DNA from: Brevinematales bacterium
Lineage (GTDB): Bacteria > Spirochaetota > Brevinematia > Brevinematales > JAOACQ01
Reading direction: 5' to 3'
DNA: 62,951 nt
NCBI GenBank assembly: GCA_020052515.1
Contig: JAGVOW010000107.1
Coordinates: 1-62,951, forward strand
The stretch's first letter is position 1, and the number at the start of each line of letters is the position of its first letter. Made by a program: the position numbers and the translations under genes. The notes under the pieces are model-generated. The model was not told where the DNA came from. It saw only the letters and a list, made by a program, of their open reading frames with translations, and made no database searches. This document shows positions 1-62,951 of the stretch, one piece after another.

Positions 1-116
1 AATGGTACGCGTAGCGGGAAGGAAATATTATTTTTTTCCCGCGCAGCTTATCTTTTCGACAGCAACCCGCGCCCCCGCGCGCCCCTTTTTTCTCAGGTGA
101 TTATTTTAACGCAAAA

Positions 117-130
117 GACAGGAATCTGTC
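117..130 (-). terminator. weak hairpin after the DUF362 gene
   Basis: Read on the minus strand, GACAG-ATTC-CTGTC is followed by TTTTG about 25 nt beyond the stop codon of the DUF362 gene. The stem is only 5 bp, so this is at best a weak intrinsic terminator. The rest of positions 1-116 shows no gene; a GCGGGAA/TTCCCGC inverted repeat lies at 14-42. Confidence 0.3.
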
Positions 131-156
131 AATATGACTTTGGGTACAAAAGCGGC

Positions 157-1260
157 CTACGCTTCAATCAATTCATAATCCTGCGTTCCCAAATCAAGTT
201 TTTCAGCGTACTCCAATCCTAACTTCCAATTGGTATTGGGGAAAACCTCGCAAAACTTGTCTTTTAATGGCGCTTCCTTGCCGCCCAGAATGCTCATCGG
301 AACAATAGGCGCCTGATTAACCAGGTCCACAGAAGCCCTGTCAATAGCTACCGGGTCAAAAGAAGCAAGAATGCCGATGTCCGGTACAATCGCCATATCA
401 TTGGAAGGCCAGCAGTCGCAGTTGGGCGAGATATTCATCAGAAAATTGAAATGAAAATGGGGTTTACCCTGAAGTACCGCCAATGTGTACTCCACTATTT
501 TCTCCTGGGTTCCTTTCGCGTCCCATTTTACCTGCGCCGCGTTGTAGCGGCAAACGGCGACACATTGGCCGCATCCCACGCATTTTGAAGCATCAATAAC
601 AGCCTTTTTTTCAGCATCCAGATGAATCGCGTCGTAATTGCAATTTTTGACGCAGAGGCCGCAGCCGACGCAATTTTTTCTCACCATGAGGGGCTGTGAA
701 TTGGAATGCATTTCGAGCTTTCCGCCGACCGAAGCGCAACCCATCCCGATATTTTTTATTGCTCCGCCGAAACCTGTCAGCTCATGACCTTTGAAATGAT
801 TGACCGAAATAAGGACATCTGCATCCGCGACTGCGGCGCCGATTTTCGCGGTTTTGCAATGATTTTGATCAATTCTCATTTCCCTGAAATCTGTTCCTTT
901 TAGACCATCCGCAATAATAACATGACTGCCGGTTGTTGCAGGAGAAAACCCATTTTCCATGGCGCTCTGCAGATGATCTACCGCGTTGGACCTCCTGCCT
1001 TTATAGAGGGTATTGGAATCTGTAAGAAAGGGAATTCCGCCGGCGCCTTGAATGAGCCTGCTGATTACAGATAGATAATTGGGCCGGATAAAGGCTAGAT
1101 TGCCGGGTTCTCCAAAATGAATTTTGATGGCTGTGAATTTCTTTTTTAAATCTAATGAAAGCATCCCGGCCTTCAATGAAAGCTCTTCCAATCTCTGAAG
1201 AAGATTTGTACCGGGATGAACCCGGAGGCCCATAAAATAAACTTTTGATTTTTGCGTCAT
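157..1260 (-). CDS. DUF362 family protein with two [4Fe-4S] ferredoxin sites
   Basis: A 367-residue protein of the DUF362 family, whose members often carry ferredoxin modules and lack a firm biochemical role. Two CxxCxxCxxxC clusters are complete (Cys197/200/203/207 and Cys227/230/233/237) and should hold two [4Fe-4S] clusters. The flanking DUF362 part includes motifs such as KIHFGEPGN and NHFKGHELTGFGGA. There is no signal peptide or membrane segment, so it is probably cytoplasmic. The ATG lies 2 nt after the stop of the upstream histidine kinase gene, so the two are almost certainly co-transcribed and probably translationally coupled. An electron-transfer or redox-sensing role is inferred only from the clusters. 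Confidence 0.85.
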   Translation of the reverse strand: MTQKSKVYFMGLRVHPGTNLLQRLEELSLKAGMLSLDLKKKFTAIKIHFGEPGNLAFIRPNYLSVISRLIQGAGGIPFLTDSNTLYKGRRSNAVDHLQSAMENGFSPATTGSHVIIADGLKGTDFREMRIDQNHCKTAKIGAAVADADVLISVNHFKGHELTGFGGAIKNIGMGCASVGGKLEMHSNSQPLMVRKNCVGCGLCVKNCNYDAIHLDAEKKAVIDASKCVGCGQCVAVCRYNAAQVKWDAKGTQEKIVEYTLAVLQGKPHFHFNFLMNISPNCDCWPSNDMAIVPDIGILASFDPVAIDRASVDLVNQAPIVPMSILGGKEAPLKDKFCEVFPNTNWKLGLEYAEKLDLGTQDYELIEA

Positions 1261-1262
1261 TT

Positions 1263-3932
1263 TTACCTGACCTTATCTGGAAACTCAATAGAAAACTCAG
1301 CGCCTTTGCTGCTTTTTATAGACAATTTTCCGTCAAGCTGCATAGCCAGAGTGCGGACCAGCTTTAACCCGAGAGATTCACATTTTTCAACATTGAAATT
1401 CTTCGGCAGGCCCACGCCGTTGTCCCGGATCTTTAAGTAAATCAAGCTGCCCGGAAGCCTTTTCATTTCCACGGTGATTTTCCCCTTTCTGGAAGCCGGA
1501 AAAGCGTGTTTGAAAATATTCGAGATCAGCTCATTAATGAGAAGCCCGCATGGAATAGCAGTATTAATATTCAGAGGAATTCTTTCCAATTTCAAGCTCA
1601 ACTCCACCTGACTGGGCGAAACGCGGTAAGAAGCAAAAAGCGAATGGGAAAGATTGTCAATATAATCATGGAAATCCACTTCAGCCAGATTTTTAGATTG
1701 GTAGAGTTTTTCGTGAATCATAGCCATAGTCTTGACGCGGTTCTGGCTCTCCCGAAAAACAGAAACATACTCTTCATTCTTGAAATACTTTTCCTGCAAT
1801 TGTAAAAGACTGGAAATAATTTGCAAATTATTTTTAACCCGGTGGTGTATTTCTTTCAAGAGAATTTCTTTTTCCTGCAAAGAACTCTTAATTTGTTCTT
1901 CGGCGATTTTTCTTTCAGTAATATCGGTAATTAAAGCCGCGAATTGCCCCTTTTTCGGGCTATAAGCAAAAATCTCATAGTATTTATTGGCAAGCCTTGA
2001 ATAATTCTCAAAATGTTGCGGATTTCCGCTTAGGGCCACTTCGCCGTATTCCGGTATAAAATACAATTCATGGTTGGGCATAACCTGCAGGACAGTCCTG
2101 CCGATCAATTGGCTTCTAGTTAAGCCGGTCAGAACCTCAAAATTCTGGTTGACATCTAAAAAACGGTAGTCAATCGGCGCACCCGTATCGTTAGTGATGA
2201 CTTCATGCAGCGCGACTCCTTCGCTCATAGAAGTATAGAGCAGACGGTATTTCTCCTCGCTTTCTCTCAGAACTCGTTCTATATTCTTCCTTTCCGTTAC
2301 ATCCCGGGAAAGAATAACGACGCGCAAGTCGCCGTGAAAAGTCCTGAAAAGAGTGCCGACGCTTTCCATCCAGATCCATTCTCCGCTTTTATGCCTGAGC
2401 CGGATTTCCAGAGACGTTTTTCCAACGGAAAAAATATTGATAAACTCTTGATTCATTTTTTCCGCGTCGTCCGGATGCAGAAAACTCATAACATGACAAC
2501 CCAACAGCTCATCGCTACTGTAACCTAATATTTTCTCATAATTTGAATTCAGATAGATATAATAACCGCTATCGTTTAATTCACAGATTAAATCATGGCT
2601 ATTTTCAATCAAGAGACGGTATTTTTCCTCACTTTCTTTCAAAGCCGTCTCTGCTTTTTCCCGAAGTTTTTCTTGCTCTATTTTGTCTAAAGCAAAAGAA
2701 ATATTGCTGGCTATCTCTTCTAAAAGAACAATTTCCTCTTTGTTAAAGAAATCTTTTTCTTTGGAATAAACGTTCATGCTCCCGACGATTTTTTTCTTTT
2801 CAAAAATAGGAATAGCCGCGGAAGAAGAAAAACTCTTCAAAGCTTGATCTTTTCTCCAGAACAAAGTGCTTTCACTATTCTGGAAATCATTACAGACAAC
2901 AGAACGCTGCTCCCGAATCGCTGTCCCGGTAGGCCCGTTTCCTTCAGGCTTACTTCCATCAATGGAAATTTTTATCTTTTTAACATAACTTTCTTCTGCT
3001 CCATTGCACGCGACTGGAATTACGGATTTTGTTTCAACATTAGTCATTCCAATCCACGCCATTTCAAACGAGCCATACTGCACAGCGATGTCACAGATTT
3101 TATGAAACAGGAGATTTTTGTTCAAGCTCGCGATAATAGCTTGATTCACCTGGCTCAAAAGGAAATAAATACGGTTGAGGCGATTTATTTTCAGATAAGA
3201 TCTTTTTAAATTTTCATTCATAACGTTTATAGAAGCGCCCAGTCTGCCGAATTCGTCTTCGTTTTTTGTGCTAAACCGGTAGTCTAAATTCCCTTTTGCG
3301 ATGAGCTGTGTCCCCAATGTGAATTGAAAAATAGATTCAATGATTTTGCGGCTGATAAATATCAAATCTCCCGCCATGATAATACCAATAACAATAGCCA
3401 GGAAAATAAGGAAATAGTAAGGATTTTTTTGAGCGTTTAGAACATTCTTTTGGGCGGCTCTCTGAAGTATAAAAGCGTTGTCTAAAAAAGTCTGAGACTC
3501 CCTGATAAAATCAGAAATCAGCTCTTTATTAATCATAACGGTTTTCTCGTTTTTATTCAGGGAATATTTCACCTCCCTTTCAACCGTCTTTTGAATTTTA
3601 AAGAAAGTGTTTTGAATTTTTAATAAGTCGGAGTTCATTCTTGTTAGCGTTTCTTTCTGGCTCCTTGTCTCAGGAAAGTCAATATTGATAAAATCAAAAA
3701 TCTTTTGGTATTGTGTTTTCCAAACTTCTAAATTACCCTGGCCTGGCTCTAAAAAATAATTAAAAGAATACAGCCTGACTTTGGCAAAATCTTCCAGCAG
3801 GCGGCTGGTAAACAGGCTTAATTTGAAATCATTTTTTGTTGCGACAGAAATATAAAAGTAATTGGCGATTATAAAAATAAGTAAAAAAATGAAAAGGAAT
3901 ATATTGATCTTTAGCCTGGTCCTGATCTGCAT
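1263..3932 (-). CDS. membrane sensor histidine kinase (HAMP-GAF-PAS-PAS-HisKA_2-HATPase)
   Basis: An 889-residue sensor kinase. Transmembrane segments lie at about residues 9-30 and 172-194 and enclose a helical periplasmic sensor. They are followed by HAMP (about 195-250), GAF (about 260-420), two PAS domains (about 435-550 and 560-680), a HisKA_2-type DHp with HHRVKNN (phospho-acceptor about His697) and an HATPase domain with DNGVGLP. No response regulator is adjacent; the downstream neighbour is the DUF362 iron-sulfur protein. An in-frame codon at 3992 would extend the protein by 20 residues, but that codon lies in the predicted -35 box. ATG 3932 (MQIRTRLKIN) is therefore preferred. A run of nine G sits 6-14 nt before it. 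Confidence 0.88.
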   Translation of the reverse strand: MQIRTRLKINIFLFIFLLIFIIANYFYISVATKNDFKLSLFTSRLLEDFAKVRLYSFNYFLEPGQGNLEVWKTQYQKIFDFINIDFPETRSQKETLTRMNSDLLKIQNTFFKIQKTVEREVKYSLNKNEKTVMINKELISDFIRESQTFLDNAFILQRAAQKNVLNAQKNPYYFLIFLAIVIGIIMAGDLIFISRKIIESIFQFTLGTQLIAKGNLDYRFSTKNEDEFGRLGASINVMNENLKRSYLKINRLNRIYFLLSQVNQAIIASLNKNLLFHKICDIAVQYGSFEMAWIGMTNVETKSVIPVACNGAEESYVKKIKISIDGSKPEGNGPTGTAIREQRSVVCNDFQNSESTLFWRKDQALKSFSSSAAIPIFEKKKIVGSMNVYSKEKDFFNKEEIVLLEEIASNISFALDKIEQEKLREKAETALKESEEKYRLLIENSHDLICELNDSGYYIYLNSNYEKILGYSSDELLGCHVMSFLHPDDAEKMNQEFINIFSVGKTSLEIRLRHKSGEWIWMESVGTLFRTFHGDLRVVILSRDVTERKNIERVLRESEEKYRLLYTSMSEGVALHEVITNDTGAPIDYRFLDVNQNFEVLTGLTRSQLIGRTVLQVMPNHELYFIPEYGEVALSGNPQHFENYSRLANKYYEIFAYSPKKGQFAALITDITERKIAEEQIKSSLQEKEILLKEIHHRVKNNLQIISSLLQLQEKYFKNEEYVSVFRESQNRVKTMAMIHEKLYQSKNLAEVDFHDYIDNLSHSLFASYRVSPSQVELSLKLERIPLNINTAIPCGLLINELISNIFKHAFPASRKGKITVEMKRLPGSLIYLKIRDNGVGLPKNFNVEKCESLGLKLVRTLAMQLDGKLSIKSSKGAEFSIEFPDKVR

Positions 3933-3938
3933 TAAATA

Positions 3939-3947
3939 CCCCCCCCC
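3939..3947 (-). repeat. G9 homopolymer in the 5' leader of the histidine kinase
   Basis: Nine consecutive C on the plus strand (G on the coding strand) end 6 nt before the start codon at 3932 and form the likely Shine-Dalgarno region. Tracts of this length are prone to slipped-strand length change. Confidence 0.75.
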
Positions 3948-3963
3948 ATTCTCCCACCAAAAG

Positions 3964-3992
3964 ATTATAATTTTGAGCAGGTGAATAGTCAA
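3964..3992 (-). promoter_or_regulatory. sigma-70-type promoter for the histidine kinase/DUF362 operon
   Basis: On the minus strand TTGACT is followed after 17 nt by TATAAT. The transcript would start near 3957, about 25 nt before the ATG at 3932. Confidence 0.7.
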
Positions 3993-4025
3993 ATAATCGA
4001 ATTTTATTATCTGCCGTGAATTAGG

Positions 4026-4054
4026 TTGTCATAATTTTTTTAAAAAGCTATAAT
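4026..4054 (+). promoter_or_regulatory. sigma-70-type promoter upstream of the efflux operon
   Basis: TTGTCA, a 17-nt spacer and a perfect TATAAT. It faces away from the kinase promoter and can serve the short broken frame at 4084 and the TolC-MacAB operon starting at 4327. The 394-nt region 3933-4326 therefore holds two divergent promoters, that frame and one REP-like palindrome. Confidence 0.7.
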
Positions 4055-4083
4055 AAATATAAAACTGATGAGAATTATTGTTT

Positions 4084-4227
4084 ATGAAAAAGAAAATGAT
4101 ATTGTTTGATTTAGGCATAAAGGCAATAGAAATAACGACTCCCGACAAGATAAAGGAAGCTTTGATATAGGATGAGGCAAAAATTTTTGACGACGCCGCA
4201 TCTAAAACAAGGATGGATAGATTATAA
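4084..4227 (+). pseudogene. possible 47-codon frame broken by an in-frame TAG
   Basis: ATG at 4084 opens a 28-codon frame (MKKKMILFDLGIKAIEIT...) that stops at TAG 4168-4170. The same frame continues with protein-like composition (DEAKIFDDAASKTRMDRL) to TAA at 4225. It lies about 24 nt downstream of a good promoter but has only a weak ribosome-binding site. It could be a decayed gene, a 28-residue peptide or chance. I recognise no family. Confidence 0.25.
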
Positions 4228-4257
4228 GTTATAGGCAGTTCTGATAATGTCAAAGAA

Positions 4258-4290
4258 TCCCCCGTCCCCCTTTCCAAAGGGGGAGACAGG
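4258..4290 (+). repeat. REP-like GC-rich palindrome
   Basis: CCCCCTTTCCAAAGGGGG (4266-4283) sits between flanks CCCCGT and AGACAGG, shortly before the tolC-like start. It belongs to the same CCCCCTTT...AGGGGG family as the elements at 5661-5697 and 5746-5779. Confidence 0.6.
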
Positions 4291-4326
4291 TGGGTTTTAA
4301 AGGGAAAGACAAATGAGGTTTGAAAA

Positions 4327-5691
4327 ATGATTTTCCATCGATTATTATTTCTTATTCTGTTCTTACTATTATGCGGCCCTCTATTTTCTGAAATTCCAAC
4401 TTTTACTGTGGATCAGATGATAGAAAAAGCTATGAAGAAAAATAAAGATATTTCGCAGGCGGAGAAGGACGTTAATGTTGCTGAATACCAGCTCTCCGAA
4501 AGTTATGCTGACCTTCTTTTACCTCAAATCACCGCGAATGGCGGTTTTTCTTATACCGATCCAAACTCAATCGGAAATAGTTTTCAGCAATTAAAAATTG
4601 GAGCCCAGACCTATGTGATCACGAATCAATTTCCCGACAATTACTCAGCCGGCATTAGCGTAAACAAAACTCTTTTTCAGGGTTTTAAGTACTGGAATTT
4701 GAAGGGAATCCAGGAGATCAACTTAGATCTTGCCAAAGCCAAATACCAGAACACCATCCGCTCTGTCCGCTACAGCGTTTGGACCAATTTTTATACACTC
4801 CTTATCTTACAGGAAAATTTATCCTTAGCCGAAACGGCAGATAAAAACCTGAAGGTCCGGCTGGATTTTGTAGAGCAAAATTACAAAAAGGGCCTGACAA
4901 ATGAGCTGGATTATCTAAAGGCAAAGCTTGCTTATAAAAGCAATTTGCCTCAATTGATTAAGACTCGTAATGATTGTGATTCAGCTAAGATGGGCCTTTG
5001 TATTTTAGCTGGCATGACGAACGCCAACGAAGTAGAATTTATTGGGACTTATTACGAACTCACAAACATTGTTTTACCCAATGAAGAGGGAAACAAAATG
5101 CTTTTGCTGGCCATCTCGAATGATTTAAATCTGAAAACCATTTCCGCTTCTATCGCTACCACAAAATTAAATCAGTTTATCAATGACTTTTCAAAATACC
5201 CAACATTGTCCAGCAGTTTTAACTATGATTATAATTATAAAAAAGACTTTTCTGCCATTAATGAAAGAATATGGCAGCCCTCCTGGCAGGTAAACTTGAA
5301 TCTGAGCCTTCCAATTGACAGCTGGCTGCCTGTTTCCAGGGCCGCGCTGACCGTGGCTGAAAACGGTAAAACTCTGGAAAAATTAGAATTATCTGAAATT
5401 CAGCAAGTTGAGAATGTTCGTCAGCAATTTAATTCGCAGTTGAATCAGTTGAAGGAGCTTCAGGCAAGTAGAGAAAGTCTTTTTGAAAATGTTTTGACCG
5501 CAAAGCGGGCTTTTGAGCTTATGAAAGAGCAATATAGCCGGGGGCTGGTAATCGCGTTGGACCTGGACGACTATGGCCTGTCCTATCGCCAGGCCGATCT
5601 CAGCTTCTGGCAAGCGGTTTGCAATTACGCCGCTGCGGTCCTGAAAATAAGGGTTATGACGGGGGAACAACCCCCTGGCCCCCTTTATTAG
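4327..5691 (+). CDS. TolC-like outer membrane efflux protein
   Basis: A 454-residue outer-membrane channel of the TolC/OEP family with an N-terminal signal peptide (MIFHRLLFLILFLLLCG, cleavage near residue 22). Two related halves, each with beta-strand and long coiled-coil helices, are visible: about 25-235 and 245-450. Such trimers form the exit duct of tripartite efflux or secretion machines. It is the first gene of an operon with a periplasmic adaptor, an ABC ATPase and a MacB-like permease, which together make a complete MacAB-TolC-type exporter. GAGG 8 nt before the ATG supports the start. Its last residues (GEQPPGPLY) are encoded by a REP-like repeat, so the natural C-terminus appears to have been overwritten. 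Confidence 0.9.
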   Translation: MIFHRLLFLILFLLLCGPLFSEIPTFTVDQMIEKAMKKNKDISQAEKDVNVAEYQLSESYADLLLPQITANGGFSYTDPNSIGNSFQQLKIGAQTYVITNQFPDNYSAGISVNKTLFQGFKYWNLKGIQEINLDLAKAKYQNTIRSVRYSVWTNFYTLLILQENLSLAETADKNLKVRLDFVEQNYKKGLTNELDYLKAKLAYKSNLPQLIKTRNDCDSAKMGLCILAGMTNANEVEFIGTYYELTNIVLPNEEGNKMLLLAISNDLNLKTISASIATTKLNQFINDFSKYPTLSSSFNYDYNYKKDFSAINERIWQPSWQVNLNLSLPIDSWLPVSRAALTVAENGKTLEKLELSEIQQVENVRQQFNSQLNQLKELQASRESLFENVLTAKRAFELMKEQYSRGLVIALDLDDYGLSYRQADLSFWQAVCNYAAAVLKIRVMTGEQPPGPLY

Positions 5692-5697
5692 GGGGAA
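5661..5697 (+). repeat. REP-like palindrome, left arm of an inverted pair
   Basis: GGGGGAACAACCCCC followed by CCCCCTTTATTAGGGGG. It overlaps the last codons and stop of the tolC-like gene. About 30 nt of it recur in inverted orientation at 5746-5779 with a single 1-nt length difference. Confidence 0.7.
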
Positions 5698-5725
5698 AGG
5701 CATAGAGTTAATAGGAGATGATGTA

Positions 5726-7018
5726 ATGAAAGGAACCATTAAAGAATTCCCCCTTAATAAAGGGGGCCAGGGGGTTGTCATGAATAAAAAAACATGGTTT
5801 TGGATTGGAATCGTTTTAATTATGGCTATCAGCGCAACACTATTCTTTGTCTTTTTTAGAGGCAATGTAAAGAAAGTTTATCAATTCACTAAAATCGAAA
5901 GAGGGACCATTGAGTCAACGATTTCCTGTACCGGTACTCTTCAATTTTATTATACTGAAAATGTGGTGGCACAGGCTTCCGGCGTAGTCAAGAGACTCTT
6001 TGTGGACTTCAATCAAAAAATTCGAAAGGGGCAAATTCTGGCTTTGATTGATGATGCCGCTTTTAAGCTGGATGAAGAAATTGCGAAAGCGAATCTGGAA
6101 AAAGCAAATGTCCAGCTGGCTCAATCCCAAACCGATTTCAGCAATACTCTGGATTTCTTCAATCAAAAATTCAAGTCCCAGAGTGATCTGGACACAGCGA
6201 AACTCAATCTCGCTACGGCGCAGAATGCCGTACAAACATCCCGAACCGCTTTAGACAGCGCACGATTAAATTTGAAATATTCCACCATTTTAGCCCCGAT
6301 TTCCGGCATCATTGTGCAGAAAAACATAAATGTAGGCGACGCGGTAACAGCCAATCAGACTTCCAACCCTGCTTTTATTGTCGCCAGTGAGATTTCAAAA
6401 ATGCAAACTCTTGCAAGCGTTGATGAAAGCGATGTCGGCCAGGTAAAAATCGGCCAGAAAGCGCGCTTTACCGTTCAAGCCTACCCGGATAAAAAGTTCG
6501 AGGGTAGAGCCTCACAGATACGGCTCCAGCCGCAAGTCGTCCAGAACGTAGTAAACTATACTGTAGTAATAGATCTTTTTAATAAAGAAGGCCTTCTACT
6601 TCCGGGCATGACCGCTACTATTGACATAATTACCCAGGAGCGTACAAACGTTTTTAAAGTCCCAAACCCTGTTCTTAAGTTCCGTGCTACTACCGACATG
6701 TGGCGCGAAGCCTTTTCTGAAGGGAACAGCACAAACAAGGGCGCCAGGATAGAAGGGATAAATCGCCGTCAAAACGGAGGAAAAACAGATACCTTAATAC
6801 TATGGACGCAGGATAAAGATACGAAAATATTAAAGCCTATCGGCGTTAAAACCGGTGTTTCCGATGGGCAATTTACTGAAATAATAGGCAAAAACTTAAC
6901 AGAAGGGTTGGAAATCATGAGCGGCATTAGCTCTGATTCTCCGAAAACACAGAATACTTCTTCACAGGCAAGAAGTCCTTTCCTGCCCGCTAGAGGGCCT
7001 GGCGGCGGAAAGCCTTAA
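5726..7018 (+). CDS. HlyD/MacA-type periplasmic adaptor protein
   Basis: The membrane-fusion subunit that bridges the inner-membrane ABC transporter and the TolC-like channel. An N-terminal membrane anchor (KKTWFWIGIVLIMAI) is followed by a biotinyl-lipoyl half motif, a helical hairpin of about 90 residues, the second lipoyl half (STILAPISGIIVQKNINVG) and beta-barrel domains. The tail is Gly/Pro-rich (ARGPGGGKP). Two starts are possible. ATG 5726 has AGGAG 8 nt upstream, giving 430 residues; ATG 5780 has a G-run supplied by the repeat, giving 412. The first is listed because its ribosome-binding site is better. With it, residues about 8-18 (FPLNKGGQGVV) are encoded by a REP-like palindrome. 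Confidence 0.88.
   Translation: MKGTIKEFPLNKGGQGVVMNKKTWFWIGIVLIMAISATLFFVFFRGNVKKVYQFTKIERGTIESTISCTGTLQFYYTENVVAQASGVVKRLFVDFNQKIRKGQILALIDDAAFKLDEEIAKANLEKANVQLAQSQTDFSNTLDFFNQKFKSQSDLDTAKLNLATAQNAVQTSRTALDSARLNLKYSTILAPISGIIVQKNINVGDAVTANQTSNPAFIVASEISKMQTLASVDESDVGQVKIGQKARFTVQAYPDKKFEGRASQIRLQPQVVQNVVNYTVVIDLFNKEGLLLPGMTATIDIITQERTNVFKVPNPVLKFRATTDMWREAFSEGNSTNKGARIEGINRRQNGGKTDTLILWTQDKDTKILKPIGVKTGVSDGQFTEIIGKNLTEGLEIMSGISSDSPKTQNTSSQARSPFLPARGPGGGKP
5746..5779 (-). repeat. REP-like palindrome, right arm of an inverted pair
   Basis: CCCCCTTAATAAAGGGGG followed by CCAGGGGG. It is the inverted copy of the element at 5661-5697, about 50 nt away, and lies inside the adaptor coding region or its leader depending on the start used. 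Confidence 0.7.
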
Positions 7019-7030
7019 GCAGAGGATTTT

Positions 7031-7804
7031 ATGAATTATGAAAAACCATTAATCGAGGTACGCGGCCTCAAAAAAATTTATACCACTGGCGATGTCAGCG
7101 TAGAGGCTCTCAAAGGAATCAATCTTTCTATTTCTAACGACGAATTTGTTGCCGTGATGGGGGCTTCCGGCTCAGGAAAAAGCACCTTTATGAATATTCT
7201 GGGATGCCTGGATTCGCCGACCGAAGGGGAATACTATCTGGAAGGAAGCCCGGTCAATTCATTCTCAAAAGATAAGCTTGCGGAAATCAGAAACAGCACC
7301 ATTGGATTTGTATTCCAGGGTTTCAATCTTCTTTCCAGAACCACTGCTTTGGACAATGTTGAATTGCCCCTGCTTTATAGCCTGGAAAGCGCCAAAAGTT
7401 CTAAAAAACAGGATACTAAAAAAATAGCGAAACGGGCCCTGGAGAATTTAGGACTCTCGGACCGCATACACCATTATCCAAATCAGCTTTCTGGCGGCCA
7501 GCAGCAAAGAGTCGCAATCGCGAGAGCTCTGGTTAGTCAACCGTCGCTGATACTGGCCGATGAGCCGACAGGTAATTTGGATAGCAGAACCAGCGTTGAA
7601 ATTATGGCTGTTTTTCAGAAGTTGAATGAGCAGGGAATCTCCATTGTATTGGTAACTCACGAAATGGACATCGCGCAATACGCGAAACGGATTGTTGAGT
7701 TTCGGGATGGGCATATTTTGAGAGACCACATGGTGCCCAGACAAATGAAGGCCCTTGATGTTTTAAGAGAGTGGAAGGATTTAGACACAGGGGGAGATTT
7801 ATGA
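7031..7804 (+). CDS. MacB/LolD-type ABC transporter ATPase
   Basis: A 257-residue nucleotide-binding subunit. Walker A (GASGSGKST), Q-loop (FVFQGFNLL), ABC signature (LSGGQQQRVAIARAL), Walker B with catalytic Glu (LILADEPTGNLDS) and H-loop (VTHEMD) are all intact. The sequence groups with the MacB/LolD/FtsE class, which couples ATP hydrolysis to mechanotransmission rather than to classical substrate translocation. The stop overlaps the permease start by ATGA, so stoichiometric coupling is expected. The substrate cannot be read from sequence; peptides, lipopeptides or drugs are usual for the family. Confidence 0.93.
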   Translation: MNYEKPLIEVRGLKKIYTTGDVSVEALKGINLSISNDEFVAVMGASGSGKSTFMNILGCLDSPTEGEYYLEGSPVNSFSKDKLAEIRNSTIGFVFQGFNLLSRTTALDNVELPLLYSLESAKSSKKQDTKKIAKRALENLGLSDRIHHYPNQLSGGQQQRVAIARALVSQPSLILADEPTGNLDSRTSVEIMAVFQKLNEQGISIVLVTHEMDIAQYAKRIVEFRDGHILRDHMVPRQMKALDVLREWKDLDTGGDL

Positions 7805-9018
7805 AGTTTTCCATTTTACTCAAAATCGCTTTTCTGGCTATGTTGAAAAACAAAATGAGAAGCCTTCTGACTATGCTGGGTATTATCATTGGAGTAAGCG
7901 CCGTCATTGTGATGGTAGCGATCGGACATGGCACAAAAAAACAAATTGAGACACAGATCAATAGTTTGGGGGTAAATCTCTTGACAGTTTTCCCCGGGGC
8001 TTTTCGCCAGGGCGGCGTAAGCATGGGCGGGGGAAGCGCCTCCCGGTTAACTCTGGATGATGTGGAAAAGCTTAAAAAAGAAGGCACCCTATTAGCCGGA
8101 GTATCGCCTGTTATCCGGGTAAGCCTGCAGGCGGTAGGAGGCCTTGGGAATTGGAACACTTCAGTAATGGGAGTTTCTCCTGATTATCAAAACATACGCC
8201 AATGGCCTATATTAGAAGGAGAATTTTTTTCGGATGCCGATGTAAGGGGACAGTCAAAAGTATGTGTAATCGGCCAAACCGTAGCAACAAATCTTTTCGG
8301 CAGCGGCGATCCGGTTGGGCAGAAAATCCGGTTGAGAAATGTGCCGTTTAAGGTAATCGGTTTATTGACAAACAAGGGGCAGAACTCTTTCGGGAGTGAT
8401 CAGGATGACACAATCCTCGCACCCTACACAACCGTGCAGTTCCGGCTAAATTACAACAAGTTTATTCAACAGATTGTCTGTAGCAGTCAATCCGCCGATC
8501 AAATGAGCGACGCCGAGAAGGAAATAAATAGCATTTTAAGAGAATCTCACAAATTATCCGAAGGGGCCGATGAAGATTTTACTATCAGGAACCAAGCGGA
8601 AGTCGTTAGTACCGCCAATCAAACGACTGGTTTTCTTACCACTTTTCTGGTTTCTATTGCCGGCATCTCACTCCTGGTCGGTGGAATCGGAATTATGAAT
8701 ATAATGCTGGTATCCGTTACTGAGAGGACAAGGGAAATCGGCATCCGGATGGCTGTCGGAGCAAAAGAAAGCGATATTCTCAAACAATTTCTGGTCGAAT
8801 CAGTAGTGCTTTCGGTTTCAGGCGGATTAATTGGCATTATTCTGGGCTTCTTGATTTCTCTCACTATCCGCACTCTCGCAGGCTGGGCAACAGAGCTTTC
8901 CATGCTGTCTATTATCCTTGCGTTCAGCTTTTCCGCCTTTGTAGGAATCTTTTTTGGGTTTTATCCCGCCAGGAAAGCCGCGAAACTTAACCCCATTGAA
9001 GCGCTGCGCTACGAATAA
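7801..9018 (+). CDS. MacB-type ABC transporter permease (MacB_PCD-FtsX)
   Basis: A 405-residue permease with four transmembrane helices: one near residues 20-42, then a large periplasmic MacB_PCD domain (about 45-270), then three helices at about 285-400 in an FtsX domain. The signature GGIGIMNIMLVSVTERTREIGIRMAVGA is clear. The ATG at 7801 overlaps the ATPase stop as ATGA and is preferred over an upstream in-frame GTG-like extension. It ends the four-gene exporter operon; the next gene starts 70 nt later without a visible terminator. Confidence 0.93.
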   Translation: MKFSILLKIAFLAMLKNKMRSLLTMLGIIIGVSAVIVMVAIGHGTKKQIETQINSLGVNLLTVFPGAFRQGGVSMGGGSASRLTLDDVEKLKKEGTLLAGVSPVIRVSLQAVGGLGNWNTSVMGVSPDYQNIRQWPILEGEFFSDADVRGQSKVCVIGQTVATNLFGSGDPVGQKIRLRNVPFKVIGLLTNKGQNSFGSDQDDTILAPYTTVQFRLNYNKFIQQIVCSSQSADQMSDAEKEINSILRESHKLSEGADEDFTIRNQAEVVSTANQTTGFLTTFLVSIAGISLLVGGIGIMNIMLVSVTERTREIGIRMAVGAKESDILKQFLVESVVLSVSGGLIGIILGFLISLTIRTLAGWATELSMLSIILAFSFSAFVGIFFGFYPARKAAKLNPIEALRYE

Positions 9019-9088
9019 ATTGAGGTAAAAAGTTGCGCTATTTCAAAGGGGAATGTATCATATTGGAAATAAACCTGAGGTTTTTCCT

Positions 9089-10036
9089 ATGTCTTTAAAA
9101 ATTCAAATTCAAGAAGACAATAAAGTATTGCTGGAGTTTGAGAACATTATTTCCATCTGGAATATCCTGAAATATTTAGTGGAAACAGCCTACTTAAAGC
9201 AATATGTAGTGGAAAATTATGAAGGGGGAAATACCCTCGTCCCTAAAGAAACCTGGCATGAAGAAAACATTATGTATCAGGAAATACGGCCAAACACCTA
9301 TTTTTTCCCCTATGAATCCATCGGCTTTGTCATTGATGACAGTATTCATAGAATTAATTTCAGCGTAATAGACAACTACCAATCCTGGCTTTCCGACCCA
9401 AAAAAATCAGAAATACTTTTTTGCATTGAAGGTACAGACAAAGCCTCTCTTGTAATTGACCGGGAAAAAATAAGTTCATTTGCCGCTTTATACTTCCTGG
9501 CTGTTATGAAAATAGGTTTTGACAAAATTTTTCTGCAAGCCTTTCAATCGCTTTTAGAAGGCACCATTAATCTAAAAGAAAAGAAACTACGGTTAGAATA
9601 TGTTTCCTCATCGCTTATGCTAAACTTAAAACGGATTGGATTTATACTGAAAACAAAAAGTGAAAGGGAGAACGCAGAATATTTCAAGATCGTTTACGCT
9701 GGAAGAAAATTCAGAAAAGAACTGATCAAAGAAAAAGACATAAAAAACATCAGCTTGCTGAAGAAAAAGCTGATTGATAAAAACAAGTATTTCTTTATAG
9801 CTTACAAATATTCTATTCCGCTTCTTTTTGGTATTTTGATCGCGGTGCTTCTTTTGTCTTATCTTCTGGACTTGCTGCCTATTTTCAGAAATGTTGAATT
9901 TTTCGCAAAAAGCTCAAAGTTTTTCTCGTTTCTACTCAAACTGTCCGCCTTCTGCCTGGCTATTTATCTGGCTGCGAAGCTTTTCTATTCGATTTTCAAA
10001 AAAAACGCTTATAAAATCATTTCTCCAAAAAAATAA
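9089..10036 (+). CDS. unknown protein with two C-terminal membrane helices
   Basis: I do not recognise a family. The 315-residue protein has a soluble N-terminal part of about 235 residues. Two hydrophobic helices follow at about 240-265 and 280-302, near a short basic C-terminus. The segment around residues 110-200 (SEILFCIEGTDKASLVID and following helix/strand alternation) might fold like a small alpha/beta sensor such as STAS, but key motifs are not evident. GAGG 8 nt before ATG 9089 decides the start over an upstream in-frame ATG at 9053. It follows the exporter operon in the same direction and converges on the unknown gene at 10037, with adjacent stops. Confidence 0.65.
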   Translation: MSLKIQIQEDNKVLLEFENIISIWNILKYLVETAYLKQYVVENYEGGNTLVPKETWHEENIMYQEIRPNTYFFPYESIGFVIDDSIHRINFSVIDNYQSWLSDPKKSEILFCIEGTDKASLVIDREKISSFAALYFLAVMKIGFDKIFLQAFQSLLEGTINLKEKKLRLEYVSSSLMLNLKRIGFILKTKSERENAEYFKIVYAGRKFRKELIKEKDIKNISLLKKKLIDKNKYFFIAYKYSIPLLFGILIAVLLLSYLLDLLPIFRNVEFFAKSSKFFSFLLKLSAFCLAIYLAAKLFYSIFKKNAYKIISPKK

Positions 10037-10903
10037 TCAACCTTTTCCTTTTTTATGCTTTGCGTCCATAGCGGCCTGTTTGGTCTTCTTTGTCTCTTCC
10101 TCTCTCTTCCGAAGATCCAGCTCTAATTTATCTTTCCATTTTTCAATAGTCTTCTTTGCTTCCTGCGCTTTTTCCTGTTCATTCAAGATAAAAAAGATCC
10201 TCACCAGCACATTCAGTAATTCTATGCCTTTATTCATATCAGAAACATCGCGTGTGCTCAGCTCATACTTCGTTCTGTATTTCTGCGCGGCCATTTCTAT
10301 TCCATCTTTGGCCAGACGCATCAAATCATTGATTTCATTATAAGACTCATCCGAAGGGTCATACATTTTATTGGCGTAAACCTTAAAATTGATGAGGTTT
10401 TTCATCATAGTTGCCCATTTGCCGTAAATCTCCACAAAATTCCATTTCCACTTCGATGTATCGCCTTCCGCTATTTCCACCAGCGCGATGCAATACTGCA
10501 TTTTTTTTGCCAGATGCAGCAGTCTTTTCGGAGAAAGAAGAGAGAGCTTTTCCAGCACCTCAGAGTTATCCGTCAGCGCTACATCTACGTATGTACCGAC
10601 TATGGATTCTATCATTTTTATTGCCTGATAAATATTTTTTCTGGCATTTGACAGGTACAAATCGTTTTTTATTTCCATGATCTGAATGCTATAGCCATTC
10701 ATCTTACAATACAGCCGCACTGTTTCTAAATAGACATTGCTAGCGGCAATACGCTTATACCACGAGTTTAATTCTTTGTCTCTTAAACCTTCCCGTTCAA
10801 ATTTCTGAGCTCTCTTTTGAGTAATATCCACCTGTTCCTTTAAATCCTTCACGACAGCATTGTAAGCTTCTTTTTTTTCTTTTGGAATTTGCTTTAAAGC
10901 CAT
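10037..10903 (-). CDS. unknown helical protein
   Basis: A 288-residue, highly charged, almost wholly alpha-helical protein without signal peptide or membrane segment. Its C-terminus is very basic (KKTKQAAMDAKHKKGKG). The helix periodicity between about 30 and 240 resembles TPR-like or other helical-repeat scaffolds, but no repeat consensus is convincing. A TTG at 10915 is a possible earlier start but sits against the AAGGA element, so ATG 10903 is listed. It is divergent from the NtrB-like kinase and convergent with the unknown membrane gene. No function can be named. Confidence 0.6.
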   Translation of the reverse strand: MALKQIPKEKKEAYNAVVKDLKEQVDITQKRAQKFEREGLRDKELNSWYKRIAASNVYLETVRLYCKMNGYSIQIMEIKNDLYLSNARKNIYQAIKMIESIVGTYVDVALTDNSEVLEKLSLLSPKRLLHLAKKMQYCIALVEIAEGDTSKWKWNFVEIYGKWATMMKNLINFKVYANKMYDPSDESYNEINDLMRLAKDGIEMAAQKYRTKYELSTRDVSDMNKGIELLNVLVRIFFILNEQEKAQEAKKTIEKWKDKLELDLRKREEETKKTKQAAMDAKHKKGKG

Positions 10904-10919
10904 CTGAAATACCAAATCC

Positions 10920-10948
10920 TTTATAAAATTTTATTTGTATATTATAAT
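10920..10948 (+). promoter_or_regulatory. possible promoter of the NtrB-like kinase
   Basis: A perfect TATAAT at 10943 with a poor TTTATA 17 nt upstream. It is correctly placed for the kinase start at 10990. Confidence 0.4.
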
Positions 10949-10989
10949 TTCTATCGGCAAATTTTGAAAATAAAATGAGAGAGTCTCTT

Positions 10990-12159
10990 ATGGGTGAAAA
11001 TAAATTTTTTGATAAAATTCTAGAAAATATATCCCGCCTGGATGAAGACCGTATAAAATCTACTCTGGAATCTATTGAAAATGAACGTAGAATTTTTGAG
11101 AAAATCTTAGACAATCTGGATGAAGGCCTGATCGTTATCAATCTGAGACAGGTCTTTTTTTTGAATCAGGAAGCGGAAAGAATATTGGGTTTAGCGCGAG
11201 CCAGATTCCCTTTAAAAATTGATGAATTAGACAAATTTTCTACCCGGCCAGAAATCATTCAATTTATTGCAGTCAATTTAAAAAATCAAGATTTTCAGAC
11301 AGAGCTCCCGGAGAGCAAAAAAGAAAAAAGGTTTTATTGCCTGGAAAAACTTTCCGCCGGCGGAGGTTTTACCTTGATCAAGATCAAAGATATCACAGAA
11401 AATAAAAAATTGGAGTTCCAGCTGAAAAGCCTTGAATCTATTTCCGCGCTCAACACGCTGGCCGCTGGTATTGCCCATGAAATAAAAAACCCCCTCACGG
11501 CTATTGACCTGCACACTCAGATTCTCAAGAAAGGCATTGAAAAAAAAATGATTGACGCTCCGGAAGAAGTACAAAATTATATCCGCATCATTGACGAGGA
11601 ACAAAAAAGGCTCGCGAAAATCGTGAGTGATTTTCTCCTGGCGGCTAGAAAAAGGGAGCTAAAAGCTACTTTTGAAGATATTAATGAATTTTTGGCGGAG
11701 ATATTAGAGTTCTTTAAGCCAGAGATCAATGAGAACTCCGTTGAATTGATTTTAGAACTGCACCCTGTCCCAAAAACTTTTATCGACAAAGATTACCTGA
11801 GACAGGCTATCTTGAATCTCCTAAAAAACGCGATTGAGGCAATGAATCAGAAGAAATTAGAAAATGAAACTCCGCTTAAAATCCTCAAGATTACAACATT
11901 TTATGACAAAAGTTCCGACTCTGCGGGCATTTCCATCAGCGATACAGGCATTGGAATAGAAAAAGGGAAAATGGAGAAAATATTTGAGCCCTATTTTACG
12001 ACCAAAAATTACGGTACGGGCCTGGGTTTAACTATAGTCTACAAAATCATAAAAGAGCATGAAGGTGAAATAAAGGTAGAAAGCGAAAGAGGCAAAGGGG
12101 CCTGTTTTACCATTTATTTGCCGCTTCATAAAGGCATGCGCTTGATTACTAAAAACTAA
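10990..12159 (+). CDS. cytoplasmic NtrB-like sensor histidine kinase
   Basis: A 389-residue soluble kinase: a coiled-coil N-terminus, one PAS domain (about 25-145), HisKA DHp with AHEIKNPLTAI (phospho-His) and an HATPase domain with N box (NLLKNAIEAM), G1 (DTGIGI) and G2 (GTGLGL). The layout resembles NtrB/AtoS-type kinases that phosphorylate sigma-54 activators, but no response regulator is encoded nearby. GAGAG 8 nt before ATG 10990 favours that start; an in-frame ATG at 10975 lacks a ribosome-binding site. The signal sensed by PAS is unknown; no haem, flavin or Cys signature is obvious. Confidence 0.9.
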   Translation: MGENKFFDKILENISRLDEDRIKSTLESIENERRIFEKILDNLDEGLIVINLRQVFFLNQEAERILGLARARFPLKIDELDKFSTRPEIIQFIAVNLKNQDFQTELPESKKEKRFYCLEKLSAGGGFTLIKIKDITENKKLEFQLKSLESISALNTLAAGIAHEIKNPLTAIDLHTQILKKGIEKKMIDAPEEVQNYIRIIDEEQKRLAKIVSDFLLAARKRELKATFEDINEFLAEILEFFKPEINENSVELILELHPVPKTFIDKDYLRQAILNLLKNAIEAMNQKKLENETPLKILKITTFYDKSSDSAGISISDTGIGIEKGKMEKIFEPYFTTKNYGTGLGLTIVYKIIKEHEGEIKVESERGKGACFTIYLPLHKGMRLITKN

Positions 12160-12168
12160 TTCGTTTTC

Positions 12169-12197
12169 TTGAAGAAACGGCTTACTAGTGTTATACT
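12169..12197 (+). promoter_or_regulatory. sigma-70-type promoter of hslVU
   Basis: TTGAAG, 17-nt spacer, TATACT, about 26 nt before an AAGAGG ribosome-binding site and hslV. No CIRCE-type inverted repeat is present, so any heat control must act through another route. Confidence 0.65.
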
Positions 12198-12229
12198 TTT
12201 GTAAATTACCCATAAGAGGTCAATAAATT

Positions 12230-12772
12230 ATGGAAACACAGCTCTGGCATTCTACCACTGTGATCTGCGTGCGCAGGGAAAACAAAGTCGCGATGGCGGG
12301 AGACGGCCAGGTCACATTCGGTGATACAATAATTAAAGGCAATGCTGTCAAAATCCGCCGGCTTTTCAAAGACAATGTCCTTGCCGGGTTTGCCGGATCA
12401 GCGGCGGATGCTTTCGCGCTGCTGGAAAAGTTTGAGGTAAAGCTGGAGGAATATTCCGGCGACATTCTTCGCGCAAGTGTGTCGCTGGCAAAAGACTGGC
12501 GAATGGACAAAATCCTGCGACAGCTCGAGGCTATGCTTTTGGTAGCTAATCAAAAAAGCACTCTCCTCATCTCAGGAAATGGGAATATTATTGAACCGGA
12601 AGACAATATTGCCTGCATCGGCTCAGGCGGGCCTTACGCAAGAGCGGCGGCGGCGGCTTTTTTGAAAGCGGATCCCAATATGGATATAAAAGAAATCGCA
12701 AAAAGTTCTCTGGAAATTGCTTCCCGGATTTGTATTTATACCAATTCGAACATCGTTGTAGAAACATTATAA
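12230..12772 (+). CDS. hslV: ATP-dependent protease subunit HslV (ClpQ)
   Basis: The 180-residue peptidase subunit of the HslUV two-component protease, a dodecameric N-terminal-nucleophile threonine hydrolase related to the proteasome beta subunit. The nucleophile motif TTVICVRR follows a short propeptide (METQLWHS), so Thr9 should become the mature N-terminus after removal of eight residues. GDGQVTFG, AGFAGSAADAF and GSGGPYARAAA match the family. E. coli HslV loses only its initiator Met, so the longer leader is a notable variant. The gene is followed by hslU after 26 nt in the usual hslVU operon. Confidence 0.97.
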   Translation: METQLWHSTTVICVRRENKVAMAGDGQVTFGDTIIKGNAVKIRRLFKDNVLAGFAGSAADAFALLEKFEVKLEEYSGDILRASVSLAKDWRMDKILRQLEAMLLVANQKSTLLISGNGNIIEPEDNIACIGSGGPYARAAAAAFLKADPNMDIKEIAKSSLEIASRICIYTNSNIVVETL

Positions 12773-12798
12773 GAAAAAATTATTTTTCAGGAAAAATT

Positions 12799-14190
12799 AT
12801 GGATAGCAGTATGAATACTCCCGTAGTAGAAATCAAGGAAAGCCTCTCAAATTTTAAACCAAAAGATATTGTAAAATCATTAAATCAATACATTGTCGGG
12901 CAGGAAGAGGCGAAAAAATTAGTCGCGATCGCTCTGCGAAACCGCATCAGAAGAAAATTTGTCTCGTCCGAATTGCGGGAGGAAATTGCTCCAAAAAACA
13001 TTTTGATGATTGGGCCGACTGGAGTAGGAAAAACAGAAATAGCCCGAAGGATCGCGCAAACGCTGGATGTCCCTTTCATCAAAGTAGAAGCGACCAAATT
13101 TACAGAAAGAGGCTATGTCGGCAGGGATGTGGAGTATATGATCCGCGCCATTGTGAATTATTCTGTCAATACTGTGAAATCCAGAATGCGTGAGCAGGTA
13201 AAAAACGACGTTTATCCGGATGTAATGAAGGTCATACAAAAGGCTGTTTATGACCAATTGATCCGAAACGAAGAAAAACAAACGATAGACTTGCCCGCGA
13301 TTGAGAAGAATAAACTTAAGAATGAAATCAAGAAAAGATTGAAAGGTGGAGACTTTGACCATTACTTGATTTCGGTGAAACTCCGCAAAAAAACGCTTCC
13401 TGCTTTTCCCATAGTGGATATGTTTCCCGGTATGGAAGACATGGAATCCGGTTTTCAATCTTTGTTTGGAGAAATGGGCATAGAAGCGGAAGAAAACAAG
13501 CGGATGACTGTAAAAGAAGCAAAAGATGCCCTGTTCCAGCAATACCTGGATGATAGAATAGACAAAGACAAAGCCGTTGAATTGGGAATCAAATGGGCAC
13601 AGGAAATGGGAATCGTGTTTATTGATGAAATAGACAAAATTTCTGATAAAGCAAAGGGGAATGGCCCGGAAGTATCACGCGAAGGTGTTCAAAGAGATCT
13701 GCTTCCTATCGTCGAAGGCACAAGTGTCAACACAAAATATGGGATTGTTAAGACAGACCACATGCTTTTTATCGCGGCTGGCGCCTTTCATGTCTGCAAA
13801 CCCTCTGATATGATTCCGGAACTTCAGGGAAGATTTCCTATCCGGGTAGAGCTTTCCAGTTTAAAAAAAGAAGATCTCCTGAGAATCTTAGTTGAACCCA
13901 AAAACTCATTGATCAAACAATACAAGGCTCTTCTTGACACAGAAGGGCTGACGTTAGAATTTGAGAAAGACGCTACTGAAAGAATTGTAGAGATTGCCTT
14001 CGAAATCAATAGTCTGGTAGAAGACATCGGCGCTAGAAGGCTTCATACCGTTATGGAATACCTGCTCGAAGAGATTTCTTTTGAAGCACCGGATATGAAA
14101 GGGGAATCTTTTGTTATCACGAAAGACTATGTGGATAAAAGGCTTTCCACTATTATCAAAAGCAACGATCTGACAAAATATATTCTTTAA
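12799..14190 (+). CDS. hslU: HslU (ClpY) unfoldase ATPase
   Basis: The 463-residue AAA+ ring that unfolds substrates and opens HslV. Walker A (GPTGVGKTE), the pore loop GYVGRDVE, an I-domain insertion (about 110-230), Walker B (IVFIDEIDKI), and the sensor and arginine motifs up to GARRLHTVMEYL are all present. The C-terminal NDLTKYIL matches the tail that docks into HslV. CAGGAAAAATT before ATG 12799 decides the start; an upstream in-frame ATG at 12730 would overlap hslV. Confidence 0.97.
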   Translation: MDSSMNTPVVEIKESLSNFKPKDIVKSLNQYIVGQEEAKKLVAIALRNRIRRKFVSSELREEIAPKNILMIGPTGVGKTEIARRIAQTLDVPFIKVEATKFTERGYVGRDVEYMIRAIVNYSVNTVKSRMREQVKNDVYPDVMKVIQKAVYDQLIRNEEKQTIDLPAIEKNKLKNEIKKRLKGGDFDHYLISVKLRKKTLPAFPIVDMFPGMEDMESGFQSLFGEMGIEAEENKRMTVKEAKDALFQQYLDDRIDKDKAVELGIKWAQEMGIVFIDEIDKISDKAKGNGPEVSREGVQRDLLPIVEGTSVNTKYGIVKTDHMLFIAAGAFHVCKPSDMIPELQGRFPIRVELSSLKKEDLLRILVEPKNSLIKQYKALLDTEGLTLEFEKDATERIVEIAFEINSLVEDIGARRLHTVMEYLLEEISFEAPDMKGESFVITKDYVDKRLSTIIKSNDLTKYIL

Positions 14191-14210
14191 CCCACAATAG
14201 GATTTGTTTT

Positions 14211-14786
14211 ATGAAGAAAATAACAAAATTATTAGGCCCGTTTGTTTTATTGTGCTTGCTCTTTTTTTTCTTTCTTTTTTTCTCAATAGCTTTTTTCCCG
14301 GCAGCGCATGACATTGAAAAAGAAAGTTACCTGGGTGTTGCGTTTGGAGCGGGCATCACCATTGCTGGAGAGCCCAGCCTTGCGTTGAAATACAGGTTAG
14401 ACAAATCTCTGGCACTCTACAAAGAAAAAAAAATTGTAAAAATATTTGTAAGCGGGAAACCTCCGGAAACATTTGTTATGAAAAGCTACCTGATAAAAAA
14501 CAATGTTTTGACGAATGACATCATTGAAGACCCAAAAGGGGAAAATACTCTGGAAACCGTTGAAAATGTGAGGGATTTTATTCTCACGAACCATGTTACC
14601 AACGGAATTGTGTTTATCAGCCAGAGGTACCATATTCCCAGGATTATACTTTTATCCTGGAAGAAAAATTTACATAATGTTTCTTTTCTGGCATCCGACG
14701 CAAAAAAAATAAAAACAGAAGAAAGAATTTTGTTTATCATCCGAGAGGGTTTTGCGTTTCTCAAATCCGCGTTTCTGGATTATTGA
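14211..14786 (+). CDS. YdcF/SanA-like DUF218 membrane-anchored protein
   Basis: A 191-residue protein with one N-terminal hydrophobic segment of very Phe-rich composition (about residues 9-29), then an alpha/beta DUF218 domain with GAGITIAGEPS, FVSGKPPE, EDPKGENTLE and FISQRYHIPR motifs. YdcF, SanA and ElyC belong to this family and are linked to envelope barrier function or polyprenyl carrier metabolism. The active domain should face the periplasm. The stop is directly followed by the queE ATG, so the two are co-transcribed. The Phe-rich anchor is encoded by long T runs. Confidence 0.85.
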   Translation: MKKITKLLGPFVLLCLLFFFFLFFSIAFFPAAHDIEKESYLGVAFGAGITIAGEPSLALKYRLDKSLALYKEKKIVKIFVSGKPPETFVMKSYLIKNNVLTNDIIEDPKGENTLETVENVRDFILTNHVTNGIVFISQRYHIPRIILLSWKKNLHNVSFLASDAKKIKTEERILFIIREGFAFLKSAFLDY

Positions 14787-15518
14787 ATGAACGAAAAAGA
14801 AGCGAATATTTCGGAGATATTTTTCTCGATTCAGGGCGAAGGCCCTTTAGCCGGATTGCCTTTTCTTTTTGTGCGTTTTGGCGGATGCAATCTCAGATGT
14901 TCTTATTGCGACACAAAATTTTCCAGAAAAGAAGTAACTCATTGCACTCTATACCGGAATGGCTGGAAAGAGAAAATAAAAAACCCCGTCTCCTTAGAAA
15001 AATTCTCATCATTAATCTCTTCTTTTGATTTTCGCTACATTTCTTTGACCGGCGGGGAGCCGTTGCTCCAATCGCGTTTTATTGAAAAAGCTATAGAGAG
15101 TCTAAAAGATAAAATTTTATTAATGGAAACAAACGGAAGCCTTCCCGAGGATCTAACGCCCGGACTAATCAGCCGTGTGGATTATTGGTCAGTAGACATA
15201 AAGCTGCCTTCCTCTTCTTCGGAAAAATGCCTGGAAGAAAATGAGGCTTTTCTTATGAAACTAAAAAAAGCTCGAAACATAATTCTGAAAACCGTATTCA
15301 GTCCCAGAACCCCTAATGATGAATTAAAGAAGGCTGCTATAATAGCCGACAAGCTCTTTCAAAGAAACAAGAATATAACTCTGATATTTCAGCCGCTTTC
15401 TCAAGGAAAAAAAATGCGGGTAGGAAGCAATCTTGAATTTATTTATTCCCTTATGCAGAAAAGCCCAATAGAAATTCGAGTGCTGCCGCAAATGCATAAA
15501 ATGCTGAATGTATTATAA
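14787..15518 (+). CDS. queE: 7-carboxy-7-deazaguanine synthase QueE
   Basis: A 243-residue radical SAM enzyme that converts 6-carboxytetrahydropterin into 7-carboxy-7-deazaguanine, the step committed to queuosine and related 7-deazaguanines. The N-terminal substrate motif FSIQGEGPLAG, the CNLRCSYCD part of the CxxxCxxC cluster motif, and LTGGEPLLQ for SAM binding are all present. ATG follows the preceding stop without a gap. No other queuosine gene is in the window, so the remaining steps must be encoded elsewhere. Confidence 0.95.
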   Translation: MNEKEANISEIFFSIQGEGPLAGLPFLFVRFGGCNLRCSYCDTKFSRKEVTHCTLYRNGWKEKIKNPVSLEKFSSLISSFDFRYISLTGGEPLLQSRFIEKAIESLKDKILLMETNGSLPEDLTPGLISRVDYWSVDIKLPSSSSEKCLEENEAFLMKLKKARNIILKTVFSPRTPNDELKKAAIIADKLFQRNKNITLIFQPLSQGKKMRVGSNLEFIYSLMQKSPIEIRVLPQMHKMLNVL

Positions 15519-15550
15519 AAAATAGTTAACAAAAAAAATGTTTACTTTAT

Positions 15551-15580
15551 TTGTAATATCATTATAATTAATTCTATAAT
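15551..15580 (+). promoter_or_regulatory. promoter of the giant signalling gene
   Basis: TTGTAA, 18-nt spacer, perfect TATAAT. The expected start, near 15587, coincides with the first bases of the inverted repeat that begins at 15590. Confidence 0.65.
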
Positions 15581-15589
15581 ATCCAATAA

Positions 15590-15667
15590 ATACTAATTTG
15601 CAAATCAGTTGTAGTAATAGCAAGGTAAAGCTTCATGAAAACGCTTACTGTAATTACAAATTAGTAT
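15590..15667 (+). promoter_or_regulatory. structured 78-nt RNA leader (candidate cis-regulatory RNA)
   Basis: ATACTAATTTG (15590-15600) pairs perfectly with CAAATTAGTAT (15657-15667). Inside, two alternative helices compete for the same bases: GTAGTAA (15611-15617) with TTACTGT (15645-15651, two G-U), or GTAAAGC (15625-15631) with GCTTAC (15643-15648). The structure starts within a few bases of the predicted transcription start and ends 48 nt before the start codon of the giant gene. I know of no matching riboswitch class. Confidence 0.5.
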
Positions 15668-15715
15668 AACTTCTCAAACCATTTGTAAAAGAAAGGATCA
15701 GCTGGGAGACAGTTA

Positions 15716-18700
15716 ATGGATTGGATAGGAACTACCATAAATGGTAAGTATAAAATAATTGAGAAGATAAAAGAAGACTACCTTTTTCTGGTATTCCTGG
15801 CTCTTGACTTAAAAAATGAAAAAAAAGAAAATGCCATAACCGTTTTGAAACCTTCTTATCTTTCTCAGAGCATAGAAGATCAGGTACGTTATAAAAAGGA
15901 TATGGAAGCCGCCATTCATTTTTGCCATTCGAATGTTATAAAAGTTTGTGAAACCGGTGAAGCAAAAAATTTTCCTTATATTGTGACAGAACATTTAAAC
16001 GGCGATAGCCTTTCCGATTTATTCAAAATAGGAAAATCTTTTAATATTGGAATTGCATTAGATATTCTGGTTCAAGCGGCAGAAGGTTTAAAATACCTTC
16101 ATAGCCAGAATGTCCTTCACAGAGATTTAAGGCCTTCAAATATTTTCTTGCGGAGAGGCGGAGAGGGTCACGGGATTAAGCTCATGAACTTTGCGCTGCC
16201 ATCCTTCCTGAATTGGAAAGAAATTAAAAAGGAAGAGGGGATTTTGGAAAATTTTGGCTATCTTTCCCCTGAAACTACCGGCATGCTCAAAAAAGAGCCG
16301 GATGAAAGAAGTGATTTATATTCTCTGGGTATCATATGCTACCAGCTCTTGACAGGGGAATACCCCTATTCCGCAAAGGGAATAGCCGAGTTGCTTCATC
16401 AGCATACAGCCCTTTACCCTAGAAAACCCTGTTTAATCAATAACGATATTCCTCCCATTCTCGAAGAAATTGTTTTCAAACTAATCAATAAAGATCCAGA
16501 ATCCCGCTATCAAAGCGCAGACGGCCTGCTCTATGATATTAAACGGCTCCAGAGTAAAGAGGAAGTTTTTATCCTGGGAGAAAAAGACCAGAAAAAGAAA
16601 ATATCTCCCTATGCCCAGTTTGAAGGAAGAGAGCCTGAACTGCAAAAGATTTCTTCTCTTCTCAATATCGCAAAGGCAGACAACGGCACGGTTTGTATGA
16701 TATCCGGAGAAGCCGGCTCTGGAAAAACACGTCTTCTGGAAGAGATAAAAAGAATGGTTGCTCTGCAGGGCGGATTAGTAATCGGAGGCCGGTGTACCAA
16801 TCAGCAGAATAAACCACCTTTTCAGCCTTTCCAGGAAGCGCTGGACGCTTATATCAAAAATTTAGAGTACCTTGATTCAGAAGCAAGAGAGCAGGAAATC
16901 AGCAGAATAAAAAACCGGATGGGCAATTTATCTCAAATCGTAATCCGCTTTTACCCGGGTATGAGACAAATACTAGGGGAAGTAAAAGACCCTGTTTACC
17001 TTGATCCAGATAGGGAAAATCAGCGTTTTACAATGGTGCTGTCAGAATTATTCCACCATCTGGCCGGGGATTCTAAACCTTATCTTTTTTATATTGAAGA
17101 CCTGCATTGGGCAGATGAAAGTACCATGCATTTATTCAGGGAAATGACTCATAAGATAAATGGGTCCAATATGCTGTTGATTGCCACGTGCAGAAAAAGC
17201 GAAATGCCGAAAGAAAATTTGATAAATATGCCCATGGAAAAAATAGATCTTAATCCATTTGAATTGAAGGAATTACGCCATTTAACCGCTTCTATTTTAG
17301 GAGAAAAAGAAGAGTTCACCGAAAAGATCACGGCCTATCTGATGGAGAAAACCGGCGGTAATCCATTGTTTTTTATCAATTTCTTGATTAACCTGGTTAA
17401 AGAAAAAACTCTGATATGGAAAGACGGCCATTGGGAAGAAGATTGGGATAAAATTAAAAAAATCACAGCTCCTGAAAGTATGATTGACATCATCCTGAAA
17501 AGAATCCGCAATTTGCCCGAGAAACTTTATGAAATGCTTTCTCTTTGCTCGGCAATTGGAAGAGAATTTGAAATAGAGCTTTTAGTTGCTCTCGGTAGTT
17601 TTAAGCAAGAAGAAATGATCCGCCTGATCGATGAAGCTATTTCACTTCAATTATTAGAAAAGTATGACGAAAATGGGAAAAAGAAAGTCGCTTTTATCCA
17701 CAATCGGATCTGGGAAACTTTCTATGAAAAAATGGAAATAAATCAAAAAAAAATCCTGCACGCTCAAATAGCGGAATTTTTGGAGAAACGGCACTTAAGA
17801 AACGAAGAAAATGTTTTGTACAATCTGGTTTATCATTATGAAAAAGCGGAAAATAAAAACAAAACCCTGGAATATATTATTCCCCTGGCAGATCAACTTA
17901 AATACTCCTACGCTCATGAAGAGGCACTTCATTATTATCTGGCTGGGATAAAGGCGCTGGAAGAACAGGGCAAAAGAGACTCAGAAGAATGGGGCAAAGC
18001 TTGCAAAGGTTTAAGTGAGGTTTACCTGAGCACAGGAAGAAACGATGAAGCTATTGAGATCGCTTTTCAGCTCCTTCCTCTGAAGAAAACTGTAATAGAA
18101 AAGGCGGAAGTATATTCTTCTATTGGAAAGGCTTATTTTAAAAAGGGAGATTGGGCAAATTGTGAAAAAATGATAGCGGAAGGCCTTTCTCTTTTAGGTG
18201 AGAAAATACCCTTAAAATCTGCTTTATTGGCATTGTCTTTCGTTAAAGAATTGTTTATCCACCTATTTCACAATGTTTTGCCGAAAAAAATATATTACCG
18301 TAAAAAGGCCTCCTTAAAAAAAGAAGACCTGCTGATTCAATGGTTTTATGTTACTTTAAATTGGGCCTATATTCTCAGCGACACCTACAAATTAATTGTG
18401 AACCAACTGCGAATGTTGAACTTAAGCGAAAGAAGGCTCGGAATATCCGGAGAACTGGGAATGAGCCTGGGCGCCTACGGCTCTATCTGTATGGCAATAC
18501 CTCTTTTTAAAAGAGCTATTCGTTATCACTCCATTGCCCTGAAAATGAGAAAAGATTTGGGGGATGATTGGGGAATCGCACAAAGCCTTCAATGGATGGG
18601 CTATTGTTACTGCTGGAAGGGCGAGTACCAGAAAAGTATAGACTATTTTAAAGAATCTTTAGAAAGATTCCAAAAAATAGGAGATCTATGGGAAATAGTA

Positions 18701-20722
18701 ATGGCAAAGAATGGCCTCGGGTTTGCTTATTTATACAGCGGGAATTTTCATAACAGCCTGGCAGCCTTTCAAGAATGTGATTCTATCAGCAATAATATAA
18801 AGGACTTTTTCGGAATGGGCGGCGCTCAGCAAAATATTTCTCTTTGTCTCATTGAGGCAGGAAATCTGGAAGAGGCTGAAAAAGCGATCAAAAAATCATT
18901 GTCCATCAGCCGAAAAGCAAAAGACTGGTTCACTTACTGCGCCGCTCATTTGAGCTGGGGATATTTAAAATTAGAGCAGAAAGACGTAGAAAAAGCCATA
19001 GAATACCTCGAAATAGCAGAAAAATTAGAAAGAAAGAACAGTTTTTTGAAAGATTTTGTGGTTTTGGCCTACCCTTTATTGGCGGAAGCTTATTTAGAAA
19101 AAGCGCAAGTCATCAAAGACTCTCCAACCAATCAAAAAACACGTAAAAAAATAAAAAATGCTTGTAAAACAGCTATTCAAAAAACCAAATCCTGGCCAAA
19201 CCATTATGGAAGAGCGCTGCTGGCAAACGCAAAGTACTATGCTTTTCTGGGCAAAATCCAGAAAGCGGAAAAGTATTTCCAAAAAAGTATAGAATACCAT
19301 CAAAAGTTAGGCAGAAGGTTTGAAACGGCCAGAAGTTTTTATGAAAAATGCCTTTTTCTCAAAGTGAATAACAAGAAAGAAGCTTTCCAATACAACCTAT
19401 CGAACGCTTATCGTATTTTCAAGGATATCGGGGCCAGAAGTTATGTAGAAAGATGCGAGGAGCTTTTAACCCAAAACAAAGAAAATTATAATAACCAAAC
19501 AGACCAGACTAAGTTAAACAGTGAAAGAAAAATAAACATTTTGACACAGACCATCAAAAGCCTGAATTCTATTTTAGAATTAAAAGAACTGATGACAAAA
19601 ACGATTGATTTTGTGATAGAAATGCTGGGCGCTCAAAGAGGAATCATTTTAGTTTATCCAGAAGAGGACAAAAACACGATTGAAATGAAAGTCGTCAGAA
19701 ACGTTTCCAATGATTACATTGATAATGAATCCGGCATTTTGAGCAAAAGCATTATTGAAAAAGTAAAGCAAACTAAAAAGTCTTTGGTTGTTGAAGACGC
19801 TATTTCCGACGAACAATTTAAAGCGGAGGAAAGCGTTATAGTGAGTCATTTACGATCTGTATTATGCGTTCCTATTTTAATAAGAGAAAAAATGGCCGGC
19901 ATTATCTATCTGGAAAACAGTATGGTGAGCAAGCTATTCAGCAAAGAAGACCTTGAAATTCTCGGTTTGATTGCCGATCACCTGGGAATGATGATAGAAA
20001 ATGCCCGGCTTTACGGAAAGTTAGAAAATTACAGCAAAAATTTAGAAAAGAAAGTAGAAGAAAGGACATCTGAATTGAAAAAAAGCGAAGAACGCTTTAA
20101 AGAAATGGCCCTTCTGCTTCCTACCATTATTATTGAAACAGATATGCAGATAAACATTACTTTTCTCAATGAAGCCGGCCTTGAAACCTTTGGTTTTTGG
20201 GAAAATGATTTCAAAAAAAACGCCGCCCTTCCGAACTTTATCCACCCAGGTGATAAAGAAAAATTGCTGCAGTATTTTAATGGGATTGTCCGTAATGAAG
20301 AATCTAATTTTAGTGAATTCCGCTTTGTCCAGAAAGAAGGAATCAACTTTACGCTATTGTGCAAAGCTACGCCTATTTATAAAAACTCCTTAATTTCCGG
20401 CGTAAGGTGGAGCGCCATTGACATTAAACCGCTGCTTTCTTCAGTAATTGTGCCCAAGGAATCCTTTTTTAAAAATTATAAATTCAGCCCCCGGGAAAAA
20501 GAAACATTTCTTCTTCTACTGCAGGGATACAAAATCAAAGAAATCGCGAAGAAGCTTCAAATAACAGAAAGCACCGTAAAAGATCACATTGGATCTATTT
20601 ACGAGGAGATGGGCGTAAAAAACAGAGCAGAACTTTTCAACACTCTAAAAGATTCTAATATCAATTATTTTGGCTACCAATCTTTTGTCTTTTCTCTTCT
20701 CAGCAGTATGGTAAAAGAGTAA
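15716..20722 (+). CDS. 1,668-residue kinase-like/STAND ATPase/TPR/GAF/PAS/LuxR regulator
   Basis: A very large cytoplasmic signalling protein. In order: a Ser/Thr-kinase-like domain (about 1-275), an AAA/STAND-like ATPase (about 305-600; Walker A GEAGSGKTR, Walker B YIEDLHWAD), a long helical region with TPR repeats (about 690-1250), GAF (about 1283-1430), coiled coil, PAS (about 1455-1580) and a C-terminal LuxR-type HTH (about 1589-1650; SPREKETF to GVKNRAEL). The kinase part keeps Lys45 and HRDLRPSN (Asp137), but DFG is replaced by Asn158-Phe-Ala and the glycine loop is absent, so it is probably a pseudokinase. GGGAG 7 nt before the ATG supports the start. The HTH predicts DNA binding as the output. 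Confidence 0.9.
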   Translation: MDWIGTTINGKYKIIEKIKEDYLFLVFLALDLKNEKKENAITVLKPSYLSQSIEDQVRYKKDMEAAIHFCHSNVIKVCETGEAKNFPYIVTEHLNGDSLSDLFKIGKSFNIGIALDILVQAAEGLKYLHSQNVLHRDLRPSNIFLRRGGEGHGIKLMNFALPSFLNWKEIKKEEGILENFGYLSPETTGMLKKEPDERSDLYSLGIICYQLLTGEYPYSAKGIAELLHQHTALYPRKPCLINNDIPPILEEIVFKLINKDPESRYQSADGLLYDIKRLQSKEEVFILGEKDQKKKISPYAQFEGREPELQKISSLLNIAKADNGTVCMISGEAGSGKTRLLEEIKRMVALQGGLVIGGRCTNQQNKPPFQPFQEALDAYIKNLEYLDSEAREQEISRIKNRMGNLSQIVIRFYPGMRQILGEVKDPVYLDPDRENQRFTMVLSELFHHLAGDSKPYLFYIEDLHWADESTMHLFREMTHKINGSNMLLIATCRKSEMPKENLINMPMEKIDLNPFELKELRHLTASILGEKEEFTEKITAYLMEKTGGNPLFFINFLINLVKEKTLIWKDGHWEEDWDKIKKITAPESMIDIILKRIRNLPEKLYEMLSLCSAIGREFEIELLVALGSFKQEEMIRLIDEAISLQLLEKYDENGKKKVAFIHNRIWETFYEKMEINQKKILHAQIAEFLEKRHLRNEENVLYNLVYHYEKAENKNKTLEYIIPLADQLKYSYAHEEALHYYLAGIKALEEQGKRDSEEWGKACKGLSEVYLSTGRNDEAIEIAFQLLPLKKTVIEKAEVYSSIGKAYFKKGDWANCEKMIAEGLSLLGEKIPLKSALLALSFVKELFIHLFHNVLPKKIYYRKKASLKKEDLLIQWFYVTLNWAYILSDTYKLIVNQLRMLNLSERRLGISGELGMSLGAYGSICMAIPLFKRAIRYHSIALKMRKDLGDDWGIAQSLQWMGYCYCWKGEYQKSIDYFKESLERFQKIGDLWEIVMAKNGLGFAYLYSGNFHNSLAAFQECDSISNNIKDFFGMGGAQQNISLCLIEAGNLEEAEKAIKKSLSISRKAKDWFTYCAAHLSWGYLKLEQKDVEKAIEYLEIAEKLERKNSFLKDFVVLAYPLLAEAYLEKAQVIKDSPTNQKTRKKIKNACKTAIQKTKSWPNHYGRALLANAKYYAFLGKIQKAEKYFQKSIEYHQKLGRRFETARSFYEKCLFLKVNNKKEAFQYNLSNAYRIFKDIGARSYVERCEELLTQNKENYNNQTDQTKLNSERKINILTQTIKSLNSILELKELMTKTIDFVIEMLGAQRGIILVYPEEDKNTIEMKVVRNVSNDYIDNESGILSKSIIEKVKQTKKSLVVEDAISDEQFKAEESVIVSHLRSVLCVPILIREKMAGIIYLENSMVSKLFSKEDLEILGLIADHLGMMIENARLYGKLENYSKNLEKKVEERTSELKKSEERFKEMALLLPTIIIETDMQINITFLNEAGLETFGFWENDFKKNAALPNFIHPGDKEKLLQYFNGIVRNEESNFSEFRFVQKEGINFTLLCKATPIYKNSLISGVRWSAIDIKPLLSSVIVPKESFFKNYKFSPREKETFLLLLQGYKIKEIAKKLQITESTVKDHIGSIYEEMGVKNRAELFNTLKDSNINYFGYQSFVFSLLSSMVKE

Positions 20723-20725
20723 AAT

Positions 20726-20749
20726 AAACTTAAATTTTCATTTAAGTTT
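20726..20749 (+). terminator. AT-rich hairpin after the giant gene
   Basis: AAACTTAAAT and ATTTAAGTTT form a perfect 10-bp stem with a TTTC loop 4 nt after the stop codon. The stem is AT-rich and the following bases are mixed A/T, so termination may be weak. Confidence 0.5.
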
Positions 20750-20775
20750 TAATAAAAATTTTTCACCAAATTTCC

Positions 20776-20802
20776 TTGACAAAAAATTTCCACTGCTATA
20801 AA
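20776..20802 (+). promoter_or_regulatory. promoter of the lipoprotein transcript
   Basis: Perfect TTGACA followed after 15 nt by TATAAA. The transcript would have a leader of about 200 nt before the lipoprotein gene. Confidence 0.55.
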
Positions 20803-20866
20803 CTTATTTTAAATGGGGGAGATGGGGTATTTGTATTTTTAGGGCAGTTTCTCATAGGAGGTATCT

Positions 20867-20917
20867 ATGATAAGGGTTTCACTCTCTCCTGTTTGCCATC
20901 CTATCAATTACGGTTAA
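20867..20917 (+). CDS. possible 16-residue leader peptide
   Basis: ATAGGAGG, one of the strongest ribosome-binding sites in the window, lies 5 nt before an ATG that encodes MIRVSLSPVCHPINYG and stops at 20917. It sits in the leader of the lipoprotein transcript, 91 nt before that gene. ATAGGA (20854-20859) could pair with TCCTAT (20899-20904) inside the peptide frame. It may be a regulatory upstream frame, a peptide signal or chance; I know no homologue. Confidence 0.35.
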   Translation: MIRVSLSPVCHPINYG

Positions 20918-21008
20918 AGTAAGCTCGTCTGTTAATAACTCTTTTCTTTAATTAATTTTTTAAAAGTGTAAAATTTGATTTTTATAACCAATTTTTAGGA
21001 GGTTAAAG

Positions 21009-22778
21009 ATGATGAAGAAGTTTGGTGTAGTATTGGTGTTAGTGTCAGGAATTTTGTTATTCTTGACGGGATGTACCAAAAATCCAGGCGAACCGGGTTC
21101 TTCCAGTTCCAGTTTGCCCAGCGGATACGGCCTTCTGCAGGTTGCCGCTAACCAGAACAATTTACAGCCCAGTGCCTCAATTACGTGGGGTAGTATTGTT
21201 TCTTACCAGTATACTATCAAAGGTACTGGCATGGCGAATATTGTAACCAATGGCGGTACTTCTATTAGCATCGCAGTTCCTGCCGGGAAAAACAGAATTG
21301 TGGTAGCTGAAGCAAGAGACGCTGGCGGCACATTGCTTCCCGGCGCTAAATTCTATAGCTACGGCGACATTGTCTCTGGAATCACCACCGGCATTGATGT
21401 AAACTGGTCTACTATTCCGGCTGGCGCTGTTTTAGAAGCTATGCTGGCTCTCTCTATTGATTTGAGCACAGTGAACCCAGTTGTTCTGCAGAGTAATGTA
21501 AACAATCTAAACACAAATCAGAAGCAGCTGGTTAATGCCGCTTCTAACGCAACTTACTACCAGAGCACATCCACTTTCTTAAGCCCTTTGGCTCAATACA
21601 CACCCGCTACCATTCAGGGAAGACTGATGGATAGCACCGGTACAAATTACCTGGGATCTGGCAACTTGATTAAAGCCAGGGACACTCTTTCTCCTGCTAC
21701 TGTCAGCTACCTTAATGGTTATTACACAAACACAAACATTGTTCCCGGAACGAGAACCGTGCAGGTTTACGATAATATCGGAAATCTGATCGGCTCAACA
21801 AATATTACCCTTACTAGCGGACAAACTCTTGCTTTGAACATTGCCACTTCCGTATTGTCCGGCCAACCCGGGACAGGCGGCATCAATATAACCAATCTGG
21901 GGCCAGTTTTACTCGCGAACGCGGGGCCTGATTTCAACGCTTATACGGGTTATGCCTCTTCTTTGATCGGAACAAACAGCGTTGGAAACATTGTAACTTT
22001 CAAATGGGCACAGATGTCTGGACCGGAACTATTAACCATTGTTAATTCAAATTCAAACATCGCTTCCTTTACTCCGACCGTTCGGGGAACCAACAATTTC
22101 TCACTGCAAGTCAACGACGGAAGCGACATTATGGCTACTAACGTAAGGGCATTTGTCTACGCTGTAGACAAGCTATCTCAAGGCTTTGAGAATGGAACAG
22201 TCGGCACATTGGAACCTGCCTGGTGGACTTATACCAACACCTCGCCTGGATCTAATTTTACCTCCTATGTAACCAATGCTTCTGTAGCTTACGGCACAAA
22301 ATCTCATTACTTAAGCGGTATTTGTTCTAGCGGATATATGATCGGCGGCATGGGTACTTCTGTTGACTCTATTTTAGCCCCCTACTCCGGAGCTTATGCT
22401 CCTGTCAATCTATCCAGCTACGCGAAAGTAAGAGTTTTCATTGACTGTCTGGACAATCCAAGCGCTCTTACCAACCAGCTGGCTCTTACTTTCATAGACG
22501 CTTCAAATGTCTGCGCGACATGGGTTTCTCATAACTATCCGCCGTCTTACACAGGGTGGACAGGCGATGGATGGTATGAAGTCAATCTGGTATGGTCAAA
22601 TATGGTTCAGTCTAACGCTACAGCATCCCAGTTCAACAAGAACACAAGCGAAGGAAATCAGAGCCTTAGCTTCGACTGGACGAAAGTGGTTCAGTTTAAA
22701 TTTGCTCTCGGCGCGACCGGAACAGGCGCTGGAAGAGGTTCTTACATCGTTGATGAATTGATGCTTATTAAAAAATAA
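21009..22778 (+). CDS. large secreted lipoprotein with PKD/Ig-like and carbohydrate-binding-like domains
   Basis: A 589-residue lipoprotein. The signal peptide ends in the lipobox LTGC (Cys22), followed by a Ser/Gly/Pro linker. Residues 45-295 form repeated Thr/Ser/Asn-rich beta domains. Residues about 300-385 resemble a PKD/Ig-like fold (LLANAGPDFNAYTG, FKWAQMSGPE, FSLQVNDGSD). Residues about 390-589 form a jelly-roll-like domain (SQGFENGTVGTLEP to YIVDELMLIKK) similar in style to carbohydrate-binding modules. It should be anchored in the outer membrane or on the cell surface. AGGAGG precedes the ATG by 6-7 nt. A strong terminator closes the transcript, so it is monocistronic apart from the leader frame. 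The ligand is unknown. Confidence 0.8.
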   Translation: MMKKFGVVLVLVSGILLFLTGCTKNPGEPGSSSSSLPSGYGLLQVAANQNNLQPSASITWGSIVSYQYTIKGTGMANIVTNGGTSISIAVPAGKNRIVVAEARDAGGTLLPGAKFYSYGDIVSGITTGIDVNWSTIPAGAVLEAMLALSIDLSTVNPVVLQSNVNNLNTNQKQLVNAASNATYYQSTSTFLSPLAQYTPATIQGRLMDSTGTNYLGSGNLIKARDTLSPATVSYLNGYYTNTNIVPGTRTVQVYDNIGNLIGSTNITLTSGQTLALNIATSVLSGQPGTGGINITNLGPVLLANAGPDFNAYTGYASSLIGTNSVGNIVTFKWAQMSGPELLTIVNSNSNIASFTPTVRGTNNFSLQVNDGSDIMATNVRAFVYAVDKLSQGFENGTVGTLEPAWWTYTNTSPGSNFTSYVTNASVAYGTKSHYLSGICSSGYMIGGMGTSVDSILAPYSGAYAPVNLSSYAKVRVFIDCLDNPSALTNQLALTFIDASNVCATWVSHNYPPSYTGWTGDGWYEVNLVWSNMVQSNATASQFNKNTSEGNQSLSFDWTKVVQFKFALGATGTGAGRGSYIVDELMLIKK

Positions 22779-22804
22779 GCGGTAGAATTAAATTAAATTT
22801 TTCT

Positions 22805-22839
22805 GGTGAGACGGGCTAAGCCCGTCTCACCTTTTTTTT
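22805..22839 (+). terminator. strong intrinsic terminator after the lipoprotein gene
   Basis: GGTGAGACGGGC and GCCCGTCTCACC form a perfect 12-bp GC-rich stem with a TAA loop, followed at once by eight T. Confidence 0.93.
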
Positions 22840-22861
22840 ATTTCTTTATGTGGATTCTTTT

Positions 22862-23815
22862 ATGAATATTAGAGAAGCTAAACCCGCCGATTTTGAGCAT
22901 TTATTGACATTTTGTTCTGATTTTAAGACATCCCCTTTTACTTTTGATCAGGATTTTCTGGCCCTATCCTCAGGAGAAATCCGGTATGTCTTTGCTGAAG
23001 AATTTATAAAGAGCAACTCTTCCACCTCTTTGATCCTCGAAGAGCATGAAGGCCCGGGGGGATTTATCACTGTCAGCATCAACTCATTACTATCCGAAGT
23101 TTTGGGCAAAAAAATCGGAAGCATTGTTTTATTGGCAGTAAAAGAACCCCTGAGAGAAAAAGGTTTTGGGAAAATGCTGCTTCAGAAAGCTGTTTCATTT
23201 TTGATTCACTCCGGCATAGAAATAGTAACAGTGGGAACGGACATCTACAACCTCCCGGCTGTAAATCTCTACGAGTCAAATGGTTTCCGCTTCAGAATGG
23301 GCTGGCATATTTTTCGGTACTTCCGCGGGAAAGCCCCTACCGAAAAGCAATTTTTCAGCTCTGTTCAATCTTACGACCCAGAGCGCCTGGCTCTTTATGC
23401 AGAGAAAATAAACCGGCCTATCTCGCTTTTGAAAGAACCATCTATTGATAAAAATAAATTTCACTCTTTTCTAACAAAAAATTTTTTAGAGAAAATCAAA
23501 AACGGAAAAAACACTGCCCTTGAATATCTTTTCGAAGAAAAGCCAGTTGGTTTTATTAATATAAACAGGGACGAAATAGCAGAAAAAACCTTGCGGTTGA
23601 AAAAAAAAGTTTACCGAATATTAGATTTGATCGAAACAGAAGAAATCCCATCTCGCAAGATCAAAACTGAAATACTTTCAGACATTATCTCTCGAAAGCA
23701 GGATGCCGCTTTATTTGAAATGTGGGTAGAAGCCGGAAATGCTGATTTAATCAAAGCCCTTGAAGAGGCGGGTTTCCGGCTTAGCTATACCGGACTGTCT
23801 TTTCATTATTCTTAA
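22862..23815 (+). CDS. GNAT-family acetyltransferase with C-terminal extension
   Basis: A 317-residue protein. Residues 1-145 form a GNAT fold with acetyl-CoA loop residues in LREKGFGKMLLQKAV (a variant of Q/RxxGxG/A) and the usual NLPAVNLYESNGFR segment. Residues 165-317 are helical and end in a GNAT-like strand pattern (EMWVEAGNADLIKALEEAGFR), suggesting a second degenerate acetyltransferase half. Substrate unknown. ATG 22862 is preferred; GTG 22850 is an alternative only four codons upstream. The gene follows the lipoprotein terminator with no clear promoter and converges on the ABC auxiliary gene, its stop ending 2 nt before the other. Confidence 0.82.
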   Translation: MNIREAKPADFEHLLTFCSDFKTSPFTFDQDFLALSSGEIRYVFAEEFIKSNSSTSLILEEHEGPGGFITVSINSLLSEVLGKKIGSIVLLAVKEPLREKGFGKMLLQKAVSFLIHSGIEIVTVGTDIYNLPAVNLYESNGFRFRMGWHIFRYFRGKAPTEKQFFSSVQSYDPERLALYAEKINRPISLLKEPSIDKNKFHSFLTKNFLEKIKNGKNTALEYLFEEKPVGFININRDEIAEKTLRLKKKVYRILDLIETEEIPSRKIKTEILSDIISRKQDAALFEMWVEAGNADLIKALEEAGFRLSYTGLSFHYS

Positions 23816-23816
23816 T

Positions 23817-25448
23817 TTATTCCTTTACTTTGCTTCTTCTTTTTAAGAAAATAAAAACGCCCGGCATTAAATAAAGAACAAAAATAGAAAAAGCGAAAAT
23901 AGTTAAGAACCTTCTCTCTGAACCCGTTAACTGAAAACCGGTAACTGCTGATTTTTTAGGGCGAACCGTGATCGCGGCTTCCCGTTTGAGAAGAAAGTTC
24001 ATCGTATTGAGAAAGAGGTCGGCATTCCCTCCCCTTTCAAAGTAAGTATTATTGACAAAATCGGCATCGCCAAAGACTGCCATCCTCGATTCTACTGTAT
24101 TAGTCGTTTCCCCATCCCGCGTGTTTAAAACGCTTTGCCTTTTCGCCCTTACTGCATAACCCAGAGATAACGGCCCCTTCAAATCTCTTTTATCAAAAGA
24201 AACCTTACCGGAAGAAATTTCGTTTCTGGATGTTTCTCCAAAGGAATTCTTTGAGCTCTTTAGCAAAGGAATGATTTCGTAAACACTGTCTTTTGGCCTC
24301 TCCTGAAGAGGCAGTTCCAATATTCCCACTGCAGTACGCATTTCTACCGGTATCCGGTTTTGTATGAGCAAAGAAGTCATTTCCCCGGGCACAAATTTCG
24401 GTATAATAGTAGTCCTGCCCAGTTGAGGATTGTAGTCCTCATCTTCAATAGCCAGATTTTCCAGATAGAAAAGGCCCATTTGCCTGAGAATGTCATTAAT
24501 AGTAATGTGGGCCTGGTATTCCAGCAATACCAGTACGCTCCCGCCCTGACGCATATAATTCACAATTTTGTCCAATTCTTCCGGGAAAACCGGCTTCACC
24601 GGGTTTACAATCACAATCAGACTGCAGTCAACAGGGATTTCAGGAATAGAAAGCAAGTTCAGCTGATTTAATTTAACATTATCCTCTGAAATTTTTTCAA
24701 AAATACCTTTAAAACCATTGTTCCCACGGTCATAAGGATTGCCTTCACCATGTCCAACCAATAGATAGACATTTTTCGGTTTGCTGGCCAGAAGGCTTTT
24801 GATTGTTTTTGTAAAAACCTCTTCGCCCTTATAACTTATATCACCAGTCTCCTGATCTCTATCAAATATCTTCTTCAGATCAACAGTAATCTTGTTGCCC
24901 TGGTATTCAAATACGGCCGCTCCGCCTTCCTTTACATTATAATCAAAAGCTTTAGGGGAATTCTGAATGGGATCAATTTTCTCCAAATGAACCCGTTTAT
25001 TTTTCTCAGCATAAGCTTTCAACAGATTCTCCTGATAATCCAGCAAAGGGCTCCGCATATCCGGGGACTTAAAAAGAAGAATGTTAAAATCATTTGTAAT
25101 GCCCTTCAAAACAGACTTCGTTTCCTCTGAAAAGCTGTAAAGCCTTCCGCTGGTCAAATCCAGTTTCCAGGAAAGAAAGTCAGATAAAAGATAAATAAAA
25201 ACCAGAATGCCAAAAACCATTCCTATCTGTAAAATCTTGTAAAATGTGGTAACCGAAGCCGATTTTTTAAAAAACCGGAGGATTTCATCTCTATTCAATA
25301 TAACGTATAGAATAAAAGCCACAACAGTCAGGCCAAAACTCGCTTTTGTCACAATTGCAAACAATCCAAACACAACGTAAAGAACAATAGAGGCAACCAA
25401 AAGCCCAAGGGCAAGAAACAGAGAAAACACCTTTACTTTCATAGCCAT
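23817..25448 (-). CDS. GldG-like ABC transporter auxiliary protein
   Basis: A 543-residue membrane protein: three hydrophobic helices in the first 105 residues, a large extracytoplasmic domain (about 110-510) and a final helix (about 518-538). The soluble part contains the GldG/IFT52-like motifs YLLVGHGEGN, LNLLSIPEIPVDCSLIVIVNP and VFGDADFVNN. Such proteins pair with GldA/GldF ABC subunits, known in gliding bacteroidetes but found widely in non-gliding bacteria. The ATG overlaps the permease stop as TGATG, so it is co-translated with the permease. The transported substrate is unknown; a gliding role should not be assumed. Confidence 0.87.
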   Translation of the reverse strand: MAMKVKVFSLFLALGLLVASIVLYVVFGLFAIVTKASFGLTVVAFILYVILNRDEILRFFKKSASVTTFYKILQIGMVFGILVFIYLLSDFLSWKLDLTSGRLYSFSEETKSVLKGITNDFNILLFKSPDMRSPLLDYQENLLKAYAEKNKRVHLEKIDPIQNSPKAFDYNVKEGGAAVFEYQGNKITVDLKKIFDRDQETGDISYKGEEVFTKTIKSLLASKPKNVYLLVGHGEGNPYDRGNNGFKGIFEKISEDNVKLNQLNLLSIPEIPVDCSLIVIVNPVKPVFPEELDKIVNYMRQGGSVLVLLEYQAHITINDILRQMGLFYLENLAIEDEDYNPQLGRTTIIPKFVPGEMTSLLIQNRIPVEMRTAVGILELPLQERPKDSVYEIIPLLKSSKNSFGETSRNEISSGKVSFDKRDLKGPLSLGYAVRAKRQSVLNTRDGETTNTVESRMAVFGDADFVNNTYFERGGNADLFLNTMNFLLKREAAITVRPKKSAVTGFQLTGSERRFLTIFAFSIFVLYLMPGVFIFLKRRSKVKE

Positions 25449-26146
25449 CACTTCCAGCTTCTAGATTCTACAATATTTTTCGCAAGATAAAGCCAAAAAA
25501 AAGTTCCCATAACAAAATATAAAACATCTTTCAACCGTATCAATCCAACCGCAAATTGATAATAATGGCCGGAATAAGAAACATCTTTTAAGAATTTCAG
25601 CCATTCCACCGTATCCGCGAAGAAAGCGGTAATAAAGAAGATCAAAAATAACGCAAATGAGACAAGGCCTACAATGACATAATTCTCGGTCAAAGAAGAC
25701 GCAAAAATCCCAATAGAAATAAAAAAGGCCAGTGAAAAAATTAAGCCCAGAAAGCCGCTTAAAATAGCGCCCCATTCAACAGAAACATAAAATCCCAATA
25801 CAAATGGATAAACCAGAAGAATAAGCGCCCCAACGCTGGAAAAAGTCAGGACACCAAGAAATTTCCCCCCTATTATTTCCCATACGGAAACAGGCGAAGT
25901 CAAAAGGAGCTCATAAACTCCCAGTTTTTTATCTTCAGCCAAAATCCGTAAAGTAAGAAGCGGCATTAAAAACAAGAAAAGCGTATTCATCACAGCAAAA
26001 AAAGGCGCAAAATCACTGGTGTTTTGAACTCCCAGAAAATAAAGACAAAACATTAAACCCGCGAAGAATAAATAAAACGAAAGCAAGGTATAACCCAGAG
26101 GAGAAGTAAAATAAACCTTCAGCTCTTTTTTATAGACCGCGAACAT
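25448..26146 (-). CDS. ABC-2-type permease (GldF-like)
   Basis: A 232-residue permease with six predicted transmembrane helices and the cytoplasmic segment LRILAEDKKLGVYELLLTSP, typical of the ABC-2/GldF group. GGGAGG lies 8 nt before the ATG. The gene is 13 nt after the ATPase gene and overlaps the GldG-like gene at the stop, which gives a three-gene transporter unit. Confidence 0.9.
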   Translation of the reverse strand: MFAVYKKELKVYFTSPLGYTLLSFYLFFAGLMFCLYFLGVQNTSDFAPFFAVMNTLFLFLMPLLTLRILAEDKKLGVYELLLTSPVSVWEIIGGKFLGVLTFSSVGALILLVYPFVLGFYVSVEWGAILSGFLGLIFSLAFFISIGIFASSLTENYVIVGLVSFALFLIFFITAFFADTVEWLKFLKDVSYSGHYYQFAVGLIRLKDVLYFVMGTFFWLYLAKNIVESRSWK

Positions 26147-26159
26147 GTTTGATCCTCCC

Positions 26160-27071
26160 CTATTGCACCAGCTTGATAAAAACGTCTTCCAGGGAAGAGC
26201 TTTTCATTCCCAGCTCCAATATCCCGGCACCGCATCCAACCAGAACCTTCGCGACTTCTTCCCTCACATCCTTCTCGGCCGCAATAGTAACAGCATTGCC
26301 CTTCATTTGAACGCTTTTTACACCCTTTAACCCTTTGAGCAAATCAGGAATATTCTCCTGATTTCTGGCTATCTGAGCTGAAATTACCGTATCGCTAAAA
26401 TGCTCTCTCTTTAAATTATCGATAGAATCAGATACAAGAATTTTCCCATTATGAATGATTATGGCTTTTTCGCAGATTTCACTGGCTTCAGCCAGAAGAT
26501 GCGTAGATAGAATAATGGTCCTTTTCTCTTCATGAGATAGTTTTTTGATGAGATTACGGATATCAATCACTTGAAGTGGGTCCAGTCCCACTGTCGGCTC
26601 ATCCAGAATCAATACTTTGGGGGAGTTGACAATGCTTTGTGCAATCCCTACCCTCTGTTTAAGCCCTTTCGATAAAAAACCTATAAGTGTATTTCTTCTC
26701 TCTTTTAAATCGGTGAGCTCAATTGCCTTTTCGACCTGTTTTTTCAAATTCCCTTTTTCTACCGCGCGCAACTCCGCGACAAAAGAAAGAAATTCAAAAA
26801 CCGTCAATTCGGGATAAAGCGGGGGATTCTCAGGCAAATAGCCTATTCTTGATTTGACTTTGCGCGGTTCTTCAAATAAATCTAAACCGTCAATGGTAGC
26901 TTCCCCTTCTAAAGGTGTAATAAAACCCGTGATAATACGCATCGTCGTAGTTTTTCCGGCCCCATTCGGTCCGAGAAAGGCTACAACCTCTCCCTCTCCT
27001 ACTTCAAAACCAATATGGTCCAGAGCTAAAAACTTACCATAATACTGGACAACATTTTTCACATGAATCAT
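26160..27071 (-). CDS. ABC transporter ATPase (GldA/CcmA-like)
   Basis: A 303-residue ATPase: Walker A (GPNGAGKTT), Q-loop (IGYLPENPPLYPELTV), a signature motif altered to LSKGLKQRVGIAQ, Walker B (VLILDEPTVGLDP), H-loop (STHLL), and a C-terminal regulatory domain of about 80 residues typical of ABC-2 exporters. LSKG in place of LSGG is common in the GldA group. It drives the adjacent ABC-2 permease. The nearest upstream gene is the small outer-membrane barrel gene. Confidence 0.92.
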   Translation of the reverse strand: MIHVKNVVQYYGKFLALDHIGFEVGEGEVVAFLGPNGAGKTTTMRIITGFITPLEGEATIDGLDLFEEPRKVKSRIGYLPENPPLYPELTVFEFLSFVAELRAVEKGNLKKQVEKAIELTDLKERRNTLIGFLSKGLKQRVGIAQSIVNSPKVLILDEPTVGLDPLQVIDIRNLIKKLSHEEKRTIILSTHLLAEASEICEKAIIIHNGKILVSDSIDNLKREHFSDTVISAQIARNQENIPDLLKGLKGVKSVQMKGNAVTIAAEKDVREEVAKVLVGCGAGILELGMKSSSLEDVFIKLVQ

Positions 27072-27112
27072 AAGCTTTTTGTATCCCCTCTTGGCTCAAG
27101 CGACACTCTTAA

Positions 27113-27592
27113 TTAAAAATGAATCCTGATACCTAACCTAAGGGCAAAATTAATATTCAATGTAGGAATAAATGTCAACATCGGAGCAAATTCCCCAAAT
27201 ATCTCAAACTTATCTAAAGGCCAGAGTTGAAGCCCAATGGGCAATCTCGCCCCTATATCAATGGCCGATGTCTGTCCACCTGTTGCGATACCAAGGTATC
27301 CGCCAATTCCCAGATAATAATCTAAAGCTCCTCCGAGATGATTGTTGATCACCCACCAGTCACAGCTCACCCCTATTCTTGAAGCCTGCTCCGCCAACAT
27401 CCACTCCAGTCCAAGAACCGGGAAATTTCCAAACTTGAGCGTCAGTCCAATACCGCCGCCAAAACTACCCGTTCCGCTTCCTATTAAATTTCCATAAATA
27501 CCGACTGCATTTAAACCATTGGCAAACAATCCCGCTGAAGTGGAAAGCAACACAATAGTCATTGCCAACCATAACTTTTTGAAAAAATTCAT
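27113..27592 (-). CDS. small outer-membrane beta-barrel-like protein
   Basis: A 159-residue exported protein: signal peptide MNFFKKLWLAMTIVLLSTSAGLFA, then alternating Gly-rich amphipathic strands (GIYGNLIGSGTGSFGGGIGL, YYLGIGGYLGIATG) ending in an aromatic C-terminus (LGIRIHF). The final Phe and strand pattern suit a BAM-inserted barrel of about eight strands. GGAGATGTAAG before ATG 27592 fixes the start, with its own promoter upstream. Function unknown. Its location between murF and an ABC exporter suggests an envelope role. Confidence 0.75.
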   Translation of the reverse strand: MNFFKKLWLAMTIVLLSTSAGLFANGLNAVGIYGNLIGSGTGSFGGGIGLTLKFGNFPVLGLEWMLAEQASRIGVSCDWWVINNHLGGALDYYLGIGGYLGIATGGQTSAIDIGARLPIGLQLWPLDKFEIFGEFAPMLTFIPTLNINFALRLGIRIHF

Positions 27593-27632
27593 CTTACATC
27601 TCCTTCTTTCTTGCTTTGTTAAAAAGCGACTT

Positions 27633-27661
27633 ATTTTAATAAAACAGATACGAAAAGTCAA
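27633..27661 (-). promoter_or_regulatory. promoter of the small barrel gene
   Basis: On the minus strand TTGACT, 17-nt spacer, TAAAAT. The -35 box overlaps the murF stop codon. Confidence 0.65.
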
Positions 27662-29022
27662 ATTTGACCAGCCTTTGCTTTAGACAAGGCCGAAACCACT
27701 TCTTCCAGACGCATACCATGAGAAGCTTTTACAAGGATAGTATCGCCCTTTTGTGTCAACTCCACGGCCTTCCGGATCAATTCTTCCCTGGTTTCAAACC
27801 AGAAAGCCTTTGTCCCGCCTTTCAGGGCCTCGTCCGCTATGGCCTTCGCACAATGCCCCGTGGTTAAAACCAGATCAGCGCATCTGTTCTGCGCTATATA
27901 ATGTCCCACCAGAATATGCAGTTCTTCTGATAAATGCCCCAGTTCCAGCATATCCGCTAAAATCGCTATTTTTCGCCCCTCTGCCTTTTTTAAAAGAGAA
28001 AGGCCCGCTATCACAGAAGAAGGATTGGCATTGTAACAATCGTCAATAATAACCATGTCCCCCTCAATGACATGGAATCTTCCGGGAATAGGCTGAAACG
28101 AAGCGGCCGCATCAACCCTATCACCCACACTGACTTTGTAAAATTCTGCCACTTTCAGGGCAGCCGCCAGGTTTGCCAGATTATGCTCGCCGGCCAAAGA
28201 AAAATCAAATTCCATTCCCTGGTAAGAAAGACGATAACCCTTGATCCCTTTGTCCTGGACCACTTTTAAATCCGACCCGCCAAAATCCAGTATCTCACAT
28301 GGTGCAAGCATTTTTAAATATTGAAAATACGAATCATCCCGGTTGAGAAAACTAAAGCAGTGGCTGTCCATTCCAAAGAACAATTCGGCTTTTGCCTGAG
28401 CGATTGCCTCAAGACTTCCCAGATTACCGATATGGGCATAGCCAATATTAGTAATTAGCCCTACTAAAGGATTTACCATCAGAGAAAGTTTTTTGATTTC
28501 CCCGGAATGGTTCATTCCCATCTCCAGCACTATGACCCGTGTATCGAAGGGCGCGCTTAAAATCGTTAAAGGAAGGCCAATTTCATTGTTAAAATTCTTC
28601 TGCGCTGTGTGTGCCGGATATTTTTTAGAAAGCATCCGCACCATTAACTCTCTGGTAGTCGTTTTGCCTGAACTCCCAGTAATGGCAATAATGCTCGAAA
28701 AAATCGTGTTCTTGTAGGAATGCGCTAAATCCGCAAGGGCGGCATTAGTATTTTTGACGAGAAACACAAATCCTTCTCGAAGGATTTGCTTTACTTTTTT
28801 CCCATAAGCTTTTTCTGCAATAAAAAAACGAACGCCTTTATCAAAACATTCTTTAATAAAATTATGCCCGTCAAATCTTTCTCCCTTTATCGCAATAAAA
28901 CATTGATCTTTTTGAACTGTTCTGGAATCAATAGAAAAACCAAGAAACTCCTTTGTTAGAGGAAAACCAATTTTACTCGTCTTAATTTTCAAGGCTTTCT
29001 CCAGAAAATTAACATCAAACAT
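27658..29022 (-). CDS. murF: UDP-N-acetylmuramoyl-tripeptide--D-Ala-D-Ala ligase MurF
   Basis: The 454-residue cytoplasmic ligase that adds D-Ala-D-Ala to the UDP-MurNAc tripeptide, the last cytoplasmic step of stem-peptide assembly. The N-terminal Mur domain (GFSIDSRTVQKDQCFIAIKG), P-loop GSSGKTTTRE, central MNHSGEI and NIGYAHIGNLGS, and C-terminal DDCYNANPSS and ADMLELG motifs match MurF. No other mur gene is adjacent, so it is outside a dcw cluster. Confidence 0.96.
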   Translation of the reverse strand: MFDVNFLEKALKIKTSKIGFPLTKEFLGFSIDSRTVQKDQCFIAIKGERFDGHNFIKECFDKGVRFFIAEKAYGKKVKQILREGFVFLVKNTNAALADLAHSYKNTIFSSIIAITGSSGKTTTRELMVRMLSKKYPAHTAQKNFNNEIGLPLTILSAPFDTRVIVLEMGMNHSGEIKKLSLMVNPLVGLITNIGYAHIGNLGSLEAIAQAKAELFFGMDSHCFSFLNRDDSYFQYLKMLAPCEILDFGGSDLKVVQDKGIKGYRLSYQGMEFDFSLAGEHNLANLAAALKVAEFYKVSVGDRVDAAASFQPIPGRFHVIEGDMVIIDDCYNANPSSVIAGLSLLKKAEGRKIAILADMLELGHLSEELHILVGHYIAQNRCADLVLTTGHCAKAIADEALKGGTKAFWFETREELIRKAVELTQKGDTILVKASHGMRLEEVVSALSKAKAGQI

Positions 29023-29039
29023 AAAAATACCCTCAAATT

Positions 29040-29068
29040 AGTGTAAAGTCAAAAAGCACAAGTTTCAA
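29040..29068 (-). promoter_or_regulatory. promoter of murF
   Basis: On the minus strand TTGAAA, 17-nt spacer, TACACT, giving a very short leader before GAGGG and the ATG. Confidence 0.5.
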
Positions 29069-29103
29069 GTTACAAACCATTTTAGCTGAAAGAAAAAAAC
29101 CTA

Positions 29104-29132
29104 TTTACTTTTTTCGTTTTTCCCCTTAAAAT
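29104..29132 (+). promoter_or_regulatory. promoter of rtcB
   Basis: TTTACT, 17-nt spacer, TAAAAT, about 80 nt before the rtcB start. No sigma-54 -24/-12 element of the RtcR type is seen. Confidence 0.45.
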
Positions 29133-29213
29133 ATTATAGCTTCTAAAGAATAAGAATCAACACTGGTATCTATATCGAAAATTTTTATTAGGAATGAAGA
29201 ACGGAGGAAAGGC

Positions 29214-30644
29214 ATGCAATTAAGCAGGCTGCATAGAGTTAGTGATTATGAATGGATGATACCAAAGCATGACAGTATGAATTGCGACGGTCATATTATT
29301 GGCAGTCAAAAAATAGTGGAAGCAATGGATGAGAAAATTTACGAGCAACTGAAGAACATCGCGTCTCTCCCCGGCATTTTAGAAAAAGCGGTTGTCCTGC
29401 CGGATGCCCATATTGGCTACGGTTTCCCTATCGGCTCCGTTGCCGCTTTTGATAAAAGCGACGGAATAGTTTGCGTCGGAGGCGTGGGTTTTGATATCAA
29501 TTGCGGCGTGCGAATGGTAACAACTAATCTCATTTATCAAGACATAGAAAAAAAAGTAGAAGCCCTGATTAAAGCTTTCTTCAAGGTAGTCCCCTGCGGA
29601 GTAGGCGCTGTCAGCAAAATTAAGCTGTCAAAAAAGGAAATGCTGGAAGTTCTGGAAAAAGGGGCAAGCTGGGTTATTCGCCAGCGCGGGATGGGAAGAG
29701 AAGAAGAGCTGGATTTTCTTGAAGACAGAGGAGAAATAGAAGGCGCGGACCCGGAAGCGGTAAGCGAAGAGGCGTTAAAAAGAGAAAAATATCAGCTGGG
29801 TACTCTGGGTTCTGGAAATCATTATTTAGAATTGCAGGTTGTGGAAGAAGTTTTTGACATAGAAAAAGCCAGAGTTTTCGGGCTTTTTAAAAATCAAGTG
29901 GTAGTGACCTTTCATACCGGATCACGAGGCCTGGGCCATCAGGTAGGAACAGATTACCTGCAGATTTTTGCCGACTCAGCGAAAAAGCACAAAATTTCCG
30001 TAAAAGATAAAGAACTTCTCTATGCCCCTGTTCATTCAGAGGAAGGTAAACTTTATTTCGGCGCAGTGAAAGCCGCTTCCAATTTTGCTTTCGCGAACCG
30101 CCAGATCATCAGTCATTATGTCCAGGAAGTTTTTAATGAAGTAATCAAGGACGTGGAGACAAACACGATGTACGATATGGGGCATAATACTATCAAGGAA
30201 GAAACCCACAAAATTGGTTCTTCCAGAAAGAAGGTAATTGTCCATCGCAAAGGCAGTACCAGAAATTTTTCGGGTAAAATGCATGAGACAGCAAAACCTT
30301 ATAAAGTTTCAGGACAACCCGTGATTGCAGGCGGCTCTATGGGAACCGCAAGCTATGTATTAGTCAGTAAAGAAGATGCTTTAGAAAAGACTTTTGGTTC
30401 CACTATTCACGGAGCCGGCAGGATTCTGTCACGCAATGAGGCAAGAAAGTTTTTTGACTATGAAACTTTGCTCAAAGAAATGGAAAACAAAAAAATTTTT
30501 CTCAAAGCAAAAAGCAAGGAAAGTGTCGTTGAAGAAGCCCCCTCTGCTTACAAAGACATAGAGGAAGTAGTTCTCTCTATCACAAAAGCCAATCTGTCTC
30601 AACGGGTAGCGCGGCTCCGCCCAATTGGTGTAATGAAAGGATAA
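29214..30644 (+). CDS. rtcB: RNA-splicing ligase RtcB
   Basis: A 476-residue RNA 2',3'-cyclic-phosphate/3'-phosphate to 5'-OH ligase that works with GTP and Mn2+. Diagnostic segments: LPDAHIGYGFPIGSVAAF, GGVGFDINCGVRM with the metal-binding Cys, LGSGNHYLELQVV, TFHTGSRGLGHQV, the active-site region YDMGHNTIKEE with VHRKGSTRNF, and the C-terminal HGAGRILSRNEA. The His of HGAGR is the residue guanylylated in the family. GGAGG precedes the ATG. It is likely used for RNA repair; no RtcA or RtcR is encoded here. A ComF-type gene follows 5 nt later. Confidence 0.96.
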   Translation: MQLSRLHRVSDYEWMIPKHDSMNCDGHIIGSQKIVEAMDEKIYEQLKNIASLPGILEKAVVLPDAHIGYGFPIGSVAAFDKSDGIVCVGGVGFDINCGVRMVTTNLIYQDIEKKVEALIKAFFKVVPCGVGAVSKIKLSKKEMLEVLEKGASWVIRQRGMGREEELDFLEDRGEIEGADPEAVSEEALKREKYQLGTLGSGNHYLELQVVEEVFDIEKARVFGLFKNQVVVTFHTGSRGLGHQVGTDYLQIFADSAKKHKISVKDKELLYAPVHSEEGKLYFGAVKAASNFAFANRQIISHYVQEVFNEVIKDVETNTMYDMGHNTIKEETHKIGSSRKKVIVHRKGSTRNFSGKMHETAKPYKVSGQPVIAGGSMGTASYVLVSKEDALEKTFGSTIHGAGRILSRNEARKFFDYETLLKEMENKKIFLKAKSKESVVEEAPSAYKDIEEVVLSITKANLSQRVARLRPIGVMKG

Positions 30645-30649
30645 TAGGC

Positions 30650-31354
30650 ATGCCGCAAAATATCTTACATTTTTTCTTCCGTTCTCATTGTTTATCATGC
30701 GGAAAAACGCTTGACGGATCAAACATTTTAATCTGCGGCCGTTGCGTCTCTCATTTAAAAAGTATTCAAGAACAATCTGAAGGCATCTGTCCTAAATGCT
30801 GTGGCAGGCTTTACAATTCCGCCGCTAAAGATTGCTTCCAATGCTCTTATTATAACTTTGACTTTGAGAAAAACACTTCTATTTATTATTACAAAGAACC
30901 CGTCCTGAAAGAGCTGATGCATCTCTTTAAATTTGAATCGAACAGGCGTGCTGGTGAAAGACTGGCTTCCTTACTCAAGGAAAAAATCACTGCCTTTTTA
31001 AATACCAATGCTTTTGATATTATAATTTCCACTCCTGTTTCCTCAGAAAGCTTCAGAAAAAGAGGCTATAATCAGGTAGAATTTATTTTAGAAAAATGCG
31101 GCATCCCTTTTTTGAGCATTCTCAAGAGAAAAACAGGCTCTCCCCATCAAATGGAACTTTCCGCTCAGGAGCGAAGGGTTACTATCAGAGGACAGTATGT
31201 AATGAACAAAAACGCCGTTCAATGTATAGAAAATAAGAGTATTCTGCTCATAGACGATATTTTTACAACTGGAAGCACGTTAAACGAAATCAGCGGATTG
31301 CTTAAAAGAAATAAAGCATCTTCTGTTTCCGCGTTGACTTTTTTTAGAGATTAA
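30650..31354 (+). CDS. ComF-family phosphoribosyltransferase-like protein
   Basis: A 234-residue protein with N-terminal Cys pairs (CLSCGKT, CGRC, CPKC, CFQC) forming a zinc-ribbon-like double motif. A PRTase domain follows with STPVSSESFRKRGYNQ and the PRPP-binding loop ILLIDDIFTTGSTLNE. ComFC/GntX proteins are linked to DNA uptake in naturally transformable species, but the family is widespread. The gene is 5 nt after rtcB and so is co-transcribed. No other competence gene is present. Confidence 0.9.
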   Translation: MPQNILHFFFRSHCLSCGKTLDGSNILICGRCVSHLKSIQEQSEGICPKCCGRLYNSAAKDCFQCSYYNFDFEKNTSIYYYKEPVLKELMHLFKFESNRRAGERLASLLKEKITAFLNTNAFDIIISTPVSSESFRKRGYNQVEFILEKCGIPFLSILKRKTGSPHQMELSAQERRVTIRGQYVMNKNAVQCIENKSILLIDDIFTTGSTLNEISGLLKRNKASSVSALTFFRD

Positions 31355-31432
31355 TTTAGATTTGCCAAATAGGATTTAGGAAATTTGGTTTTTTTCCGAT
31401 ACTCTCAAGGGATTCTGAAAAGGATTTTTATC

Positions 31433-34327
31433 ATGAGTAAATTTGATAATATTATTAAAGCACTGGGGAAAGAAGATACTATTACACCTGATCAAATCCA
31501 GAAAATCATGGAAAATCAGGAGAAAATGAACGATTTAAGCGATCTTTCCAATATACCAGCGGAAAACATGGAAAATATAGAAAAGCTTATCAATGGAAGC
31601 GCCTTTGATAAAAATTCCGACGGAAAGGCCATTGAAGCCATCAAAGATTTGCAGGAAATAGATCCTGAAGTTCTGAAAGAACTCGAAGATATGGACTCAC
31701 CCCCTCCAGAAATGTCAGAACTTTCCATGCAATTGCAGACTAAAAACTACTCCGATTTAATGGAAAATCCGGAAGGGGAAGATGAGGGAATAGAAGGGCC
31801 GTCCGCCCAAGAAGAGGAAAGCCCTTCCGAAGATATTCTTCAGCCCAGGTTCCGGGAAATGCCTTCTTATCAAAACGAAGCGGAAAACCCGTCAGAAGAG
31901 CCGGCAATACCGGAAGAAACAGCCGCTCCTGAGCTGCCGGAAGAAAGTATAGATATCGCTCCAGAAAAAGAAGAAACTTTGGTTCCGGAACAAACTTTGC
32001 CTGAAGAACCAAAAGCTTCAGAAGAAATTCCATTTCTGGACAATTTCCCGGAAATGCCGGAAAGCCCGCCAGAAAATCCACCGGAAACACCTGTTCCTTC
32101 TTTTGAAAGCTTTGATATGCCGAATTTTGAAGCTTCTCCTCCGGAAGAAAGCAAAACTACTGAACCGGAAGATTTGGGGGGTCTTTTAGACATCTCTAAT
32201 TCCCCGTTTGAGCCAAATGAACAAAAAGAAGTCGAAATGCATGAATTTACCGATATTTCGGAGCAAATTGGACTCATGGAACCAACCAAGAAAGTAACTT
32301 TTTCAGAAATATCAGAGCCAATAGCAAAAACCGGAGAAGGCGGGAAATTAGAAATAGACCATGAAAAAGTTCAAAAAATCCGAAACAGAATCAATAAATT
32401 CGCGGATCCGCTTCTGAGAAAAAAAGTAAGACAGGCTATACTGGAATCAAAGGTCCCTGAAGACGCGATGCAGCAATTGATCGCTATGGTCATTCTAAAT
32501 CAGAGCGAAGAAACCATTAAATCTTTTGTGGACAATTACATCCCGGACAGTGAGTTACAGGAAAAGAGAAAAGAAGCGGAGAAAAAGCCGGAAGACTTCG
32601 CAAAATCTAAGCGAAAGGTCATTTACGCGGATGATATCAAACGCGGCAAGGATGTAGCAAAAGAATTCCGGCATGTCTCTCAATCTTTCACTTTTGTTAT
32701 GATTCTGTTTGTCGCTTTCGGGTTGATCAGCTGGCTTTTCATCTGGACGCCGACCCGAGCAGGAATGAATTATCGGCAGGGACTCGCTGCTATAAAAAGA
32801 GACGATTACAGGACCGCGGAAACAAAATTTGAAATGGGAAAAAGAATTGGCAGATTCAGCACAAAGTGGGCAAACATTTATGCCAATGCTTATGTAGGTA
32901 AAAAGCTCTTTGATCAGGCCAAGAAGAAATTTGTAGAAGCTTTAGATTATAATCCTATAGATCAAGAAACTATTTTTAATTTTGCTCAGTTTTACAAAAC
33001 CATTTATCCTCCTCAGTTTGAAGAAGCCATCAAACTTTATGAACGTCTTTTTAAAAGATCACCCGAAAATTTTGAGTATCTGGATAAAGTGGGCACAACT
33101 TTAGTTGAATGGGGAGACAGGGTTTCTACCCCGGAAGAGCGGTCCGGGCATTACGAAGAGGCTGACCGGCTATATGGAAGTTATATCAACAAGAATCCAA
33201 AACATATAGGTAGTTATTACCGAATGCTGGATATTGCGTTACGGCTAAAACAAAAAGAAAGGATTGATCAAATTTTCGATATTATTGATAAAATCAATAA
33301 AAGGGCGGTGAATGCAAAAAGCCTCACCGATCTGGCAAGATACTACAATAACGATAGACGTTTAGATAGAGCAAAATTAGTCTTTCACAAACTGATGTCC
33401 GCGAATCCTCAATACGATGAATCGCATTACGAATACGCGAGATACCTCACCCTTAACATGGATTACCTGAAAGCGATTCAGGCCGTTTCAAACGCCATTC
33501 GCCTCAATGAAACAAACGCCAAAGCCTTAAATCTCCTGGGTGAAATCTATTACATCAACGAAAAAATACCCAACCATAAACTTATGGCAAAACAGCTCTT
33601 TGACAACGCTATCCGTGTCAATCCGAATTACTACAAACCTTACGCCAATGTTGGGCATATTTATTTTTACAACAATCTGGATTTTTCCGACCCTGAAGCG
33701 GCTCTGGCAAAAGCCTTTGATAGCTACAGGACAGCTAAACTGCTTTTAATTCAATCCGGACAGGACATAAAAGACCCCGTTCTTTTTTATAACCTCGGGT
33801 GGCTTTACTATAAATACAAAGACTATGAATCCGCTTTCAATGAATTTGCTGAAAATTACATTGACGAGCCTTACAACCCTTCTCTTTCTTATAATTTAGC
33901 CAACACTTATTACCATCTGGGCAAACTGGACCTGGCTGAAGTTCAGTATTTAAAGTCTATTGAATACTACGAAGCTATGTCAAAGAGAATTGATTATGTT
34001 AATCCTACGTCTGAAAAGCACCAGGAAATTTTTATGCAGCTTTCCAGAAATTATAATAACCGGGGAGTGGTTTACGCAGCAATGGCAAAGAGAAATAAAA
34101 AATCCGCCGCTTTTTATGAACAGAAAGCCCTGCTCGATTTTTACAAATCAAAGGACACCGCAAATAAAATCAATACAGTTTACAACTTCGCGGAGTATAA
34201 CCTGAAAACCATTCTGAATAAAAAAATCACAAAACGAACGACCGCTTTTGATGAGCAGCTCCTACAGCACACGACTCTGAAGAACTTGATGGAAGAATTT
34301 AAACAAAAACTTATTTCAACTATCTAA
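31433..34327 (+). CDS. large membrane-anchored TPR protein with acidic Pro/Glu-rich region
   Basis: A 964-residue protein. Residues 1-90 are helical and charged; residues about 95-290 are disordered and very rich in Glu and Pro. A single transmembrane segment lies at about 418-440 ([18 protein letters not shown]), and residues 445-960 carry about ten TPR-like repeats. Basic residues before the helix suggest that the N-terminus is cytoplasmic and the TPR domain periplasmic. AAGGA 8 nt before ATG 31433 supports this start rather than an earlier in-frame one. It may act as an envelope scaffold, but no specific role is shown. The 3' end overlaps the convergent smpB gene by 8 bp. Confidence 0.82.
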
Positions 34328-34781
34328 GGTCTTTGAGTTCCCTATCCATTTCCCTGCGGATATCCTTTTCTCGAAGAGATTGGCGCTTATCGTACATCTT
34401 TTTCCCCTTAGCAAGGCCCAATAAAAGCTTTGCGTATCTGCCTTTAATATAGACTTTCAAAGGAACCAGCGCCCCTCCTTTCTGATCTAAAAGATGAGCC
34501 AATTTCAAAATTTCCTTCTTGTGAAGAAGAAGCCGACGGATTCGCAGCGGCTCATGATTAAATATATTGCCGAATCCATAAGGGCTGATATGCAGATTGT
34601 GAACCCGAGCCTCTCCATTCCGAATCATAACAAAACTATCTTTCAAATTGATAGAATGGTCTCTAATAGATTTAATTTCCGTGCCTTTCAATTCTATTCC
34701 AGCTTCAATCGTATCCAAAATCTCAAAATCATGATAAGCCTTTTTATTTTGCGACACTTCTAAAATTTTTTTTTCACTCAT
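34320..34781 (-). CDS. smpB: SsrA-binding protein SmpB
   Basis: A 153-residue protein that brings tmRNA to stalled ribosomes for trans-translation. The N-terminal [22 protein letters not shown] and the conserved [27 protein letters not shown] and [21 protein letters not shown] segments leave no doubt. The C-terminal basic tail is complete. It starts 5 nt after the DUF3467 gene. No tmRNA gene is found nearby. Confidence 0.97.
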
Positions 34782-34786
34782 AAAAC

Positions 34787-35092
34787 CTACTGAATTTCTC
34801 CATAACCCGCATGGGGATTTTGTAGAGGCAGCACAATTTCGCCAAACTGCCTTTCGAAATTAGCAATATTGTTATTAATAGCCAGCAGAAAGTTCTTGGC
34901 GTTTTTCGGCGTCATAATGATCCTCGCTATCACTTTTGCCTCCTGCTTTCCCGGCAAAATTCTCGCAAAATCAATCACAAATTCTTCCGGAGAATGAGAC
35001 ACAATAGCAAAGTTTGAATAATTCACGGCATGATCATCAGCCGGAAGCTCAATTTTTAAATTTCTCTGCTCCGCCGCCTTGCTTTCAGCCAT
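34787..35092 (-). CDS. DUF3467 family protein
   Basis: A 101-residue soluble protein of the DUF3467 family, recognisable from the pattern [38 protein letters not shown] and [13 protein letters not shown]. Family members are small conserved proteins in many anaerobes and are of unknown function. GAGG 5 nt before ATG 35092 decides the start; an earlier ATG at 35104 is part of the ribosome-binding region. Likely co-transcribed with smpB. Confidence 0.85.
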
Positions 35093-35176
35093 AAAAACCT
35101 CCATTTTTTTATATTTATTATATTAAACAACTCTACCTATAAAATCAAGTTCAAAATCATTAAAGTGAATCGCATT

Positions 35177-35205
35177 TTGACAAAATTGTTTTTTTTCCTT
35201 AAAAT
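35177..35205 (+). promoter_or_regulatory. promoter of the GH94-type gene
   Basis: Perfect TTGACA, 17-nt spacer, TAAAAT, about 58 nt before the start codon. Confidence 0.7.
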
Positions 35206-35262
35206 ATCTCTCTTAAAATCATTTGTGCTACAGCAAAAGGAAAATTTTTGGGAGAAGAATTC

Positions 35263-38232
35263 ATGTTGAAAGAATTGGTCGCAAGAAACAATCCTTATCA
35301 AGCAGAAAAGGCACTCAAAGAAGCTTTTAAAGAAATTTTACAGGACAAATGGATTTTAGACGCTTTGTTTTATGATTCCCTTTTCAATAGACTAATAGGA
35401 GTGGCCAATTTACCGTATAAAGCCCCTGTTGTCCTGGAGCTTTTAAAAAATGCAGAAATAGCGCTCTTTTTAACTGAATGCGTAGAAAAGAATGGCTCCA
35501 TTCTACTTGTTTACCAAAATTACTCTATCAGATTGGCGGCAAAAGAGAAAAATCAGATAAAAGATTTACTTATTCCTGAGAACCTAAAAAAAATCATTTT
35601 AGAACTATTGGAAAGCGTAGAAAATTGGGCTGGCATCCTGAATGAAAAAGGGGAACACGTCATCGATCTGAAGACCCCTTCGCCAGGGCCGCACTTTTTT
35701 GTTAATCTTTTAATAGGCAATAGAATAAATCATTCTTACCCGCTTCAGACAACCCCTAAAAGCGTAGTAGACCGGCTGGGAAGGGGTAGTTTCCGCTCCC
35801 ATGCCGCGACTCAAGTCCTGGCAACCCGCTGGGATATGCGCCAGGAAGAGAATGGATTTCCCGCCAATCGTCAATTCTACCTGGTAGAAAAAGGCAAAAA
35901 GATATTTTATTCCGCGGATCCATTGGGGGAAAATATTGAAAGCGCGACTTGTATTCATTCTCAAAATCACACCACCATCCAATATAAAACCATGTGCGGT
36001 TTAGAGATAAAAAGGCTTGTCTTTATTTTGCCGCAAGCGGACGGGCTCCCTATTGCCACTGAAGCGCAAAGGATAGAGATAAAAAATAACAGCGGATCCC
36101 CCAGAAATTTAAGGCTGATTTATACCGGTATGTTTGGAAGCGCCAAACCGCCGGCTCTTTTTGAAGATGTTCTTTATAGCAATATTATCATGCAGGCAAG
36201 AATTTTACAGGACGAAAGCAATTCTATTGTAGCTATTTCACCAGAAAACTACTCTAGCTTTGACAAGGAAGATATCCGTTTTCATTCCATGCTCGTACAT
36301 ACAAAGGAAGGCTTTCGGTTTCCAACGGAATTTTGCACAAACTACAATGAATTTGTCGGAACCGGGACCCTGGAAAACCCGGAAAGTTTAGTTCGTTTAG
36401 ACAATTCCCTTTACCGAAAAGGCCCCGGATTTTTTGCCTTAGCAAGTGAAATTAATTTGGAAAAGGATGGCCTTTCTACAGCAGATCAATTTACCGGCCT
36501 GACCTCCAAAAAAGGAAATCCTCATTTTACATTAGACTCCTTTAAAGAAGAAATTGAAAACCTGGTCACCCGGTTTTCCAAAAAAGAGGATCTCGAAAAG
36601 GCACTGTATGAAAATATTCAGTTTTTTGTAGATTATTCCCGTTTTATTGAATTGAAATCTTCTGATAATGTCTTCAACACTTATTTTAATAAAAATCTAC
36701 CTTTCCAGGTATTTTATCAAACTTTTGTTTCCAGATCTTTCTGCCAGACTCAGAAAGGTTACCGGGAAATTGGCTTCAGGGAAATCCAGGATATTTACGC
36801 CACTATGTATTATTTTGTGAGTATTGATAAAAAGGATTTTGTGAAAGGGCTTTTAAAAGAGTGGTGCGCAAAAGTATTTGAGTTTGGTTATGCCTATCAC
36901 AATTTTTTCTGGGAAGGCAAAGAACCCGGGAAATGGTCCGATGATGCCCTCTGGTTGATTCAGGCAGTTTACCGCTATATTAATCTTTCAGGTGATATTG
37001 GTTTCTTAGATGAGGAATGCCCCATTGCGGGAACTGTTCCTGAAAAGAAAAGAAAAGTTTATGAAACTATGAAGGCCATCTTACGCTATTCCGGAGAAAT
37101 TTCTATAGGAAAACATGGCATTCCTCTCTTAGACAATGCCGACTGGAATGACTGTTTGAAGTTAGACAGGAATTTTATTGATGGAATTACAAAAGAAAAG
37201 CTTTACTCAAAACAGATTGAAAACGACAAGGGGCCTGAGAAACCCTTTGAAAGCGATTATTCTGAAAGCGTTATGAATGGTTTTCTGTTAAAGCTGGCCA
37301 TTGATCAAACTCTTTATCTATCAAAAGAGAAAGGCGATAAAGAATACGAAAGATACCTTTCTCAATTATCCGAAAAAATTTATGACAATCTTCAAAAACA
37401 TGCGTGGAAAGGAGATTTTTTCGCCCGGATTCTTTTCAACCGCTATAAAAACAATGAGTACACTTACCTGGGAGCAAAAGGCGATCATCTTTCGTCCGAT
37501 CCTAAAATAGATGGTTCTTATTTCATTAATTCATTCAGCTGGGCAATTCTTTCTCACTCTGCTACTGAAGAACAAATTGAAATTATTTTGAACACGCTGG
37601 AATCTGTCCTAAAAACTCCTTTTGGCATTAAACTTATGAGCCCAACTAACCTGAATTTAATCTCCGAAAGTACTGCCGCTGGAGAATACTTTCCTGGAGA
37701 CCGTGAAAATGGGGCTGTGTTTAAGCATGCCTCTATGATGGCCACATCGGCAATGTTTAAAGCGGCAAAGGAAGTGAAGAGGAGAGAACTGGCTATCAGG
37801 CTTTCGCGCCTTGCTTACTGGATGGTGGACCTTGTATTGCCTTACAAAACACTGCAAAATCCATACGTTACATGCGGCAACCCCAGATTCTGCACGCAGT
37901 ACAATAACAGTGAAACTGGTGAAAATATTGGGCCTATGCTTTCCGGAACCTCTACATGGCTTATCCTGACGTTTTTAAGCGCTTTTGGAGTTGAGTACAC
38001 CAGGCAAGGAATATTATGTGATCCGATTCTAAAAGAAGAAGAAAAAACGCTGGAATACACTGTCCATGCAAATAAGACTTCCTATCACTTCAAAATATCA
38101 AAACCGGCTGGTTTTTACCGAATTGCCGACAGTGTCTATTCTGTACAAATTGACGATAAAAAGAATGATAGCAATAAGATTCCGCTTCTGGACGATCAAA
38201 AAGCCCATTTTGTAGAAATTTGTTTTGAGTAA
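35263..38232 (+). CDS. GH94-type glycoside phosphorylase
   Basis: A 989-residue soluble enzyme of the GH94/GH149/GH161 phosphorylase group: an N-terminal extension, a beta-sandwich (about 160-450), a linker and an (alpha/alpha)6 barrel (about 480-860). The barrel carries the ADWNDC motif with the putative general acid Asp630. It also has GYREIGFREIQDIYATMYY and ESTAAGEYFPGDRENGAVFKHASMM near the phosphate and sugar sites. Family members cleave beta-linked disaccharides or oligosaccharides with phosphate to give a sugar 1-phosphate. Without a signal peptide it should act in the cytoplasm on imported oligosaccharides. GGAGAAGAATTC before the ATG supports the start. Linkage specificity cannot be read. 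Confidence 0.85.
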   Translation: MLKELVARNNPYQAEKALKEAFKEILQDKWILDALFYDSLFNRLIGVANLPYKAPVVLELLKNAEIALFLTECVEKNGSILLVYQNYSIRLAAKEKNQIKDLLIPENLKKIILELLESVENWAGILNEKGEHVIDLKTPSPGPHFFVNLLIGNRINHSYPLQTTPKSVVDRLGRGSFRSHAATQVLATRWDMRQEENGFPANRQFYLVEKGKKIFYSADPLGENIESATCIHSQNHTTIQYKTMCGLEIKRLVFILPQADGLPIATEAQRIEIKNNSGSPRNLRLIYTGMFGSAKPPALFEDVLYSNIIMQARILQDESNSIVAISPENYSSFDKEDIRFHSMLVHTKEGFRFPTEFCTNYNEFVGTGTLENPESLVRLDNSLYRKGPGFFALASEINLEKDGLSTADQFTGLTSKKGNPHFTLDSFKEEIENLVTRFSKKEDLEKALYENIQFFVDYSRFIELKSSDNVFNTYFNKNLPFQVFYQTFVSRSFCQTQKGYREIGFREIQDIYATMYYFVSIDKKDFVKGLLKEWCAKVFEFGYAYHNFFWEGKEPGKWSDDALWLIQAVYRYINLSGDIGFLDEECPIAGTVPEKKRKVYETMKAILRYSGEISIGKHGIPLLDNADWNDCLKLDRNFIDGITKEKLYSKQIENDKGPEKPFESDYSESVMNGFLLKLAIDQTLYLSKEKGDKEYERYLSQLSEKIYDNLQKHAWKGDFFARILFNRYKNNEYTYLGAKGDHLSSDPKIDGSYFINSFSWAILSHSATEEQIEIILNTLESVLKTPFGIKLMSPTNLNLISESTAAGEYFPGDRENGAVFKHASMMATSAMFKAAKEVKRRELAIRLSRLAYWMVDLVLPYKTLQNPYVTCGNPRFCTQYNNSETGENIGPMLSGTSTWLILTFLSAFGVEYTRQGILCDPILKEEEKTLEYTVHANKTSYHFKISKPAGFYRIADSVYSVQIDDKKNDSNKIPLLDDQKAHFVEICFE

Positions 38233-38253
38233 AACAAAAAAAACAAATTTCTA

Positions 38254-38281
38254 TTGACAAAAAGCAATTCTGTGTCATAAT
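38254..38281 (+). promoter_or_regulatory. promoter of the sensor-less kinase
   Basis: Perfect TTGACA, 16-nt spacer, CATAAT, about 75 nt upstream of the GTG start at 38356. Confidence 0.6.
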
Positions 38282-38298
38282 ATTAAGAATTCTTAATA
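38281..38298. promoter_or_regulatory. 18-bp perfect palindrome at the transcription start
   Basis: TATTAAGAATTCTTAATA starts in the last base of the -10 box and covers the expected transcription start. The position is typical for a repressor operator. No regulator is encoded beside it. Confidence 0.5.
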
Positions 38299-38355
38299 AT
38301 TTAGGCGTCAAAGCCTTATTCTACTCATCACGGGTTTTGGCCAAAGGAGATAAGC

Positions 38356-39063
38356 GTGAGTAAGACAGATGCGCCCGCTTTAAAAAAACTCCAGAGCGAG
38401 CTAAAAAAAAGCAAAGAAATGGAAAAACGATTGAACGCTTCTCTTCAAGAAAAAGAAATACTTCTTAAAGAAATACATCACCGGGTTAAGAATAACCTCC
38501 AGATTATTTCCAGCCTTATTTCCCTCCAGTCACAGTATGTCCAGGACCAAAAAATGCTTACCATCTTCCGGGACAGCGAAAGCCGCATCCGGTCTATTGC
38601 CCTCATCCATGAAAACCTTTATCAATCTCAAAATTTGAAAAAAATTGAAATGAGAGAATATATCTCAAATCTTACCGAAGAATTGTTTTATTCCTATGGG
38701 CAGGATGCTGAGAAAATCAAAATGGATGCGGAAATAGATGATATTGAGATGAGCATTGAAGCCGCCATTCCTTGCGGATTAATAATAACCGAATTGATTT
38801 CGAATTGCCTAAAACATGCTTTTCCCCTTGAGACAGCAGGTTTTATTCAAATTGAACTCAAGAAAGAAATTGACAATCTTTTTGTGCTCAAAATTCAGGA
38901 CAATGGCGTTGGCTTTCCGAAAAACATAGACTTGAATTTGATTCATTCCCTTGGCCTGAAACTAGTAAAAAGCTTATCAAAACAGCTAAAAGGACAACTG
39001 CAGATGACCAGCCCGATCTTTAATAAAAAAGGCTCCGAATTCAAGATCACTTTTTCGGAATAA
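38356..39063 (+). CDS. HisKA_2 histidine kinase lacking a sensor domain
   Basis: A 235-residue soluble kinase that consists only of a short coiled coil, a HisKA_2 DHp domain ([16 protein letters not shown], phospho-acceptor His) and an HATPase domain (N-box [12 protein letters not shown]1 DNGVGFP). The DHp is almost identical in protein sequence to that of the large kinase at 1263-3932, though synonymous sites differ, so the two are old paralogues. GGAGATAAGC before GTG 38356 supports the start. Input must come from a partner protein. No response regulator is in the window. Confidence 0.88.
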
Positions 39064-39075
39064 TTTTAGAATTAT
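39060..39075 (+). terminator. weak AT hairpin between convergent genes
   Basis: ATAATT-TTAG-AATTAT followed by AGTTTTTT at the junction of the kinase and mutS. The stem is six A-T pairs only. Confidence 0.3.
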
Positions 39076-41681
39076 AGTTTTTTCTGAATCTCAGAAAGAA
39101 AAGTGATCGCTTCCAGCGGAGTCATCCGGTTCAAATCCAGGTTTTTTATTCTATCTATCCAGCTTTTGTAAATATTATCGGGAAACAAGTCAAATTGAGG
39201 GCTATCTTCAATGCGGCTCTTCGCGGCGCTTCCTTCTGTCTCAAGGGCTTTCAATATTATTTTTGCCCTTTCAATAATCTCCGAAGGCAAACCCGCAAGC
39301 TTCGCCACATAAATGCCATAGCTTCTATCGGCAGAACCGGGGATCACTTTCCGTAAGAAAACCAGTTCATCCTGATACTCACGAACAGCTACACTTAAAT
39401 TCTTTATTCCTTTTTTTTCACCCAATTCTGTCAATTCATGGTAATGCGTGGCAAAAAGCGTCTTGCCGCCGCGGGCTTTATTTTTCTGCAGGTATTCCAG
39501 CACTGCCCACGCGATTGAGAGGCCATCATAAGTCGATGTCCCGCGACCCAGTTCATCCATAATAATCAAGCTTTTTTCTGTTGAATTTTTTAATATATTA
39601 GCCGCCTCCTGCATTTCCACCAGAAAGGTTGACCGGCCCTGCGAAAGGTTGTCAGAAGCGCCAATACGGGTAAAAATCTTATCCACTATTCCTATCTTTG
39701 CCTCTCTGGCTGGAATATAACTTCCCATCTGGGCCATCACGGCAATGAGGGCATTCTGACGAAGGTAGGTTGACTTCCCCGCCATATTCGGCCCTGTAAT
39801 GATTAATATCCTGTTTTCGTCTTCATCCAGATGAGCATCATTAGGCACAAAAAGATTTTGCCCCATAAATTTCTCTACTACTGGATGCCTGCCTTCCACA
39901 ACGTGAAAATCTCCCGATTCGTCCAGGGATGGCTTTGCATAACGATTTTCTTTTGCTTTAACGGCCAGATTGGAATAAACATCGGCTAAGGCGGCCGCAT
40001 ACGCCGTCTTTTGTATCAAGGAAACACTCTTCGCCGTTTCATCCTGAATGTGCTCAAATATTTCTTGCTCTAATTTTCCGATTCTCTCATCTGCAGAAGC
40101 AATCTTCGCTTCATATTCCGAAAGCTCCGGGATTGTAAAACGCTCCGCGTTAACCAGGGTTTGTTTTTTAATATAATCAGCGGGCACGCTCGACAGATTG
40201 GCTTTGCTGATTTCTATGAAGTAGCCAAAGATATTGTTATAGCGAATTTTGAGCGAAGTAATTCTGGTTCTCTCCCTTTCCCTGTTCTGAAGCTCCAGAA
40301 TCCAATCTTTCCCATCCTTTCGCAGCTTCCTTAAGCTGTCTAATTCCTGGGAAAAACTGGTTTGAACCACCTCTCCACCAAAGGTCGATGAAGGCTCCGG
40401 TAAAATCGCCCGGTCAATTAAATCGGATACAAAAGATAGATCATCTATCTGTCCGGCCAATCGCCCAAAAGCGCTTTTTGCTAAAAGCAGATTTTTTAAC
40501 TCCAATGAAGCCCGAAGAGACCTGGACAAAGCCGGCAAATCTCTGGGAATCGCTTTCTTAAGAGAAATACGAGCGGCCAGCCTTTCCAGATCGCCCATTT
40601 TTCTCAACACCTCTCTAATCTGTGCCGTAAGAAGCGCATCTTCAAAGAAAGCCTCTACATTATTCTGCCTTTCATACAGGGCCTGAATATCCGTCAGAGG
40701 CATAAGCAGCCATCTGCGGAGGAGCCTGCCGCCCATCGGAGTAACTGTTCCATCCAGCACTTCCAGCAAAGTGAATTTTTTACTCCCATCCTGCATGTTT
40801 TTGGCCAATTCAAGATTTCTCATCGTAAAGTCGTCTATCTCTACAATTGCGTTGCTCAAAGTTTGAAAACGCGCGAGCAGAGAAGGAATTTTCTCAGTGA
40901 AAGCGCCGCTGTCACGCTGTGTTTCGCCTAGATAGCGAAGAGCCGCCGAAATGCTTTTGGTCAAAAAACGGCCTTTTGCTAATGAAGAAAACAGGTTTGA
41001 TTCTTCCGTAGATTTTAGAAAACGGGAAAGAAAATCGGGATCAAAATACCATTCGGGAAAAGCGTCCGATAGAATCCCTGACTTTTGAATTTGTTCAAAA
41101 ATCAGCGGATACCCTTCTTTGAGGCCATCATTATAAATCAATTCTGAAGGAGAAAACCGGCCCAGTTCATCTTGAAACACTCTCAAAAAATCAGGCATCT
41201 GCACCGAGTAAACACCGTAAAAATCTTCGGTAGAAATATCCACAAAGCAGATCCCCATCTCACCTTTTGAAGCATAAAGTGCGCAGAGAAAATTATTTTG
41301 AGGATCCTTGATATACTGATCATCCAAAAGAGTCCCGGGAGTAATGATGCTGACAATATCCCTTTTCACCAATCCCTTTGCTAAAGCCGGATTTTCCATT
41401 TGTTCACAGACTGCCACCTTCTTCCCAGCGGCAATCAGCTTCTGGATGTACTGAGTCGCAGCATGGTAAGGAAAACCGCACATCGGCATATCTTTTCTGG
41501 AGGTCAACGCGATATGAAGAATCTCTGCCGCTTCCCTGGCATCTTCATAAAACATCTCATAAAAATCCCCCAACCGAAAGAGCAATATTTTATCCTTATG
41601 CCGGGACTTGATTTCATGGTATTGCCTTTCCATAGGAGTTAAAGTGGAGGGTTGAAGTGGGTTTTTATCGCTATCCGTCAT
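39072..41681 (-). CDS. mutS: DNA mismatch repair protein MutS
   Basis: An 869-residue MutS1-type mismatch sensor. The N-terminal mismatch-binding Phe-x-Glu is in GDFYEMFYEDA. The clamp, lever and connector domains follow in normal order, then the ABC-type ATPase with Walker A GPNMAGKSTYLRQ, DELGRGTSTYDG and the signature STFLVEMQEAANIL. Length and motifs are normal for MutS1, not MutS2. A clear promoter lies within and just after the 3' end of the preceding GH26 gene. No mutL is adjacent. Confidence 0.97.
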   Translation of the reverse strand: MTDSDKNPLQPSTLTPMERQYHEIKSRHKDKILLFRLGDFYEMFYEDAREAAEILHIALTSRKDMPMCGFPYHAATQYIQKLIAAGKKVAVCEQMENPALAKGLVKRDIVSIITPGTLLDDQYIKDPQNNFLCALYASKGEMGICFVDISTEDFYGVYSVQMPDFLRVFQDELGRFSPSELIYNDGLKEGYPLIFEQIQKSGILSDAFPEWYFDPDFLSRFLKSTEESNLFSSLAKGRFLTKSISAALRYLGETQRDSGAFTEKIPSLLARFQTLSNAIVEIDDFTMRNLELAKNMQDGSKKFTLLEVLDGTVTPMGGRLLRRWLLMPLTDIQALYERQNNVEAFFEDALLTAQIREVLRKMGDLERLAARISLKKAIPRDLPALSRSLRASLELKNLLLAKSAFGRLAGQIDDLSFVSDLIDRAILPEPSSTFGGEVVQTSFSQELDSLRKLRKDGKDWILELQNRERERTRITSLKIRYNNIFGYFIEISKANLSSVPADYIKKQTLVNAERFTIPELSEYEAKIASADERIGKLEQEIFEHIQDETAKSVSLIQKTAYAAALADVYSNLAVKAKENRYAKPSLDESGDFHVVEGRHPVVEKFMGQNLFVPNDAHLDEDENRILIITGPNMAGKSTYLRQNALIAVMAQMGSYIPAREAKIGIVDKIFTRIGASDNLSQGRSTFLVEMQEAANILKNSTEKSLIIMDELGRGTSTYDGLSIAWAVLEYLQKNKARGGKTLFATHYHELTELGEKKGIKNLSVAVREYQDELVFLRKVIPGSADRSYGIYVAKLAGLPSEIIERAKIILKALETEGSAAKSRIEDSPQFDLFPDNIYKSWIDRIKNLDLNRMTPLEAITFLSEIQKKL

Positions 41682-41725
41682 TTTGCCATTCCTTTAAACA
41701 TAAGCTGAATAGCTTACAGCAGAAT

Positions 41726-41754
41726 ATTTTAAACAGAAAATCCCAATTAGTCAA
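41726..41754 (-). promoter_or_regulatory. promoter of mutS
   Basis: On the minus strand TTGACT, 17-nt spacer, TAAAAT. The -35 box lies at the stop codon of the upstream GH26 gene, so mutS can be transcribed independently of the glycan locus. Confidence 0.65.
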
Positions 41755-42682
41755 TTGACAGGCTATTCAATATGGCTTTTCTAAAAGAATTCAGGGCCTT
41801 TTCCGAAGAGTTCACCCTCCAATCTAATTCTTTGTTTTTGTTAAACCAGATAAACATCTGAACAGAAGTATAAGCTGTTTTCATTTTTAAAAAAGCATCC
41901 TCAATCCATTCAGCTTTCCCTTTATTTTTATAGAGGAATTCACCACTACTCATCTCCGCTAAAATAATAGGTTTTTTTGATAATGCCAGCATCTCCTGAT
42001 AGGGTTTTAAGAAACAATCGTCAAAACTCTGGTAAGGCCTCTCTTTTCCCCATGGGTCTTTTGGGTACCAATTATAGCCGTCTATCGCCAGCCAATCCAC
42101 ATATTCTTCGCCTGGCCAATAAAGGCGAATAGCGTTCCAGCTATCTAACGGCACATCTATGGCAGGCCCATGAGCGCACCAGACCCACTCTATGTTTTCG
42201 GCTTTTGCTTTTCTCACTCTATCAACCACATAAATCCAGGCTTTTTTTATTTTTTCCGCTCCACCATTTTCGCCTCCATTCTTCTTCCCACCCCAGGTAT
42301 ACCATCCGCCGTTAAATTCGTGCAAGAAACGGACCAGGACTCTTTTTCCCCATTTCTTCGCGTCTTCGGCAAATTGATCAATATAATCATTATATTTCCC
42401 CTGGAGGACATCATCCAGTCCCGTTTCGCTCTCATCACAAAGCCTGGAATGATTTGGGTCAACAGAGGGCCAGAAAAGCTCCCAGGTAACCATCGGCAGA
42501 GAACCATGCCTACCCGCTATCTCACAATCCGCTGCCGGGAAAGCATCCTCCCAGCTAATAAACCACATAATAGCGGCCACTTTCTGCCCTATTAGTTTCT
42601 CATAAGAAACTATGCCTGTTTCCCCATTTTCAGGAAATTTTGCTTCTTCCTCATCCGTAAAAGCGCCAATCATTACCGTCAT
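41747..42682 (-). CDS. intracellular GH26-family glycosidase
   Basis: A 311-residue single-domain TIM-barrel enzyme of glycoside hydrolase family 26, which contains beta-mannanases and some beta-1,3 or beta-1,4 glucanases and xylanases. The acid/base Glu122 lies in RFLHEFNG and the nucleophile Glu243 in ILAEMSSGE. YVDWLAIDGYNW is also typical. There is no signal peptide, so it probably acts on imported oligosaccharides. The gene starts 3 nt after the LacI-type repressor and is likely co-transcribed with it. It is a paralogue of the catalytic domain in the secreted GH26 protein encoded upstream. Confidence 0.85.
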   Translation of the reverse strand: MTVMIGAFTDEEEAKFPENGETGIVSYEKLIGQKVAAIMWFISWEDAFPAADCEIAGRHGSLPMVTWELFWPSVDPNHSRLCDESETGLDDVLQGKYNDYIDQFAEDAKKWGKRVLVRFLHEFNGGWYTWGGKKNGGENGGAEKIKKAWIYVVDRVRKAKAENIEWVWCAHGPAIDVPLDSWNAIRLYWPGEEYVDWLAIDGYNWYPKDPWGKERPYQSFDDCFLKPYQEMLALSKKPIILAEMSSGEFLYKNKGKAEWIEDAFLKMKTAYTSVQMFIWFNKNKELDWRVNSSEKALNSFRKAILNSLSID

Positions 42683-42685
42683 TCT

Positions 42686-43693
42686 TCATCCTCCTGTTTT
42701 CTTGCCGGCTGATTCCCGCACTACCAATTCTGTATTGATAAAAACAGGCGCATCTAAGGTGTTCTCATCCAGCATCTCAAAAATAAGATTTGCCGCTATG
42801 TTTCCAATTTCACCGTAGCGAATAGTAGTCAAGGCAGGAGTAATCATAGAAGCGGCAGGAATATCATCAAACCCCACTACTGCGACCTCGTCGGGAATTT
42901 TAACACCCATTTCATGAAAAGCGTTAATAGCCCCCATTGCCATCTCGTCATTCGCGGAAAAAATAGCTTCCGGCAAATCTTTCTTTTCGACCAGCTCCTT
43001 TATCAAATGATACGACGCTTCTTCCCGAAAGCCAGCCATAAGCACCCTTCTGGGATTGTAGGGAATATGATAGGCTTCCAAAGCCTTACGGTATCCTTCA
43101 AAGCGCTGCTGATTATCATAAGATGATGTGTTTCCGCTTAAAAAAGCAATATCTTTATAGCCCTGCCGGATTAAATACTCTACTGCTTGATAAGCGCCCT
43201 TAGAATTGTCCAGATGAATAATTCTAACATAATGCTTCTTTTCCTTTGGTAAAGACAATAAAACAGGCCTATCCATTAATACAATAGGAGTGTTCTCAGA
43301 AATCCTTAGAATAAAATCTTCCGTCAACATTTCCGAATTGAAGATAATGCCGGCATCTACCCACCTTTCCGATAGAAGATTGAAATTAGTTTTTTGTTCT
43401 TCATTAACCGTTGTAACAATCAAACCATACCCTTTTCTTAACCCTCTTTGAACTCCCTGAATCATTCTGCCGTAATAAGGCCCGGCAATTCCTTCCATAA
43501 ATACGCCAATCATATTTGTTTTTCTTCTTTTCAGATTCTTTGCCGCCCCACTGGGATGATAATTCAGTTTTTTTACCGCTTCCAGAATTCTTTTTTTTGT
43601 TTCTTCACTGATCTCCGGACGGTTATTCATAGCATAAGAAACCGCCGCAATGGAAACACCCGCTTCTTTAGCCACATCTTTAATATTAACCAT
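42686..43693 (-). CDS. LacI/GalR-family transcriptional regulator
   Basis: A 335-residue repressor. The N-terminal HTH and hinge (MVNIKDVAKEAGVSIAAVSY, then KLNYHPSGAAKNLKRRKT) are followed by a periplasmic-binding-protein-like effector domain with FSANDEMAMGAINAFHEMG and VAVVGFDDIPAASMITPALTT. Sugars are the usual effectors. AGGAGG 5 nt before ATG 43693 fixes the start. It sits between two GH26 genes, so control of the glycan locus is likely. A tandem CG-centred motif 18-38 nt before the ATG may be its own operator. Confidence 0.95.
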   Translation of the reverse strand: MVNIKDVAKEAGVSIAAVSYAMNNRPEISEETKKRILEAVKKLNYHPSGAAKNLKRRKTNMIGVFMEGIAGPYYGRMIQGVQRGLRKGYGLIVTTVNEEQKTNFNLLSERWVDAGIIFNSEMLTEDFILRISENTPIVLMDRPVLLSLPKEKKHYVRIIHLDNSKGAYQAVEYLIRQGYKDIAFLSGNTSSYDNQQRFEGYRKALEAYHIPYNPRRVLMAGFREEASYHLIKELVEKKDLPEAIFSANDEMAMGAINAFHEMGVKIPDEVAVVGFDDIPAASMITPALTTIRYGEIGNIAANLIFEMLDENTLDAPVFINTELVVRESAGKKTGG

Positions 43694-43710
43694 TTTCACC
43701 TCCTTAACTT

Positions 43711-43731
43711 AAAACGACTAAAACGATTCAG
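43711..43731. promoter_or_regulatory. candidate LacI-family operator
   Basis: AAAACGACTAAAACGATT is a 9-bp direct repeat. Its second half, in the context CTAAAACGATTCAG, approximates the CG-centred palindromes bound by LacI-family proteins. It lies immediately upstream of the repressor gene. Confidence 0.4.
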
Positions 43732-43745
43732 TTTCGGGCCAACCC

Positions 43746-43795
43746 TTACTCCCCCTTCACCATCGCAATGGAGAAGGGGCCAGGGGATGAGGCAG
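43746..43795. repeat. REP-like palindrome between the GH26 gene and lacI-type gene
   Basis: CCCCTTC (43752-43758) pairs with GAAGGGG (43773-43779), with inner CCAT/ATGG, flanked by CCAGGGGATGAGG. It shares the CCCTGGCCCCTT core with the elements near 5.7 kb, but the loop is different. It lies just after the start side of the repressor leader, next to the stop codon of the upstream GH26 gene, and could protect or end that transcript. Confidence 0.6.
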
Positions 43796-43799
43796 TCAT

Positions 43800-46625
43800 T
43801 TACTCTTCCTTAAATTCTACCAATCCCCATACGCTAGGATTTCTATAAAACTCGCTGTTGCCTGTCCAGAATGCCTGCCTATCTCTTTCTCCACTCGCTC
43901 CCGCATCGTTTATGATTAAATCAAACCCAAATCTTTCCCCTTTCTTGTAAATAAAATCTCCAAGGTTTGAAAAGAGCAGTCTTGCCTCCATAATATAACC
44001 GTTTTTCGTGCGCTTCACATTCACTTCTCCGTCGCCTAATTCTCCTTTACTGACATTCCAGATACTGGGCAACAAATCCAATTTTTCATCGCCCGTCCCG
44101 AGGATGATGTGATAGTCTTCTCCAGTAAAAGACAAACGCCCCAAATCGGCTTTCGGGTTCTTACACAGAGTCATTTCCAGGCTATCTCCCTTATAAATTT
44201 CTCCGTTTGTAAAAGGATTTAGCACAGGGAAATCATCTTCTAATTCGCACCCAATATACAATGCCGCAGAGTCAGCCATAATTTTTATAGACGCTTTAAA
44301 ATGATTAGAAGACCTCGAACTTGAAGATCTGGAAAAATTTTCTTTATTCATTTGAATAGTAGAAACACCCGACGGCCAGTCAGACAAGTCTCCATCTACG
44401 GTTAATATCCCGGAAAATTTACTGGCGCTCAGGATTGGTTTATTCCAGTAAGGATTTAACAATTTCAGCGAATCCAGATAAAGATTTCTCTCGCCTGGAA
44501 CTTTCTTGTCCACATTCAACAATCCCTGTGCCGAACTTAGAAAATAATCGTTCGAAACAGTTTCATAAAAAGCCTTTGCTATTTCAGGGTTCCCATCCAC
44601 CCGCCAATCTGTTTCCTTATTCACATTAAACCAAACCACTGACTTAATCGCAGGGTATTTTTCCGCAAGTGAAATACCGGTATCTTTAATCCAGGTTGAT
44701 TTGCTCCCTCCCATAGGGGTCGTAGCAAATTCCCCTACCATAATAGGCTTATCCGCTATCTTTTTTACAAGCGTTATATACATTGAAGAAAACAGGTCAT
44801 CAAAAGTACTCCACCCCAAATTATAACCCTGTTGAAAACCAAAATTATACGCATCTATGGCAATCCAATCCACATAATCATCTCCGGGATAAGCTCGAAT
44901 TACATCATTTTCTTTATCATTAGGAAAAGAAACATGGTTTACACACCATATCCATATCGCATTAGTCGCTCCTCTTTTTATAAAAATGTCCCGGACATAA
45001 CGGAAAGCCCGAGCGTATTTTTCCGGGCTTTTATCATTCAAAAGTATAGACCAGGGATAAAATTTCAGGTTAAACTCATGCCCCCATCTCAAAAAATAAG
45101 GTTTTCCGAACTCCACTGAATCATCTGCCCATTTTGCAATATATTCATCCCATTGCCCGGAAAGAATATTGTCCAATTTAATACTATTGGTATCTCCCGA
45201 AATCCATGGTTCCCATGTAATATGAGGTAAGTACCCTTCTTGAGTCAATAAATTGCATTCTTTTGAAGGAAAACTCGAACTCCAATCCTGATACCACATT
45301 ATCTGGGCCAGTTTCTTCCCAATCTTTGATTCAAATAAATGAATGTCCCCTATGTTCCTGCTGTAAGATTCCGAGAAAGCCCCCAGAAAACAGCCATTAT
45401 CCTGTTTATCTTTCCTGACTACATCGTAGTTTTTAAAACCACCAAAAGTCCTGATTAAATTGTCATCCTCTCTAGTCAATCTAACACTTTCTATTTCAAA
45501 CCAACCCTTTTCATCGCACACTCGCGAAATCGTCTTGAATTGAACTAATTTAAGCCTGTTCAGGTCCAGCGGGACATAATTCCCCCATCCTTCCTGCTTA
45601 AAAACATAAAATGGAATTTTGTACTCTTTCCAGGACTCTGAAGCCGCACCAATCTCATAGCCATGGTAATCATAATCCGTTACACCTTCACTTCCTAAAT
45701 ATATTTTCACTTTACTACCACTCCCCCTAATTGAGAAAGAAATGGTGTTGTATTTCGATAAATCAACAGGGTTCAAAAAAGCTAATTTCGCAACCGCGTA
45801 ACGGTTATCACAATCTTTTCTAAGGGCATAATCCAGCTTGAGTGCTTTACCGCCCCGGGAAACTGAGATTTCAGCTTCTGAATTTCCGCCCATTACTGAG
45901 TCGCTTTCGGCTTTCCATTCCCCATTCAAAAGATCAACTTTTACACCTGTCCTGGCATAATCACTCAAAAGCAAAGTCTTAGGCAAATAGTTTTTCCATT
46001 TCTCACTATCGCTGTGCAACTCTACTTTCTCCAGAGTAAAGAAACCTTTTTCCCCCTCCTGAACCGAGCCAGTTTGGAACTGAAGCATCACAATATTTTT
46101 GAGATCCAGTGGTTTTTTTTCCCCCCAATCTTCCTGCTGAAAAGATGCTAAAGGAATAATATATTCTTTCCATCGCGACGAAGTGCTGTCAATTAGATAG
46201 GTATGATAATTATAATCTTTTATTTCACCAGTCACCAAGTGAATTTTAAGCTTATGTCCATTTCCTTTTAAGCGAAATGATAAAAACTGATAAGAGGATA
46301 TGTCAATAGGCTCTGAAAACTTAAGCCTCATAATAGAATAACGATACTGGTATTTCTGTCCCAATTCATAATCTAATCGTACCGCGTTTTCCTGTCCGTC
46401 TTCACCTTTACACAATGTCAAAACGGCTTTTGAGTCACCGCCATTATGGGAGTCTTCATCCGACAACCACTCCCCTTTTAAATCACCTACACGTAAGGTC
46501 TGTTCCCAAAAGTTATCTAACTTTAATACTGAGGGAGTATCCGAAGCAAAACAAAAAAACTGCAAGAAAAAAACAGAAATAAAAAACAGAAATAAAATGT
46601 TCCTATAACCTCTGCGCCGACCCAT
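43800..46625 (-). CDS. secreted multimodular GH26 enzyme with three binding-like modules
   Basis: A 941-residue exported enzyme: signal peptide (RNILFLFFISVFFLQFFCFA), two homologous beta-sandwich modules (about 30-205 and 215-388) resembling CIA30/CBM11-type domains, a GH26 catalytic domain (about 410-690) with acid/base Glu517 in RWGHEFN and nucleophile Glu632 in MVGEFATT, and a C-terminal CBM9-like module (about 738-941; GILTVDGDLSDWP). GH26 activity is most often beta-mannanase but can be other beta-glucanase. It should degrade a polysaccharide outside the cytoplasm. The gene is separated from the upstream binding-protein gene by a strong hairpin terminator, so read-through or an unseen promoter is required. 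Confidence 0.87.
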   Translation of the reverse strand: MGRRRGYRNILFLFFISVFFLQFFCFASDTPSVLKLDNFWEQTLRVGDLKGEWLSDEDSHNGGDSKAVLTLCKGEDGQENAVRLDYELGQKYQYRYSIMRLKFSEPIDISSYQFLSFRLKGNGHKLKIHLVTGEIKDYNYHTYLIDSTSSRWKEYIIPLASFQQEDWGEKKPLDLKNIVMLQFQTGSVQEGEKGFFTLEKVELHSDSEKWKNYLPKTLLLSDYARTGVKVDLLNGEWKAESDSVMGGNSEAEISVSRGGKALKLDYALRKDCDNRYAVAKLAFLNPVDLSKYNTISFSIRGSGSKVKIYLGSEGVTDYDYHGYEIGAASESWKEYKIPFYVFKQEGWGNYVPLDLNRLKLVQFKTISRVCDEKGWFEIESVRLTREDDNLIRTFGGFKNYDVVRKDKQDNGCFLGAFSESYSRNIGDIHLFESKIGKKLAQIMWYQDWSSSFPSKECNLLTQEGYLPHITWEPWISGDTNSIKLDNILSGQWDEYIAKWADDSVEFGKPYFLRWGHEFNLKFYPWSILLNDKSPEKYARAFRYVRDIFIKRGATNAIWIWCVNHVSFPNDKENDVIRAYPGDDYVDWIAIDAYNFGFQQGYNLGWSTFDDLFSSMYITLVKKIADKPIMVGEFATTPMGGSKSTWIKDTGISLAEKYPAIKSVVWFNVNKETDWRVDGNPEIAKAFYETVSNDYFLSSAQGLLNVDKKVPGERNLYLDSLKLLNPYWNKPILSASKFSGILTVDGDLSDWPSGVSTIQMNKENFSRSSSSRSSNHFKASIKIMADSAALYIGCELEDDFPVLNPFTNGEIYKGDSLEMTLCKNPKADLGRLSFTGEDYHIILGTGDEKLDLLPSIWNVSKGELGDGEVNVKRTKNGYIMEARLLFSNLGDFIYKKGERFGFDLIINDAGASGERDRQAFWTGNSEFYRNPSVWGLVEFKEE

Positions 46626-46656
46626 TCCTTTCCTCCACTACAATTGAAACACCATT

Positions 46657-46699
46657 AAAATAAAAGAATCGGGAGAAAATCCCCCGATTCTTTTATTTT
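46657..46699. terminator. strong hairpin terminator inside the glycan locus
   Basis: AAAATAAAAGAATCGGG (46657-46673) is perfectly complementary to 46683-46699, giving a 17-bp stem with A and T runs on both sides. It can terminate in either direction and may set the expression ratio between the binding protein and the enzyme. Confidence 0.85.
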
Positions 46700-46731
46700 T
46701 TATGTTCAGCAATTTCAATCCATTAATTATA

Positions 46732-47904
46732 CTATTTAGTTAACGTTACCTTGTCTATCTCAAACCAACCCTTTTCGCCTACAGCTTTAGAAGCAGTTTT
46801 AAACTGAATAGTTGAAATTTTTTCCGGGTCAAAAACAACCGATTTTCCCCACCCTTCCTGAGTCAACTCCGCGAAAGAAAGCTTGTACTGCTTCCACTTT
46901 CCCGATGTGGCCGTTATAAGATAATTATGGTAGTCAAAATCTTCGACATCTTTTGTCCCAATGTAAACACGTATTTTATTGCCGCTTCCTCTCATCCAAA
47001 AGGAAAGCGTTCTATATTTGGATAAATCTATCGGTATCGCAAAAGAAACTCCCACCATAGCGTATCGGTCCTTGAAACCAGATGCTAATTCGTAATCCAG
47101 CCTTAAAGTTTTTTCTCCCTTTGTCTGACCGTTTCCAAAAGACATTTTTGACTGAGAAGTCCCACCATCGAGACTGTCGTCACGAGACATCCACTTTGCG
47201 CTTAAATCAATCAGGTTAAGTCCCTGTTTGGCAAAATCACTCAGGTTCAAAACATCCGTTAAAACTCTTGCGCTATTAGGATCTGAAACCTTTTCGGTAG
47301 AAAGTTCCACTTTATCTACCGCAAAATTACCTTTCTCACCATCCGCCTTAGAAGCCGTTTGAAATTGAATCACAACTGTTTTGGATAAATCTAAATCCTT
47401 TTTAGCCCCCCAGCCTTCCTGAATCAGTGAAGTAAAAGGAAGCCTAACCTCTTTCCATTCCCCGGACGTTGCCGCAATCGGATAGCCATGGTAATCATAG
47501 TCCTTGACATCAGCCGCGCAGACAGAAAAACGAATACTGCTGCCGCTGCCTTTGATCCAGAAGGAAATTGATTTGTATTTTGAAATATCAACCGCTTCTT
47601 TAAAAGCAAGCTTCAAAGTTACATAGCGATACTCATAATCCTTTCCCAATTCATAAGCCACGTTCAAAGCTTTTTTACTCTTTTTGCCCTCTACAAAAGA
47701 CAATGCCATTTTAGAAGTACCGCCATTATCTTTATCGGTAAAAGGCACCCATTCTCCTTTTCCAAAATCTATCTTTAAAACACCAGTTCCAAAATCACTC
47801 AAGCTTAAAGCTGAAGACTCAGCGAAAGCTAACAAAGCGAAAAGAAACACAACCAAAGCAGATAGCACCACCTTCATCCCATTATTACCAAACTTTCCCA
47901 CCAT
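46732..47904 (-). CDS. secreted protein of two tandem carbohydrate-binding-like modules
   Basis: A 390-residue exported protein: signal peptide (about residues 1-30), then two tandem modules (about 33-205 and 215-388). These are close relatives of the two modules in the neighbouring GH26 enzyme. Repeated landmarks are GGTSKMALSF or GGTSQSKMSF, SFWIKGSGSSIRF or SFWMRGSGNKIRV, DYDYHGYPI or DFDYHNYLI, and GWGKSVVF. No catalytic domain is attached. It may present or capture the polysaccharide at the cell surface or in the periplasm, which is inference. AGGAGAG before the ATG at 47904 supports the start. It follows the MalG-type permease gene by 62 nt. Confidence 0.8.
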   Translation of the reverse strand: MVGKFGNNGMKVVLSALVVFLFALLAFAESSALSLSDFGTGVLKIDFGKGEWVPFTDKDNGGTSKMALSFVEGKKSKKALNVAYELGKDYEYRYVTLKLAFKEAVDISKYKSISFWIKGSGSSIRFSVCAADVKDYDYHGYPIAATSGEWKEVRLPFTSLIQEGWGAKKDLDLSKTVVIQFQTASKADGEKGNFAVDKVELSTEKVSDPNSARVLTDVLNLSDFAKQGLNLIDLSAKWMSRDDSLDGGTSQSKMSFGNGQTKGEKTLRLDYELASGFKDRYAMVGVSFAIPIDLSKYRTLSFWMRGSGNKIRVYIGTKDVEDFDYHNYLITATSGKWKQYKLSFAELTQEGWGKSVVFDPEKISTIQFKTASKAVGEKGWFEIDKVTLTK

Positions 47905-47966
47905 AACTCTCTCCTAATCTAAAAAGATTTATTTTTCTCTCTCCCCCTCTGAAACGTAAAAACTCC

Positions 47967-48893
47967 CTAGCCTTTTAAAGCCCCTTCCGTTAACTCCGCA
48001 ATAATCTGTTTAGCCATAATAATGAAAACCAATAGTATAGGAAACACAGTTATCACAGTGCCCACCATGATCGCTCCATAATCCACGTCATTCTGGCCCT
48101 TTAAACTCGACAAAGCAACCGGGACTGTGAAAGCTGTCCTTTTCGTCATCAATACCAGAGCATTAAAAAAACTATTCCAGCTTCCTAAGAAAGTAATCAT
48201 CCCAAGCGCGCCTAACCCAGGAGAAATCAAAGGCAATACAATCCGCCAGAATATCCCAAACTCAGAAGCCCCATCAATTCTGGCCGACTCAACTAAATCT
48301 TTCGGTATAGCGCTTTCCACATACTGCCTCATCAAAAAGATACCATAGGCATTAGCTATAGCCGGAATATAAAGCGCTTTTGCCTGGTTTAACCAGCCAA
48401 AAGTTTTCATCATCACAAAATAAGGAATGATACCCACAACAGAAGGCACCATCAAAGTCAGCATCATAAACCGGAACATCATGTTTTTCCCTTTAAAATT
48501 ATACATCGCGAAACCATAACCGCCCAGAGAACAAAAGAAAAGAGTCAAAAGCGTTGTCATAGTAGCAATATAAAGACTATTCATCAACGCATTCCAGAAA
48601 GGCGTTTTATTCATCAAAGAAGTATAATTAGTAATAAAATTTTGAAACGAATCCGCCATTAACAATAATTGAGGGGGGTTGCTGAATATCTGAGAAGAAG
48701 TCTTCGAAGAAACCAGCAACATATAATAAAACGGAAAGAACGTTATCAGCACCCAAAAAATCAAAGGTAAGTATAAACCGATATATTTTAACGCTTTTTC
48801 CCACAATTTTTCCTCGGACAAAAGCCTCGATTCCGAATATTTGGCCTGGACATTTATAGCAGCGCCTCTGTTTCCCGCACTTTCGATAGCCAT
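47967..48893 (-). CDS. MalG-type carbohydrate ABC transporter permease
   Basis: A 308-residue inner-membrane permease with six transmembrane helices. The EAA loop (YVESAIPKDLVESARIDGAS...FWRIVLPLISPGLGA) contacts the ATPase. It belongs to the MalG/LacG branch of CUT1 sugar importers, which normally pairs with a MalF-type permease, a binding protein and an MsmK-type ATPase. None of these partners is in the window. GGGAGG before ATG 48893 fixes the start, just downstream of a consensus promoter. Confidence 0.92.
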   Translation of the reverse strand: MAIESAGNRGAAINVQAKYSESRLLSEEKLWEKALKYIGLYLPLIFWVLITFFPFYYMLLVSSKTSSQIFSNPPQLLLMADSFQNFITNYTSLMNKTPFWNALMNSLYIATMTTLLTLFFCSLGGYGFAMYNFKGKNMMFRFMMLTLMVPSVVGIIPYFVMMKTFGWLNQAKALYIPAIANAYGIFLMRQYVESAIPKDLVESARIDGASEFGIFWRIVLPLISPGLGALGMITFLGSWNSFFNALVLMTKRTAFTVPVALSSLKGQNDVDYGAIMVGTVITVFPILLVFIIMAKQIIAELTEGALKG

Positions 48894-48921
48894 GATTTCC
48901 TCCCTTGCAAGTTTGCCTTTT

Positions 48922-48950
48922 ATTATAAAACTGAAAAAAATCCTTGTCAA
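48922..48950 (-). promoter_or_regulatory. consensus promoter of the glycan operon
   Basis: On the minus strand TTGACA, exactly 17 nt, TATAAT: a perfect sigma-70 consensus. It separates the glycan genes from the V-ATPase/coaE transcript. Confidence 0.85.
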
Positions 48951-48969
48951 CAACTACGTTATTTTTATT

Positions 48970-49575
48970 CTACCCCAGCAGGATATTCGCCATAATATCA
49001 ACTTGCCTCTCCAATTTATCTTTTGTGCCATTGTTAAACAAAATAAAATCCGCTTTTTTATGAATAAATTTCAATTCATTCTGGACATTCAGGATATTCT
49101 CAGCCTTACTCTTCGGCCATCCCCGCTTCTTCATAATCCGTTTTCTATTATCCGCTTCAGACGCTTCTACTCTGACAACCAGATCACACAAACAGTCTAA
49201 TTTTATTTCATAAAGAAGCGCGGCGTCTATTACGATATGATTTTTAGAAAAGCATTCCAGAAAGGAGAGAATTTCTTTTTTCATCTCAGGGTGCAAGATT
49301 TTGTTCAACTGAAAACGCTTTTGCCGATCATAAAAAACAATATTGCCTAACGCCTTTCTATTTATGCTGCCATCCTGATTTAAAATCGATTTCCCAAATG
49401 CGCGAGCCACTTCTTTTCTTTTGGAAACCATAGCCAGATGGCCAAACCGGTCCACATCAATGTGAACAAAGCCATATTTTTCAGAAAGTATTTTCGATGC
49501 TTTGGACTTACCGCTTCCAGTCTTTCCGACTATTCCGACAATCCATCGTTCATTTTTTTTCTTTTTTTGAACCAC
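48970..49575 (-). CDS. coaE: dephospho-CoA kinase CoaE
   Basis: A 201-residue P-loop kinase that phosphorylates the 3'-OH of dephospho-CoA in the last step of CoA synthesis. It has GIVGKTGSGKSKAS (P-loop), the DVDRFGH segment, VIDAALLYEIKL and RIMKKRGW. The exact start is uncertain: GTG 49575, after a GGGG-containing leader, is preferred. An in-frame start at 49605 would overlap the cysteine-rich gene further. It appears to be the last gene of the V-ATPase transcript. Confidence 0.9.
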   Translation of the reverse strand: MVQKKKKNERWIVGIVGKTGSGKSKASKILSEKYGFVHIDVDRFGHLAMVSKRKEVARAFGKSILNQDGSINRKALGNIVFYDRQKRFQLNKILHPEMKKEILSFLECFSKNHIVIDAALLYEIKLDCLCDLVVRVEASEADNRKRIMKKRGWPKSKAENILNVQNELKFIHKKADFILFNNGTKDKLERQVDIMANILLG

Positions 49576-49951
49576 GCTTGTCCCCGCAAAATTCTTCCTT
49601 AACAATCTTTTTTATCTGCTTAAATTTCTTATTCCCATAAGAGCATTCAAGAATTTTTTTTACTACATCATTCCTATGAACTAGAACGCAATCGCTGCAA
49701 TCCCAGACCTTCCTGCCGTCTGCGGAAAGCAGCCACTTCCCGGTCCCAACTCTATTCTTGCATGGATAAAAAGGGCAGTAACAAAAAAAACAGTTTAAAC
49801 CTTTTTGTTCTTCTTCGCCAGCATTGAAAGGAATTTTATGACATGGATAAAAGGAACAATCCTGAAATGAAAAATGAGAATTGGCAAAATCTAATTGCTT
49901 TTCAAAATAATTGAGGTTAAAGTCTTTATCCCGGACATGTTTTTTTTTCAT
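49550..49951 (-). CDS. cysteine-rich small-domain protein
   Basis: A 133-residue protein with paired Cys motifs: CSFYPCHK, CFFCYCPFYPCKN, and a WDCSDCVLVH segment, a pattern that fits the metal-binding 'cysteine-rich small domain' family (PF04071). Eight or more Cys are spaced for zinc or iron binding. It overlaps the stop of V-ATPase subunit I by ATGA and overlaps coaE at its 3' end, so it is firmly embedded in the operon. The function of the family is unknown. A His residue follows two of the clusters (CHK, VLVHR). Confidence 0.75.
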   Translation of the reverse strand: MKKKHVRDKDFNLNYFEKQLDFANSHFSFQDCSFYPCHKIPFNAGEEEQKGLNCFFCYCPFYPCKNRVGTGKWLLSADGRKVWDCSDCVLVHRNDVVKKILECSYGNKKFKQIKKIVKEEFCGDKRGSKKEKK

Positions 49952-51900
49952 AAAGCGTTTTCTTTATTAATCCCCACTCCCTCAAAAGCCCTGCCGTTCG
50001 CACGGAAAAATTTAACAAAGAATTCATAATACTCAAGCCTCAGAGCTTGAATGCCCACAATAAATCCTTCCACACCAATCACAAAAATATTGCCGATTAA
50101 AATCGCGATCCATTGAGTAATGGGATCCTTCATTCCACTGGCAATCAAGAACACAACACTCATCAAAGCTCCATGATTCAAGGCAAAAGCGCCTACCCTC
50201 ATAAAAGAAACCGTGTTACTCAGAAAAGAAATAACTGCCTCAAAAAGTTCCACAAAACCCAGGACTGGATTTACCGGTTCGGCATGCTCGCCATGCTGAG
50301 GAAAGAGAAGCCCTTCAAGCATTTTTTCCAGGGCTATCAAAATCCCCGCTCCAACCGGAATCCACCAGATAAAAGAGGGGACACTTACATTGTTGATAAT
50401 CCCATACGCTCCATATAAAAGGCTCCAGTAAAACGCCAATCCCGCAAGGCCGTTTGGCGAGAAGAACAGCCTTCCATAATTTCTTTCCAGAATACTATTA
50501 ATAATGCTCAGCAATATACCTATAGAAATCATGGCCGCCCCGAAAGCCACCGCGATCATAAGAATATCCATAATATGGTGCGCCGGGCTCATCCAGAGAG
50601 GCTTGAAAATTTCTTCTTTTCCAAAAATTTCCCCGTACAAAAATCCAAAAAGCACAGAAGATAATCCTATATAAAATATAACAGCCGCCAGCGAATGCAT
50701 CGGCTTCATCTTTTTAATAGACAAAATTAAAAGCCCCAGCAACGCGAGCACAATGCCATGCCCAACATCACCAAACATCGCCCCATACATCAGCACATAA
50801 GCTATCGCCGCAAAAGGAGTAGGGTCAATTTCCCGGTAATTAGGCATTCCAAAAGTTCCCACTAAAGCCTCAAATGGCTTGAGAAACCAGGGGTTAGAAA
50901 ACTTTGTAGGAGGCACCAATCCCTCCTTTTCCATGACCACAGAAGCCTTTTCATTCATGAAAACACAACGGTTTTCGGTTATTTTTTCTACAACACGCTT
51001 CAGTTTAGTAATGGAAGCAGAAGGCACCCATCCGGAGAGAAGCATAATTTTCTGAGTGGAAGCCATTTCTCCTTTAAGATTAGACATAGAAATATGATAC
51101 AAAACGCTTTTCTTCATTTTTCCCATAATAGAAACCGTTTTGTGTTTCGTTTTTTGAAAATTCCTTTCCTGCCAGATTTCTTCATCCTGCGCGGCTGAAA
51201 GATCAAAAGCATAGGCCACCAATTTAGATTTGGCATTTTTTTCGAGATCATAGGATATTCCATATTCCCGATAAAAAACGCTTTTCAAGATATTATCCAT
51301 TTTATCTTTCATGGACCGGGGAAGGGCAAAAAAAACTAAAGCATCATCGCCAATATCTCCCAGATGATGCACTTCGCTGGGAAGAGTAGATAAAGCCGTT
51401 AAAAATCCATCGTAACTGTTTAATGGAACCGTACCGAAACCGGTATAAAAATACCGAAGATCTTTAAATTTGGATAAATCCAGGTTCATATTAGAAAAAT
51501 AATTAATCTGACGGATTTTAATCTCTATTTGAATTTTTCTGAGTTTAAGAGTTTCCGCCTGTTGATTGTATTGATTGATCTCCGTCTCAATCTCTTTAAC
51601 AGACTGCTCAATCTGATCCGCGTTTAAAATATCTTCCTCTCCCTCTGAACTTTCGCTCAAAAATTTCGGGAAGAAATTTTCAAAATAAGTCAGTAAAAAA
51701 TTAATCCGTCTGTCATACTCCACATATTTGGAAAGCTCTGCTTCACAGAAAGTTTTATTCAACAGACAGTCTTTTAATTTATCCGGCCCTATCTCAATCA
51801 TCTCAAAATCGCCAAACTTCACCACTTCTTTGGACACAGCTTCTACTTCGTTTTTCAGGATGACAAGATCGGCCTTTTGCATTCTCTCTGGAAAAAACAT
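49948..51900 (-). CDS. ntpI: V-type ATPase subunit I (a-type stator)
   Basis: A 650-residue stator subunit: a soluble N-terminal domain (about 1-330) with coiled coils that contacts the peripheral stalks, then a membrane domain with seven to eight helices. The essential ion-channel Arg is in SFMRVGAFALNHGAL. GAMFGDVGHG, YGEIFGKEE and GVEGFIVGIQALRLEYYEFF are also conserved. It forms the half-channels at the rotor ring. It is separated from subunit C by a 34-bp palindrome and has a GAGAGAG ribosome-binding site. Confidence 0.95.
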   Translation of the reverse strand: MFFPERMQKADLVILKNEVEAVSKEVVKFGDFEMIEIGPDKLKDCLLNKTFCEAELSKYVEYDRRINFLLTYFENFFPKFLSESSEGEEDILNADQIEQSVKEIETEINQYNQQAETLKLRKIQIEIKIRQINYFSNMNLDLSKFKDLRYFYTGFGTVPLNSYDGFLTALSTLPSEVHHLGDIGDDALVFFALPRSMKDKMDNILKSVFYREYGISYDLEKNAKSKLVAYAFDLSAAQDEEIWQERNFQKTKHKTVSIMGKMKKSVLYHISMSNLKGEMASTQKIMLLSGWVPSASITKLKRVVEKITENRCVFMNEKASVVMEKEGLVPPTKFSNPWFLKPFEALVGTFGMPNYREIDPTPFAAIAYVLMYGAMFGDVGHGIVLALLGLLILSIKKMKPMHSLAAVIFYIGLSSVLFGFLYGEIFGKEEIFKPLWMSPAHHIMDILMIAVAFGAAMISIGILLSIINSILERNYGRLFFSPNGLAGLAFYWSLLYGAYGIINNVSVPSFIWWIPVGAGILIALEKMLEGLLFPQHGEHAEPVNPVLGFVELFEAVISFLSNTVSFMRVGAFALNHGALMSVVFLIASGMKDPITQWIAILIGNIFVIGVEGFIVGIQALRLEYYEFFVKFFRANGRAFEGVGINKENAL

Positions 51901-51915
51901 AACAAACTCTCTCTT

Positions 51916-51949
51916 ATACTAAATACAATCAATTGATTGTATTTAGTAT
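51916..51949. repeat. 34-bp perfect palindrome between V-ATPase C and I genes
   Basis: The half-site ATACTAAATACAATCAA is followed at once by its exact complement, with no loop. It begins at the last base of the subunit C stop codon and ends 15 nt before the subunit I ATG on the transcribed strand. No U-run follows, so it is not a standard terminator. As RNA it would form a long AT-rich hairpin; as DNA it could be a protein-binding site. Confidence 0.9.
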
Positions 51950-52953
51950 TATGACATTACCAGCATTTTCATGAGCTTTTCATTTTCCACTTTCATCCTT
52001 TTACTTTCCATTAAAAGAACCAGGTTCTTGACATTGATGTTATGCAAAACAACAAAGCTCAACAACACGCCCACACTAAACGGAGAGCCCCCCAAATGTT
52101 TTCTGGCTCTCTTTGCCAGATGAAACCCTACTTCTTTTTCAAGAGAAAAATCTCCTTCCGCCTTTTCTTTCTCCAGAAAACCATGCTCCCTCAGGAGATT
52201 AACAAAAGCCTCTTCACTCTCCGCTCCCAACAACTCTTCATACAGGTTCTTTGAAAGGACTTTTAATATATTGGGCAGCATAGCGGCTGTCTCTTCTCTC
52301 TGCAACTGGTAATAAAACTTCGCCCGGTAAATCCACAAAATACGATTCATCTCCAGAAAATAAAACAATACTCCCTTCACATCTTTGCTATCCGCGGGCA
52401 GAAGAGAGGACATCTTTTTCTTTAATCTTCTGGCATAATAATTATCAAGGCTCATTTCAAAATAGAAGGAATCTTTTTCTTCTTTTAATCTGGGAAAGGA
52501 ATCAAGCGCCAGCCTGTAATACGGCGTTCCACTCAGAAAATCCTGAAGCTCATCCAGAGTTTTCACATCTTTTACCAGGCTCAACTGGATTTTATTAAAA
52601 TCGCCCAGCCGGTACAAGAAATCCACCGGCTTCCCATTTATAATAGAACGTGTCAAAATCTTTAAATTCTCAATTTCATAAACCCTGGACCATTCTTCCA
52701 TAAAATCCTTAGTGCTTCCAGTCAAAAAACGCCTGCCGCTCTGAATAAAATAGTACCCTTCCTGTTTCAAAAGGCCTTCTAATTGAACCACATCGTCCGT
52801 CTGTAACTCTATTTTCCTAACCCGCGTTCGAAGAAACGCAATAAATTCCTGTAAACTCATCCTTACTAATTCTTCCAGTTCCTCTTTCCTTAAAAGAGTC
52901 GCCAGCCATGACTTCACCTTCGCATAAATCGCAGCGTATTCTTCACCCAGCAT
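51949..52953 (-). CDS. ntpC: V-type ATPase subunit C (d-type)
   Basis: A 334-residue subunit that sits on the rotor ring and couples it to the central stalk. It is helical throughout and starts with YAAIYAKVKSWLATLLRKEELEELV. It has the family pattern FNKIQLSLVK...LDELQDFLSGTPYY and a C-terminal KNLVLLMESKRMKV. GAGG 7 nt before ATG 52953 decides the start; an earlier in-frame ATG would overlap the G/H gene. Confidence 0.88.
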   Translation of the reverse strand: MLGEEYAAIYAKVKSWLATLLRKEELEELVRMSLQEFIAFLRTRVRKIELQTDDVVQLEGLLKQEGYYFIQSGRRFLTGSTKDFMEEWSRVYEIENLKILTRSIINGKPVDFLYRLGDFNKIQLSLVKDVKTLDELQDFLSGTPYYRLALDSFPRLKEEKDSFYFEMSLDNYYARRLKKKMSSLLPADSKDVKGVLFYFLEMNRILWIYRAKFYYQLQREETAAMLPNILKVLSKNLYEELLGAESEEAFVNLLREHGFLEKEKAEGDFSLEKEVGFHLAKRARKHLGGSPFSVGVLLSFVVLHNINVKNLVLLMESKRMKVENEKLMKMLVMS

Positions 52954-52972
52954 AAAGACCTCTTCCTCTGTT

Positions 52973-53284
52973 CTACTCGCCAACAATAGAATTGATAATT
53001 TGCTTCTTGATTTCAGTTTTCGCGGCTTCTAATTTTTCCTTTTTATTTTGAATATCTCTCTTTAACTCCTCACACAATTTTTCTTCCTGCTTTTTCGCAT
53101 TCAAGAGAACAGAGCTATTTTTTTGCTCTTTCTCCTGAGAAAACTTGGCCTCAAACTCTTTTTCCACCAAAGCCGCTTTCTGCTTTGCTGAATCCAAAAC
53201 AGCACGAGCTTTGTTCTGAGATTCCAGGGTTTCCTGATTCAAGCTTTCTTCCGCTTTCAGAATGGAAGCAATCAATTCTTTCAT
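52973..53284 (-). CDS. V-type ATPase peripheral-stalk subunit G/H-like coiled coil
   Basis: A 103-residue, highly charged coiled-coil protein (Lys, Glu, Ala, Gln rich) with no catalytic motif. Size, position and heptad pattern match the NtpG/AhaH subunit that pairs with subunit E in the peripheral stalk. Sequence identity in this family is always low, so assignment rests mainly on context. It lies between the Usp-like gene (2-nt gap) and subunit C. Confidence 0.75.
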   Translation of the reverse strand: MKELIASILKAEESLNQETLESQNKARAVLDSAKQKAALVEKEFEAKFSQEKEQKNSSVLLNAKKQEEKLCEELKRDIQNKKEKLEAAKTEIKKQIINSIVGE

Positions 53285-53286
53285 AA

Positions 53287-53733
53287 TTATTCTCCGATCA
53301 CTATGGTATCCTGTTTCCCAAAAAGAAGGATTTTTCTCTCAACCGTAGACAATATATCCTTCATGCAATCTCCGCCGCTTTTTTTCGCGATGCAGACCAG
53401 CTTTTCAGAAGCAACATCTTGTTCAATATAATCCCTGAGCTCGGTAAAAGGGTCGCCTTCCAGCAATTCGCAGTCGACTTCGACTCCTTCTTTTTCTCCT
53501 TCTTTCCTCGCGTAACTTAGATACTTCTCTCCATTACTCTTCAGACTTTCCATAAATTCCCGGGATTCTTCTTCTACAAAAACCTTGTATCTCTCTAACT
53601 TATTAATAGAATCCTTATCAACAACATAAACAGCCGAAACTGTCCTATCCAACCGTTTTGCTAAAGAGATACCTTTAGATAAAGCTCTTTTCCACTCAGG
53701 CGAACCTGTTATAGGGACATAAATCTTTTCCAT
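53287..53733 (-). CDS. universal stress protein (UspA-like)
   Basis: A 148-residue alpha/beta protein of the Usp family: an N-terminal strand (EKIYVPITGSPEWKRALSKGISLAKRL), a central VSAVYVVD strand and a C-terminal TVERKILLFGKQDTIVIGE. The typical ATP motif GxxGxxxxxxxxGS(V) is degenerate (KSGGDCMKD...STVERKIL), so nucleotide binding is uncertain. It is inserted inside the V-ATPase operon between subunits D and G/H, with GGGAGG before the ATG. A regulatory or assembly role for the ATPase is inferred from position only. Confidence 0.82.
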   Translation of the reverse strand: MEKIYVPITGSPEWKRALSKGISLAKRLDRTVSAVYVVDKDSINKLERYKVFVEEESREFMESLKSNGEKYLSYARKEGEKEGVEVDCELLEGDPFTELRDYIEQDVASEKLVCIAKKSGGDCMKDILSTVERKILLFGKQDTIVIGE

Positions 53734-53745
53734 ACTCCGGCCTCC

Positions 53746-54378
53746 CTAAGCTTTCTCATGGGCGTTTTTAACCCGCTTCATCTGGAAAAAAGTTTCTCTT
53801 TCTCTCTCTTCCAATGTTTCCTGTATAAACTTTATAATTTCCTTAAAATCGGGAATGAAAATGTTTTCCAGGGCATTTACCCTTCTCTGCGTTTTTTTAA
53901 TTTCATAGCTTAGCCGCCATGCAGAAGCCTCTATCTGCGAAACCGCAACAATAAGCTCCATAATCTCTTTCATATTCTTTTGAAGCTGATCAAAATGAAA
54001 AGTTGTAGAAGAAAAAGAAACGCCTGGTTTACCTGATCTTTTCAGCTCTTCTTTATACTTTATATCTGGAATATTCACTCCCATTATACTCTTTTCATGG
54101 ACTTCCACTTCATTAATGTCCCGGTGAGATTTAACAATCTTCTGCAGTTCAAATTCTCCCATTTCCAGCTGGGAAAGGCTAAGAAGCTCAAAGCTTTCTT
54201 TCAAAAGTATGTTCAATTTACTTCTTTGCTCTTTTATTTTAGAAATAATCTCCATCAAATGCATGACAAGCACTTCTCTTTTTTCTTCCAACAGGGCATG
54301 GCCATCGATAGAAAAAGACAATTGCCCCTTGTAGTCAAAAAGATTTGTCTTGGTAGGCGCTATTTCCGAAGGATTCAT
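53746..54378 (-). CDS. ntpD: V-type ATPase subunit D (central rotor shaft)
   Basis: A 210-residue coiled-coil shaft protein of the rotor. The N-terminal region IAPTKTNLFDYKGQLSFSIDG departs slightly from the usual xxPTKxxLxxLKxxL, and the C-terminal TQRRVNALENIFIPDFKEIIKFIQETLEERERE is strongly conserved. CAGGAG precedes the ATG. It follows the 28-bp palindrome after subunit B and so may be on a differently processed mRNA segment. Confidence 0.93.
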   Translation of the reverse strand: MNPSEIAPTKTNLFDYKGQLSFSIDGHALLEEKREVLVMHLMEIISKIKEQRSKLNILLKESFELLSLSQLEMGEFELQKIVKSHRDINEVEVHEKSIMGVNIPDIKYKEELKRSGKPGVSFSSTTFHFDQLQKNMKEIMELIVAVSQIEASAWRLSYEIKKTQRRVNALENIFIPDFKEIIKFIQETLEERERETFFQMKRVKNAHEKA

Positions 54379-54401
54379 AATAACTCCTGTTTGTCGTTAC
54401 C

Positions 54402-54429
54402 ATAGGCGACAATAATTATTGTCGCCTAT
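54402..54429. repeat. 28-bp perfect palindrome between V-ATPase B and D genes
   Basis: The half-site ATAGGCGACAATAA is followed directly by its exact complement. It lies 9 nt after the subunit B stop on the transcribed strand and leaves about 23 nt for the subunit D ribosome-binding site. No U-run follows. Confidence 0.9.
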
Positions 54430-54437
54430 ATCATTAT

Positions 54438-55847
54438 CTACTTCTCTTCTTCTTTTTCTTTTTCACCAGTATAATACTTCTGTATTTCTTCTTCCTTAAG
54501 TCCTGACAATTCCGTTTTAGGAAGAAGAGAAACCAGCTTCCAGCCTAACGCCAGACTGTCTTCCATAGATCTGTCCTCATGAAAATCCTGTCCCACAAAG
54601 TTTCTTTCATACTCATTCCCAAACTTGAGGTAAGCCTTGTCCACCTTGCCCAGCTCTTCTTCTCCTACTATAGAAGCAATCGAACGAACTTCCTTCACCC
54701 TGGCGTAGCTCGCGTAAAGCTGCATAAAAAGATGCGGATGGTCATCACGAGTGTAGCCTTTACCAATACTATCCTTCATCAATCGGGACAAAGAAGGCAG
54801 AATATCAATCGGCGGATAGATGCCTTTTCCATTGAGCTCACGGGAAAGCACAATCTGCCCCTCGGTAATATACCCTGTCAGGTCAGGAACCGGGTGAGTA
54901 ATATCATCATTGGGCATACTGAGGATCGGTACCTGAGTAATCGTCCCTGCCCTGCCCTTTACTCTTCCCGCCCTTTCATAAATAGTAGAAAGATCACTGT
55001 ACATATAGCCGGGAAAACCTTTTCTCGCCGGCACTTCACCGCGGGCGTTCGCGATTTCTCTTAAAGCCTCACAGTAACTGGTCATATCCGTCAAAATCAC
55101 CAGCACATGCTTGCCCTTTTCATAAGCCAGATACTCCGCTGTAGTCAAAGCCACACGTGGAGTAATAATCCTTTCAATAGAAGGATCATCAGCCAGATTG
55201 AGAAACATGACCACATTTTTCAATGCACCTGTTTCTTCAAAATTATTAATAAAGAAAAACGCATCATCATGCTTGATACCCATTGCCGCAAATACCACCG
55301 CGAAATTACCGCCTTCTTCGCCGGGCAACTTTGCCTGCGCCGCGATCTGAGCGGCCAATTCATTATGAGGAAGTCCTGCCGCGGAAAATATAGGCAGCTT
55401 CTGCCCGCGCACCAGCGTGTTCATTAAATCAATAGCAGAAACACCTGTTTCAATGTACTCACGAGGGTACTCCCGCATTACAGGATTCAGCGGTTCTCCA
55501 TTGATATTCTTTTTAGTTTCTGGAATGATTTCTCCCAGGCCGTCGATGGGTCTGCCCAGGCCATTAAAAACCCGGCCCAGAAGATTTTCAGACAAACCAA
55601 CTTCTAGAGGTTTACCCGTAAAAAGCACCCGGGCTTTCTTCGGATTTACCCCGCTTGTCCCTTCAAAAAGCTGAACAACAACGGCATCATCGGAAGTTTC
55701 TAAAACCTTCCCATGCCGCTCGCTGCCATCCGGAAGCCTGATTTCCACCAATTCATCGTAACCAATCCCCTTGATCCCTTCCACAACAGCAAGCGGGCCA
55801 TTGATTCCCGCTATACCAACATGTTCCTTACTCATTTCCACAGGCAT
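54438..55847 (-). CDS. ntpB: V-type ATPase subunit B (non-catalytic)
   Basis: A 469-residue regulatory subunit that alternates with subunit A in the A3B3 head. [26 protein letters not shown] takes the place of a P-loop. The Arg finger region is in [26 protein letters not shown], and [13 protein letters not shown] is present. Its length is normal. The start is supported by GGAGAGATGCT. It follows subunit A by 34 nt. Confidence 0.97.
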
Positions 55848-55881
55848 AGCATCTCTCCATTTTCCAAAAATCTATTGGACA

Positions 55882-57657
55882 CTATTCTTTGTAAACTTTT
55901 TCTAAAGCCGCAAACTCCTGCCCCATAAATGCCTCTACTTCATCAATCATCTGAAGTTTATCATTGGGCACGGTCATTTTTATCCGAATAATCTTTGTGA
56001 TCACTTCCATTTCTTTGATTTCAAAAATAGGAGCGCCCAGACGAATCACCTCTGCCGCCTTCTCAAAAAATTTCAGGATCAATTTGAGAATACGAAGCTG
56101 CTTTTCCGGCGTGGAATAGGTATCAATGTCGTCATAAGCGCCCTGCTGAAGGAAACCCAGTTTGATAATCCTGGCTGTTTCCAGATAAAGCCTCTCGCTG
56201 TCAGGTAACGCATCGGGGCCAATGAGTTTGACAATCTTCTGCAACTTATCTTCTTTCTGCAAGATTTCAAAAGAGCGCGATCGGATATCTTTATATTCCT
56301 TTGACACGTTCTTATCCCACCACTCTCTACATTCATCGCCATATTGGCTATAACTTCTCATCCAATTGATAGAAGGGTAATGCCGGCTGCTCGCCAGCGT
56401 CTTGTCCAACTCCCAGAAACACCGTACAAAACGCTTGGTGTTCTGTGTTACCGGTTCAGAGAAATCTCCTCCTGGAGGAGATACCGCGCCGATAGCGGTA
56501 ATAGATCCAACCTTGCCGGATTTTGTTTTCACATACCCTGCCCTTTCATAGAAAGCCGCAAGTTTTGACCCCAGGTATGCGGGGAACCCTTCTTCCGCCG
56601 GCATTTCTTCCAATCTTCCGGAAAGTTCACGTAAAGCCTCTGCCCAACGGGAAGAGGAATCTGCCATCAATGCCACATCATAGCCCATATCCCGATAATA
56701 TTCGGCTAATGTAATTCCTGTATAAATAGAAGCTTCTCTCGCCGTCACCGGCATGTTAGAAGTATTCGCGATCAACACTGTTCTTTCCATGAGAGGTTTT
56801 CCAGTCCTTGGATCAATCAGTTTTGGAAAATCTTCCAGCACCTCGGTGATCTCATTCCCTCTCTCACCGCATCCAATGTAGACAACCACCTGCGCATCTG
56901 CCCATTTCGCTAATTGGTGTTGAGTAATAGTTTTTCCCGTACCGAATCCGCCAGGAATTGCGGCTGTACCGCCTTTCGCGATCGGAAAAAAAACGTCCAC
57001 TACTCTCTGCCCTGTCAGCAGAGGAATAGAAGGCTTCATCCTTTCGAGAATAGGCCTGGGAAATTTTACAGGCCAGCGGTGATAAAGCTTTACTTGTATT
57101 TCTTCATCTTTATCATTTTTAATCACCGCCACACTATCTTCAATCGTAACTTCGCTCTCAGGAACAATTTTCACTACCGTTCCTCTGGTGTTCGGTTCTA
57201 ATATTATCTTGTGATTAATCAGACTGGTTTCCTGCACGCTTCCTACAATAGCGCCACCCTCCAGCTTTTGTCCAACAGAAACACTGGGTTTAAAAATCCA
57301 CTTTTTCTCCCGGGAAAGAGAAGGTACATTGACTCCACGAGTAATATAAATCCCGCTTTTCTTAGCGATTTCTTCCAATGGCCTTTGAATTCCATCAAAT
57401 ACATTACCGATGATTCCAGGCCCTAATTCCACGGAAAGCGGCAGGCCGGTTCCGTAAATAGGATCTCCCGGTTTTATGCCGGTCGTGTCCTCGTATACCT
57501 GAATGGTAGCAAACTCATCCTGGATACTGAGGACTTCTCCTATCAAGTGGTATTCAGAAACCTCCACCAGCTCCATCATTTTGGGCATTTCTGAAATCAA
57601 CGCTTTGATGATAGGCCCGTTTACCTTCATAATCTTGCCGATTGTCTTATTATCCAT
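55882..57657 (-). CDS. ntpA: V-type ATPase catalytic subunit A
   Basis: A 591-residue catalytic subunit with the P-loop [11 protein letters not shown] (usual form GPFGSGKT). It carries the A-specific insertion of about 90 residues (region around 115-205; [15 protein letters not shown] and [12 protein letters not shown]), [19 protein letters not shown] with the catalytic Glu, and [30 protein letters not shown]. Gly in place of Pro and Thr in place of Ser in the P-loop are minor variants. The enzyme may work as a synthase or a pump; the sequence does not say which. Confidence 0.97.
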
Positions 57658-57675
57658 AAAACCCTCACGTAAAGC

Positions 57676-57690
57676 CGTTCCGCCGGAACG
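57676..57690. repeat. short GC inverted repeat between CofE-like and A genes
   Basis: CGTTCCG-C-CGGAACG, a 7-bp perfect inverted repeat around one central base, placed in the 49-nt spacer before subunit A. As RNA the loop must open to about 3-5 nt, leaving a 5-6 bp stem. Confidence 0.6.
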
Positions 57691-57706
57691 CCTCTTTCCA
57701 AAAATT

Positions 57707-58402
57707 TTATCTTATTTCTCTAATAATACCAATAGGGGTCTGTTCTCTGCTTTGTCCCAGGGGATTGTCCCTTAAAATCCCTAAAATATCCCTTTCATCT
57801 ATTGTTTTATGGGATTTACCTAATATTTTACCGCCCAGGTCATTCAAATCGACTATCGCTACCGGCGCACCAATAACAGCTGAAATTTCCCGCGCTGTTT
57901 CATCCGGGCAAGCAGGACCCAAAACCACATAAGAGTTATAAGGCGGCAGCGTATTCTGCGTCGGCCCGTCGATAGAAGAAGCTTTCGTACCGGCAATACG
58001 GTAAAAATCACCTTTCCGTCCAAAAAGCTTTGTCACAAAGCTCACCGCGGCCGCAAACAAAATCCGCACCACCCCGCATTCCCGAAGGGCCATTTCCATC
58101 GTCTCAGGAATACCCAGGCCTATACCAGCGGACGTCTTTGTTACATACTTTGAAAGAAAAACCGCTAAAGGCCTTGCTTTAATATCCTTTACCGGAAAAG
58201 CCCTTCCCTGTGTAATCGCCACTGCCTTCTCGCTGATAAAAACCAGATCACCTTTGTTCAAGAGATTTAACACAAACTTTTTCGTTACTTCGGTGATTTT
58301 ATCATCTTTTGTTATAACATCCGTTTTTATTGGAATTCTTAAATACCTTTTACCCTGATATTCTATTTCCAATTTTTTTTCTTTTTTCAAATCGCCATTC
58401 AC
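57707..58402 (-). CDS. CofE-like (F420-0:gamma-glutamyl ligase family) protein in the V-ATPase operon
   Basis: A 231-residue protein of the PF01996 family named after coenzyme F420-0:gamma-glutamyl ligase CofE. Recognisable parts: a LNKGDLVFISEKAVAITQGR strand-loop, SAGIGLGIPETMEMALRECG, the IDGPTQNTLPPYNSYVVLGP segment and IGAPVAIVDLNDLGGKILG. True CofE belongs to F420-producing archaea and actinobacteria and has a longer second domain in bacteria. No other F420 gene is present here. The GTG start overlaps the subunit E stop by GTGA, so it is translated within the ATPase operon. A different glutamyl- or amino-acid-ligase function is possible; its role beside the ATPase is unknown. Confidence 0.82.
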   Translation of the reverse strand: MNGDLKKEKKLEIEYQGKRYLRIPIKTDVITKDDKITEVTKKFVLNLLNKGDLVFISEKAVAITQGRAFPVKDIKARPLAVFLSKYVTKTSAGIGLGIPETMEMALRECGVVRILFAAAVSFVTKLFGRKGDFYRIAGTKASSIDGPTQNTLPPYNSYVVLGPACPDETAREISAVIGAPVAIVDLNDLGGKILGKSHKTIDERDILGILRDNPLGQSREQTPIGIIREIR

Positions 58403-58977
58403 AAAAACATTCCTGCCGCGAGCTTAATCAACTCCGGCCTCATTTTGTTATAGATATTCTCCAAAGAACTATCAATATAAATATCTTTCGAGGAGCAAAT
58501 TACCCCGCCGTCAATTTTCGAAGACGGCAGAAGTTTTAACCCCGCTTTAACGTCCGATTTTATCTGATCAAAATAGACTTCATCTTCCTTATTAAAAGAA
58601 ACTCCCATTTCGCTGCCTTCAATCAAAGGAACAGACTGCTGAACAATACGAAGTAAAAACCGGCGATATTTCGCGCTATCTTTTTTAAGATTTTGAAGAA
58701 GTTCCTGGTAAGCCTCTTTGAGCAAAGAGTCTAACATTTCCAATTCTAAACGCTGTCTTTCCCGGTAAGCATCCAATTCCGATTTTGCCAGAAGCTTGGC
58801 AGAAAGCCTTTTCAATTCTACTTCTAAACCAGTTTTCTTTTTTTCGTAAACCCGGTTAATTTCTTCCAATCTTTCCAGAAGCATCTTTTCAGCCGCAGCA
58901 TTCGCCTGTTTAATCGCCTCTGTATTTTCGGTTTCAGTTTCTTTTTGAATATGGCTTAAAATTTCCTGCAACCCCAT
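58399..58977 (-). CDS. ntpE: V-type ATPase subunit E (peripheral stalk)
   Basis: A 192-residue protein: a long N-terminal coiled coil (about 1-95, rich in Glu, Lys, Ala) and a C-terminal globular domain with GGVICSSKDIYIDSSLENIYNKMRPEL, the diagnostic pattern of NtpE/AtpE. It pairs with the G/H subunit to hold subunit I to the A3B3 head. It overlaps the CofE-like start by 4 nt. Confidence 0.93.
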   Translation of the reverse strand: MGLQEILSHIQKETETENTEAIKQANAAAEKMLLERLEEINRVYEKKKTGLEVELKRLSAKLLAKSELDAYRERQRLELEMLDSLLKEAYQELLQNLKKDSAKYRRFLLRIVQQSVPLIEGSEMGVSFNKEDEVYFDQIKSDVKAGLKLLPSSKIDGGVICSSKDIYIDSSLENIYNKMRPELIKLAAGMFL

Positions 58978-58997
58978 AACACACCCCTCTAGGGAAT

Positions 58998-59303
58998 CTA
59001 AATTCGGATACCAACCGCTTCCCGAATATAATCCGCCAGGCTTTTGCCTTTTTGAACATGCCCAGCCCCACCGGGAATATCAACAACCAATGGAAGGTCT
59101 TTAGAAAAACGCAGATGGCTGATAAAATCGCTTGCCCACTCTTCCACTTCTTCTGTCACAATTAACAGGCCGTAGGCTTTAGATTTTTTGATCCTTTTGA
59201 GTTCATCAACAGCGCTCTCGCTGTCTTCTACGATCTTTCCCTCAACTCCTTCCAGAGCAAACAAAAGAACGCTGTCTCTATCGCCTACAACAATTGTTTT
59301 CAT
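58998..59303 (-). CDS. ntpF: V-type ATPase subunit F (central stalk)
   Basis: A 101-residue alpha/beta protein that binds subunit D and regulates rotation. It has the typical N-terminal IVVGDRDSVLLFALEGVEG, a central YGLLIVTEEVEEW and a LVVDIPGG strand. The gene is 4 nt after subunit K. The upstream ribosome-binding site is weak, which suggests translational coupling. Confidence 0.93.
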   Translation of the reverse strand: MKTIVVGDRDSVLLFALEGVEGKIVEDSESAVDELKRIKKSKAYGLLIVTEEVEEWASDFISHLRFSKDLPLVVDIPGGAGHVQKGKSLADYIREAVGIRI

Positions 59304-59307
59304 ATTA

Positions 59308-59745
59308 TTATTTGTTTAATACCATAATAGCTATAACCAACCCGTAAATGGCAATACCTTCCGCTAGCCCCACAAAGACTATAGCATTACCAAACATTTT
59401 TGGATTTTCAGAAATAGCGCCAATAGCTGCAGCGGCAGCCATACCCACAGCAATACCCGCTCCAATAGAACCAAGCCCGACAGCTATTCCCGCTGCTATT
59501 AATCCAAATCCAGCAGAACCGGAAGATGGAGCTTTCACTTCCTGCACTTCCGCTGTTTTTTCCTGAGAATAAACCTTATTCACAGATAAAGCAATAAATC
59601 CAGCCGACAATACAAAAACAGCAAGCAACCCGGCGATAATCAAAGAAGACTTTTTAAAAGCGTTGCCTTTCTTTACCATCAACCATACCAACCCTGTCAT
59701 TGCCGTTATTATAACCAGCAAAAAAAGCACTGAAATCATTATCAT
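59308..59745 (-). CDS. ntpK: V-type ATPase proteolipid subunit K (rotor ring)
   Basis: A 145-residue membrane protein with four hydrophobic helices. The last two (about 75-142) form a Gly/Ala-rich c-ring hairpin (AAGIAVGLGSIGAGIAVGMAA, then GNAIVFVGLAEGIAIYGLVIAIM) with the ion-binding Glu in GLAEG. The first two helices (about 3-22 and 31-52) lack such a motif and a second carboxylate, so one ion site per four helices is expected. GGGAGG before ATG 59745 fixes the start; an upstream extension of 44 codons has no such support. It is the first gene of the operon. Confidence 0.93.
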   Translation of the reverse strand: MIMISVLFLLVIITAMTGLVWLMVKKGNAFKKSSLIIAGLLAVFVLSAGFIALSVNKVYSQEKTAEVQEVKAPSSGSAGFGLIAAGIAVGLGSIGAGIAVGMAAAAAIGAISENPKMFGNAIVFVGLAEGIAIYGLVIAIMVLNK

Positions 59746-59821
59746 ATATGCCTCCCTCTTAATCAATCTCATTAAACTTGAAAAACAAAAGCCGCCCTTA
59801 TTTAACAACACATTTTCATAA

Positions 59822-59850
59822 ATTATAAAACCTTTTTTATAGAATAGCAA
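59822..59850 (-). promoter_or_regulatory. promoter of the V-ATPase operon
   Basis: On the minus strand TTGCTA, 17-nt spacer, TATAAT, giving a leader of about 70 nt before subunit K. Confidence 0.65.
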
Positions 59851-59862
59851 TAGTTTTTTCGT

Positions 59863-59891
59863 TTGACAATAAAACAATTTTAGAATATAAT
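59863..59891 (+). promoter_or_regulatory. promoter of the GGDEF gene
   Basis: Perfect TTGACA, 17-nt spacer, perfect TATAAT, about 26 nt before the ATG. Confidence 0.85.
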
Positions 59892-59916
59892 ATTTCTGAT
59901 TAATTAAGGGCGGCTT

Positions 59917-62256
59917 ATGGGGAAAGGGGCATTATCAAAAGACCGGCGTTTGACTATTGGCTTGTTTGTTTCAGAGCTGGAGGGGGAATACTCTAGCGCC
60001 ATTTGTTCGGGGGTTGAAGATACCGCGAAAGAAAATGACGCTAATCTATTTATTTTCCCCGGAAAAACCATGCGTGCGCCCTATCAGTACCAATATCAAT
60101 ATAATATTATCTATGATTTTGTTCATAAAAACAGCCTGGATGCTTTGATTTTGGCTTCAGGAACACTCTGCAATTTTTTATCTGAAAAAGAGTTTCACGA
60201 TTTCTACAGTCATTTTTCACCCATCCCGATGGTTAGTATTTCGATTAAACTAAAAGACATTCCCAGCGTTCTAATTGACAACAAACTGGGATTTAAACAG
60301 GCTATTTCACATCTTATTACAAAACATCAAAAGAAAAAAATAGCCTTTATCAGAGGGCCGGAAAGCAACATTGAAGCCGAAGAACGTTATCAAACATTCC
60401 TGGAAGCCCTTCAAGAGAATGGATTGCCTTTGGATCCGGCTTTGGTTGTAAACGGTGATTTCACGGTTTATTCCGGCATCAAAGCGGTAGAAATTCTTCT
60501 CGAAAAAAGAAAGGTTCATTTTGATGCCATCGTGGCGGCAAATGACGAAATGGCTATCAGCGCATTAAACGAACTGGCCGCGAGAAATTACAAAATTCCA
60601 AAAGATATTGCGGTTATCGGTTTTGACAATGTCGAAGGCGCAAAATTCAGTAATCCGCCTCTCACAACAGTCCGCCAACCGATTTATAAACAAGCTCAGA
60701 AAGCTTGCGAGACAGCGTTAAAAATGATTGCCGGAAAAAAAGTCCCAAAAGTTACTATGCTGGAAACGGAATTGATCCGGCGCTCTTCATGCGGGTGCTT
60801 TGTCCCTTCGCTGAACTCCTCTCTCCCGGAGGAAAGCAATGAAATTGCTCAAAAAAATTCAAAAGATGGCCTTGCGCAGACAAACACAAAAATTCATGAA
60901 ATACTTAAGGAATTTGAAGGATTTGCCCCGCGGAGAGAAAAAATAGGCCGCTGGATCCGTGAAATTTTTGAAGCTTTCCACCACGAAGAAGACATCCAGA
61001 GAAAGTCAAAAGAATTCTTAGAAAAGTTCAAAAAAATCTTAGGGGAAGATTCTCTTAAAAGCGACGATGTCGTGGATCTGCAAAATATTTTTTCTCTCAT
61101 AAGAGAGCATTTTCTACACCTTTTCAAAAATTTTCCTAACAGCGACAGGAAAGTATTTTTAATCGAGATATTTCTTCAGAAGGCCCGCATTATTGTAGAA
61201 GAACTTTTTCAGCAGGAAAACTCTAAACGCCTGGCCCATTTTTATCAGGATATACGAACTCTACGACAAACACTGAGTTCGCTTGTATCCAATGTTTACT
61301 TGAAAGTTGAAAATCTAAGCTACATTATTAATGAGCTTTTAAACATAGGAATTAAATCTAGTTACATCTTCCTCTATCCCAGGGAAATCATACACAACAC
61401 AACAGAAAAGTGGAAAAAGCCTAAGCATTTAGAGCCAATAATGATTTACAACGAAAATGGCGCGGCGCGCGTTAGCCCGAGAAGAAACGCCATTCTTACA
61501 GAAGAACTTTTAAGCAATCCGTACTTACCAAAAAACAGACGGTGGACATTAACCCTCAACCCCCTCTTCTTTATGGAAGAGCAATTCGGCATTATACTCT
61601 GCGAATTGGACCTCCGAAACAGCTACAATTATGAAACCCTCTCGCTTCAAATTAGCTGTGTTTTAAAAATATCATCTCTGATCCGGGCCCGTGAAAAAGC
61701 TGAGCATAAATTGAAAGATGCTCTGAAAGAATTAGAGGTTTACAATCAAAAATTGAACAACCTTTCCCAAACAGATGAATTAACTGGCCTATATAATAGA
61801 AGAGGCTTTATTACTCTTGCGAAGCAAAACCTGATTTTATCAAAGCGGACCAACAAAAATGGGATTTTGTTTTACGCCGACCTGGATGGGTTGAAGCGTA
61901 TTAATGACAATTATGGGCATGATGAGGGGGATTTTGCTATACAGTCAGCCGCCAACATACTAAAAAACACTTTCCGCAATATGGACATTCTGGCCAGAAT
62001 GGGCGGAGATGAATTCACTGTCCTGGCAATAGACACTAACCCCGAATTTATCGATATTTTTAAAACCCGCTTCGATAAAAATATCCAGAATTACAATCAA
62101 ATCATTGAGAAGCCTTATAAAATTTCTGTCAGCATTGGATGGATTTCTTTTTCGAGCAGAGAGATTGAATCATTAGAAAAACTTTTGGCGGAAGCTGACA
62201 ACTGTTTATATGAGCAAAAAAAACACCGCGAGGCAAGAAAAAGTGAAAAATCCTGA
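59917..62256 (+). CDS. cytoplasmic sugar-sensor-like diguanylate cyclase (PBP1-GGDEF)
   Basis: A 779-residue soluble protein. Residues about 10-290 are a LacI/GalR-type periplasmic-binding-protein fold without the HTH (VAANDEMAISALNEL, IAVIGFDNVEGAKFSNPPLTTVRQP), ending in SSCGCF. A helical and GAF-like middle (about 300-600) leads to a coiled coil and a GGDEF domain (about 620-775). The catalytic GGDEF motif (696-700) is intact. An RxxD inhibitory site (RNMD, 687-690) sits exactly five residues before it, so an active, product-inhibited c-di-GMP synthase is predicted. The absence of signal peptide and membrane helix places sensing in the cytoplasm. AAGGGCGG precedes the ATG. The ligand is unknown. 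Confidence 0.88.
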   Translation: MGKGALSKDRRLTIGLFVSELEGEYSSAICSGVEDTAKENDANLFIFPGKTMRAPYQYQYQYNIIYDFVHKNSLDALILASGTLCNFLSEKEFHDFYSHFSPIPMVSISIKLKDIPSVLIDNKLGFKQAISHLITKHQKKKIAFIRGPESNIEAEERYQTFLEALQENGLPLDPALVVNGDFTVYSGIKAVEILLEKRKVHFDAIVAANDEMAISALNELAARNYKIPKDIAVIGFDNVEGAKFSNPPLTTVRQPIYKQAQKACETALKMIAGKKVPKVTMLETELIRRSSCGCFVPSLNSSLPEESNEIAQKNSKDGLAQTNTKIHEILKEFEGFAPRREKIGRWIREIFEAFHHEEDIQRKSKEFLEKFKKILGEDSLKSDDVVDLQNIFSLIREHFLHLFKNFPNSDRKVFLIEIFLQKARIIVEELFQQENSKRLAHFYQDIRTLRQTLSSLVSNVYLKVENLSYIINELLNIGIKSSYIFLYPREIIHNTTEKWKKPKHLEPIMIYNENGAARVSPRRNAILTEELLSNPYLPKNRRWTLTLNPLFFMEEQFGIILCELDLRNSYNYETLSLQISCVLKISSLIRAREKAEHKLKDALKELEVYNQKLNNLSQTDELTGLYNRRGFITLAKQNLILSKRTNKNGILFYADLDGLKRINDNYGHDEGDFAIQSAANILKNTFRNMDILARMGGDEFTVLAIDTNPEFIDIFKTRFDKNIQNYNQIIEKPYKISVSIGWISFSSREIESLEKLLAEADNCLYEQKKHREARKSEKS

Positions 62257-62884
62257 CCTGCCGCATGGTATTTACGGAATCACAGCCGAAGAATTTTCGA
62301 AAGGTAGATCCAACCTGACAACCGCCGCTGAAATGATTAAAGGCGGAATAAAAACCCTTCAATACCGGGATAAAAGCGAGAAGTCCATCCGCCAGAAGTA
62401 CCAGGAATGCCTTGAAATCCGTAAAATATGCAAAGACAACGGGGTCTTGTTTGTTGTTAATGACTTTGTTGATATCGCGCTGGCTGTTGACGCGGACGGT
62501 GTGCACATTGGACAGGATGACCTGCCGATAGCGGAAGTAAGAAAACTTGTCGGTAATAAAATGATCGGCATTTCCACACACTCGCCGGAGCAGGCAAAAA
62601 AAGCTTTAGAAGAAGGCGCTGATTACATCGGTGTAGGGCCTATTTTTCAAACGAATACAAAAAAGAATGCCTGTGAGGCAGTCGGGCTGGATTATCTCGA
62701 TTTTGTCGTCAAAAATATTCCCCTTCCATTCACCGCCATCGGCGGGATCAAAGAAAACAACATCAAAGAAATCGCGAAACATGGCGCCCGCACTATCGCT
62801 CTGGTCACAGAAATTGTCGGAGCGGATGACATCGCCGCCAGGGTCAAAAGCCTTGTCGTTACAATAATGAAAACGGACTATTAA
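62243..62884 (+). CDS. thiE: thiamine-phosphate synthase ThiE
   Basis: A 213-residue TIM-barrel enzyme that joins HMP-PP and a thiazole phosphate to give thiamine phosphate. KTLQYRDKSEKS, LFVVNDFVDIALAVDADGVHIGQDDLP, GISTHSPEQAKKALEEGADYIGVGPIF and FTAIGGIKENNI are diagnostic. GTG 62243 with GAGG upstream is preferred; ATG 62210 is an alternative that would overlap the GGDEF gene by 47 nt. The overlap with the diguanylate cyclase implies co-expression. No other thiamine gene or TPP riboswitch is visible. Positions 62885-62951 hold no further gene. Confidence 0.94.
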   Translation: MKNPDLPHGIYGITAEEFSKGRSNLTTAAEMIKGGIKTLQYRDKSEKSIRQKYQECLEIRKICKDNGVLFVVNDFVDIALAVDADGVHIGQDDLPIAEVRKLVGNKMIGISTHSPEQAKKALEEGADYIGVGPIFQTNTKKNACEAVGLDYLDFVVKNIPLPFTAIGGIKENNIKEIAKHGARTIALVTEIVGADDIAARVKSLVVTIMKTDY

Positions 62885-62951
62885 CTCCAAAAAAGAGACA
62901 GGACAATAAAAAAGGACAAAATTCCTCTGTAAATTGCCGAAGAAGTGGCAA

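What the first reader, a model, noticed from the sequence alone, without database searches (positions are those of the whole stretch)
57707..58402. CofE-like protein encoded between V-ATPase subunits E and A
The GTGA overlap with subunit E makes it a true operon member. In chlamydial and spirochaetal V-ATPase operons this slot holds a DUF2764 gene; here it holds an F420-ligase-fold protein, while a canonical subunit C is present downstream. No F420 pathway is visible. It may modify a subunit, for example by glutamylation, or sense a metabolite and control the pump.
Basis: partly seen in the sequence, partly recalled or inferred. Interest (0 to 1): 0.6.

Follow-up and report, generated by a model that had tools for sequence, protein, structure and literature searches.

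The report
Orphan CofE-fold gene in V-ATPase operon
A gene lodged inside a spirochaete's ion-pump (V-ATPase) operon encodes a divergent relative of a cofactor-building enzyme, but the same protein is found in many other bacteria far from any V-ATPase, so it is probably a general metabolic enzyme sharing the pump's transcript rather than a pump part.

Summary
Window 57707-58402 (-) is an intact 231-aa gene whose GTG start overlaps the subunit E stop, and it lies between V-ATPase subunits E and A. It has the CofE fold: PF01996 is above cut-off, and a pLDDT 90.5 model matches only CofE in the PDB. The genome lacks CofD and has no other PF01996 gene.

The protein belongs to a conserved, divergent CofE-fold family (57 residues invariant in 48 sequences) found in Clostridia, Oscillospiraceae, Erysipelothrix and Microbacteriaceae. 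None of the 78 non-Brevinematales loci shows V-ATPase genes nearby, and some of those genomes have no V-ATPase. In Clostridia gene and V-ATPase do not co-occur beyond chance (16/22 versus 163/269, p=0.36). In Brevinematales the gene is in the operon in two of four families; the other two run E straight into A. Several residues fixed in F420 ligases are replaced or missing. A Microbacterium genome carries this gene and a true F420 ligase side by side.

Best reading: an uncharacterised small-molecule enzyme, probably nucleotide-dependent, lodged in the operon in one lineage. A pump-specific role is not excluded but has no support beyond position.

The parts
57707..58402 (-). CofE-fold orphan enzyme gene, 231 aa, GTG start overlapping the stop of subunit E
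   Evidence: ORF and overlap; PF01996 36.6 bits; AF2 model and Foldseek match to CofE only; same slot in four other Brevinematales
58399..58977 (-). V-ATPase subunit E gene, directly upstream
   Evidence: NCBIfam PRK02292 1.2e-09; PF01991 22.5 bits, just under the cut-off of 24.2
58998..59303 (-). V-ATPase subunit F gene
   Evidence: PF01990 1.8e-15
59308..59877 (-). V-ATPase subunit K gene (ORF as listed; the true start may lie further in)
   Evidence: PF00137 5.6e-18
55882..57657 (-). V-ATPase subunit A gene, directly downstream
   Evidence: Pfam and NCBIfam
54438..55847 (-). V-ATPase subunit B gene
   Evidence: Pfam and NCBIfam
53746..54378 (-). V-ATPase subunit D gene
   Evidence: PF01813 3.2e-52
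53287..53733 (-). Universal stress protein gene inside the operon, kept in all Brevinematales operons compared
   Evidence: PF00582; comparison
52973..53284 (-). Small ORF in the position of a G/H-like stalk subunit
   Evidence: ORF only, no Pfam match
51949..52986 (-). V-ATPase subunit C gene
   Evidence: PF01992 1.2e-43
49948..51900 (-). V-ATPase subunit I gene
   Evidence: PF01496 2.2e-36

Best explanation
The gene encodes a member of an uncharacterised, strongly conserved CofE-fold enzyme family that is not the F420 ligase. I infer that it acts on a small metabolite: most likely a nucleotide- and metal-dependent reaction that activates a carboxylate, or binds a phosphorylated ligand, in a pocket at the dimer interface as in CofE, with an altered active site. 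Its work does not require a V-ATPase. In the Brevinematales it became lodged between subunits E and A of the V-ATPase operon, probably once. It is now co-transcribed and translationally coupled there, kept in two families and lost from or never present in two others. Shown: fold (predicted model), conservation, slot, distribution, altered CofE signature, coexistence with a true FbiB in one genome. Inferred: enzymatic activity, small-molecule substrate, single insertion, independence from the pump.
For: Fold: AF2 model pLDDT 90.5 and pTM 0.87; the only significant PDB matches are CofE structures 2PHN, 2G9I and 7ULD, E 5e-9 to 6.5e-8, TM 0.55-0.61. Family: 57 invariant columns in 48 sequences from three phyla, many polar or charged (D51, E57, Q64, R66, E99, E102, E107, K124, D144, D184, N186, D187, D211, N212, Q216, R227), as expected of an active site. 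Outside V-ATPase context: none of 78 non-Brevinematales loci has a V-ATPase subunit in the DNA held, up to 10 kb each side; neighbours are unrelated to one another (murB, a Mur ligase, sigA, ComEC, methionine gamma-lyase, MBOAT, VanW). No co-occurrence with V-ATPase in Clostridia: 16/22 genomes with the gene and 163/269 without it have a V-ATPase, Fisher p=0.36. Not the F420 ligase: genome G410 has a full FbiB/CofE (197.9 bits) and this gene (24.9 bits) at another site; own genome lacks CofD. Lineage-specific slot: present in f1 and f2, absent from f3 and f4 operons where E abuts or overlaps A. The same operon in G009 has an unrelated insert between A and B.
Against: The slot is kept in two well-diverged families with tight spacing (overlaps or gaps up to 49 bp), which may mean selection for co-expression with the pump. 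The protein is more conserved across these families than subunits C, D, E or I: 64-70% identity versus 26-58%. No reaction or substrate is shown for any member. The tree places the window protein with Clostridia rather than with the other Brevinematales, although one clade is not rejected (AU p=0.20), so the single-insertion history is unproven.
Confidence: 0.66

Rival explanations
1. V-ATPase accessory factor: it adds glutamate to a subunit or controls the pump.
For: Position between E and A with translational coupling, kept in two Brevinematales families. Amide-forming fold.
Against: The family occurs without V-ATPase neighbours in many phyla, and in genomes without a V-ATPase. Chance-level co-occurrence. 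Orthologous operons in f3 and f4 do without it. CofE signature residues changed.
Confidence: 0.1
2. A CofE-fold protein that has lost catalysis and binds a metabolite or nucleotide as a sensor or carrier.
For: CofE D109 is K or R in the family, K45 is lost, and the C-terminal block is missing.
Against: 57 invariant residues including many acids, Q64, Q216, N186 and N212 look like a working active site. D109's role in CofE could not be checked in a paper held here.
Confidence: 0.15
3. A FolC2-type folate polyglutamate ligase, as CT611 in Chlamydia.
For: COG1478/CofE homologues can replace FolC: CT611 complements an E. coli folC mutant (PMC1971073).
Against: This genome has a FolC over its cut-off (271.9 bits against 162.65). 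No folate genes adjacent.
Confidence: 0.06
4. F420-0:L-glutamate ligase, as the Pfam name says.
For: PF01996 match and CofE fold.
Against: 14.5 bits against the CofE equivalog cut-off of 180.65; no CofD in the genome; F420-contacting R234 region absent; coexists with true FbiB in G410.
Confidence: 0.03

Closest known systems
CofE / FbiB N-terminal domain (coenzyme F420-0:L-glutamate ligase; PDB 2PHN, 7ULD)
   Same: Same fold (Foldseek E 5e-9, TM about 0.6); D34, R49, A106-G107, L120, P122 and R219 kept in the merged alignment.
   Different: 231 aa against 249; only 21 of 56 conserved CofE positions kept and 9 deleted; K45, E47, D109, N112 replaced; C-terminal block and F420-contacting R234 absent; family-specific GIGLGIPETMEMALRECG motif.
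FolC2 (Chlamydia trachomatis CT611, COG1478)
   Same: A CofE-family protein outside any F420 pathway (PMC1971073).
   Different: CT611 sits with folate genes and replaces a missing folC; here FolC is present and no folate genes are adjacent.
QimC of Streptococcus pyogenes (PMC13059722)
   Same: A CofE homologue used outside F420 metabolism, in a wall-glycan operon.
   Different: QimC is reported to superpose on 2PHN at 0.97 A RMSD, so it is much closer to canonical CofE; its activity is not established.
DUF2764 (PF10962) in spirochaetal V-ATPase operons
   Same: Occupies the same slot just upstream of subunit A (L120, L121).
   Different: A different Pfam family; found with the other V-ATPase type, whose A subunit is about 43% identical to the window's.

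Membership tests
PF01996 CofE-fold superfamily | Profile match over the curated cut-off | tested here: met
   36.6 bits against 25, residues 24-176
PF01996 CofE-fold superfamily | CofE fold | tested here: met
   Only CofE structures match the predicted model significantly
CofE/FbiB F420-0:glutamate ligase | Equivalog score over the cut-off | tested here: not met
   TIGR01916 14.5 bits against 180.65; NF009809 12.3 against 274
CofE/FbiB F420-0:glutamate ligase | Residues conserved in CofE/FbiB (K45, E47, D109, N112, C-terminal block) | tested here: not met
   I62, Q64, K139, S142 and deletion; 21 of 56 positions kept
CofE/FbiB F420-0:glutamate ligase | F420 pathway in the genome | tested here: not met
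   CofD (TIGR01819) absent from a 99.6% complete genome; CofC, CofG and CofH not searched
FolC2 folate ligase | FolC missing in the genome | tested here: not met
   FolC 271.9 bits against 162.65 on contig C14
FolC2 folate ligase | Complements a folC mutant | not testable with these tools
   needs an experiment
V-ATPase accessory protein | Encoded in the operon of the lineage's relatives | tested here: inconclusive
   Present in f1 and f2, absent from f3 and f4
V-ATPase accessory protein | Family occurs only with, or preferentially with, V-ATPase | tested here: not met
   Absent from flanks in 78 loci; 8 of 30 genomes lack V-ATPase A over the cut-off; Fisher p=0.36 in Clostridia
V-ATPase accessory protein | Physical association with, or modification of, the pump | not testable with these tools
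   needs purification and mass spectrometry

The most novel reading that the evidence does not exclude
A widespread orphan CofE-fold enzyme with a new amide-ligase or carboxylate-activating chemistry was recruited in Brevinematales to modify or control the V-ATPase, giving covalent or metabolite-dependent regulation of a bacterial V-ATPase by this fold.
Probability: 0.08. Interest if true: 0.7.

Novelty: new variant of a known kind. Interest (0 to 1): 0.3.

Why it matters
Annotation based on PF01996 alone would label such proteins 'F420-0 glutamate ligase', which this analysis contradicts: the family lacks the signature residues and can coexist with a true FbiB. It is a conserved protein family of unknown reaction in at least three phyla, so finding its substrate would correct many annotations. 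The V-ATPase link, if it proved functional, would be a new kind of pump control, but the present evidence favours operon hitch-hiking.

Tried and rejected
F420 ligase: rejected on the equivalog score, signature residues, missing CofD and coexistence with FbiB. FolC2: made unlikely because FolC is present. Pump dependence: tested by neighbourhood, whole-genome presence and co-occurrence, not supported. A functional theme from neighbours was looked for and not found: there are scattered cell-wall genes (murB in Lutispora-type Clostridia, a Mur ligase in one Erysipelothrix, VanW, MBOAT), but the lists are mixed, and murB-rapZ-yvcK is from my own knowledge a common block of its own. Sequence search of PDB chains with the family profile found nothing useful; only the fold search did. 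Independent acquisitions of the gene by f1 and f2 were considered because the window protein groups with Clostridia (95/93), but one Brevinematales clade is not rejected. Literature searches for a V-ATPase and F420-ligase link returned no paper. The original CofE structure paper and the FbiB paper are not in the library, so which CofE residues bind metal or GTP could not be checked in text.

Full report
OBSERVATION. The gene is real. ORF 57707-58402 on the minus strand encodes 231 aa; its GTG start overlaps the subunit E stop in GTGA. It scores 36.6 bits to PF01996 (cut-off 25), over residues 24-176 only, and far below the CofE equivalog (14.5 against 180.65). The operon on the minus strand runs K, F, E, this gene, A, B, D, a universal stress protein gene, a small ORF in the place of a stalk subunit, C and I. 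The genome is 99.6% complete and holds one V-ATPase A at the threshold used, one PF01996 protein, a FolC and no CofD.

WHERE IT IS FOUND. Named relatives of the window's genome are Brevinematales, Spirochaetota. In five genomes of two families (f1: window and G001; f2: G002, G005, G008) the gene sits in the same slot between E and A, at 64-70% identity to the window protein. In families f3 (G003, G009) and f4 (G004, G010, G012) the orthologous operon runs E directly into A, with no member of the family found anywhere in those genomes. The G009 operon carries another unrelated insert, a nucleotidyltransferase substrate-binding-like ORF (below the Pfam cut-off), between A and B, so this operon tolerates insertions. 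Across 393 Spirochaetota genomes only those five have the family, apart from one marginal partial match. Other spirochaetes have a longer PF01996 protein of about 390 aa elsewhere, and others again have DUF2764 in the slot.

Outside spirochaetes the family is common: 444 confirmed relatives among the candidate stretches in GTDB genomes, of which the best 80 were kept. They are from Clostridia, Oscillospiraceae, Erysipelothrix, Microbacteriaceae and one genome labelled Calditrichales. Of the 80 loci only the two Brevinematales ones have V-ATPase genes nearby; flanks are up to 10 kb but shorter where contigs end. Neighbours elsewhere are unrelated to one another. Of 30 genomes with the gene, 8 have no V-ATPase A over the curated cut-off, including four Microbacteriaceae. 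In 291 Clostridia genomes, 16 of 22 with the gene and 163 of 269 without it have a V-ATPase (Fisher p=0.36), and in those whose positions are listed gene and pump lie on different contigs. The genomes are not phylogenetically independent, so this test is only a rough guide.

WHAT IT IS. An alignment of 48 members has 57 invariant residues. The AF2 model from it (pLDDT 90.5, pTM 0.87) matches only CofE structures in the PDB (E down to 5e-9, TM about 0.6). I aligned it with AF2256 and 15 actinobacterial FbiB/CofE domains. Of 56 positions conserved in those enzymes, the window protein keeps 21 and lacks 9. K45 becomes I, E47 becomes an invariant Q, D109 becomes K or R, N112 becomes S or A, and the block 195-207 is absent. 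The alignment is at low identity (about 15%), so single-residue pairings near gaps are uncertain: for D150 one method pairs it with D184, another with D187. CofE contacts the F420 ring with R234 of the partner subunit (PMC10861534); the window protein ends before that position in the alignment. Genome G410 (the genome of locus L036, Microbacterium excoecariae) carries both a full CofE/FbiB and this protein, so they are distinct functions.

HISTORY. In a 36-sequence tree the window protein groups with Lutispora-type Clostridia (95/93) rather than with the other Brevinematales, but holding the five together is not rejected (AU p=0.20). The A-subunit tree keeps the Brevinematales operons together (88/89) without resolving f1, f2 and f3. 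One insertion followed by loss in f3 is the simplest reading; the direction of transfer between phyla is open.

MECHANISM. I think the protein is a small-molecule enzyme with the CofE architecture: a dimer with an interface pocket, nucleotide and metal, and probably carboxylate activation. This is inference from the fold and the conserved polar residues. Its active site differs enough to make the F420 reaction very unlikely, and the exact reaction is unknown. Co-transcription with the pump gives it expression, not necessarily a pump function. Precedents for CofE homologues outside F420 metabolism are CT611 of Chlamydia, which complements a folC mutant (PMC1971073), and QimC of S. pyogenes in a wall-glycan operon (PMC13059722).

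VERDICT. Observation confirmed. The proposal of pump modification or sensing is possible but has only position in its favour, and family distribution speaks against it. The finding is a lineage-specific operon placement of an uncharacterised protein family that PF01996-based annotation would mislabel.

Noticed in passing
53287-53733 (-): A universal stress protein (Usp) gene sits between V-ATPase subunit D and the small stalk-like ORF in every Brevinematales operon compared (f1 to f4), so it is a more constant non-subunit member than the CofE-like gene.
   Followed up: partly
48970-49951 (-): A Cys-rich small domain protein (PF04071, 49550-49951) and a CoaE-like kinase ORF (48970-49605) follow subunit I at the end of the V-ATPase operon, overlapping.
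   Followed up: no
59822-59891: A perfect sigma-70-type promoter match (TTGACA-17-TATAAT, 12/12, 59863-59891 +) lies back to back with a promoter-like site (59850-59822 -) that would serve the V-ATPase operon.
   Followed up: no
59917-62256 (+): A protein that appears to fuse a LacI-type sugar-binding domain with a GGDEF domain, divergent from the V-ATPase operon; it may link sugar sensing to c-di-GMP.
   Followed up: no
L179:7136-7534 (+): In the f3 genome G009 a nucleotidyltransferase substrate-binding-like ORF is inserted between V-ATPase subunits A and B.
   Followed up: partly
L169-L177: Other Spirochaetota (family f22 and others) carry a longer, about 390-aa PF01996 protein with a strong profile match; in G035 it is far from the V-ATPase A gene, and in G172 it is split into two pieces.
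   Followed up: partly
L015: The contig labelled Calditrichales bacterium MX18-03 has a Lutispora-like gene order around the gene and its protein groups with Clostridia, so its label may be wrong.
   Followed up: no
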